Positions 1 through 64,000 of a stretch of 64,000 nucleotides of DNA are shown here, one piece after another. Origin of the DNA: Plumapathes pennacea (Eukaryota; Cnidaria; Anthozoa; Antipatharia; Myriopathidae); contig OZ038464.1 in the NCBI GenBank assembly GCA_964036295.1, positions 1,244,501-1,308,500 on the forward strand. The letters run 5' to 3'. The notes beneath the pieces are model-generated. The model saw only the letters and a program-made list of their open reading frames with translations, searched no databases and was not told the origin of the DNA. Numbering within the stretch: position 1 is the first letter of the stretch; every line of letters begins with the position of its first letter. The translations under genes were made by a program, and so were the position numbers.

Positions 1-120
1 GAAACAAAAATTCACGCATGGCGCATATTCGTTCCTAGAGTCTTTTCCAGCTCGCCCCTAGAGAGCCTGGGAACGAGGATGGGTTGACCGTCACTCGGGC
101 CCAGTTTCCCTGACACTTAC

Positions 121-3100
121 GCTGTAGTTTTCAGTTCTCCTCGTTCTGCTTTTGCTACTGCGTCGCTCGCACTGCGAGCCATAATGGCGGACTTGCCGGA
201 TCCAGCGTGTCCTATCAGCAACAGCGGGGCCCGCGTCTGGTCGTTGCTGATGTAGTTATCAATCTGGAATAGAAATTTTAAAAATATTACAAGACAGGAC
301 ATTCTTTTGAATATTTCTGAATCTCCGTGCACACAAAAATACGTTTCTGCACAGTAAAAAGCCGCTGGTCAGGAGTGACAGCAGGCGCAAAAAGCTGGCG
401 CAATAATCCAATTGAAAAGCTGTCTCTTGCCCGCACACAGACTGCAACGCACGCCCTTCTTCTTTCTATTATTCCGTTCCCAACTGACATGAAACCGCTG
501 CAAAATACACACACTGAATTGTAACTCAATGCAATCTCTTAGCAGCCTTGATTTAGGGAAGGAGAATTAGTCAATTTCAAAGCAAAAATATTTATCACAA
601 AAGTTGCAGTACTTACATCATTCAAAATCTTGTCTCTTCCCAGCACAATCTGAGAACGTGTGTCTAAGAATGACTGCACGGAGGGGTAAACGTAAGTCGT
701 ATTGTTAGAACGGAAACAAACAGCAAAATGTTACAACATTAGTTTCAGCGTGGAAATGCTAAACGCCGCAATGGTAAATTTTCGTGAACTTGAGAATTAG
801 GATTAGGGTTAGGTTATGGTCATGGTTAGGTTATCTAACCGCCATGAGCACAGCGAAATCTCTGTGATCTCGTTTTGAAGGATTGCGAAGCGTGCGCACC
901 GAGTCGCTCACTGTACATCTGATGCTTGTGAATATGCTCACGTTGCTCATGAGAACCAGGTTTAAAACAACTTCTTACAGGTCAGTACTGATTGACATTA
1001 TTAAGGTACCTTTAAAGTCAAACAATAGCCTCTTGCAACACTACTGTATACGATCAAAATTGCAGCACATACATGTATGTATCAACGTAAAGTTCATGTA
1101 AATATTGTTTCAAGCAGCTAAGACCCGGTTAAGATTAAATCAAACAATGTTTTGTGCTTATTTGCGTTAAGTTCAACTCGTCCAAGCCGGTCTAAGCCCT
1201 TCTTCAGGGCTGCAACACTCGAACATCAGCAAAAACACTCCACTTAATGCAGACCAGGACTACCGACCGTAGTTCAGTAGACTAAAAGGACAGAGGAGTT
1301 TTCTTATGTCCACAGATCACTCAAAGTGTTGGTTTGTTTTACTTACCTCATGAGCACCCTTTTGAGCTTCTAGCGGGTCTTCTGGCGTTGGATCCAGAGG
1401 GTATTGATGCTCAATTTGATTTTTGAAAAATTCAAAGACCTGAGAAAAACAATGAATGTTTTAGAGTTAGAAAACGTCTTAACCAAGCGCCCAGTTGTTC
1501 AAAGCACGATTAGGATAATCCTAGACTTAACCCAATTCATGCTTAGCCAAACTGTGCTTTGAACAACCAAACTGAAACTCCCGCTTTCAAACAAGAAGTG
1601 GAAGTGTCCAACTTTCAGGGAGGCAGTGTGGCCGAGTGGTTAGGGCGCCAGACTTGAAATCCGGAGGTACCAGGTTCAAGTCCCGCTCTGACCACTAGCT
1701 GAATTTGCAACACGGTAGCCCTAAGTTCAAATCCTCGGCCACACTTTGTAAAAAGCCAACTGGTTAGCCTTCGACCAGTTGGGATTCTTAACACATTTGC
1801 ATTTAGTTTATGATATTTGGTTTCTGCATTTTCAAGTCTCCCCAATTAGCACGGCAAAGTGCTAAATACATTGAGACTTAAATAAAGTGATTTATTTATT
1901 TATTTTATTTAACTTGATCTAACTCTTTCACTCCCAAGAGAGATCAACTTCAATTTTCTCCTTCAGTCTCTCAATGTAGAGATATATCATACAGTATAGA
2001 GAATTTGCCGCTTCATATGCTGTGCAGATGGAAGCTGACTAAACTATCAACTCTCTTTACATCACCCACACATTTTCTTCTTAAATGGTTGGGAGAATCT
2101 GTATTTTGAGCTTAGGAGTGACTAACTTACAGTCTTATAGAAGACTGAGTCTCCTGTGAGGCCTTTGAGTCGTACTTCACGCTCGTCTCGAGTCTCTGCA
2201 GACTTGACCACGCTATGAGGCTCTGCTTCGACTTTGTAATGACTGACATTTGCTGCCTGAAAAAAAAAAAAAAAAAAAAAAAGAAAGATCAAGATACATG
2301 TACTGTAGGATACAAATAACACTACCAGTAGCTCTGTCTACTAACTTTTACATGTAAATACTGACGCACAGCATGGTTGTTAGTCAGACTGAATCAGTGG
2401 AATGGAAGGGGAAAGGGGGCCCTCACCCAACAAGGGCAACAACAAAAACAAGTCACACATTTAACACATCAAACAAACATCGCTCGGTCACAATATAATC
2501 ATTTGTCTCTAGTTAATTAAATAACTTAGAAGACAACAAAAGAACATTGCCCCCTGAGGAGACTGGAATGAGGCACAATTTGCTTCAGCAAATGGGTGTA
2601 TGGAAATATAGCTATACTCACTGGAAATTGTTCTTTCAAGCTTTGTTTGAGCTTCACAAGCTTCTCTTTATTAAGATTGCTGTCATCCACAAATGCTTCC
2701 TTGATCTCTTCTGGCAGTGTGCTGGTAAACTCTTCATCACGAATCAAGAACAACGCTGAAAAAAAAAAAGAAATAATTATTGGTACAGCTGTACATCCTA
2801 ATCTCCTTCAACATAATTAACATGGAGACTGCTTGATTGCTTAACCCCTGATTGGCCAAGAGTGCTACATAAACTTGCTTGCACCAATAACAAAGCATTA
2901 AGAAAATTTAAGTAATCATACCATTAGTTCAGACAGTCATCTGAAAATAGCTTCATAAAAGTTTCAACAGTATACTGTACAACCAAGCTGCAGTAAAATG
3001 GATTGCATGATTACCATTTGGGTTGCATTTACGGAAGGCACCATGCACAATCTCCATCTCAGTCAAGGAAAGGCCGTATATCCAACCATACTGCACAGCA

Positions 3101-6100
3101 AGATTGTACGTTAAGTCACCAAAAGATGGGATCCAACCAGATCTAGCACTGTACAAATAAAAACACATAAGAAAAACTGCAAAATGATACCATGTCATTT
3201 TTTTTTTTTTTTTTTTTTTAAGTAGTGCTGTTTTGTTGCCCAGAATGCATGAAATGGCATTATACAGGAAGTCTGAACAATTTCAAGGAGATATCCCCAG
3301 AGGCACCCTTGTGGGGACTGTATACTTCACTTTGAAGTAGAGAAAATTGAACTTGATCACTCTCCAGAGTGAAAGGGTAAATAACAGCAAAACTAAAAAT
3401 GCATGACAAGCTACATGATAATGCTTGTTCACTGAAATTCTCACTACATCACTTTATATTTTTTTCTGGAATAGTTGGGAGAATTTGTGTTATGAGCTCA
3501 TGAGTGACAGCTTACCATGTAAGATTAAGAAAATAGGGCATCACATTGTCCTCATAACATCGATCTAGCTCTCCCAAGCAGATTTTTACTGTTTCTTCTG
3601 TTGACGAGTCTTTGGGAACTCCCTGTAGGTAAAAACAAAGTAACAGAATAAGGTTCATGACAAAAATATGGATGGATGGATGGATGGAAAGAGCAATGGG
3701 AGACAGGAAATGTGAGGGGACGAAAGGAGTGAATAAAAAAGGAAACCTCAGAAAAACAAGTTCAACAACTTTATGAGGAAACAGGGACATAATGAACAAA
3801 ACATGTATAATAGAAAAGAGACAAGGAAGGGAGAGAAAAAATAAATGGTTGGATAAACAGACACAAATAGTCAAATACATTTAACAGATATAATATTATA
3901 TACAAACATACTTTTGTATGAACTGGTAACCTGTGAGCAGAACCTACAGTAATTCACTCTCTCTATGTAGGAAACAAAGGAAGAAGAAGGCTTTGCTAAC
4001 AAGCTCCACTTTCTCCATAGAGCATGCGTGAGCCCTATGCAACCAAGCATGTAAAAGCCTCATTTCAAAGAACACCATGGACATAAAAACAGTCAGCAGT
4101 TTACCAAACTGAACATGTGGGACAGCCCCGACTCGTATGACCGGTTTATTGAGACAAAGAAACTGGTTTGACTCATCCAAATATTTGGATAAATGGCTCA
4201 AGCATGCTCAACAAAGAAAGTTGAGGACATTGGGAGAGTCTTCTATGTTTAATACTCGGAGGCTCCGCTGCAGGGTAATGGACTTATAGACAAACAATAA
4301 AAAAGGGACAGAGAATAAAAAGAATGGGTGCACATCCTTCCAGGAAAAACAACAAAAGCTAATAATATTATTTCTATAGATGAAAATGTATTGCTTTTAA
4401 CTCACCCATCTCAAGTCACACTCAACCAGATGCAGTTTTCTCTGCTCACACCACAAGCGCAAGTCAGGGAAAATCTGCCAAGTAATGTTACACAAAACAT
4501 ATTAAGTATGGTATCATCATATCTACTTTTAGTATATAAACAGTAGTGTTTTACTGGGAAATATACTACTCATAAAATTCATATAAACTACATTCAGGAC
4601 CCATTGGTGCATTTTTCCATATCCTAACTAGTGAGGATATCGATGATGTCAGAAGCAAGAATATGGTCTGTTTTCCAATAAAGCAGTGATGTGTCTATAT
4701 AACAGAAAATCACAAAGCTTGCTCTGCTAATTTGTAAAATATTGTTGTTACCACATGAAAATATAACTGATTTATTACACAAACTCTGGTGACATAGAGA
4801 TTTCCACCACTGAGAAATGTCGTATCTGAACGTCGTATGTAAAAATACGATATTTTTTACGTGTGTTAATATCAGCCAAGCAGTGATTTTGCATGTTTTT
4901 GCATTTCTTAGTGGTGGAAATTTCTGTATCACACCAGAGTTTATGAAATAAACAGAATAATACATGGACGCTTGGAGATATGAAATTTATTTTCTCATGT
5001 TCATCTCGATATCTCACTCATTCACTTTGCTCACTCGTGAGATATCGAGATGAACACTCGAGGACAAATTTCATATCTCCGCATGCCCATGTATTATTCT
5101 CTATATCAGGATTGTTATAATTAATATCAGGAAAACTGTGAAAGGATCTTTACTTATACAGTAAATTAAAAGAAACCTAATGTTCAAAGCTTGAGTATAA
5201 TTATTACAAAATCAACACCTGATGCTGTTATATTTCATCCCTCTATCAAGGCTATAGTATACTAAAACAAATACAACATTTAGAATATCGTTGTTAGTTT
5301 TGGGGTAATATATCAAACAGTATTACAGAACTCGAATTATATTGGAAACTCTGCTAGATAAAGAAATTTGTGCAATTAAAAAAGTAGAATTGTCGACTGA
5401 GTTTATACGGCAATGAATCTTGTGCGGGGAAAAAACAAATCAGATCCTAAAACGCTTTGCTTTCTGCTGTGGTCAATTTAGCGAACCACTCAAATCATTC
5501 TAATCACTTCAGAGTTTAAGGATTACGTAAAGAGAATGGCCCCCATATTTCTTTGTATCTTCAAGTGTATTCTCATGATTGCAACAAAAAAAGGTCGCTA
5601 ATACATGATTATAATGTTGAAACTTTTTACGACTATAAAACTTGGAATACGTTACCTCTTTCACAAGGACTTCTCTCTCGGCATGAAAATCCCTGAAGGT
5701 GGAAGACACAAAGAGTCGAATAGTCTTCCAACCGCGTCGATTCTTCACCGACTCGAGTTTAAATTCGCCCGTTCGTCTATCGCATGTTTTCTTCACGACA
5801 GCCCACATATTTGTCGGATCGGAGGGTCGCAAAGCGGCTGCTTCTTCGTAGGAAAGTTGCGTGAACTTATTGCTGTCGATATATTCCGGCTTTGTTTGCC
5901 CAGATTGTTTCGGCTTCGGCGTCGGCTTCGACTTCGGAATCGGCTTCGGTGAATCAGAAGCCCTGGTTTCCTCAGGTTTTCCGTCAAGCGGTGCAGAAGA
6001 AGTATTGTTGTTTCCTGTCACCGTCACAGATTGGTTCGGATGTTCGCGTGGTTGATCCGCTTTCACAGAGTTTGTAACTGCCGGCCTTGAGGTTCCACAA

Positions 6101-6105
6101 CCCAT
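121..6105 (-). CDS. DUF4062 / STAND P-loop NTPase (TPR-protein DDB_G0287407-like), 5' part, truncated by window edge
   Basis: Nine coding exons join in frame on the minus strand: 6105-5656, 4474-4406, 3622-3516, 3148-3015, 2755-2622, 2256-2131, 1439-1347, 673-617, 263-121, all with AG/GT borders. They give about 437 residues; the last exon ends in a donor, so the 3' part lies left of the window. Residues 1-6 (MGCGTS) form an N-myristoylation plus cysteine signal. Residues 50-75 are Pro/Lys-rich. From about 129 the DUF4062 signature appears (RLFVSSTFRDFHAERE, then ECDLRWGVPKDSS and NLTCARSGWIPS). A Walker A motif GHAGSGKS lies at about 408-415. The family normally continues with the rest of a NACHT/AAA NTPase and TPR repeats; these are not in view. 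Such proteins resemble NLR-type sensors, but a sensing role here is inference. A pyrimidine-AG just before the ATG suggests an upstream 5' UTR exon. Confidence 0.88.
1619..1908 (+). mobile_element. tRNA-Ser-derived SINE, copy 1, in an intron of the DUF4062 gene
   Basis: The head resembles a serine tRNA with A box TGGCCGAGTGG (1629-1639), anticodon-loop text ACTTGAAATCC (UGA) and B box GGTTCAAGTCC (1673-1683). A second B-box-like AGTTCAAATCC follows at 1724-1734. AGTGTGGCCGAG (1625-1636) is exactly complementary to CTCGGCCACACT (1734-1745). A hairpin CCAACTGGT/ACCAGTTGG comes next, then a tail GAGACTTAAATAAAGTG and ATTT repeats. The body departs from a functional tRNA, so this is a SINE and not a tRNA gene. 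Copy 2 is at 52973-53260. Confidence 0.88.
1915..2115. repeat. Dispersed ~200-bp repeat (GATCAACTTCAATTTTCTCC family)
   Basis: TCAATTTTCTCCTTCAGT near one end and GGTTGGGAGAATCTGTATTT near the other; the same two blocks in the same order occur at 44950-45130, and fragments at 3310-3500, 20320-20395, 21290-21370 and 59370-59515. Intron of the DUF4062 gene. Class unknown. Confidence 0.65.
3310..3500. repeat. Dispersed ~200-bp repeat, another copy
   Basis: Contains GAAAATTGAACTTGATCACTC and, later, GTTGGGAGAATTTGTGTTATG, matching the family at 1915-2115. Lies between exons 3 and 4 of the DUF4062 gene. Confidence 0.55.
4535..4702. mobile_element. Foldback MITE (relative of 54671-54840), intron 1 of the DUF4062 gene
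   Basis: Shares AGTGTTTTACTGG, the central CCATATCCT...GTGAGGATATCG block and the right-hand GTGTCTATATA with the intact copy at 54671-54840, but the left terminal repeat is eroded. Confidence 0.6.
4771..4949. mobile_element. Foldback MITE, intron 1 of the DUF4062 gene
   Basis: AAACTCTGGTGACATAGAGA...TTTCCACCAC on the left is mirrored by GTGGTGGAAATTTCTGTATC...CCAGAGTTTATG on the right, giving imperfect arms of about 38 bases around a loop. No coding capacity. Confidence 0.75.
4955..5099. mobile_element. Foldback MITE, intron 1 of the DUF4062 gene
   Basis: GAATAATACATGG and GGAGATATGAAATTTAT at the left, and their mirror near TTTCATATCTCC and CCATGTATTATTC at the right, form long arms. The centre holds TCATCTCGATATCTCAC and its mirror. 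It directly adjoins the previous MITE. Confidence 0.8.
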
Positions 6106-6829
6106 AGATCTGAAAGAAAACGGTCACAACAACTTGGCTTTCTTCTTATAAAGAACACAGTAGCCGGATTTGCGACATCTTCGCCTCAGCTACATGCAAG
6201 AGTTGATTCATCTACATTTGGCACTAAGCGCCACGCAGTGAATTGATGCTTCATGCAATGTTGATTAGCAACAAGCTCATTTGCGTAATACCGAGCAACC
6301 AGCACAAACCACTAAACAATAGCTAAACTTGCCTTTCCACTTTGACGCCATATTGCCGTGCCCAGGCCCATCCGTATATGACAGCGGTAGCCTGGGTTAA
6401 AACGTTTCCTTGTCGGAGGGGAGGGGAGGGTGCAGCAAATCAATTTGCCCTTGCGTGAAGTGTTCTCAGATCAAACAGTTTTTGTGGAACGACATTTAGG
6501 AATAATCTTAGCTTTTTCATTGCTGACTTCAGCGTCGGACGCTTTGAAAATAGCCGTAAACAAAGCTTAATGGATTGTATTATGTACACGGTATCTGTGG
6601 GTTGTCTCATTACTATGAATGTTTGATAATTTTTTGTGTAAAGCTCATATCGGTTTCTGTAGTTTTCAGCTGTAAACTACACAGCTGAGTCGCGAGCAGA
6701 AGAATTGAAATAACACTCATTAATTATTGTTATTTGATTCTCCGTTACTCACAGACAGTTGTCATTTTTCCGGACTTCCTTATGAGCTCAACTGCCTTGG
6801 TCGTGTAAGTCAGTCTGAGGTCTCTGAGA
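6106..6829. other. 5' flank of the DUF4062 gene
   Basis: Between the ATG at 6105 and the satellite array. Contains a probable 5' UTR splice acceptor just upstream of the ATG. No TATA box or gene is recognised. Confidence 0.4.
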
Positions 6830-9800
6830 ATAACGGTCATTTTGGTTCATCCCTTCTAATGCGTACTACCATCTCAGCACTTATTAAAAGAAATGCATCA
6901 GACTGAGCATCATGTCAACCAGCCGTAAACTATAATGGAACGCACTAGAAGTATGCACCAGAAGGGATGCACAAAAATGACCCTATTATAGGACTTACAC
7001 GACCAAAAGAATTGAGTTAAAATGCAAGTCAAGAAAAAAACTGTATGAGTGGTGGAGAGGCCAATTAACGATAATTTCTGGTGAATTTTAAATTTTTGAG
7101 GTGAACAGGCTATGCTTTACAGCTGATTAAAATGACGGTCAGTTTGATGCATCCCTTCTAGTACTTACAGAGATCGTGGTATGCACTAGAAGGGATGCAC
7201 CAAAATGACCCTATGTTAAAGGACTCTCACAACCAAGGAAGTTGAAGTAAAAGCTGCATGAGTGACGGAGGGACATAATGACGATAATTACTGAGCGAAT
7301 TTCAAGTTTTAAAGGCCATCCAGCTTTACTTTACGGCTGATGAAAATGACGGTCAGTTTGATGCATCCCGTATAGCACTTACAGAGATCGTGGTATGCAC
7401 TAGAAGGGATGCACCAAAATGACCCTATGTTATAGAACTCACACAACCAAGGGAATTGAATCAAAATGCGAGTCAATAAAAATCAAAACTGTATGAGGGA
7501 AGGAGAAACAGATCTAATTAAAACGTTTGATGCATCTCTTCAAGATTTTAGAAAAATCGTGGTATGCACTAGAAGGGATACACCAAAACGACCTTGTATC
7601 TTGAGACTTACACGATAATGGACCTTAAAATAAATTGCAATTAAAAATGAGTAAGGACAGTATGTCAGTGACGACAATTACTGAGTGAATTTCAAATTTT
7701 TGAAGTGAACCGGCTGTACGTTACGGCTGATTAAAATAAGGTCAGTTTGACGCATTCCTGCCAGTTCTTATAGAGATCGTGGTATGCACTAAAAGGGATG
7801 CACCAAAATGACCCTATGTTATACGACTCACACGACTAAGAGAATTGAATTAAATTGCCAGTCAAAATTAGTAAAGACACTATATCAGTGACGAAGAGAT
7901 AAATTAACGATAATTACTGAGTGAATTTCAAATTTTTGAGATGATCCGGCTATACTTTAGGGCTGATTAAAACGACAGTCAGTTTGATGCATTCCTTTTA
8001 GTACTTACAGAGATCGTGGTATGCACTAGAAGGGATGCACCAAAATGACCCTATGTTATAGGACTCACACGACCAAGAGAATTGAAATAAAATGCAAGTC
8101 AATAAAAATAAAAACCGAATAAGTGAAAGAGGAAATAATTGACGATAACTAGTGGACAAATTTCAAGTTTTTTAGTGATCCATCGGTACTTATGTCTGAT
8201 GAAAATGTTGTCAGTTTCATGCATCCCTTTTAGTACTTACAGAGATCGTGGTATTCACTACAAGGGATGCACCAAAATGACCCTATGTTATAGGACTCAC
8301 ACGACCAAGAGAATTGAATTAAAATGCAAGTCTTCAAGAATAAAAACTGAATGAGGGACGGAGAAGCAAAATCTAATGAAAATGACGGTCAGTTTGATGC
8401 ATGTCTTTAAGATTTTACAAAAATCGCGGTATGCACTAGAAGGGATGCACGAAAATGACCCTATGTATTAGGACTTACACCATAATGGATGTTGAATTAA
8501 ATTGCAAGTAAAAATTGGTAAAGGCACGATGTCAGTGACGGAGAGGCAAATTGACGATATTTACTGAGTGAGTTTCAAATTTTTGAGGTGACCTGGCTAT
8601 TTTTTACGGCTTATTATAATGACGGTCAGTTTGATGCATCCCTTTTAGTACTTACAGAGATTGTGGTATGCACTAGAAGGGATGCACCAAAATGACCTTA
8701 TGTTATAGGACTCATACGACTAAGAGAATTGAAATAAAATGCAAGTCAATAAGAATAAATACTGAATGATTGAAAGGATAAATAATTGACGATAACTAGT
8801 GGGTGAATTTCAAGTTTTTAAGTTTTCCAGCTGTACTTATGTCTGATTAAAATAAGGTCAGCTTGATGCATCCCGTTTAGCACTTACAGAGATCGTGGTA
8901 TGAACTAGAAGGGATGCACCAAAATGACCCTATGTTATAGCACTCACACGACCAAGAGAATTGAATTAAAACACAAGTCTTCAAGAATCAAAGCTGAATG
9001 AGGGACGGAGAAGCAAAATCTAATGAAAATGACGGTCAGTTTCATGCATGTCTTTACGTTTTTACAAAAATCGCGGTATGCACTAGAAAGGATGCACCAA
9101 AATGACCCTATATCTTAAGACTTACACCATAATGGATGTTGAATTAAATTGCAAGTGAAAATTGGTAAAGACACTATGTCAGTACGGAGAGGCAAATTGA
9201 CGATATTTACTGAGTGAGTTTCAAATTTTTGAGGTGACGTGGCTAAATTTTACGGCTTATTATAATGACGGTCAGTTTAATGCATCCCTTTAAGTACTTA
9301 CAGAGATTGTGGTATGCACTAGAAGGGATGCACCAAAATGACACTATGTTATAGGATTCACACGACCAAGAGAATTGCAATAAAATGTAAGTCAATAAGA
9401 ATAAATACTGAATGATTGAAAGAAAAAATAATTGACGATAACTAGTGGGTGAATATCAAGATTTTAAATTATCCAGCTGTACCTATGTCTGATTAAAATG
9501 AGGTCAGTTTGATGCATGCCTTCTAGTACTTAAAGAGATATTGGTATGCACTAGAAGGGATGCACCAAAATGACTCTATGTTATAGGACTCACACGACCA
9601 AGAGAATTGAAATAAAATGCAAGTCAATAAGAATAAAACCTGAACAAGTGAAAGAGGAAATAATTGACGATAACTAGTGGGCGAATTTCAAGTTTTTAAG
9701 TGATCCATCGGTACTTATGTCTGATTAAAATGAGGTCAGTTTGATGCATCCCTTCTAGTACTTACAGAGATCGTGGTATGCACTTGAAGGGATACATCAA

Positions 9801-10918
9801 AATGACCCTATGTTATAGGACTCACACGACCAAGAGAATCGAAATAACATGCAAGTCAATAAGAATAAATACTGAATGATTGAAAGGATAAATAATTGAC
9901 GATAACTAGTGGGTGAATTTCAGGTTGTTAAGTTATCCAGCTGTACTTATGTCTGATTAAAATGAGGTCACTTTGATGCATCCCTTCTAGTACTTGCAGA
10001 GATCGTGGTATGCACTAGAAGGGATGCACCAAAATGACCCTATGTTATAGGACTCACACGACCAAGAGAATTGAATTAAAATGCAAGTCTTCAAGAATAA
10101 AAACTGAATGAGGGACGGAGAAGGAAATTCTAATGAAAATGACTGTCAGTCTGATTCATGTCTTTAAGTTTTTACAAAAATCGCGGTATGTTCTAGAAGG
10201 GATGCACCAAAATGACCCTACATCTTAAGACTTAAATCAAAATGGAAGTTGAATTAAATTGCAAGTAAAAATTGGTAAAGACACTATGTCAGTGACGGAG
10301 AGGCAAATTGACGATATTTACTGAGTGAGTTTCAAATTTTTGAGATGACCTGGCTATATTTTACGGCTTATTATAATGACGGTCAGTTTGATGCATCCCT
10401 TCTAGTACATACTGAGATTGTGGTATGCACTAGAAGGGATGCACCAAAATGACCCTATGTCATAGGACTCACACGACCAAGAGAATTGAATTAAAATGCA
10501 CGTCAATAAGAATAAAAACTGATTGAGTGAAAGAGGAAATAACTGACGATAACTAGTGGGCGAATTTCAAGTTTTTAAGTGATTCATCGGTACTTATGTC
10601 TGATTAAAATGAGGTCAGTTTGATGCATCCCTTTTAGTACTTACAGAGATCGTGGTATTCACTAGAAGGGATGCACCAAAATGACTCTATGTTATAGGAC
10701 TCAAACGACCAAGAGAATTGAAATAAAATGCAAGTCAATAAGAATAAATACTGAACAAGTGAAAGAGGAAATAATTGACGATAACTAGTGGGCGAATTTC
10801 AAGTTTTTAAGTGATCCATCGGTACTTATGTCTGATTAAAATGAGGTCAGTTTGATGCATCCCTTCTAGTACTTACAGAGATCGTGGTATGCACTTGAAG
10901 GGATGCATCAAAATGACC

Positions 10919-11554
10919 CTTTTTACAATAACACGTCAGTTTATCGCTTTGTGATTGGCTAATTTTCACTATCAATAAGAGGACAGACACATAAAATCGA
11001 GTGCTGACGACAGTAATTTGGACGAAGAAGGTGAATTTAGCTTCAATTCTACCTCAGTTCTTGCAAAAGCGACATTCGGCATTTGAAGTAGAGAACCAGA
11101 AGTGTTCAGAGGCGAATTTCCTTGAGCTTTGTCTTGAAATTGTCGAGAAAACCGCAGCAGAAAAGCGTCTAGTTTCATTTCTTTCCAACTTCTTTGACAA
11201 AATTTTATTTTGCACGCGCGAAATGCTCACGTCAAACTGTCACTTTTTGGCCAATGAAATGTCTTGAATTTCAACCTCGACCAATTAGAAAGCGGGAAAA
11301 GTTGTTCACAACATTTCGGTCAAATCGAACAAAATCCAGTTTTCTTGCGTGTTTTCCCCGTGTCGTCGCTTGAGTTTTGTTATTGTAAAAAACAAATTGA
11401 CGCCAGTTTTTTATGTGTCTGTCCTCTTATTGATCATGAAACGCGTCATAACATTGTCAAAAAGTTGCGGATCCACAACTTTTTGACAATGTTATGACGC
11501 GTTTCATGATCAATAAGAGGACAGACACATAAAAAACTGACGTCAATTTGTTAA
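10919..11554. mobile_element. Inverted-repeat element inserted in the satellite array
   Basis: The satellite text GACCCT / ATGTTATAGG is split exactly by this sequence. The ends are imperfect inverted repeats (TTTACAATAACACGTCAGTTT at the left; AAACTGACGTCAATTTGTTAA at the right). A subterminal block, TCAATAAGAGGACAGACACA, occurs at about 10972 and 11510, and in inverted form at about 11410. No transposase frame is recognisable, so it is a non-autonomous (MITE-like) element. No clear target duplication is visible. Confidence 0.7.
11391..11552. repeat. 162-bp near-perfect palindrome
   Basis: The two arms meet at GGATCC (11469-11474) and mirror each other outward to AACAAATTG (11391) and CAATTTGTT (11552) with only about two mismatches (11468/11475 and 11403/11540). 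It forms the right end of the inverted-repeat element. Such a palindrome can extrude as a cruciform and is normally unstable in cloning, so an assembly artefact should be considered. Confidence 0.9.
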
Positions 11555-13794
11555 ATGTTATAGGACTCACACGACCAAGAGAATTGAAATAATATGTAAG
11601 TCAATAAGAATAAAAACTGAATGATTGAAAGGATAAATAATTGACGATAACTAGTGGATGAATTTCAAGTTTTTAAGTTTTCCAGCTGTTCTGATGTCTG
11701 ATTAAAATGAGGTCAGTTTGATGCATCCCTTTTAGTACTTACAGAGATCGTGGTATGCACTAGAAGGGATGCATCAAAATGACCCTATGTTATAGGACTC
11801 ACACGACCAAGAGAATTGAAATAAAATGCAAGTCAATAAGAATAAAAACTGAACCAGTCAAAGAGGAAATAATTGACGATAACTAGTGGGCGAATTTCAA
11901 GTTTTTAAGTGATCCGTCTGTACTTATGTCTGATTAAAATGAGGTCAGTTTGATGCATCCCTTTTAGTACTTACAGAGATTATGGTATTCACTAGAAGGG
12001 ATTCACCATAATGACCCTATGTTATAGGACTCAAACGACCAAGAAAATTGAAATTAAATGCAAGTCAATAAGAATAAAAGCTGAACCAGTCAAAGAGGAA
12101 ATAATTGACGATAACTAGTGGGCGAATTTCAAGTTTTTTAGTGATCCATCGGTATTTATGTCTGATTAAAATGAGGTCAGTTTGATGCATCCCTTTTAGT
12201 ACTTACAGAGATTGTGGTATGCACTACAAGGGATGCACCAAAATGACCCTATGTTATAGGACTCACACGACCAAGAGAATTGAATTAAAATGCAAGTCTT
12301 TAAGAATAAAAACTGAATGGGGCACGGAGAAGCAAAATCTAATGAAAATGACGGTCAGTCTGATGCATGTCTTGAATATTTTACAAAAATCGCGGTATGC
12401 ACTAGAAGGGATGCACCAAAACGACCCTATATCTTAGGACTTACACCATAATGAATGTTGAATTAAATTGCAAGTCAAAATTGGTAAAGACACTATGTCA
12501 GTGACGGAGAGGCAAATTGACGATATTTACTGAGTGAGTTTCAAATTTTTGAGGTGACCTGGCTATATTTTACGGCTTATTATAATGACGGTCAATTTGA
12601 TGCATCCCTTTTAATACTTACAGAGATCGTGGTATGAACTAGAAGGGATGCACCAAAATGACCCTATGTTATAGGACTCACACGACCAAGAGAATTGAAA
12701 TAAAATGCAAGTCAATCAGAATAAGAACTGAATAAGTGAAAGAGGAAATAATTGACGATAACTAGTGGGCGAATTTCAAGTTTTTTAGTGATCCATCCAT
12801 ACTTATGTCTGATTAAAATGAGGTCAGTTTGATGCATCCCTTTTAGTACTTACAGAGATCGTGGTATGCACTACAAGGGATGCACCAAAATGACCCTATG
12901 TTATAGGACTCACACGATCAAGAGAATTAAATTAAAATGCAAGTCAACAAGACTAAAAACTGAATGAGGGACGGAGAACCAAAATCTAATGAAAATGACG
13001 GTCAGTTTGATGCATGTCTTTAAGTTTTCACATAAATTGTTGTATGCACTAGAAGGGATGCACCAAAATGAGCCTGTAGCTAGTGAATTACCTGAGCCTG
13101 TGAATTTCAAATTTTTGAGATGATCCAGCTATACTTTAGAGCTAATTAAAATGACGGTCTGTTTGATGCATCCCTTTTAGTACTTACAGAGATCGTGGTA
13201 TACACTACAAGGGATGCACCAAAATGACCCTATGTTATAGGACTCACACGACCAAGAGAATTGAAATAAAATGCAAGTCAATCAGAATAAGAACTGAATA
13301 AGTGAAAGAGGAAATAATTGACGATAACTAGTGGGCGAATTTCAAGTTTTTTAGTGATCCATCCATACTTATGTCTGATTAAAATGAGGTCAGTTTGATG
13401 CATCCCTTTTAGTACTTACAGAGATCGTGGTATGCACTACAAGGGATGCACCAAAATGACCCTATGTTATAGGACTCACACGACCAAGAGAATTAAATTA
13501 AAATGCAAGTCTTCAAGAATAAAAACTGAATGAGGGATGGAGAACCAAAATCTAATGAAAATGACGGTCAGTTTGATGCATGTCTTTAAGTTTTTACAAA
13601 ACTTGTGGTATGCAATAGAAGGGATGCACCAAAATGACCCTATGTTATAGGACTCATAGGACCAAGAGAATCGAATTAAAATGCAAGTCAAAAGGAAGAC
13701 ATAGGTCCGCAAAGCGTACGTGAAGCTATTTGCTAGTTGATGATAGTTTATGATAGGTAGTTCGCGTTACAACGGGGCACGAACTATCATCGAA

Positions 13795-14562
13795 TATTAC
13801 TAGAAATACGATAATCGCAGATACCCCCTCACTCTGCCATTGATGGGACTTTTATTTTGGTAACTCCCAACAAGAGTAGCCTTTGTTTTACCGAAATGTT
13901 AACTCAATCTTTTCTTCGAACTCAAGTGCTACACGCAAAGGAAGGAGAAAAAGAATGGTGTGTGTTATACTTTTGCGTTGAAAAAAGAATCGATTGCGTG
14001 ACGAAGTACGTATTTCCCACGGTCGGCACGTCAAATTAATTCATACAGTCTGCCAAGCACGTTCTCAAAATTTAATACTCAAAGTTTGAAGTTGGTCGGC
14101 CGTCGTAGTACGGGAAAAAAGGAACACTGATTTTCCAATTTTGAATTCATAGGCAGTACAATTAAATAGGCTTCCTGTGCGATTTGTTTTTACTCTGGAC
14201 TGCATGCACCAGATTCAGACATGCATATTTAATAGGCTCGAATTGTTTTGTATGTGAACCCACTCAAAACAGCAAGATTTCTCCCAGAATCAAAGCAAAA
14301 CTTGAACAGTTTACTTCAAATTATACACGGGCTTCAGACCCAGTAATACTTCTAAGGGCTTGTGAACGATTCTCGCTGCAATCACCGCGTGTCAGATTAC
14401 AGAAAAATAAGACACTGATCTGACTAAATCATTCAAGACTCCAAGTTCCGATTGCTCTGAGCGAATACGGTAGCCGAAACTGGCGACAGAAGCGTAGTAA
14501 AACAATCCTTCGAGGGAAAATGATCAGCATACAGATTTTAATACATTCTTGAAGTGATCGAG
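13795..14562. repeat. Dispersed repeat, copy 1 (second copy at 62570)
   Basis: From ATACCCCCTCACTCTGCC through to CGAGGGAAAATGATCAG this stretch matches 62570-63278 plus 63946-64000 at high identity, including GGAGAAAAAGAATGGTGTGT and CGAAACTGGCGACAGAAG. In both copies a short plus-strand frame (KSSLCFTEMLTQSFLR...) stays open for about 45 codons and then shifts. This looks like chance rather than a conserved protein. Confidence 0.85.
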
Positions 14563-14569
14563 TTACATA

Positions 14570-15058
14570 CTATACGGGATACAATATATTTGTCACGGTG
14601 ATTGTTCGGTTTCCACTGACTAACCTTTGTTGCTTGTCCTTTCTAAATAAGTATCTGAGTTTAACACAAAACGGCGTCTGAAGCTCCCGATTTGCTTTCA
14701 AGCGCTGTTCCCTTTGCGGAGTTGTCTGTGTTACCCGCTTCTGTTCATGTCGCTTTTGGTCGGCATTCATGCGCTGTTGTCTTTGCGGAGTCTTCTCTTC
14801 GGCCCTCTTTTTCTCCTGAAGGTCCCGATTTGCTTTCAAGCGCTGTTCTTTTTGCGGAGTTGTCTGTGTTGCCCGCTTCTGTTCATGTCGCTTTTGGTCG
14901 GCATTCATTCGCTGTTGTCTTTGCGGAGTCTTCTCTTCGGTCCGCTTTCGCTCTTGAAGTGCCTGTTCGCTTCTCTTTTGAAGACGAGCTTCGCGAGACC
15001 GTTCTGTTTCAAGTTTTCTAGCTTTTAAATTCATTTTCGTGAACGCAGTTACGTACAA
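14570..15058 (-). CDS. Basic protein with 23-residue STPR-type repeats, transposon-associated
   Basis: The frame encodes up to 162 residues. From residue 44 the phrase TPQ recurs at 44, 67, 90 and 113, an exact 23-residue period, with alternate repeats TPQRQQRMNADQKRHEQKR and TPQKEQRLKANRDLQEKKR. Period and Arg/Lys/Gln-rich helical composition fit the STPR (score-and-three peptide repeat) DNA-binding domain. The start could be Met1 or Met9. After the fourth repeat starts (about residue 126) the sequence loses the pattern and ends at 14570, so the 3' part is missing, spliced elsewhere or decayed. It lies within the insertion that splits the satellite array, so it is probably a mobile-element protein. 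Confidence 0.6.
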   Translation of the reverse strand: MYVTAFTKMNLKARKLETERSREARLQKRSEQALQERKRTEEKTPQRQQRMNADQKRHEQKRATQTTPQKEQRLKANRDLQEKKRAEEKTPQRQQRMNADQKRHEQKRVTQTTPQREQRLKANRELQTPFCVKLRYLFRKDKQQRLVSGNRTITVTNILYPV

Positions 15059-15453
15059 TTGTTGCTTCGTTCAAATCTTTCTTAAAAACATGGCGGTGAC
15101 GCTAGTCGATAATAATTACGTCATTGCCTTATTTGGACATAAAAAGGTCGCATCGCACAAACACACAAACACACAAACACACGAACATTAGATTTCGAGA
15201 TGGCGACGCGCTTGGAGTCTTCAAATGAGCCGACTATGTTGCATTAGCGTCGTAAATATTTCCCTCACTTCGTTCGGGGATCACCGTTTAATCGGGGTTT
15301 TACACTATTTTCTACTATGCCAGCTACGTACTATGCATGACCAAACACAAATGCACAAACATGACAGTTTATTATATGATTATTTTGAGCTGATCGACAT
15401 AAAAGGAGGAAAGTATAGCTTGCCAAAATATTTCAAGTCGTTCTGTAAATTTC

Positions 15454-15943
15454 TGCGAGGTAAGCCAGACTTTGACTCGTTATAGTAGTTTCGTATTAAC
15501 GTAACACACTCCAGCCAAACAAACCTGTTTTTCGTGCTCTTCGAACGGTGATGAAATAGATTCACAGTAAAATTTCCTGTCGACTTTTCAGTCGATTTTT
15601 CATAAGCGACAAAACCCGCTAGAGATAATTTTTGTAAACAAACAACTCAGACAAACCACAGTCGATCTGGTCATGAAATCATGTGTCAACAAACATATCA
15701 TGCGAGGTAAACCAGATTTTGACTCGTTATAATAGTTTCGTAACGTAACACACTCCAGCCGAACAAACCTGTTTCTCGTGCTATTCGAACGGTGGTGAAA
15801 AGGATTCACAGTAAAATTTCCTGTCGATTTTTCATTAGTGACAAAATCCGCTCGAGACAATTTTATAAACAAACAACTCAGACATACCACAGTCGATCTG
15901 CATTTGCAATTATGGCATGAAATCATGTGTCAACAAACATATC
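15454..15943. repeat. Tandem duplication, two ~245-bp units
   Basis: GCGAGGTAARCCAGAYTTTGACTCG begins both units (15455 and 15702), and both end with CAACAAACATATCA. The copies differ by scattered substitutions and short indels. No coding capacity is recognised. Confidence 0.85.
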
Positions 15944-16558
15944 AGCGAACGCAAAAAAACTCGGAATAAGCTTTTACCTTTGCCAAAACATATGTCATGG
16001 TCACACCATACTGCTGTGTTCCTTCTTCTGTGAGCGGAGCGTATATATAGCGTACAGCAAGTGTGTCCAGAAATGTCGCTCTAAATGTGAATCTGTGTCG
16101 CCTTTTTGCCAGATACTACGGATATGTCAACCGGGGGCGGAAGGGGGAGCAGATTTCCACATGGAACCAAAGAATCGGCAACGCTCACAGCCGCCATTAA
16201 ATAATGCCTTGAATTTTCCACGTGCGAGAGAGCCAATTATATTTAGAAAATCCCTCCCTGGAGAGGTAATTTAGCTTCTGACATTCTGTCGCAAAGTTAT
16301 AACATTAGCACGGAAACCCTTTACTGGAAATCTCTCTGTGCATTCTTTGTGTTAAGTAGATAATAAAAGACAAACTTTCTCACAGGACCTGTACCACGGC
16401 GGCTTTTATATGGATAACACTTCATGCTCCTCCCCCCTCAGTAGTTTTTGCCACCTAGAGGGGGAGCATTTTAATGACCTAATGAGATGGGCCGAACGGC
16501 TGTTCAACTATCGCCCAAACGCCGACATAGAAGCTATTTGCATATTGCAAATAGCTTC

Positions 16559-17105
16559 AAAAAACTGTATGAGGGACGAAGAAACAAATCGCACAAAAAT
16601 GACGGTCAGTTTGATGCATCTCTTCAAGTTTTTACAAAAATCGTGGTATGCACTAGAAAGGATGCACCAAAATGACCCTATATCTTAGGACTTACACGAT
16701 AATGGATGTTGAATTAAATTGCAAGTCAAAATGAGTAAGGACAGTATGTTAGTGACGGAGAGGCAAATTGACAATATTTACTGAGTGAGTTTAAATTTTT
16801 GAGGTGACCTGGCTATATTTTACGGCTTATTATGATGACGGTCATAATTTGATGCATCCCTTTTAGTACTTACAGAGATTGTGGTATGCACTAGAAGGGA
16901 TGCACCAAAATGACCCTATGTTATAGGACTCATACGACCAAGGGAATTAAATTAAAATGCAAGTCAACAAGAATAGAAACTGTATGAGTGGCGTAGCAGC
17001 AAATCAGTGATCATTACTGAGCAAATTTCACATTTTTGAGATGATCCGGCTATACTTTACGGCTGATTAAAATGACGGTCAGTTTGATGCATCCCTTCTA
17101 TTACT
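16559..17105 (+). repeat. Continuation of the hairpin satellite array after an insertion
   Basis: Two full satellite modules (ACTAGAA near 16651 and 16891) and a partial third, ending at CATCCCTTCTATTACTTA. The junctions show that 13692-16558 was inserted into an array that was once continuous: the unit is broken after GCAAGTCAA and resumes with AAAAACTGTATGAGGGACG, as in uninterrupted units at 7480. Confidence 0.88.
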
Positions 17106-17107
17106 TA

Positions 17108-17227
17108 GGCCCGTTTCAAACGTCGCGCCACTGCCGTGCCGAACTCAATGCAAATGAGCAAAATCTATTGTTTGAGTTCATTTGCATTGAGTTCGGCACG
17201 ACAGTAGCGCGACGTTTGAAACGGGCC
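17108..17227. mobile_element. 120-bp MITE with TTA target duplication
   Basis: GGCCCGTTTCAAACGTCGCG is mirrored by CGCGACGTTTGAAACGGGCC, and the arms extend through GTGCCGAACTCAATGCAAAT and its mirror, so almost the whole element folds back. TTA flanks both ends (17105-17107, 17228-17230). A 3-bp TWA-like duplication fits PIF/Harbinger-type elements; class is inference. Related copies at 41620-41900 and 42183-42295. Confidence 0.88.
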
Positions 17228-17643
17228 TTACGCGTCTTTATTTCTGTCTATCCTCACTGTACAATGACGCTACGAGCTCAGTGGTAACAGTCTTGTTTTT
17301 ATTAAATATTTACACAGTAATATTAATCCACGAATTTGTCCGAAGAGTATCTTTCTTAACAAAGTGTGCCGACTTCTGAAAAGCTACATAAATTGACCGT
17401 AGTGAAACCGTCTAGAATATCAACCGGCCCTGAACGGGCAGTAATTAGGAGAATTAATAGTATAACCAGCTTGAACCCAAGCAAGAGATCATCCGTTATA
17501 GGTGTCATAGGTATAAATAAATAAATATAAATATAATCTCTGAGGTCGGCTAATTGGAAAATTACTTCTCCCACTTTGGTAATCTACGACATACATTATT
17601 ACAAAATGGCTTGACACTTAAACAACAGTTTCATCAGCTGGAG

Positions 17644-18028
17644 AATAGGGAGTTTAAGATACAGGACGCGAGAGGACGACGGCGACGTCGGTGAAACAAT
17701 AAAACTAATCAAAGAAGACAAAAGAATATGATACAACGTGAATATCTGAAATTGACATGTTCTCGGGGTCGCCGTGCTCTCGTGTGCGACTTCAAATGCT
17801 TCTTTTTTACGCCGTTTTCAGGACGTGGACGACATGCAGTTCGATAAAATAACGGCAGTCGTTCTTCTTAGTAGGAAACGATGAAATCAATAGAACCGAG
17901 GCAAAAACGGAACAAATTGAGCAACCTAAGAATAGGTAAAGTTACAAAGACATAGAAAAAACAGAGACACTATTTTTTGGTTCCTCGCGTTGCCGTCGCC
18001 GTCCTAGGTTTCTTAAACTCCCTATTAT
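17644..18028. mobile_element. ~385-bp inverted-repeat element
   Basis: AATAGGGAGTTTAAGA at the left and TCTTAAACTCCCTATT-type text at the right (CTTAAACTCCCTATT) are mirror images, followed inward by GGACG...CGACGGCGACG and its mirror CGTCGCCGTCC. No transposase frame is present. Confidence 0.72.
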
Positions 18029-18559
18029 TACTAATTTGGCGGGGAGGGGAGAGTAGGGTTGATACACATACGGGTGAATACAAGTATGTAATGAAAGAAG
18101 TTTGTACTTAGTTAATACAGCAAGTTTCACAAACAAATGTGATGAATGTTACACTATGACTGTAACTTAATTTTGAGAACTAGTATAACCATCATTCCCT
18201 AAAAAAAAGCTAACTAATTTCCCCGCCCAGCGAAGAATAAATTGTGTGTTAACCTAAAGTGCAGTTGAAATCCCAGCAACCACATATAAAAGATTGTTAA
18301 CATGCAAGCTATGGGTACAAAAAGCTTCAAAACTTCCCCCACAACAAACATGAATAAGCTATGTTTGAACTAAAGACTCTTCTGATGACCTATATGTCAC
18401 GTGATCAATCAGCACAACATGCGCGGCTACTTTTCATTTTTAAACGCATGTCTCATGTACTTACACTTATGCTTTGCGTCGCTCGTGCCAGGCTTTTACG
18501 AACACTATCGGTCAAATTTATATAGCACAATCCACAGAGCAAGTTTCAACTTGTTGAGG

Positions 18560-18690
18560 CTTACCGTAACGGCGTGTTTCAAATTTTACAACGGCACAAA
18601 TGTAAATTCAAAACATCCACAGGATGTCTCCCCGATTAATAGGGCACATGTGACCGGCTATAAGAATTCGAGACTTTAATAAAGTTGTTG
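18560..18690 (+). mobile_element. Possible 3' end of a non-LTR retroelement
   Basis: The stretch ends GAGACTTTAATAAAGTTG followed by TTGATTGA repeats, close to the SINE tail GAGACTTAAATAAAGTG at 1870. An open frame runs into this end. A short-repeat 3' tail is typical of CR1/L2-like LINEs. No reverse transcriptase motif is visible, so this is tentative. Confidence 0.35.
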
Positions 18691-18964
18691 ATTGATTTGA
18701 TTGACTGACTGAGAAATGTCTTACTAATTTCGCAAAGCTACAGGTTTGCATGCTCCGAGTGGAAACAAACTTGTCTAATCTTCACACTAATATCCAGTAG
18801 GTTTGTGTACAGTGATTGTCTGTAGAAAATAATCGTGTGATTGGTTTGGTTTTGCGTTTGCTGCGCTTTCTGATTGGTCCGAAAAAGTTTGGCAACATTC
18901 TCGGCCAATCAAACAGTCAGTGCTGTGTTACTATGACTACGACGTTCGTCACGTTCAGTAATTG

Positions 18965-28958
<9,994 letters not shown>

Positions 28959-29292
28959 TTTCAGGCTGAGGCGGTATAACTAGAGCGTGCTGAATGGACC
29001 TAAAGACAGAACAAGAACGGTGATTAAACTTGGTAAACCTGAAAGTCAGACAAACAAACACCCCCCTCAAAGTCCAAAAACTACATAAGCGCCCTGGACA
29101 ATTATTCGAGCATTTACGGTGCATATATTATACACAAATAGATCATAGATATACATCACACACGGACAAACCAAAAACACACACACACCTACACACATAA
29201 ATTGTGGCAAGTTGCTGAGATCGAGTTGCACAGTGTAACATCAACCGTTGCGAGGCAAGTTGCTGAGAAAACTGCAGTATAACAGCGTCTTA

Positions 29293-29471
29293 GGGCGCGT
29301 TCGATTGGGTCCATTACGGAATAGAAATAACGTTGTTGATTGTAACATTGTTTGGTTTCGAGCTGATTAAGGTAGGGATGTATCGGGAGCTGTTCAAAAT
29401 TCCAGCATTGAGGTTTTCAAAACAATTTCGAGTAAAATCTCCCCCAGAACAAGCAAAACTCAATCGAACCC
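29293..29471. mobile_element. MITE with TTA target duplication
   Basis: GGGCGCGTTCGATTGGGT and CAAAACTCAATCGAACCC are terminal inverted repeats, flanked by TTA on both sides (29290-29292, 29472-29474). A related, more eroded copy with ATTCAAGTGGGTCTATTCC and CAATCGAACACC lies at 55371-55590 in a GRHPR intron. Confidence 0.72.
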
Positions 29472-30111
29472 TTAATTAGCTGAGTACGTGCGCGTGAATA
29501 CTGAACGACTGCAATTAAAATAAACAACGAACCAATGCGATCCCGCAGTTCTGCGCAGCAATTCTTGAGTACGATCGTGGCTAACTAATTTGCTGTCAAT
29601 TTTAGTAGCTGTAAAAGTCACAAAAGTTTTCATGTTTTTCACAAACTTTTTACAAAACGCTCTAGCTCGCGCTTCACGCTCGTCCCCAGCTTTCTCGCGT
29701 AACAGCGGTAAGCTGGAGAATGGGGAAGAAGGAGGAGGCAGGGGAAATTTATCGAGTGGAAATTGCGCAATTGCATTAATACCTTAGTTGAGTACGTGCA
29801 CGTGCATAATAACGACTGCAATTAACATATACAAACAATGTACGTACTAATTTTATCGCTCGAGCGCGTTTGTTTTGGTCATATCACCTCCTGCTTAAAT
29901 ATAACCAAAAATAATTATTCCTCTACTGTTCTTGAACAAATAAAAAAAATATTTTTAAGAAAGCGTTCGTCTATATTTCATTTGGTGAAATTCCTATTAC
30001 ATCATCTACGATCTGTTAGCATATTAGGACACGAACATATAAGTCTTTCATGGCCTCAAGCAAATTCGAATTCCAGAAAATTTCCACCTGCCCACCTGTC
30101 ACATAAAACCT

Positions 30112-30245
30112 GAATGTATGACCATTCAAATAAAGTTTACAATGAATACATCCTAATAATAGCAGTGTTCACTTCAAACTCCTGAACTGTCAAATGAAAA
30201 CCTAAAGGTGTGCCACTCAAACAGCTCTCAGTGAGTACATTCTAT
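30112..30245. repeat. 89-bp minisatellite, locus B (about 1.5 units)
   Basis: Contains GCAGTGTTCACT, CTCCTGAACTGTCAAATGAA and CTCAGTGAGTACATTCTA in the order of the 89-bp unit, with substitutions. Confidence 0.85.
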
Positions 30246-31576
30246 AATACCAATGTTTTTGAGCAAACGTTTGTTCTTGAAAACATATAGCCCGCCATCG
30301 TTTGTAGTTCAGTATGTGTGGCAGGTGACTCCTGCTGGGGTTCAAGCTGGTGAGACTATATATAATAACTTTTGGCACATCAGCACTTGTGTTGCGTTTA
30401 AACGTACCGTGTTTAAATAAAGGTTCCCGTATTGTATAGTATTGGCCCCAAACCAATGAGGAAATTGCAGAAAACCAAGAATTTACGTAAAACTAGAAGT
30501 TATCGCCTCGTGCTGTGATCAGTAAACAAAATCTGCGGTCCGAACAGGTTAGCAGTGTGAAACTGATTCTTAGTTTGGCATAAATGCAAAAGCTGCCCAC
30601 AACCTACAATGTAAAACTGAGTCGGATGTGAGATATTGATCTCAAACTGGCCAGGGCTCGAAATTTCCTCACTAGCCGAACAGTTAAGAGCATTAAGGGT
30701 GGTTTCCCGGCTTCGGAAACTCTGCTCTGAACATGTGCTAAGTTCACGAACGGATGCAGTTGTTTCTTTCGCGAAAGCTGTTCGTTTCGTGCGTGTTGCA
30801 AAATCGATCAAGCTAACTTACACAACTCGCAGAAACTGAATTTACTTTCCTTTTTTTATATGTTTGCGCACTGGACGTCGAGCACTCTGAAGGGAAACAT
30901 TACCCTTACAAATATAATGAGAAAATTAAGGTAACTAGCAGGTCGTCTACCAAACGGATGCGTTTTCATTTCCCGTTTACACGAAAACGATCGAATTCGG
31001 CGATAAAAACGCATCAATTCGAAAACGCAGCTAAAAATGCGGTCCGGTTTTTGATTTCGCACCAAACAGCGAAAACTTGAGGTTGAACCGCATCCTTACT
31101 GTGCTTGCAAACCAATCTTCTCATGCTATTGCGTCAATTCAGAAATAACAATTTCCACTGTTGTCGTTAAATTATATTTACGCTTCAAGGTAACAAGAAA
31201 GCGAGAAAATTATATACACAATCACAATCAAGCCCAACAGTGTTCGGTTTTTTATATGCCAATCTAGCCTGGTGCATGCACGACACTAAGACGGCTTTCA
31301 TTCACGATCGAAAAAAAGATCTCGAATCCTTAATCGCATGCTTTGTTTGTACATTGGGGAAATGACTCAGCCATTAATACTCAGAAAATAATGAGAATTC
31401 AAGTTCGGGTGAGACATTAACACATCCGTATCTCTTCAAGAATCTCACCTTACCGCAGGAACATCAAGCCAAACCGCGAGATTTAGTTAACTAATCTAAC
31501 TACGCATAGAGTGCCGCCACAGTAAGAATGATCTTGAAAACACCATAAATTCAAAATCTGCCTTTATTCAAAGCTT

Positions 31577-32200
31577 ACTTTGTCAAGAGCTTGATCTGTT
31601 GGAAGTCTAAACTTAATTTCTTCGGCAATATTATGTACTCGCACGTCGCGAGCGGCACTTGACCTAAATACAGTACAGTTGATTTAGTAAGGCCCTGCTG
31701 CATGAATTGGCTGTATCCGAAGGCAAGGCTTAACAGCACTTCCCTTAGACGCAATTACTCGACCAGAAATTCGTCCGAAGTGCTTATTATTGCTGCTAAA
31801 GAATACCACGACTCCGGCAGCTTTTACATTACGGCGATAAAAAACAGTCCGTTTGTAGTAAACAAAACTCTTCAATGCTTACGTCTCGATTTAAGTTAAC
31901 CATTGAGGCCTGTCTATTGAATAGCGCAACCTAGGTTTAAATGTTCTTGTTTTGTTCATAGGTCAGCGACAATGAAGAAGCAGCGGTTGGCCTTTTTGAA
32001 TTTGTTTACGTGAATAAATGTTAAAGTATTATTTACCTTAGTTTGCATTAAAGGCGTTGAATCGCACAAACCAGCTCCCGCATACGCACGGAAATCTCCA
32101 CAAAACCAGGCGCTGATAACTTCAAGACACAAGGAACTGCGAGGCAATTTAAAGCCATCAATTGAGCTGTCAATCCTTACACCCGAAACGCCCTCGCCCT
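31577..32200 (-). other. Possible non-coding 5' exons of the GABA-B-like receptor (or an unknown gene)
   Basis: Two stretches have splice-like borders on the minus strand: about 31672-31577 (TTTAG before, AAA|GTAAGC after) and about 32180-32040 (ending ACTAAG|GTAAAT). Both are open in more than one frame and resemble nothing I recognise. Receptor exon 1 is itself preceded by CTTTAG at about 29001, implying upstream 5' UTR exons. Linking these is inference. Confidence 0.25.
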
Positions 32201-32794
32201 GACAACGCATTTGCTTGTGCAAAAATCCCAATTAATTATAATCGATAAGTCATCGTATAGGTTCGCTGTGTATGAAATAATCCCAAGGTCCCAATTGTCT
32301 ATAAACACCTTTCTCTGTTCAAAAGAGCGAAAACTGAATAATAACAGCTTGCTCTTGTGTTTTAGAGGCTGAATATCTGCCATATATTTTACTTGCTTCG
32401 GAAACTCTCGCTCCAGAATTTGGAATTAAAAATTTACACGCAGAGGCGTCACCAGAGACAAAACATATCATAATGTCATTCGGAAGACAACTTGTCATTT
32501 CAAGATAGCACTCCACTTAAACTAATCGACATACGAATATGAAAACCGTCATGCTCAACATGTTCTTTCCCTTCCGTTGAAAAAGTGAACATTTTAGGGA
32601 AATAGTCGAAATGGAGATCTATATTGTAGCTATTAAGAAAGTTGATTGAACGTTATCTAATGGCCAATAGCGAACTGAAAACCAATCGAGAAAGCAAAGC
32701 TGTATCTATAAATTGGACCCTTTCGTTGTCAAAAAAGAACTTTATTCTACCTTAAAAAAAAATATATCAAAATTTAAATTCTTCTCAACTGGTA

Positions 32795-32950
32795 AATGAA
32801 ACCTCAAGGTATATCAGTGCCTAAAAAATCTCTGAATGAGAACATTCTAATAGCAGTGTGGTCCTTCCAACTTCTTAACTGTCAAATAAAACCGAAAGGT
32901 ATGGCCACTCAACTGAAAGCTCTTGAACATTCTCATATAGCAATGTTCAC
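32795..32950. repeat. 89-bp minisatellite, locus C (diverged, about 2 units)
   Basis: GAGAACATTCTAATAGCAGTG, CTTCTTAACTGTCAAATAAAA and GGTATGGCCACTCAACTGAAA (all shorter than the full unit) match the 89-bp family at lower identity. Confidence 0.75.
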
Positions 32951-35900
32951 TTACAGGTTTCACTGTGACAGAATTATATTATGACTGTTCGACTTATTAT
33001 CCCTGGTCCAGCTCCCATTTCGTGTAGTCCGTTATAAACATACGAAGTGTCAACATTCAAATTGTCTAGTTACAGTAAAAAAAGAAATCAAGATACACCA
33101 ATCCACTTCCAGGAAATGTGAATCACGTGGTCATTAATTATGCAAAAGCGTAAAAACAGTTTCTTGTCTCAGCTGTAAGTCCTGGTTTTACTTGACAGTG
33201 TATAACTGGTGCAGGTGCAACTACAGTGTTCACCACACGTCAAACCCAAGTGTGCGTTTGTGCTTGCATTATAAATTGCTTACGTTTGACACGTAAAGAC
33301 ACTGCCGGTTTGCGTTCGCGCTTGTTTTACACGTTTGAACCAACCGTAAGAGCTCTGAAAGTTTCAGATTGGTTCATCAATCGTACGATGAAAATCGAGG
33401 AGAGAAACGTTGGTTGAAAAAATATTCATGAAGAAATCATATGGCAATCGCGTTTCTTGGATTAAAGGCAAAGTTTTAAAGTTGTTAATAAAACTCAATC
33501 TGCTGGACATTTTGTGATTTCTATCCGCAATTAGTGTTTTTCTCTTCTCGCAAAATTTGCGCCGCAGTTTGAGCTTTAGTTTAGTTTACCCTTTTTTGTT
33601 TTCGTTTTTGGTATAGATTTTTTTAGCATACATGAGATGCTGCCCGAAACAATTGCTCGTTAATATGGTGTAAACCATTATGCAATAGTCGGTCCTTTGA
33701 TGTATTGCTTGAGAAACATTAGAGAGAGTGACATAGAAAATTTAATCAAACGAAGCAACCGCAAACTTTTAATTAAGACGTCTAAAAGTAGATTCAGCTG
33801 CTCTTTTGGCACGAAGAAAGTCAATGTTTGACGTTCTCCTTGGTGATTGGCTCATTCTAATAATTTTAAATTTAAAAGTCAGTTTTATCCCTGACCGTTT
33901 CATTTTTGATTCGTCACAAATCAATTCTTAATATGGGCATTTCTATAAAGTCTACCGACAATAATTCAAACTGTGTTAATATACGCAAAACATAACAGAA
34001 ATTATTCAAACCGTGATAAATATTAAAACAGAACAACCAAAATATCGAAACCGTGCCAAATATTCTCGGCTTTAAAATTATTGTCAAGAAACTTTAAGTG
34101 CAAAGTGCAACCATCTTTTCTTTCTTTATACTGAAAATTCTCGTTTTCGGACTAAAATATGTCATTCACAAAAATCTTTACAAAAAAAAAAAAAAAAAGT
34201 TTAAATTAATAATAATCTAACAAAAAAGTCTCGGCTGTTTAAATTACCGAAGAAACTTCGACAGCATGTAACAGTCTATTTTTTCTTTGTACCAACAAAT
34301 TCTCGTATTACGGATAAAATATATTATACACAAAGTTGCTTGCAACAAAAACAATGTTAATAATAATTAAAATAATAATTAAAATATATAATTGAACTTA
34401 AAAACACAAAAACAAAACTTGAACTTTGCTCAACGACAATGCAAACACTGAGAGATAATACCTTCAGGATGAATTTAACAGATGACGCTTTCCTGTTTCA
34501 GCCAAATTGCCTTTGACAGTGAGAAGTTTAAACAGTTTGTGCACATAATTCGTTTAGGTTAAGAAAAATACTCCCTTTTTCATTTTGAAGTTTTCCTGTC
34601 CTGAAAAAAATTTAACTGAACCGTAATCCTAAAACGGGGAAAAACACTAAACAATGTTTGTTCATTTCGTAGTTTTCCGTGAAATTAATTTAAGGCCTGA
34701 CAGATAAATTGAAATGTTCAGAGTTTAATTGCAAAACACTGTCTCCTTCACAACACTAAAGTGCCGCTCGACACATAAAACGCATGCTAAACAGCGAGAA
34801 AAGATATCCATAGAATTCACATAAAAGATTTGAGGCAAGAAATCCGTCGTTTCACGCAAAAAAATCCATCCAATCGTAAGACATCTGTGTGGGTAAAACA
34901 CTTCACCGACATAACATGATCAAAGAGTGGATTCTCACCTGAACAAAACACGGCTTGTTGATGGTGGTGAAAGACTTGTAAAAAACATTCGTGCGGCTGG
35001 AAAAAATTAATTCCGTGACCGATGACTAGACAATACGCAAATCGACCGTTATTGGCGTCATAGAGTTTAACATAAATATGACTCAAAAATACCTATTTGA
35101 AATGAATTATAAATATGTCATTTCCAAAAATAAAGGCAGGAAAAAATATATACATGACCAAATGTGACTATCGTGCAGTTAAACATGATTCAGGTTTTTC
35201 ATATCAAAGTGATTGTTTAAAACTATAAAATTCCTGGCGTGATGCATTTTTACATAATAATACAATATTTATCAGTGGTAACAAAACAGTTTTTAGTGGT
35301 TACGCGCTGAGTGATAAAATGACACTGTATATACATATAAAATCAACGAGAACTAACACAGAGTTTAGTATGAATTATTCACATCAACCTTACGTCCGTT
35401 AATTCTATACATGTCTGTAAAACAGCTATGTTGTTGGGTGGCGAGAATACCCTATAAAAAATTTCGTGCCATGGCTACCTCCCGAAAACCGAAAATCTCA
35501 GAGAAAATATATATCACTTAGCTCTTCGTTTCGCTTCGAGCTTGCGTCACTTTCATATCGACTTATTTGGCTTATCGTGTATTCACACTTATCGAAAGCT
35601 CGCCAGACAACAACAAAATAGGTTTCTGTCGTGTTGTGTCAACATGGTGTGCGTGATCGAAAAACTTGAAAATTAAATTTTAACTCTGCAAGCTTGGTGT
35701 CCTTTCAAGTGTTCCATGTTGTCTCTTCGTAGAACTGCAGTTACCGACCGCCCCCGCTAAACGACAAAAGAAAAAAAAAGGTTTCCTTCGATCGTGTTGT
35801 ATCAACCTTGTACGACCGGAACTGGAGACCGAATATAAGTTTCTTGTGTTATTTCAATCGATTCATCTTGCAGGTTCGCAGTTACCGAAAACTCGCTAAA

Positions 35901-36655
35901 CGAGAAAATATATATTTATGTCTCACACTCAACCGTCGATTAATCGAACTCCCTGTCAATGTTGAGCGTAGCATTTCTGTTATGGATTTAAAAAAAAGGA
36001 GTGAAATCAAAAGCTCTCCAAGCAAACTGACGCCACACGAGTTTTCATGGCTATCAAAAATAGAAATACTGTAATTATCTCGGTAGACCAAATGTGAACT
36101 TTTGCTTACCGTATGAGGATGTCCGTTCGTGACCAAGACTTTCCAAGGTTCGTGCAAAATGGTGAGACTCTCAAATGCACTCTAAGTATCTCGGAGACAA
36201 TTGCTGGCATCAATTATGCACCCACGCTGCAGAAGGAATAATTATGACCTAGCAATAGCAGATATAAAACAGCAGTAAATGTCCACAATTCTGACCATCT
36301 AGAGAACCACAGCGAATTATTATAAGCGACAAAAAGCTGGAAAAACAAAGTTATCTCCACCGTGCGAGAATATTTATATTTATCTTGTCCCTGTCAACTT
36401 GATAGATTTTGAAAGTAATATATTAATACCCGTAAAGTGTTGACACTTTTAAAGCGTGGTTTAGAGTTTCCTAGGTCTAATTTATTAAACAATAACACAA
36501 AATCATTTGCTGGTGGTCAAAAAAGTCATAAAAAATACCTTTTAAGAAGTCCTGAAAAGTAGCATCACGCGATTGGACACGTTAAGTGTAATTTTAGGAA
36601 TATGATGCAACACCGAAAGTGAAACAAATCTAAAATCCTGTTATTCCTTCTTTCT

Positions 36656-36750
36656 TCTTCTTCTCATTCTTCTTCTTATTACTACTACTACTATTATTAT
36701 TATTGCTATTATTATTATTATTATTATTAATATATATAGATTATTATTAT
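36656..36750. repeat. TTC/ATT simple-sequence tract
   Basis: CTTCTTCTT then TACTACTAC then ATTATTATT runs in intergenic DNA. Confidence 0.9.
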
Positions 36751-37470
36751 TTTGTAATTTAACATTTTCACTGCTAAAAATAAATTTAACTCGACCAACG
36801 AAAACGTAAATCGATCAAAAATGTACACTGTGTCAATAATGCACACGTTGTGTTTGAGCAGAGTTATCGCCTTTTTTCAATTTCAACCGTGAAAAAAAAA
36901 ACATTTATAGGCATAAAAATCTTAGGTTTTGCTTCCAAAGTCTCATCGTTGTATTAATGTCCGAATTATGACAGGTGTGCGGTGGGCTTCCTTCATTCTG
37001 TTGAGTCATTGTTTCTATACCTATTATTTAAATAGCCCTATTGTGTGATAATATTCGAGTTCGACAGGTGACACAAAATTCGCAATAACAAATAGACCTA
37101 CATTTCATACAGTTAGGGCAGGGGATTCAAACTTTACTAGTCGTCAAATGGTTTCGTCAAATTTAGAGAATTGCCTATAGCGTTTTGTCTTTTATATGAT
37201 CGTTGGTAGGGTTCGCATTACGTACAGTCGACACACATATGCACGCGTGCTCACGAACATACACGCACACGCATGTGAATAATAATAAGAACACGAACTA
37301 CAAAAACAAGACAAGGACAAGGACAAAACAAATACAAAGAGCCACAAAAATAGAGACAAGGACAAGAACCACAAAAACAAGACAAGAAAGGGATGCACTC
37401 ATTGTTAGCAGGCTAATCCTCCTGAATAAACCAATAAATAGAAAAAAGTTGAATAAATTTGTGATTTTGT

Positions 37471-37550
37471 GAGCCCAAGTAATAGCAGCCATGGACAGCT
37501 GTTTCGGCCTTATTAGGCCTCGTCAGCATGGCATAGCTATACTTGGGCTC
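37471..37550 (-). ncRNA. Type-I hammerhead ribozyme (Penelope-like element / retrozyme type)
   Basis: Read on the minus strand, the core is CUGACGA, helix II GGCCU-AAUA-AGGCC, then GAAAC-AGCUG-UC with cleavage expected after the C at 37494. Position 7 of the core is the variable one, so CUGACGA is allowed. Helix III is tiny and palindromic (ACAGCUGU), which in known examples acts as a dimer. Helix I is long: GCCAUG pairs with CAUGGC, AUAGC with GCUAU across a small internal loop, and GAGCCCAAGU with ACUUGGGCUC, perfectly closing 37471-37480 against 37541-37550. All core bases are present, so self-cleavage is predicted. Hammerheads of this shape are known from Penelope-like elements and retrozymes. 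I see no reverse transcriptase or second copy next to it, so the parent element is not identified. Confidence 0.88.
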
Positions 37551-37994
37551 GGGTTAGATACTAGAACTCAACAAGCTGAATGAGAGAAAACCTGATAGGG
37601 TCAACAAAGGAAAGAGCAAATTTGTGAGTGAGGATGGTTAAACAAACCATTCACTGAGCGGAAAATTCCCAAGAATTCGTCTCGACCGTGGGCTTCTTTG
37701 AACTGATAAGTAACAAAACCCGAAAGTCTTCTTTCACTTTTTTAGAATAAATATTGGAATAATGAGCGCCTCAAAACAATAAAATGAGTAATCAATCACC
37801 TGAAACATATATAAACCCTAAATTAACCAGTGAGACATATTAATTTTTGGGAAAACAAAGGAAAATTGGTCCGATCTCCATTTTTTTTGAAGTGTGAAAA
37901 GCGGTCGAATCTACAATGAAAGTAAATCGAATCCCGCTAACTAAGATGTTCCACGAAGCAAGTTATTGATCTATTCATATACAGTTCATTAAGT

Positions 37995-38273
37995 CTTTCC
38001 GTCCACACTAATGCATTTTCAAAAATCGTCGTTTTCAAAACCTTCGTTTTCGCCAGCTCACACGAATCCTCCATTTTCGAGTTACCCGTCCGGACTCATT
38101 CGTTTTATTTGAAAACGTATCCGCTTTCTAAAGACTAAACCTTGAGAAGCGTTTTTGAAAACTCCCGTTTTCATAAACCTCCGCTTTCAAGTCATCGTTT
38201 TAGTGTGGACGGAAAGCAAAAACGCATAAAAGAGTATGCGTTTTCAAACGACTAGGATTAGTGTGGACGGGGT
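37995..38273. mobile_element. Inverted-repeat element with CTTTCCGTCCACACTA ends
   Basis: CTTTCCGTCCACACTA (37995-38010) is the exact mirror of TAGTGTGGACGGAAAG (38201-38216), and a further TTAGTGTGGACGG occurs at 38261. The inside is rich in CGTTTTC and GAAAACG. The two right ends suggest an internal duplication or a nested copy. Confidence 0.75.
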
Positions 38274-39016
38274 CAAACAGTGTGTTCGTATTTTCGGCCG
38301 CGGGATTAAATCACAAGTGAATCAAACGATTCTCACCTGAGTCATGAATCTAACTCGAGTACGCAGTATAAATGGCAAAATATTGCAAAAAAGTAATATG
38401 TGTCAAGGCTTTGTATTTGTTCATTTAAATTTATAAAGAGCAAAAAAACTCCTGCTACACATTTGTTATCAACAGCATCAGCTCCATTAGTCTTTAAGTA
38501 ATTTATATGGATCTTACCCAAGGCTATTAAAATGTCACCATGTTTTATTTAGGGAAAACGCGTTTGAAAACTCTGTTGATTTACAATTTACGATCTGTCA
38601 TTTCAATTGATAATATTCAGTGTGCGAAAGCTTTATTCTTTGGTCATTATGCATTTCATGACTCAAAAGCAGTACAGTGATAAATTATATTGCTGCCAAA
38701 CAAAATAAATGTTTCATTCAACACTGTTTTTATTTCTGAGAATATGTATGGTCCGTTAAACACAAAGCTTATAACAAAATTATCTCACCAAACTAAGTTT
38801 TCTCTTTCTTACGAAGCTTTTTGTTTTGCGAAAAAGAAAACTTATTCCTATTCGTGGGTGCATCATGAGAAACGCAAACAGAAAGCCATATTGTTACACA
38901 AAAGGCGGTTCTGACTTAATTTTCTATTTTTATTTTCTAAGTTTGGTTATTCTTTTTACTGCCAAGGCATTTTGAGTCAACGTATACTAAAAATAAAAAA
39001 AAACAACCTGAACTGA

Positions 39017-39300
39017 AATAGTCAAATGAAATCTAAAGGTGTGACCACTCAAATGAAAGCTCTCAATGAGTACACTTCCCCTGGAAGATGTAATGGCGGA
39101 CAGCAGGTGTGAGCACCCGAATGAAAGTTCTCAGTGAGTACATCCTTATAGCAGTGTTCATTTCCAACTCCTGAACTGTCAAATGAAACCGGGTTAAGGT
39201 GTGATCCCTCAAATGAAAGCCCCCACTGAGTTCATTCTAATAGCAGTGTTCACTTCCAACTTCTGAACTGCCCTGAACGAAACCAAAAGGTGTGATTCAG
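39017..39300. repeat. 89-bp minisatellite, locus D (about 3 units)
   Basis: Three diverged 89-bp units; the first is interrupted after GAGTACA by CTTCCCCTGGAAGATG and resumes with GTGTGAGCACCC. Confidence 0.85.
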
Positions 39301-40790
39301 AGCTCTAACTCACAGCGGTCTGTCGACTCTTGCGTAGCCTCGTACCACTGTTAGTAGACCTTGAGTTAATCATGTGGGGTTTTTTTTTTCTTATAATATA
39401 TCAAAGATTTTTTATAAATACTCAAAGAGCATCTAAATATTGAAAGTCTTCCGGTAAGAGAGCAGTGGCCCCTGGCTCCTTAGAATTCAGTTATCCGTGT
39501 CGCGATAACATTTCTTATTTCAATTTTGATGTAAAATCCAGGATTTCTCCTTTTTCCGCCAAAAATTATCTTCATCGCGCACATAAGCCATGTGAAGATA
39601 ACGATGTTACCATGGTACCCGGTACATGGTACCCAAGGTAAACCATCCAATCACAGGACAGCTCTTATAAGATATACAACACCTGCCTCTTGGCCTACTC
39701 ATGTGAGATATTATCAGGTACCTGAAATAAAAATAGTGTCTCCACTCTTCTAATGTGCTGATAATATCTGCTATTGATCTTAGCAACAAAGCCGAATATA
39801 TTTTGAGTCAACAGTTTTTCAATGAAATTGCAGCTGGGTCCTACAGTGATAAATTTGGGACTTCACTCCTAACCAGCAATTGAGATCTTGACATAATTAC
39901 CTCTCCCACATCGATTCAAGTTATGTCAGGTCAAATTAGGCTCAATTCTTCATTAGCCACATGCAGTGCAACAAAGGCTAAATAGTGGTTTCCTTTCTTA
40001 TCATGTATTAACACTAAAACCTCGGCGATAAAAGCTCTCGCAACCTGAATGAGAAGAGAGCATCTCAATATTTTCACACTCTTCGAAAAATAAATAGTAA
40101 CATGTCTCGTATAAAACCAGCCCCGACTAGACAGGGTGTTAAACCTCATGACAACGAAATTTGCATATGTTAGCCTTTTTATTTGCAAAATAATCCCGTT
40201 TCGGACAGAGAATCGCAATAAAACAAGCAGGAGAGAAACGTTTCCACGATTTGTTTGAACGAAGCGATAACGCTTCGTTTTAGTCGCAGAAAAACTCTTT
40301 CCTCAGTAAATAAAAGTTACAATGCAACTTCAGTTTTAGTATTAATACTGATGAAAGGTTAGATAGACACAGTGATCCCCATAGCGAGAAAAGTTCAATT
40401 TTTTAGGACTGATCTAATGTATGCGAAATATATATTTTGTGCATTACCAGCGCATAAACGCAGTCGAAGGCAATGCTTCGTTTTAATTTGTTCTACAACC
40501 ATACGCTCTCACACACACCCGAGCGTGCGGTGAGGGACCCTGCAACATCCTTTAGAACAAATGTTGACGATAAGAAAGGTCAGCTATGATCCATTTTGTC
40601 TGCCATTAGCTAAGAAAAGAAAAGTAAGGGCAAAGTAGCACAAACGAAAGGCACTGTCAAAAGCCACGTCGAGTTCCAACAAACCTGCCTTGAAGCGTCG
40701 ATCAAAACCAGGTGTGACCACTAAATAGAACCTAGTTACCGATCATATTCTAATACAGCAATGTTCTAACGTTGCTACTGCGCGTAATAA

Positions 40791-40860
40791 AGAGAGGATA
40801 TTACACGGCGGCGCGAAGATATGAATTTTATTTTCGAGTGGTAAAAACAATATTTTACGA
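40791..40860. repeat. Single arm of the ATTACACGG MITE family
   Basis: ATTACACGGCGGCGCGAAGATATGAATTTTATTTTCGAGTGG-type sequence (read in pieces) matches one arm of the element at 54856-54993, continuing to CAATATTTTACGAAC. The opposite arm is not found nearby, so it is a fragment. Confidence 0.7.
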
Positions 40861-41619
40861 ACGAGCGCTTCGCGCTTCGCGAGAATTCATTACATGCAGC
40901 ACCTAAAAACCCTGCGCAGAATGAGCGGGAAAAATATTTCGAGGCAAACATGGAAACTCTAAAACATAGTTTTAGTCTGTAAAATGTCTGTGGTCTTTCT
41001 CATCAGGAAAAGTAATTATATTAAGGAGTGCAGCTCCCTGTGGGAGCACACCAATAATTTTCAGACACTTCTAATTGATGTCACCCAAAAAAGGTTTTAA
41101 CCCGATAAAGAATATACATATTTATGACCCATCAAATATTTCCTCCCGCGCGTGATTGGTAGAATCGTGACACGTGACCGAATAACGTCCGCTCGTGAGC
41201 GGACATTATCAGCGAATAACCCCCGCCTGGCGAACTAACGCTGTTTATTGACAATATCCGAACACAGTTCTATTTATTTAGTCACAAAAATCATTACAAG
41301 ACGACTACTGAGGAGGACATCAATTTATTGGCCGAAAATGCAGTTCCAGAAAGCACTAAAAAGCTTCAGTTTCCGCGCCGTTATTTGCGCTGCGAGAGGA
41401 AATATTTGAAGGATAATAAAGACAATAAACTACTTTTGGCTTCGGAAATATGCACGGATAATTGTTCTTGGACATTATCTGTTCCTCGAAGCTCACAGTT
41501 GCCCTCGAGCTTCGCTCGATGTCTTATTAGACACTTTAACGTGTCAGTAAGGCTTTATATTTTACGAGTCGTACACGTACAAATACATCATTTTAAACTG
41601 TTAAACGTGTTTTCACTAA

Positions 41620-41900
41620 GGCCCGGTTCAGACGCCGTACTTCACATGAACCCGAATTCGATGACGTGAAGTACGGCGTCTGAATCAATTCGGAAGGGCT
41701 GATCTAATTTGGATCGGCTCAGCCGGTAATAACGGCTGTAGACACGCATAAATTGTATGTTTCGCCGCTGACCCGAATCCGCGATTTTGACCGTACTGAA
41801 TTAATTTCGACTGAATTAATTTAGCCGGGATTAATTATTTTGGTCGACCTCAAGTTTAATTCGATTCGGCTCATGTGAAGTACGACGTCTGAACTGGGCC
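41620..41900. mobile_element. ~280-bp MITE of the GGCCCG...CAGACG family
   Basis: Left end GGCCCGGTTCAGACGCCG with TACTTCACATGAA, right end TTCATGTGAAGTACGACGTC-type mirror ending CTGAACTGGGCC. Another inverted copy of the left end (GTGAAGTACGGCGTCTGAA) occurs at about 41666. The interior holds AATTCGATTC/GAATTAATT-rich sequence without coding capacity. Target duplication not exact. Confidence 0.78.
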
Positions 41901-42010
41901 ATAGCAACGAACAATACGGTTATATGTTTTGCATGTTACCATGGGGTTATTTGTACTTTAATATATGCAATATTTGTACGTTAATAAGGGGAATTGGATA
42001 ATAAACATCA

Positions 42011-42185
42011 AGAGTAATCAGGGCCAAACTTCTCCTTTCAATACATAGTCAGCTGTATGTAGTTCAGTATGGAGAAAATAACAGATGATCTCTTGCTTGG
42101 GTTAAGAGTGATCAGAGTCAAACTTCTCCTTTCAATATATAGTCAGCCGTATGTAGTTTAGTATGGAGAAAATGGCGTGTGAGGC
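42011..42185. repeat. Tandem duplication, ~97-bp unit
   Basis: CCAAACTTCTCCTTTCAATA, TAGTCAGCTGTATGTAGTTC and AGTATGGAGAAAAT appear twice, once per unit. Confidence 0.85.
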
Positions 42186-42295
42186 GCGTTTCAGACGCCG
42201 CTCCTCGCATGTGCCGAATGCAAATGAACAAAAAACCAATTTTTGAGCTAATTTGCATAAGGTTCGGCACATGTGATGAGTGGCGTCAACGGGCC
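42183..42295. mobile_element. 113-bp MITE with TGA target duplication
   Basis: GGCGCGTTTCAGACGCC at the left and GGCGTCAACGGGCC at the right are inverted repeats; TGA flanks both sides (42180-42182, 42296-42298). The inner arms GTGCCGAATGCAAATGA and its mirror match the element at 17108. Confidence 0.82.
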
Positions 42296-42392
42296 TGAGT
42301 TAAATTTCGTTTAAAAAGGCTCACACAAATATGTTCTCGACCGTTTCCATGTTTACTTTTGTCGTCAGTTTAGCCAAACTGAAAGATTTTAC

Positions 42393-42492
42393 GGTTGCAT
42401 AAAACGCCCGGCAATATGCATTAACAAAAATACGACTAACGTAATTTCCATTATTAACGCTTGGTCCCAAGCTTCAGCGTTTTATGCAACCG
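42393..42492. mobile_element. ~100-bp inverted-repeat element
   Basis: GGTTGCATAAAACGC (42393-42407) is the exact mirror of GCGTTTTATGCAACC (42478-42492). The loop contains a smaller CTTGGTCCCAAG palindrome. No coding capacity. Confidence 0.7.
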
Positions 42493-44949
42493 GGCGCTGC
42501 AGCACTTGGTCCGTCAAACTATGACGTCATAAACTCGCTCCATCATCCTCTCGCGGTCAAACGCAAACTTTCGGAAATACATCGTGTACGGCAGATGTTC
42601 GGTGCGAGCAAATTTAGCCATCTATGCTAGATGAAGATATATATTTCAACATTATGTAGTTCGAATATGTTGCATTAGCTAATCTGTGAGCGGAAGACAA
42701 GGATAATTAAATTATCGAGAAAGGACTTCCAGCAACGAAGCAGACTAAAATAGACGTATGTATTTAGTGTAATGAGCTCTCTAAGATATAACTCCCTCTT
42801 AAGATTTAGAATGTAAGACGACCGCAAATGAGTCGGCGTATACTTAGTCACGTCTTTATTTTTGCGTTCATTCGCCAACTTTTCCTTGTCTTAATGTAAA
42901 ACATGGAACTAAACATCGAGGTAGTCATAGACACAGCAATAATTACAAACAAGAATCTTCTGTAAACATTGGCTACAGACTAAAACCGAATACAAAAGTG
43001 AGGTTAAAGGCGAAATTTCTCAGTGCATTTTGACGTTCCTGTCGCAAACATTTTCTTTTTCTAGATTTGTGGGGATATACATGTTGTTTTACATTCTATA
43101 CACGTTTTACATTTATATAATCAAACGCCCGCGCGGCATGGTCAAACAGCGCAGAAAACGCACCTGTCTTCGAAGGGTCTCTTGTAGAGAATTACTACCC
43201 AAAAACAGGAACAGTCTGCGATGCAACGTTTGAGCACCAGAAGAATGAAAAAGAACATTCCGAGCGAAGCAACCAAGCATTTACTTTGTTATTTCTGACC
43301 ACCCTCAAAGGATCTGATAAGGAAATTAATTCGGTATACAGGAAATGACGAATGGCGGTGAATGGATTCATTTGTCGCCGTAAACTGACAAATAAAGCAC
43401 ATAAATTCGATGCTAAAACATAAAGAAATTAAGGAAACCTCACAGACGTAGAAGTGAGACGAAGTTCCCATACCAAATCTTTTGAGTATCCTGGCCCACC
43501 GGCTAAAGTGTTTAGTTTGCAGCTTTTAGGGGAAAACTCGCAACACTTCTTTAGTAATTAATTAAAGAAGAAAAAGCGCCGCTCTTTCAAAGCCAAAAAT
43601 CGCTTTTTGACCTTCTGTTGCCCTGATTACGAGACACTGCGGTGACTGTACGGAATAGAGCATTTTACAAATACGGCTAAATATCAAGTTGTGACGTGAA
43701 ATTGGCCAAGCGCCTTAAAATTCAATCGTGCCGCAAAATCAAACATGCTATTGATATGAGGTATAGCGTAGTTTTATTAATTAAGATATAGAAATTAACA
43801 AAGAAGGACAGGAAGAGATGGGAAATCCTTCGCAATCCCGAACAGTGTTGTTCGTTTAGTTGACAGGAGGGAATGTCAAATGCTTTTGTAAAAATTAAAT
43901 CTGAGATCGAAGTAGATATCGATTTAGAACTGGTATGTTTTTCAGAAAGGACAAAGCAGCCAAATTATGATAATACAATTGAAGCATCTGCCGAGATCTA
44001 CTGCCCTGGGGTGAAGTGTATGGATCGCTCACATCATATTACTTCGTTACGCGTGTGTTAAACGCCGGCAATAAAACACACAACCTTCTATTTTGTAAAA
44101 TGAAACACATTCGTGTTCTACTGATTATAATCACGGTGGAAAAGATTGAATTTCACCAGCGCCGCTTATTCCGGGTTATATTGTAAATACTCTTCATCAA
44201 GCCTCACCTTCAAAGGTCGATCACGGGTTTCCTCTGCTAGAAGCGCGCAATTTTGGAGACGGTTTTCTTCTTTTTCTTCCAAAGGAGAATGTCCCTAGTT
44301 TGACGGGAAAACACAGGAGATGTTCAAACTGAGTAATGTCGCAAGCAAAATATCTAATTTTCGATACACAGCGGAAAATGACAAGATCTGATTAGAATAG
44401 TTGAGGGGCGTGCCTTGCCATGTTTTAATATCCTTAGCGGTAAAACAAAGACTGCTTTTTAATACAATTAAGGTCGAATGTTTGCCGAAGAAAGATTTTC
44501 TTGGACGACATTGGCAAAATTTGCATTTTTTTTTTCTTTGTACAAGTAATCACCTCTTGTGGCATATTGGCAGGTCTTGAGATATTCACATAAATTTTAC
44601 AAAATGACATATTTCCAAAATGAAACTACTTTTTTTAGCTCCAGAGGTTACGAAGTACCTATAGTATCCAATAAAACGTTTAATGTTCATGAATGTAGTT
44701 ACAAGTGAAAGAATTTCGTCGCTTCTCTCGCTTTTTCTACTTTTGTTTGGTTTGTCTGTTGATTTACTCAAACAAAATTTCGGCATCAATTTCATCACCG
44801 TTTCGCCTCTGTTCTTGAGAATGATGTAATAAATACCGGATTGGTTAGGATTTAAACAAAACAGAATCGCGCAAACATAAATCAGCCCAACTCCGAACTG
44901 CCAAGCACATACTGACAATCCAAACCGACATTAAATAATTCCCCAAAAC

Positions 44950-45130
44950 CTAAAACGCGATCAACTTCAATTTTCTCCTTCAGTTTCTCACCAAAAGTAA
45001 ATCACGCAGGAGAACTTGGCTTTTGAGAGATTGCTCAGATGAACGCTTACCAAAATATCAAAGTCTCTGACTACATCACTCATAAACATTTGCTTCCTAA
45101 AAGGCTGGGAAAATCTGCATTTTGGAGGAA
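44950..45130. repeat. Dispersed ~200-bp repeat, intergenic copy
   Basis: GATCAACTTCAATTTTCTCC then CTACATCACTCATAAACAT and AGGCTGGGAAAATCTGCATT correspond block by block to 1915-2115. Confidence 0.6.
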
Positions 45131-46605
45131 AGGGGTTTGCAATCACTTCCACCAGCCTTGTTCTAAATTTAACCAAGTTATTTTTTAGTCTAGTATACCC
45201 AGTGTTCAAAATGTCCTTATTACCTCTATGAGGCAAAAGCACCCCTGCCAAATGTCACTTCGACCCTGCTAACAACCTTAGAGCAGCCATGCCAAGGTGA
45301 CAATTTTTTGCGCAACATTTTTTTTTTGTCTATACTTCTTGCCTAGTAATCGTCGAACTATCAATGAATAGCAATCTTTCCACAAAATTCTGCCTTTGGT
45401 GAAGGTTCGCCATGTTTTTGGAGTAAAAGCCAAAGCGCTAGCTACAAAATTGTAGGTGTTGGGCGAAAAATCGTCGTTAAAAATCGTCTCGTGTATCATC
45501 ACCTTTACACTATTTATCATTTGTCATCAGAAAAACGAACCTGGCGTAAAACTTATAAATGTACATCATTAACCATTAACAAAAGTTTTGTATATATACA
45601 CAACCAAGGCATATATAAATATATACACAACCATGGCATAAAGAGTTAGACAACTTAGGGATTTTCAGGAAGACAACACCTATACGTAACTAATTGTTCG
45701 AAATAAAGCATTATTTTACTGGAATTTTAGACTACAAAATACACATGAGTACAGACAGACAACTATACTGACTGTACCTTCCTTAAAAAATGTCTGTTGA
45801 AAACAAGCCTTCCGAGTCACTGAGGACCATTTAAAAGGATAATAAATTTTGTTCGTATTTCTCCAATATTTTGTATAATTTGTACTCCAACTTCCCCGCC
45901 TTCCTCTTTAAATACGAGACGGAAAGGCGCCATCTGTTCAATAGTTTACAAACGACGGGAAATTAAATGGGCCAGAGCCACCCGTCAGAGAACGAAAGTC
46001 TCCTTGGTTTTGTCAGGACAACCTTGCTACTAACTTTGTTGACATTAATCTGGCGTCATACTATGGCTCTGTTTGTATGGCAAAATTTGTTTTCCCTGGA
46101 ACAAGGGTTGATCAGAGACGAACTAAAAAAGCTTGTTCCAGCTCAAAACCTGTACTGTGAGAAAAAATGCCCCGTTTTCGACCCAAAGATGACAGAAAGG
46201 GTTAGACCTAATCCAGGATTATCCAAATCGAATTCTGATCGCTGGTGAGTGTTTCTACGAAATGTGCACTGTTCATAGGTTCGAAGAACAAACTGAAGCA
46301 ACTACGTCTTCGTCTTCTATCTCAACTAAGTTCAGAGCTTTCGTTCGAGTGGTCATACCTTAAAGTTTCATTTGACTATTCAGGAGCTGGATGTATTCTA
46401 GGCTAAGTTAACTTTTGATTATTCAAGTCCACAAAAAGACAGTTTCCAAATGTATGTGCCTTAGGTCAGTACGTGATGACAAACTTTACCTGTTATTCTA
46501 CTACTTGTCAAATTTATTTAATTCATATTGACAAACGTCGACTTTGGTTCCGTTTACTCAACGACTTATTCTTCTGGAGATTTTTGTTTTCTTTTGGTCC
46601 ACGAG

Positions 46606-46768
46606 GAGCAGCTGAATAGCAGCTAGCCGAAGAACAGCCGAAGATCAGCCCAAAAACAGCCAAAGAACAGCCAAAAAACAGCCGCAGAGCAGCCGAACAG
46701 CAGCTAGCCGAAGAACAGCCGAAGAAAAGCCGAAGAAAAGCCGCAGAGCAGCCGAAGAACATCCGAAA
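46606..46768. repeat. ~11-bp minisatellite (CAGCCGAAGAA)
   Basis: AACAGCCGAAGAACAGCC-type units repeat with small length changes over 160 bases. The Phe/Cys/Ser-rich frames on the minus strand are repeat artefacts. Confidence 0.9.
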
Positions 46769-49700
46769 ACGTAATTGGCATCAGAGGATATCAGAGTTTT
46801 ATCTGACACACATACGACACACAAAAATAGCTCAATTTTCCAATCCTCCACGCAAATATTTAATTTCGGGCATTCTATTTCTGCCTACTAAAAGTGCTAT
46901 CCTGTTTATATATTTCGAAACTGTTTTCACAGCTTTTCCTCTAAGCAAAAAAATAATACAGACCCAAACACCGCACTAAATATTAAACCGATCAAGACAC
47001 CAAAACGTCTTTGAGTGTTTTGTGTCGAGTTCCCGCTTAACAATCTTCGACCCAAAATTTCCACTCGACAAAACGGTCTCGAGAAACTGTTTTCTCTAGG
47101 AACACAATTTTATCCACAGAAAAATCCCGAAGAACGCGAGACACCATAAGAAGAAATCCGTCACTAAAAAGCTACGTTGCCACGAACTCAGAACCGCTGA
47201 AAAACATTTTATCTTTTTTAAATTTAAATTTGAACCGAGAGGGATGCCTTCATTTAGTTCTTTTTTTTTTTTTGCCGTCTAGACGCTTGTCTTCTTACTC
47301 TTTCTGCTGAACATTAAAAGCAAAACACCGCCTTAGCACTAAGCGAACAGAAAGACCGCTTTTGTCGCAAACCGACAATATAGTTTTACCTGCATGAAAC
47401 CGTTTGCAGCTGTCGGGAGAGTCTGATCTCGGCGTTTTTGTCAGAACAAGCCGAGCGGCTTAAGACATGCGTTTCTTTCCTGCTTATACATACAACGTTT
47501 CTATGACTTTTGGGATGAAGGTTTTTCTATATCATGATATATCACTGAGTATTTAACTAAGAGGATGATACTAATTCATATGATAAACATAACTGCGACA
47601 CAAACATGAAGATTTGGCAAGGGACCATCTCAGCCAATCCAATGTTCCGTTTACATCCGGGAATGTGAAAAGATCGAAAGCTGGTTTTAATTGCTAACAC
47701 AAAAACGCACACAAAATCGATGCTATAAAGGTAAATATGCAATAATTTCAGGTAGAAAACTAAGTCTGATGCTCACACAAGCCGGATCGAAAGCGATTCC
47801 CAGTCGTTTTGCAAATTTGGGGTTTCTGAAAACGAGGAAGCGCAACTTTCAAGCGCGCAAAGGACTGTGGTAAAGAAAGCCATCAAAGCAGACTTAATTG
47901 AGGGTCTGTGCAGACAGTAATAACGCTGCCCACACAACGAAAAGAATAGAAAGTCGCAGCACTGAATTATGTACCAGGCAATATGCATGTGTTATTATAA
48001 CGGTCCAATGTAATTAAACTGTCGAAACATACGATTGTTCCCACTATGAATTAACAGATTCTAACCGGCGAAAGTTTTATACGGCCATCTAACATTTGAC
48101 AAACCTAATTTCATTTTTAATTAAGTTTGACATTTTCAACTGCTTAAAAAAAAGTTGACATGATGCCAAACAGATTGAATCTACGTATAGCACACACTGT
48201 CATGCCTGCTCTCCACATCGGCCCAATTGTTTAAGGCATGATTAGGTTTAATATTATTTTTTGTCATCTTTAGGCGCAAACGTTTCACTAATAAGACGAC
48301 TTAATTTATACGTTTTGAGCTAGAAAAATCTTTTTACTTGGTCCGCTTTGGCCAAAACCCTGCGCTTTGTTGGCCAAGAGCTTGAGAGAAAGACTGAGTA
48401 CTTGGTAGTAAATGAGTTTTGACTCACAAGTGGGTCTTCCATACCATACAGGAAATTTGAGCGAACACGTTGTTGGCTGTATGAATCTGGAGGTCGACAA
48501 ACGAAGTTCAACATATACATAACATCGTTGCCATGAAAAGCAAGTGATTTGTTCAAGTCAGAATCTTTTGATGAGCATAGCATGAACTGTATACTGTAAA
48601 CAGTGAACTGGAAAACGGTTCACGGACGGTGAACCCGAGGAACGTGTTCGTGTGCCAGTGAAGATAGTGAAGAAATGACTGTGCACCGTCATTTTGATGT
48701 GCAAAACGCGGATTTGCTCACTGCATATGAAACCACGTTCATAACGCACTGAATGCATGAGAAACATCCGCGATAGTTTCATCTTTGAGCAATTCACCAG
48801 CTTCTTGTTTCGTTCTTGTCATGCATAATGTAAACATATTACATGTGTTTGTATATTTGCACAACGCCTGCGCTTTGAGTTGGAGATTTACGAAAATGCG
48901 AAAACTGACTGAAAACATTTCTGTTGCGCTGTAAAAGACCGATCCCATCGTTAGAAGAAAGGTTTCTTTTAAAATAATTAGTCACTGGAAATGCGCCTCT
49001 TCGCCGGACGAAGAAATATTATTTCCTGTTTCAAATGAAAAGAAAATGATTTTCTTCGCAAAGCATACAATATTCAAGACAACTGGGTTTTTCGACATTA
49101 CTCAAAAAACGCTTGCGCGAGGTCCATAAAGTTCAAGGTATGGCAGAAAACACCTTATTGCGTAGTCCGAGTCTCTGAGAAAGTTAGCACTTTCACGTTT
49201 GGTTTCTCAATCGAAATTAAACTTATACATGGGAAAATATGAGCTCCATTCCAAAACAACGAGAACACTGCTATTCTACTGCACCCAAATCGATATACTT
49301 CGCCATTGGATATCACGTCTTTTGGCTGTTTGGGAGTTGGGAATTTTCTGTATAAACTTACCTTTTTTTTTTTCTACGAGAAGTACCTTTACTGCTAAAC
49401 TTGTAGACCGTGAGATGTGCCAAGTGACTCGACACTTTATTCCTGTATCAGAAAGATTTAATCAATCACTCCTCTCGTTTTTGTCCTGCATGATGAATAG
49501 ATCGCCAGGAGATGGCGAAATTAGCCGCTAGAGCCCAGAAACACCTTGAAAAAATATATATGGAATGAACAGTCCAAAAAGGTTCGAGTGAAATGATTTT
49601 TTTACCGAATTGTGCACGGTTCTTTCAGATATAATTTGAACGACTTTAATAGAATTACCGCAACTCAAAGATGCTCTCATCTTCAAATCATACCTTGTTT

Positions 49701-50744
49701 TTAAGCCTCTCGCTTTGAATTCCAATTCGCCGCGCGAGGGGTGGTATATATCCCGGTGTAATTACTTCCTTTGTCGCCGCTAAATTCGACCTTTTTTCCC
49801 GAAAGATCATTTATCATCACGGCGGTTGGTGAAAGCTTCAGGCACGCGTTGTCTCTTGAGTTGAAACCGACAGCTGTCAAAGAGACACTTTTAAAATATC
49901 TTTCTTAGCAAACGGCTTGAAAAATTGATTAAAATGCGCCATCTAGTAAGATTAACGGCAAACATGTCCTAACTATTCTCAAGTGTTTTCTTCAATAACA
50001 GACATTGTACTGCTTTCTCTGGAATTGCGTAGACCCACGCGGAGTATTCGTAAATAGAACACAAAATGCGTACGTGCAAGCCAGTTCTCGCGGGGCAATT
50101 GTTCACCATAATTTTTTGGGAAATGGCTGAAACTTGTAAAAACTGAGTTAGGGAAGTGATTCGGCAAAACTTGTAAGTGCCCAAGCTCTACAAGTTGTGC
50201 ATTAGTCATATAAACCGTTGCGTTGTAATATTAGGTTTTACACGGGCGGGGTGTTAGACGTGTGTAGATTTTCAGATAAAATGCGCATTCATTTATATTT
50301 ACGTAGAACTTTGCGTAAATTCGATGCCTGAATGGAAGTAAAAACGATTGGAGGCCGCTGAAGATGATGTTATCACAATTCGGAACCTCGACAGGAAATG
50401 AAGCAAACTGCTTCGTGGGAATTGAACACGTTAGTTCAGTTTGCAGCGGCTCAGTCAGGATGTATCAAGCTGTTAACGCGAGCTCAGAACAGAGGGTAAC
50501 CAAATCCACTTTGAAGGAGAGAATCTTAAACTGCGTTATTGGTCAAGTATTGCATGAGTATATGTTCGTTGCGTGCTGAGTGAAAATGGGTTTACCGATT
50601 TGTATGGTTTTGTCACAAGATTATAACAGCATGAACAAGTCTAATAACTTACGTACCAGGACGATCAAATGATTAATCTAACTGATTGAATGAAACCTAA
50701 CTCATATTAATGAAATCTAACTCAAGTCAAAAACCTAACTCAAA

Positions 50745-51730
50745 TGAAATTTCTTGATGAGTACATTCGAGCAGCACTGTTCACTATACACGCAACTCCA
50801 ACACCCAAAGGTGTGACCACTCAAATGAAAGCTCTCAGTGAGTACATTCTAATAGCAGTGTTCACTTCCAACTCCTGAACTGTCAAATGAAACCTCAAGG
50901 TGTGACCACTCAAATGAAAGCTCTCAATGAGTACATTCTAATAGCAGTGTTCACTTCCAACTCCTGAACTGTCAAATGAAACCTCAAGGTGTGACCACTC
51001 AAATGAAAGCTCTCAGTGAGTACATTCTAATAGCAGTGTTCACTTCCAACTCCTGAACTTTCAAATGAAACCTGAAGATGTGACCACTCAAATGAAAGCT
51101 CTCAATGAGTACATTCTAATAGCAGTGTTCACTTCCAACTCCTGAACTGACAAATGAAACCTCAAGGTGTGACCACTCAAATGAAAGCTCTCAATGAGTA
51201 CATTCTAACAGCAGTGTTCACTTCCAACTCCTGAACTGTCAAATGAAACCTCAAGGTGTGACCACTCAAATGAAAGCTCTCAATGAGTACATTCTAACAG
51301 CAGTGTTCACTTTCAACTCCTGAACTGTCAAATGAAACCTCAAGGTGTGACCACTCAAATGAAAGCTCTCAATGAGTACATTCTAACAGCAGTGTTCACT
51401 TCCAACTCCTGAACTGTCAAATGAAACCTCAAGGTGTGACCACTCAAATGAAAGCTCTAAATGAGTACATTCTAATAGCAGTGTTCACTTTCAACTCCCG
51501 AACTGTCAAATGAAACCTCAAGGTGTGACCACTCAAATGAAAGCTCTAAATGAGTACATTCTAATAGCAGTGTTCACTTTCAACTCCTGAACTGTCAAAT
51601 GAAACCTCAAGATGTGACCACTCAAATGAAAGCTCTAAATGAGTACATTCTAATAGCAGACTGTTCACTTTCAACTCCGGATCTATCAAATAAAACCTAA
51701 AGATGTGACCACTCAAACTAAAGCTCCAAT
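50745..51730. repeat. 89-bp minisatellite array E (~11 units)
   Basis: The longest and most uniform array: CCTCAAGGTGTGACCACTCA recurs every 89 bases from about 50890 to 51600, with degraded units at both ends. No gene overlaps it. Confidence 0.95.
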
Positions 51731-52310
51731 AGTAAATGCTGATAACAGCAAAATAAGCTGTTAGTGTGATCATGTTCATTCTACTTTTTAACCTTGACCC
51801 ACTGACAAAAGGACTTTATAGAACCGTGACAACTCACAATACAGACATTCATATCATTTTCTAGAGCATTTTCTTTGCATTTTTCAAAAAAAAAAAAAAA
51901 AAAAAAAAATGAAGAATGAAAACTTTTCCATTCTCTTGCGCTTGCGTTTTGCTTGCTTCACAAATTTTATCGTGTGAACCGGTCGCTTGCGCTTGCGCTT
52001 GCTCGTGTGAACCAGGCTTTATAGTCTAGTTCGGGAAGTTGCGAAAATAATCACGGTTTGCAAAAAAATACAGATTGATAGATAGTAAAAAAATATTAAA
52101 CGAAGACAGTGGCTGAAAACACTGAAGAAAAACCTCGTGTCAACAATGCACTGATCGGTGTGACGTCAAATGACGTCATCCAATATGGATTCCCGACTGG
52201 TTGGTAGCGTTGCGATGCTTGTAAAACATGTGCTTATAAGCTTACCACGTGTTATTCGATCTGTAGCATGCGGGTAAAATCCCGTTACAAGTCTAACAAA
52301 CTGGTTTCTT

Positions 52311-52516
52311 ACCTTGAGACAAAGCCGTTCATGTCGGGAACCGGCCGCTGTCGAAAGGCCGAATGTTTCCACTTTTGGGATCGTGGCAAATTGAAAGTTC
52401 AACACTGCGCCATTAAGCTCCATTTGTGGGTTGGAAATGATGTTCCCAAGACGAAATGTTTTGCAGATCGATCGGTAAAAATCACAACTCTTTCCCATAA
52501 TCTGCTGAAGACTCAA
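52311..52516 (-). CDS. Possible first coding exon of an unknown gene divergent from GRHPR
   Basis: The frame starts MSLQQIMGKSCDFYRSICK and reaches SRHERLCLK at a strong donor AAG|GTAAGA near 52311. It would start about 180 bases from the GRHPR ATG on the opposite strand, a typical shared-promoter layout. I do not recognise the protein, and no certain downstream exon is seen. The plus strand is open across the same bases, so coding is unproven. Confidence 0.3.
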
Positions 52517-52697
52517 AGAGTTTAAAGTTACCCCGCTCCAACTTCCTTAATATGGTAATGTTATCCTAATTAGGACAGTGCATGCACTTGTGCCCAGGTT
52601 CTCCGGCGGATGCGCCTGACTGAAAACAGAATTTGGAGGGTGAGTATCGTCTGTAAACCATTGTGCTGGTCATCAGCTCTGAACGCTTTCTTTTGGC

Positions 52698-55600
52698 ATG
52701 TCGCATTCTCATTTCGGTAGACTGTCTCGCGGATTTATTAGCAGTGTCACCAGCCAAGTTCGCGGAATGAGTTCGACAGCGAAGCAAAAGGTTCTTGTAA
52801 CGAGAAGAATTCCAGAGAAGGCGATGAGGATGTTACGAGCTGCGCCAAAGTGTGTATCATCAATTTGCGCTTTTATTTTTCCTGTTTTATTGTTTTGTTA
52901 GGTCAATTGTGACTCTTTGATATACAATCAACTCCCTCTAAGACGGACAGTCCCTCGAGACCAGTTCCATAAAATAAAAAAATAAAAATAAATCACTTTA
53001 TTTAAGTCTCGATGTATTTAGCACTGCCGTGCTAATTGGGGAGACTTGAAATGCAGAAACTAAATATCATAAAGTGAACACAAATTCGTTAAGAATCCCA
53101 ACTGGTCGGAGGCTAACCAGTTGGCTATTTACATAGTGTGGCCGAGGATTTGAACTCAGGGCTACCGTGTTGCAAATTCAGCTAGTGGTCAGAGCGGACT
53201 TTAACCTGGGACCTCCGGATTTCAAGTCCGGTGCCCTAACCACTCGGCCACACTGCCTCCGTCTCCATCTGTCCATTTTAAAGAGGTGTCTGCGTCTTTA
53301 TGGAAAGTTTAGCAAGTTAAAGTAACTGAAAAAACGGCAGGGACTACTCCTACTAGGTGTCTGTCTTAGGAGGTGTCCGTCTTAGAGGGGTGTCAGTTAA
53401 GGGGGAGTTGATTGTATTTTGCTTCATTGTGTTTGCTATATATTTTTTTATTTTAATCTATTTTTGGTTTGTTGAATATATATGTATTCACAGCCTTGCT
53501 CTTGACATCTGGGATACAGACAACCCGATTCCAAGAGAGGAATTACTCAAGAGAGTAGCAGGAGTTGATGGATTGTACTGTTTGTTGACAGAAAAGATTG
53601 ACAATCAACTGTTGGACTTGGCAGGTACAGCAATGGCTCTACAAAAAATTATCTGCTTTATATCCCTAGCTTCAGTATCAGTTGCTGAAACAAGGTTTAA
53701 ATACTCAAAGTATCTTCCAACATCTTTTCAACATCTGTTTTTGACATGTTCATACTTCTTGTGATCATGTGATATTTTTGTATCAGGTCCACAGCTCAAG
53801 ATTGACATAAGAGAGACAAGCAAAAGGTGACAGCCTATCAAGCATCCACAGTTGAAACACATGATTTAATTATCATACACACACACATTCAATCCATGTC
53901 TCATTCACAAATTTGTATTAAATAGAGGATGTTAAATTTAGTAACAATATTGTACTTGTACATTGCATGTTGTGTTCCCAATAAAGCTTTGGCTTTATTC
54001 AAGCAAATTCCATACCCAGTAAAGCTTCACCTGATGCAAGAAATATTCAATAAATTATAAGGAAACTTTTAGCTTGAAATATCAAAGTAATATCCTCCAG
54101 ACAGTTTAATATTGTACTTATGTTTATTCATCCATTTTAAGAAACATCCCAGTTGGTTTTACTCCAGATGTTTTGACAGATGCAACGGTAAGTGGGTGAC
54201 CCCAATTTAAAAATACTGTAGGTCCCTACTTTTTGGGTAACAGGAGGCAAGTAGTATGCATGGTCTGATTGGTAAATTCTGATAATTTTATTGCTGTGTG
54301 CATTTTCATAACTCAAAATAGCACATGTGTGTCAATTTGACATCAGCCTGCATCAAACTTCTTTTTTTCTTGTTGTCTTTGCTAAGTTGTCATCATTTTG
54401 CTTTATCTTATAAGATAAATAAAACATACTACATGTATGTTGAGTTATAGGCTGAAACACTTGGGCATTTGAAAGAACCCCTGTCTATACAGTATCTAGA
54501 ATCAGTCTGTCACATCCTGTTTAATTTCTTTATACTTCTATCATGCTTTTTCAAACGCCCTTATGCTCCTACAACTTAATGTAGCACACAAATGTTTACA
54601 GTGAATGCTTTTTAGTTTTGATTGAAGCTGCCAAGAATGGGTTCACTGTAATATATTTTCTATTATTATATAGACACGAGTGTTTTACTGGAAAATATAC
54701 CGTGCGTAAAATCCATACAAAACTACATCCGGGACCCGAGTGGCGTATTTTCCATATCCTCACTTGTGAGGATATCGTTGGCATCATTTCCCGTTTTTGC
54801 ACGGTTGTTTGTGCAATTTCTCGTAAAACACTCGTGTCTATATAATAAAAAGAAAATTACACGGCGGCTTGAAGATATGGATTTTATTTTCTCGTGGTAA
54901 AAACAATATTTTACTCACTCGTGAAGCACTTGTTCGTAAAATGTTGTTTTTACCACTTGAAAATAAAATTCATATCTTTGTGCCACCGTGTAATATCCTC
55001 TATTTATGTTTCAGGCCACACTGACTGTTGCACTTTTGCTGGCTGTGCAACGGAGGCTGTTAGAATCTGCTGAGGAGGCAAAGATGTATGTTATCTAGAA
55101 AATAAGTAACATTATGTAATAGCAATGTCTTTTATGCAATGTCTTCAAAATCAAAGATTGTCAAAAGTTAATGTTTTTATTGTTTTGGTTTCAGTGGTGG
55201 GTGGGGCACGTGGAAACCCATGTGGATGTGTGGACCGACTTTAGCAGGCAGCACTGTGGGAATTGTGGGCCTTGGCAGAATTGGTGAGATTTGTTTTGAA
55301 GAGTTAGTGATTTCAAAGTAGTAAAGTCATATATATCTTGGTGGAATGATTCAACAGGGTTTGACAAAGGGCACATTCAAGTGGGTCTATTCCAGAAGAG
55401 GAATAGCGATACTGATTGATGAAATATTTTGCTTTGGAGCTGAATTGTGTCAAAATGTATTTGGAGCTCTTCGAAATGTCAGCATGAAGGTTTTGAAAAC
55501 AATACCGAAATACTTTTTCCCTAGATCAAGCAAAACTTTGGATCGTTTTTGCTATTCCTATTCCGGAATACGGTCAATCGAACACCTTAAGTGTCAGTAA

Positions 55601-58600
55601 GTTACAGATTTGTTATCAACTTGTGGAAAGCATTGAGACTAAAAATGATTGTCTGTCTGACTGATTTACTGACTTACTATCTGGCTGACTGACTTTCACT
55701 TGTAGACTGACTTCATAACAGATTGATTGATTGATTGGCCAACTGGCTGACTGACTAGTTGAATGAGTGAATTTGTATAACAAGGATTTCTTGCAAACCT
55801 TCATCAGTTTGACCTGAAAATCACTGTGCAGAGTTGACATGCATATAAGTTCTGGGCAGTGAATTGTGGATTTTGCATTTGATCAAAGTATGCAGGTGTG
55901 AAGGGCCTGATTGTAATGTTTCCATGGCAACAAAACTATTTTGTGACAAATAAGAAAACTTCATGATTTTTGTGTTGCATATAGAACTGTGCATGTTGAC
56001 TCTGCACAGAAATTTTCTGGTAAATTGATGAATACTGTATTTGCTGATTATCTTTGCTGGGAGGATCACTTATGAATGACTGGCTTCTAACTGACTGGAT
56101 GTCTGGCAGACAGCTTGATGTGCTACCATTCTGGTTCTATCATGATTAGAAAGTAGTGTCCCAACATATACAATACAATTGTATCTTCTTTACATATTTC
56201 TTTCAACAGTTTATCATGAGACCAATACACTTAAAAGTACCATATTCCTATCACAACAGGGCAAGCTGTAGCCAGAAGACTCCGACCATTTGGAGTTTCC
56301 AAATTCCTCTACTACCAGCGAAATGCAAGACCTGATGGTGCGAGCTACTAAAAGCTCTTGTGATGATCATATTCAAAGTTCTCCTTTTACTTCTTAGCTA
56401 TCTGTATTATCTGAGTGAGGAGAGTTTACCCAGGGACCTGTCAGTACTCTTCGATAGTGGCATTAGTGAGACTAGTCAGCGCTCGACATTAACGGTTCCC
56501 CACTTGCCTGGAGCAACCAAAACTTTTGGTCGGGCAGGTAAATTCTGGGCTGGGCAATCAGAAACTATGAAACTTTCTATTGCTTGAATTCAATCTACAG
56601 TCCGAAGGGCAACCAACCTAAAACCTTAATGTTGAGCACTGCTAGTTAAATTGTTTAGTGATACTAGTGATGTCTGCAGATGCTTTCAGTTTTGATACTG
56701 AATTGGTTAGAAGTCGATTTGATAATTTATTTCTCTTGTTTTCAGTTTCAAAGGAATTTGATGCCGAGTTTGGTAAGCATTTTGTGTTGTGCAGTATTTG
56801 TAGAGAGCCGTTTTCGGATGGCTGTCGAAAGTAATCGTGTAATTGTTTGGTTTTGCATTGCCACACTCTTGGCTATTCAGGAACAAAACCAAGACCTGAT
56901 TGCGATCTGCTAACGTAAGCAAGCAAGTAGCGATGACGTTATTAATTTTTAATAGCCTTTTGCAATTGTCACTGCAATTACTTTGCTTGCGACTGGCCTA
57001 CGTATTATCTCGCTTGTTTGGTTTTCAAAAATAAAAAAGCCACAGATACACAGTGAGTAGCAATGTGTGTAGACTTGCTTGTCTGATATGTGCACAAAGA
57101 TATTCATACTAAGGTTTCTCACATAAATGTTTTATTATTCTTGCAGTCGACCTTAACACACTGCTCAAAGAATCTGATTTCGTCAGCGCCAACACCGCTC
57201 TTACAGATGAAACTGAAGGTATCGTAGTTCCAGCTGCAAATGTCGCTTAAATTGTAACGGTCTCATAGGGCAGTTGTTCCCCCCATCGGGCATGAGCTTA
57301 CACAAGTGACTGGTAGACCAGTCTCAGGGAACATAATTAACACTCACACACACTTGCCATTGTCCCACTAAACTGTAAATGCTGTTCTTTTCACGCGTTT
57401 CGCATAACGAGCCCGGAAATCCGCGAATTGTTAGCGAGTTGACCGGCAACTTCAAAACACTGAGTTACATTCTCTTGGATATTTGAGCATAGAAAGTAGA
57501 GCATTCTGAAAGAAAACCAAATCCCTTCACAAACAAATGAGGAAATTTGGGAGAAGAGAAAGTCAGTACCAGCCCGTTGGGGACCGAGACAACGTTTCTT
57601 TCTAGCCCGATGTTGAATTTGTGCTGCCCGTGATTTTTTCCGGGGCCTTAGACTTCTCACAAATTCTTTGGAAAAAAATGAGTGCCAATAACTCACAACT
57701 AAAGCAGGGAGACTAATGAACAATGTGCTTAATTTGTTTAAGGTATGTTCAACAAAGAAGCATTCTCAAAGATGAAAAGATCTGCAATATTCGTGAACAC
57801 CAGCAGGTAGTGTATGGTATCATGTTATGTACATGTTTATCGACATTTAAAATTCACCTGGGCTTAAAATTCACCTGGGATTAAACCATTTATTTCTCTG
57901 GTGCTTTTGGCCAACAAACTGATCGAAAACAAACTAAAAAGCTTGTTCTAGCTCTAAAAGTCAGCGAGGCAATCGTTAAATTGTACGTGAAACGTTTCCG
58001 GCTTAGAAGTGGCAGAAAAGTTTAGACCTAACACCAATGTAGCTTGAGTATGAACAAGTCCCTGGCCATTATTTTTTGGGCAAAAATTTTATTAATTTCT
58101 AATCTGATTCAGGGGTGGTGTGGTGAACCAAGACGATCTTGTACAAGCTTTGCAGAATGGAGAAATCTGGGTAAGTTACCAACCACGTTACCGACCACCT
58201 ACCGACCACACACCGACAACATACTGACAATACACCGACAACATACCGACAACATACCGACCACACACCAACAACAAACTGAGAACACACCGACAACACA
58301 CCGACAACATACCGACAACATGACGGCCAGTGCGCTCCCAGATAACAGGATGTAATCATAGATTGTACCTAAGCCAAATTTCAGATTTACGGTCGTTTTC
58401 TTTATTATTTTCTTTAGGGTGCCGGGCTAGATGTAACGGTACCCGAGCCTTTACCGACATCGCATCCACTTTTTTCTCTGAAAAATTGTGGTAAGTTGTT
58501 CACTATAGTTTCGTTGTCTTGGTTTTTTGATGACGTGAAAACTATCTGGGAAAGGTTATGCCAGCACTTGGCTCGGAGACAAAAATTTCTTTGTGGTGCA

Positions 58601-59247
58601 AATCTTGAGCTGAGCTCTGCCTCCTACCTCACTTCCTCACTGTCTCAATCACTAAACCATTCAGTCAATTAATCATTCATTCATTCATTCATTCATTCAT
58701 TCATTCATTCATTCATTCATTCATTCACTCAGTCAGTCAGTCAGTCAGTCAGTCACTCCTTCACTCACTGATTCACTGACTGAGTGACTAACTTTGTTTA
58801 TCTTCATTCGCTTACTTCTTTACTCTCTGACTTACTTAACTACTCAACTCACTCCGTCACTCACTCGCTCAGTCAGTCAGTCAGTCAGTCGGATTCTGAC
58901 TCAGAACTGTAAAAAATGAAAGGGTATCTACAAAACGTGCATGAGCTTGCATCGACTTACGTCTCGTTTGGCCACCTCTTTTGCAAGTCGATGCAAGTTT
59001 ACTGTCAAGTCAAACTTGCGTCGACTTGCGTCGACTTGCATCTCGTTTGGCCAGGGCTTAACTTTACACCGCTCTTTCTCTTTCTTTTAGTTTTTGGCGT
59101 TGATTCGTTTTGTTTCCTTTCCTCGCAGTCGTTCTACCACACATCGGCAGCGCAGAAGAGGATACTCGTACTGACATGGCTACCTTGGCTGTTAGCAACC
59201 TTCTTGCTGGACTGGCTGGAGAGAAGCTGCCCGCACAAGCACAATAA
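52698..59247 (+). CDS. GRHPR: Glyoxylate/hydroxypyruvate reductase, 13 exons, 339 aa, with an 11-residue internal gap
   Basis: Exons 52698-52849, 53494-53624, 53787-53826, 54142-54187, 55015-55085, 55195-55283, 56260-56337, 56746-56772, 57147-57218, 57743-57806, 58113-58170, 58418-58490 and 59129-59247 join in frame (1020 nt, TAA). The enzyme reduces glyoxylate to glycolate and hydroxypyruvate to D-glycerate with NAD(P)H. Visible are VTRRIPEKA at the start of the core, [13 protein letters not shown], the Rossmann loop GLGRIG (172-177), SRGG with catalytic Arg257, PEPLP with Glu286, and LPHIGSA with His305; Arg-Glu-His spacing equals that of human GRHPR. A 23-residue Ser/Arg-rich extension before Met24 could be a mitochondrial presequence, with Met24 giving a cytosolic form (inference). 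Exon 3 lacks the block equivalent to VISTMSVGIDH of the human protein, joined LK-ID at 53800/53801. Either a real in-frame deletion, a damaged allele or an assembly gap. Confidence 0.93.
52922..53417. mobile_element. Inverted-repeat element hosting the SINE, GRHPR intron 1
   Basis: ATACAATCAACTCCC (52922-52936) is the perfect complement of GGGAGTTGATTGTAT (53403-53417). Inside both arms lie repeats of TCTAAGACGGAC / GTCCGTCTTAGA. Without the SINE the element would be about 200 bp. It adds no coding sequence. Confidence 0.75.
52973..53260 (-). mobile_element. tRNA-Ser-derived SINE, copy 2, in GRHPR intron 1
   Basis: Reverse orientation copy of the SINE at 1619-1908, collinear over its whole length: tail (AAATCACTTTATTTAAGTCTC), hairpin with the same CCAACTGG stem, and tRNA-like head ending CTCGGCCACACTGCC. 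Several substitutions separate the two copies, so neither is a recent duplicate of the other. It lies inside a larger inverted-repeat element (52922-53417). Confidence 0.88.
54671..54840. mobile_element. 170-bp MITE, GRHPR intron 4
   Basis: Terminal repeats TAGACACGAGTGTTTTAC and GTAAAACACTCGTGTCTA are perfect over 18 bases, flanked on both sides by TATA. A diverged copy is at 4535-4702. No coding capacity. Confidence 0.88.
54856..54993. mobile_element. Foldback MITE, GRHPR intron 4
   Basis: ATTACACGGCGG, GAAGATATG and GGTAAAAACAATATTTTAC on the left are mirrored by GTAAAATGTTGTTTTTACC, CATATCTTTG and CCACCGTGTAAT on the right. A single arm of the same family is visible at 40791-40860. Confidence 0.82.
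55371..55590. mobile_element. MITE-like repeat, GRHPR intron 6
   Basis: Shares TTTTGAAAACAATACCG-like and AGCAAAACT blocks and the CAATCGAACACC terminus with 29293-29471. Ends are GGGCACATTCAAGTGGGTC and its imperfect mirror. No coding function. Confidence 0.55.
58198..58325. repeat. ~10-bp minisatellite (ACCGACAACAT), GRHPR intron 11
   Basis: CCGACAACATACCGACAACA and close variants repeat over about 125 bases just after exon 11. Confidence 0.9.
58670..58895. repeat. ATTC and CAGT tetranucleotide tracts, GRHPR intron 12
   Basis: TCATTCATTCATT runs into CAGTCAGTCAGT, then a degenerate CACTCA region and a second CAGT run. Confidence 0.92.
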
Positions 59248-59852
59248 TTGACGGTTGGTCTTCAAAATGTAGTTATTAGGAAAATTGGACGAATCCAAAG
59301 CTGCAACAAATCTATCCGCCAATGGTGCAAATTCTTCCAACCATAAAGAAATGTATAAGTAATGTACTGAGAGTTGATAATTACATCAACTTTCTCATAT
59401 TTCCTTAGTTCCCAGACCTCCTCTCGCACTCAGTTGGAGGCCTGAAGCTGAGGACACGAAATCGTAGAGAGTGAGAAAAACTAGATTTTGATCACTCTCA
59501 GGAGTTATGTAGTTATATATGAGTCAATTCCAACTGCGACAAACCTCCCCAGGCAAATTTCCCGGCATTTGACCTTTTTTGAAAATGTTTGTTAAAATGC
59601 CCGGCTTTGTGGGCAAAAATCACGATAGTCATTGTAAATGAAAGTAGTTGGAATTTACTTTTACATTGAATTGATAGTAGATTCAATTGTCCAAAGCAAT
59701 CTGGAATATTTCCTGGAACTAATCCCTGGTATATCCTGGCGGACAAGTATTTCTTATCATGTTTAGCCACGGAGGATTGGATATTTGTTGATCTGTAGTT
59801 AGGTTTGGGTTTTGTTTATTTATCATTTTTACTTTATTTTGGTACGATAAGG

Positions 59853-59858
59853 AATAAA
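59853..59858 (+). other. Polyadenylation signal AATAAA of the GRHPR gene
   Basis: AATAAA occurs about 600 bases after the GRHPR stop codon, within an AT-rich 3' flank and followed by a T-rich stretch. It is the first perfect hexamer that fits the end of this transcript. The choice is inference; no transcript end is visible. Confidence 0.5.
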
Positions 59859-60073
59859 AGACGATTATTATTATAGTTTTTTCCTACACTCCTTTTCTCG
59901 AGAAGGAATTTACAAAACTTAAAGACTAAATACCAAAGAACAAATTAGGGGTTATTCCGATGATAGAATGGCTCACTCCCCAGAAAAACATAGCTGTGCA
60001 AGGCGGACGTGATACTATCTGCAACGTCATTCCCTCAAGCAGTTACTACACTGTATGCGTGACAAAGCAACAC

Positions 60074-60236
60074 ACATGGTCGGCCAAGGTCGACATGATC
60101 AGAAATGTTTCTTAACCATGGTCAAACATGCCTCTTGACTATGGTCGATCATGCCCGAGGTCCGACGTGGTTTTTACAACCATGGGCGACCATGGTCAGG
60201 TATCTTTTTGACCATGGTCAGATATGTTTTTGACCA
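60074..60236. repeat. Degenerate repeats of the palindrome GACCATGGTC
   Basis: GACCATGGTCA and variants (ACCATGGTCAAACATG, GACTATGGTCGATCATG) recur about eight times, spaced by 20-30 bases with T-rich linkers. Confidence 0.75.
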
Positions 60237-60369
60237 GGTTCGTCTGTCAGTCAGTCGGTCAGTCTGTCAGGTACGACCTCCAGGCGCGATTACTCAGCAG
60301 CTCAACTGTTAACGCCATTTTTTCGGTGACAAGCGATAGAGTACGAACGGAAGCGTGTATGAGTAGCCG

Positions 60370-60470
60370 AGTTTACTCGCTCAACACAATCGGACCTTGT
60401 ATTATTTAGTGACCGGGTTTGCTCGCTCAACAAAATCGGACCTTGTATTGTTTAGTGACTTGATTTCTTT
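60370..60470. repeat. Tandem duplication, ~51-bp unit
   Basis: GTTTACTCGCTCAACACAAT and GTTTGCTCGCTCAACAAAAT both lead into CGGACCTTGTATTRTTTAGT. Confidence 0.9.
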
Positions 60471-61559
60471 TTTCTGTCAAAGATTTTAAATTCATCAAGC
60501 GCGGTTTGAAAAGTTGCTGTGTTCACAATTGAATCCTTGCCAAAATTCACGCTTTTCCGAGACTTCGAAAGAGTATAAACAAGTGACTCTCGCTTTGACA
60601 GTTCTAAATTTGTTACACTCGAAGAAGCGTATTAAATTGATAAAGTAAAAAGAAAAACATAGACGTATGTGGTTAGGATACAGCGTTGGCTGGAGCAATC
60701 ACGGCTTTTCGGTGGCGAAGATCGACTTTGCTGACTGTGCAAGGCTGATCGAGTCACGATTCTATTTGCGCTTTTCTTAGTGGCTTGCAAGTCTCGGGAG
60801 TATTCTGTAGTTGCGTGTAAAAGTTGTCTCAGCGAATTTTGGAGTTCAGCTAGTGTCCACGAAAACTTGCAGACTGTGCACGTTGTCTGAACTAAACCCG
60901 ACTGCCGTGCGACAAAGATTTTTTTTGGCGGCCGACTGGTGACGTCGCTATGCAACCATGGTTCGTAAAAAAAGACTTTAAAATAATCTCCAAGCGGAAA
61001 ATAAACAAGAACCCCGCTTTCCCAAAACCCACTACAAAGCGAGGGGATATCTCTAGTATATAATTTTCGCGCTTAAGAGTGTTATTCCGATGTCTCTCAG
61101 TCTCTTCCCTCTGTCTATGGTTCGCTACAGTCGTCTTGATTAACGCATTTTAGAATTTTAGAATTATAGAATTGAATTTATTTACATGAAATATGACCCG
61201 AGTTTTGTTCGCTTGTCGACCTCACCATCACTACTTCTACGCCAGAGTTATGATAATACGATTTTTGTTTGATACGAATTATTAGGCGAATCAACTTTGC
61301 CACATTAGCGAACCGACCTGAGACGTAAGTGAACTGGAGGCAAGCCGACTCGTCGGCGAAACGACCGCAATAATATACATACTAATATATTGTAGCGAAT
61401 ATGAAATGTTGTTTTTCGCAGTTCTTCAGGAAGATGTTTAGTTCAATGCCTGTTTCGTTATCAACCACGTTTTGCTCTGGTGATTTTCGCAAAGGAGTTA
61501 AACATTGAATGCACGAATTGAGCATCAGGACGTTGCGAGAACGTTCGTAGCCGACATGC

Positions 61560-61655
61560 ACGTTTCTATAATCAAGGTCAAACTGATAACATCCGAACAA
61601 TATCCGAATAACATCCGAATAACATCCGAATAACATCCGAACAATATCCGGCCAT
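61560..61655. repeat. ~11-bp minisatellite (AACATCCGAAT)
   Basis: AACATCCGAATAACATCCGA units over about 90 bases in intergenic DNA. Confidence 0.85.
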
Positions 61656-61825
61656 GGTGTGAACTCTTTACCAGGATTTATGTCATCAAATGGTCACATT
61701 ATTGTAGACTCACGAGGCGCTTCGCTTCGTGAATTCGCAACAAATTTGTGAACCGTGACAAAGGTAAAGCGGATTCAGTTCTGAGTTTCTTGCGTTCGCT
61801 GATACGTGTGTTCACACAATTCAGA

Positions 61826-62115
61826 CCGGGGGGAGGGGTACTCCCATATATGAGCCATATAGGTATGTGCCGCCCCAAAGGGTATCATTTTCAGCATTTT
61901 AGTCTGAAATATGGTATCGATTTTAGCATTTCAGTCTGAAATAGGGTCGGAGATTTTGATATTTGGTCTGAAGTAGGGTCGAACATTGCGCATTTTGGTC
62001 TGAAATAGGGTCGAAAATTGCAAATTTTGGTCTGAAATAGGGTAAGGGTTTGGTTTTCAGTCGCGGGCGGCACACTCCCACCCAAAATTTTGAGGAGTAC
62101 CCCCCCCCCCCCCGG
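61826..62115. mobile_element. 290-bp hAT-like MITE with C/G-run ends and internal 32-bp repeats
   Basis: AATTCAGA stands directly on both sides (61818-61825 and 62116-62123), an exact 8-bp target duplication. The ends are CCGGGGGGAGGGGTACTCCC and GGAGTACCCCCC...CCGG. Inside, GTCTGAAATAGGGT recurs at 61902, 61934, 61966, 61998 and 62030, a strict 32-base period. Eight-base duplications are typical of hAT elements; class is inference. The minus-strand frames across it are repeat translations. Confidence 0.9.
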
Positions 62116-62569
62116 AATTCAGAATGTACACTGCACAGCAACTGTCTCTCTGAGTTGCTGGAGTTAGTTTTGTCGCTTGTTTGTCGAAGTAACTGAAATA
62201 TTTTACCGTGAATCCTTTCACCGCCACCGCTCGAGGGAAGCGACAAACGAGTTTTACATCACTAGTTTCCCGCTCTCTTATTGGCCGATTTACTGTGGTA
62301 AATAAGAGTCCTGACAGGGATGCTGACGCTAGCATGTCACACTTTGCAACAAAATACAACGAAACTTTTTTATGCGTCACGTGATCTCTGTCCGCGCATG
62401 CTCAAACTGGGTAGTTAGTGTTTTTGACTCATATTTGCGTTTTAGTGTGGAGGACAAAAACAGATCGAATGTGGAAAACTTGCCATTTCTTACGCTGTAG
62501 TTTGCGCCATCTTCTTTGGGGTTGAAATAGAAGCGAAACTTGGAGGTCCTACAAGGTTTGGTTTTCCTT

Positions 62570-64000
62570 ATTATACTAGAAATATAATATAGATACCCCC
62601 TCGCTCTGCCATTGATGGGACTTTTACTTTGGTACTCCCAAAAGAGTAGCCTTTGTTTTACTGAAATGTTGACTCAATCTTTTCTTCGTAGTCAAGTGCT
62701 ATACGCAAAGGAAGGAGAAAAAGAATGGTGTGTTTCATACTTTTGCGTTGAAAAAAAGAGTCGATTGCGTGACGAAGTACGTATTTCCCACGGTCTGCAC
62801 GTCAAATTAATTCATACAGTCTGCCAAGCACGTTCTCAAAATTTAATACTTAAATTTTGAAGTTGGTCGACCGTCGTAGTACGGGAAAAAAGGAACACTG
62901 ATTTTCCAATTTTGAATTCATAGGCAGTACAATTAAATATAGGCTTCCTGTGCGATTTGTTTTTACTGTGGTTGCACGCACCCGACTCAGGCATGCATAT
63001 TTAATGAGCTCGAATTGTTTTGTATGTGAACCCGCTCATAATCTCCCAGAATCAAAGCAAAACTTGAACGGTTTACTTCAAATTACACACGGGCTTCAGA
63101 CCTAGTCATACTTCTAAGGGCTTGTGAACGATTCGCGCTGCAATTACCGCGTCTCTGATCACAGCATTTGTTACAGTTTTAGTCTTGAAAGAAAAAATAA
63201 GGCATTTGACTAAATCATTCAAGACTCCAAGTTCCGATTGCTCTGAGCAAATACGGTAGCCGAAACTGGCGACAGAAGGTAAGGTAAGGTAATGTGTCTT
63301 TATTTAACGAGGGTAGCACATAATAGCAGAGCTAATAAACGTGTGGCCCTCTACATACATATACTAAACAATTCTTTAAAAACCTAAGCTTAAAGTTAAG
63401 GTATCAACAAGGTCGATGGACAAAAGCTGCATCTATCTACACTGATAACATACTAATAGAAAGCTACACTATGAAATGGTTCAAAAATTGCTGCTGATTA
63501 AAAAAATGGTTCCACAAAGATTGTTTAAAAACAGCAAACGACTCAATTTCACGCAGCGCCAATGGCAAGGAGTTCCACAGCCGCAGGCGGATACACCAAA
63601 CGATCTGCCTCCGTCAGATTCATACTTAAATCTGGGGCAAACTAAATTAAAATTGGAATATCTGGTCTTGCGAGAGTGTAGGCCACTATTGCGCTTAAGT
63701 AAGTTGGTGATATAGGAGGGAACTTCATCTTTAAGTCGCTTAAAGACTAAGAAACACTTGGCTAACTTAGCTTCCTCATAAAAAGGCAACCACTTCAACC
63801 TATTGAATAATTCTACTAACGGGGCTTGATTGGGAGTGTTTAGAATTATTCTTGCCGCACGCTTCTGCAGTTTCATTACCTAGGCTTTCCTGGTCACAGC
63901 ACGTCCAGATAGCACTTACATAGGTCATAACAGGCCTAATCATAGAAGCGTATTAAAACAATACTTCGAGGGAAAATGATCAGTATACAGATTCTACCTC
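62570..64000. repeat. Dispersed repeat, copy 2, interrupted by a LINE fragment and cut by the window end
   Basis: Matches 13795-14562 from TACTAGAAATA through CGAAACTGGCGACAGAAG (63278), and again from CGTATTAAAACAATACTTCG (63949) to the end of the window. The gap is the LINE insertion. Small indels distinguish the copies. Confidence 0.88.
63279..63945 (-). pseudogene. 5'-truncated non-LTR retrotransposon (CR1/L2-like), end of reverse transcriptase ORF
   Basis: On the minus strand the frame 63876-63481 reads LQKRAARIILNTPNQAP, then FNRLKWLPFYEEAKLAKC and VFKRLKDEVPSYI, the usual C-terminal tail of CR1/L2-type reverse transcriptases. Upstream, PVMTYVSAIWTCCDQESLG continues the same protein in another frame, so a frameshift lies near 63880. 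The element ends TTAAATAAAGACACATTACC with an ACCTT repeat tail. AGAAG at both borders may be the target duplication. It is dead: 5'-truncated and frameshifted. Confidence 0.85.

Follow-up and report, generated by a model that had tools for sequence, protein, structure and literature searches.

A hammerhead hairpin fragment and its retrozyme family in Plumapathes pennacea, with insertion ends resembling those of Penelope-like elements

Hammerhead-bearing retroelements of animals and plants

Metazoan non-LTR retrozymes of the cnidarian type, as far as the available accounts describe them, resemble the family reported here in several respects: a type I hammerhead lies in a small unit, copies are single or tandem, duplications exceed 4 bp, and there is no LTR. 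In Acropora millepora, units of 220-245 bp give rise to linear and circular RNA, according to the available sections of the primary paper (PMC7229834, Cervera and de la Pena 2020). The unit in P. pennacea measures 258 bp by comparison. Plant LTR retrozymes are also hammerhead-bearing and non-autonomous and lack a protein-coding region, and RNA circles are known for them. They differ from the present family in placing the hammerheads in LTRs of ~350 bp, and in possessing a primer binding site, a polypurine tract and 4-bp duplications (PMC7761336, available text).

The accessible parts of three sources deal with the helper of retrozymes. The primary paper treats Penelope-like elements as a strong candidate helper only (PMC7229834), and a curation guide states that retrozymes may depend on them (PMC8969392). 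A 2020 review describes metazoan retrozymes as devoid of a conserved motif from which the helper retrotransposon could be deduced (PMC7761336).

Insertions have been described in detail for two Penelope-like elements. In the anole element (Poseidon), two adjacent internal start sites of reverse transcription explain an optional tail of 30-40 bp. Cutting and extension involve both DNA strands, between which no difference in start site was seen, and hammerhead cleavage is dispensable for insertion in vitro (PMC11167929). In rotifer Penelope, an inverted arm completes the insert, and a tail of 31 bp is present on one inverted arm. Its duplications are 8-10 bp long, one insertion being without any, and the authors attribute the inverted copies to self-priming on the antisense template (PMC3846280, in the sections available).

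The locus described here lies in the window, the whole stretch of 64,000 nucleotides of P. pennacea DNA that was analysed. The best explanation as a whole, which we regard as likely, is that the locus is a hairpin-only retrozyme fragment from a family with Penelope-type insertion, for which a Penelope-like protein acts as the mobiliser. The locus itself is minor, a hairpin-only fragment from an element of known kind; its family gives testable evidence on how retrozymes move.

The hammerhead hairpin in the window

The features of the locus are as follows.

37455..37464, no strand: candidate target-site duplication, AAATTTGTGA on the plus strand; exact 10-bp repeat, weak
37467..37555, minus strand: inserted retrozyme fragment, hammerhead hairpin, unit 63-151 of 258; the sole block matching the unit
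37488..37532, minus strand: type I hammerhead core (RF00163); 34.0 bits in the local scan, absent from the whole-window scan
37493..37494, minus strand: predicted self-cleavage site, after GUC, from the conserved core position
37495..37502, minus strand: helix III palindrome ACAGCUGU, loopless, from sequence and two-strand co-fold
37506..37519, minus strand: helix II and loop II, GGCC UAAUAA GGCC, from sequence
37556..37617, minus strand: 62-bp interval from the hairpin to the candidate duplication, without a further match in the genome
37618..37627, no strand: second copy of the candidate target-site duplication; exact 10-bp repeat, weak

Read along the minus strand from 37555 to 37467, the type I hammerhead contains one side of helix I, CUGACGA, GGCC UAAUAA GGCC, GAAA, CAGCUG, UC and the other side of helix I. 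The Rfam model RF00163 (Hammerhead_1) matches the core over its full length (model 1-45 of 45) with all core bases present, at a score of 34.0 bits (cmscan of 37300-37750; E = 7.8e-7 for 451 bases). The gathering score of the model is 34, which the window hammerhead equals. A cmscan of the whole window at the gathering threshold returns two tRNA matches only, and the hammerhead is unlisted. Thus, the Rfam score lies right at the cut-off and only just qualifies.

The fold of the 91-nt segment has a free energy of -45.1 kcal/mol, versus -21.48 +/- 3.2 kcal/mol for shuffled sequences (z -7.38, with 0/200 shuffles as stable). This best fold of a single strand is not a hammerhead, and the hammerhead folds lie at -38.8 or -37.8 kcal/mol. 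Helix III is written as an 8-nt palindrome that leaves no loop, and such a helix is expected from modelling to be weak within one molecule. When two strands are co-folded, a double hammerhead is predicted with a common 8-bp helix III, at -94.3 versus 2 x -45.1 kcal/mol. These models suggest that the window hammerhead may be active as a dimer, with helix III pairing between two RNA molecules. In the available sections of PMC7229834, most invertebrate retrozyme hammerheads are described as cutting efficiently as single motifs, which counts against a need for dimers; those of amphibian retrozymes, with a shorter helix III, require them.

An earlier note on this DNA had described a complete minus-strand hammerhead. 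All core parts, the full RF00163 model and the fold (z -7.38) bear out this description, and the position of the motif and the cut expected between 37494 and 37493 are correct as judged from the conserved core. The palindromic three-base-pair helix III of that note stands as a palindrome, with the letters instead forming the loopless 8-nt ACAGCUGU. The proposed Rfam covariance check ends in a tie by Rfam alone (34.0 bits against 34 locally, unlisted in the whole window), and it is the copies in the genome that decide.

The retrozyme family and its insertion ends

The 290-Mb assembly, consisting of 24 contigs, contains the exact-core pattern at 109 places and one helix I half at 129 places within 3 mismatches, with 0 for each reversed control. 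Hammerhead_1 yields at least 37 matches, at least 34 of them over the cut-off (74 of 41,234 candidates scored). The highest score among the matches listed is 42.2 bits, and the window copy is not one of these. A query of 401 bp from the window yields at least 51 matches including the window itself (40 of 252 candidates scored), and the 50 non-self matches are all confined to query 157-261, which comprises the hairpin plus a few adjoining bases.

Six of the 68 loci first fetched contain a second type of hammerhead, and the rest, except the window, carry the body of a 258-bp unit in whole or in part. The unit bears a type I hammerhead and occurs in single, partial and tandem copies, including a trimer at C3:12706823. 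Flanking repeats of 9-19 bp are often present around the first-type relatives that were fetched, which are, as judged from their sequences, metazoan non-LTR retrozymes. Core conservation among the copies was given no weight, as the pattern used to fetch many of the loci demands the core. The palindromic helix III is part of the exact-core pattern and is common to the retrozymes of this genome; in itself it does not point to Penelope elements.

Tandem units differ by 3.9% on average (15 within-element pairs), versus 5.6% for 3529 pairs from different regions with duplicated insertions retained. The margin is modest, so the argument from identical tandem units to a circular template was set aside, and a circular template stays a candidate.

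The duplication AGCATAAAAACTG marks one insertion that is repeated at 9 places, including C5:8872302 and C5:17049424, and again at loci L106 and L107, in both of which the hammerhead GAAA is mutated. The recurring insertion is apparently carried by a larger repeat. Allowing 3 mismatches, the tail motif of the retrozyme is found at 127 places (0 in the control). A Penelope element with the same tail was rejected as a candidate on the basis of four tail places inspected outside the hammerhead lists (L106-L109), which are all retrozyme copies (4/4). Two of these four loci lie in a larger repeat and have a mutated GAAA.

The second hammerhead type (CTGATGA...CCCAAATA loop) resides inside a highly similar repeat of ~3 kb. 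Nine copies were fetched: L044, L048, L050, L055, L066, L067, L077, L079 and L080.

The insertion ends were analysed for a set of listed and fetched loci with a hammerhead core or block, rather than for all loci of the genome. The 78 elements listed were reduced to 69 by dropping nine second-type loci and became 70 when one nearby element was split off. These 70 elements were mapped on the circular unit and represent 60 distinct events after removal of elements with the same 3' flank. The 3' ends cluster at two sites that are ~40 nt apart and whose ranges were chosen after seeing the end data: site A (unit 251-8) accounts for 31 events and site B (unit 36-52) for 19. The other ten ends are at units 10, 14, 19, 29, 32, 151, 164, 234, 234 and 248. 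The ribozyme cut, after unit 124, is not where the insertions of the family end: none of the 60 events has a 3' end within 20 nt of it. The two flanks share at least 9 bp in 41/60 events when taken from the same insertion and in 36/3540 mismatched flank pairings; the target-site duplications in these 41 events thus exceed 4 bp.

An inverted, head-to-head arm is present in 19 of the 60 events. Both outer ends can be assigned in 13 of these, and all 13 combine A with B. The remaining six consist of five with B and an unassigned end and one with A and an unassigned end; C12:8124188 is scored as unassigned at one end, where an earlier alignment had ended at unit 254. Of the seven loci added later, five (L101-L105) were taken from the hammerhead list and two (L108-L109) from that of the tail motif, which biases these two toward containing that stretch; L106 and L107 were excluded as repeats of an insertion already counted. 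The 3' end lies at A or B in 6/7 of the later loci, L103, which ends at unit 12, being scored outside A/B, and A is combined with B in all four that are inverted. No A/A or B/B pair occurs among the 17 assignable inverted elements (13 plus 4 later). If the arms were independent and took either site with equal chance, 17/17 A + B would have a probability of ~8 in a million, a figure to be read with the post hoc choice of the ranges.

The two arms at C2:34025567 carry different loop variants of the hammerhead, CCCAAAAA and CCTAATAA, so two RNA molecules were probably used at this locus. An A/B pairing that arises from one RNA common to both arms was therefore rejected as a general explanation.

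Twin priming by a LINE can likewise invert the 5' part of an insert and leave 9-19 bp target duplications, and a LINE could accordingly be proposed to move the retrozymes in place of Penelope-like elements. We consider this unlikely. Twin priming should give varied internal starts, whereas the outer end of the inverted arm is located at A or B in 18/19 events, and A is paired with B in every element with both ends assigned. Moreover, the main end class, A, follows ...TATTCTGATTA and lacks an A-tail.

The anatomy of the insertions is instead like that of Penelope-like elements. The two end sites of the retrozyme family lie ~40 nt apart, in keeping with the optional 30-40 bp tail of those elements, and the head-to-head copies have a tail on one arm. 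Shared features, as far as the available descriptions of Penelope-like elements extend, are two internal starts, an optional tail of ~31-40 bp, a head-to-head inverted arm with the tail on one arm, similar duplications and a hammerhead. The differences are that the retrozyme appears to be non-autonomous, and that the lack of A/A or B/B pairs (0/17) is not stated in those descriptions; a rule of A with B is not stated for the anole element (PMC11167929). Several points count against the Penelope reading: 10/60 ends are at neither A nor B, and 6/19 inverted events lack one assigned end. The window copy also has neither end and shows only a weak 10-bp repeat, tandem units give modest support at most for a circular template, the anole study saw the strands alike in start site, and the rotifer study accounts for inverted copies by self-priming.

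Compared with metazoan retrozymes as covered by the available text of PMC7229834, the window copy is distinguished by consisting of the hairpin only, and the two 3' end sites and inverted copies joining A and B receive no mention there. Neither the word 'inverted' nor the word 'tail' occurs in PMC7229834. Among the titles and abstract openings listed by a literature search, which draws mostly on open papers, none gives an account of such ends for retrozymes.

Given this likeness in insertion anatomy, a Penelope-like protein is the most likely mobiliser of these retrozymes, and the ends of the family support the suspected idea that Penelope-like enzymes move animal retrozymes. In the proposed mechanism, the type I hammerhead of the retrozyme RNA would cut tandem transcripts into monomers of ~258 nt, which may be circularised by analogy with corals. 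An enzyme supplied in trans would open the target DNA and copy the RNA from internal site A or B, start sites that stand away from the ribozyme cut. Both target strands would often be extended, giving head-to-head copies with one arm from A and the other from B.

A broader proposal, to which we give even chances, is that animal retrozymes are clients of the Penelope machinery, which would have two fixed start slots that are always filled as A plus B when both strands are copied. The slots could hold different RNAs, as at C2:34025567, perhaps joined via the hammerhead palindromes. The end signature of the retrozymes matches Penelope biochemistry, so the helper question is directly testable with a Penelope protein, retrozyme RNA and two predicted starts. 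A Penelope helper, if true, would help explain why hammerheads are found in both kinds of element.

Origin of the window copy and other features of the window

The window locus consists of the 89-bp hammerhead hairpin alone with a few bases on each side. The unit body is absent, and the DNA around is otherwise unique. It is the sole outlier with just the hairpin among the first-type loci fetched. By its sequence, the feature is classed with the metazoan non-LTR retrozymes as a short fragment and not as a full member. The hairpin of the window copy recurs without a difference in 10/71 near-full copies, the window copy itself counted, and its insertion is thus probably recent.

A self-BLAST of 37301-37700 finds no other copy within the window. 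The upstream flank at 37556-37700, used as a 145-bp query, matches only itself in the genome. The downstream flank, a query of 317 bp, has matches elsewhere only at query 128-244, an ACAAG-rich repeat.

On the minus strand the 10-bp direct repeat reads TCACAAATTT; a gap of 2 bp separates one copy from the hairpin, and a gap of 62 bp the other. It is weak, since 967 of 20,000 placements drawn at random in the fetched loci (~1 in 20) equal it, and so ranks as a candidate target duplication rather than a convincing one. If it were the target duplication, the insertion would be ~151 bp long, including 62 bp that match nothing else in the genome.

The 3' end of the window copy is at unit 151, the base of the hairpin, which is neither site A nor site B. 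As the family ends at those two other sites, the copy appears to be an internal fragment. It probably originated by aberrant priming or from a DNA break patched with hairpin cDNA, and it is probably inert. Solo terminal repeats of rotifer Penelope without duplications have been ascribed to recombination or deletion (PMC3846280, available text); by analogy, either is also a possible origin for the window copy.

The locus might instead be a complete but decayed retrozyme of another subfamily, with the hairpin kept and the body diverged beyond recognition. A downstream stretch of 48 columns does resemble the unit, with a score of 33 that is reached by 3/500 shuffles against the 3' body and 14/500 against the whole body, and an upstream 9-mer is shared with the unit at nearly the same spacing. 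This resemblance is T-rich and restricted to one side, however, and shuffles often score as well as the upstream side (241/500 and 95/500). The flank searches point the same way, the upstream flank being without another copy and the downstream one matching only over query 128-244 of 317. It is also difficult to see how the body could have become unrecognisable next to a hairpin that is identical to other copies. A full diverged retrozyme was dropped on these grounds as quite improbable.

A complete core without a retrozyme body could also be expected of a solo hammerhead that the host has domesticated for processing one of its transcripts, comparable to the intronic hammerheads conserved in amniotes. 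The identity of 10/71 near-full copies, this one among them, is as in recent mobile DNA, and the loopless helix III is expected from modelling to be weak in one molecule. We consider domestication very improbable, and a retrozyme fragment remains the preferred reading of the locus.

The suggestion of the earlier note that the hairpin is a retrozyme remnant is confirmed by the presence of unit 63-151 and by relatives with the 258-bp unit across the genome. Its statement that the hammerhead stands alone is accurate at the locus, with no second copy in the window and no body beside the hairpin, and fails genome-wide, where 109 and 129 places were found. A solo retroelement end, another option raised there, is doubtful for an internal fragment of a family that ends at two other sites. 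The palindromic helix III on which the note founded a link to Penelope is weak ground, being common to the retrozymes of this genome, whereas a Penelope-type mechanism does find support in the insertion anatomy of the family. The genome search that it advised for copies with flanking direct repeats did find them, as seen in the common flanks of at least 9 bp in 41/60 events.

Several other features are present in the window. A perfect 17-bp inverted repeat (37995-38011 and 38200-38216) adjoins the hammerhead locus and bounds ~220 bp, resembling a small DNA transposon. A tandem unit of 232 bp forms multiple arrays in 7688-12965. An 89-bp minisatellite unit forms closely similar arrays at 25142-25869 and 50808-51748, with short related copies at 39025-39295.

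Two similar tRNA-Ser-like sequences, at 1622-1693 on the plus strand and 53187-53257 on the minus strand, lie in opposite orientation and both exceed the Rfam cut-off for tRNA. Of the two, only that at 1622-1693 (anticodon TGA) is called by ARAGORN. The pair could be genes or tRNA-derived repeats. The minus strand at 5512-6123 encodes the start of a DUF4062-like protein, at 20 bits under the curated cut-off of 24.7; one relative bears the source name nephrocystin-3. Among 80 related proteins, two in all came with a name from their source, the other being 'hypothetical protein'. An ANF-receptor exon at 23719-24096, also on the minus strand, scores 26.5 bits, above the cut-off.
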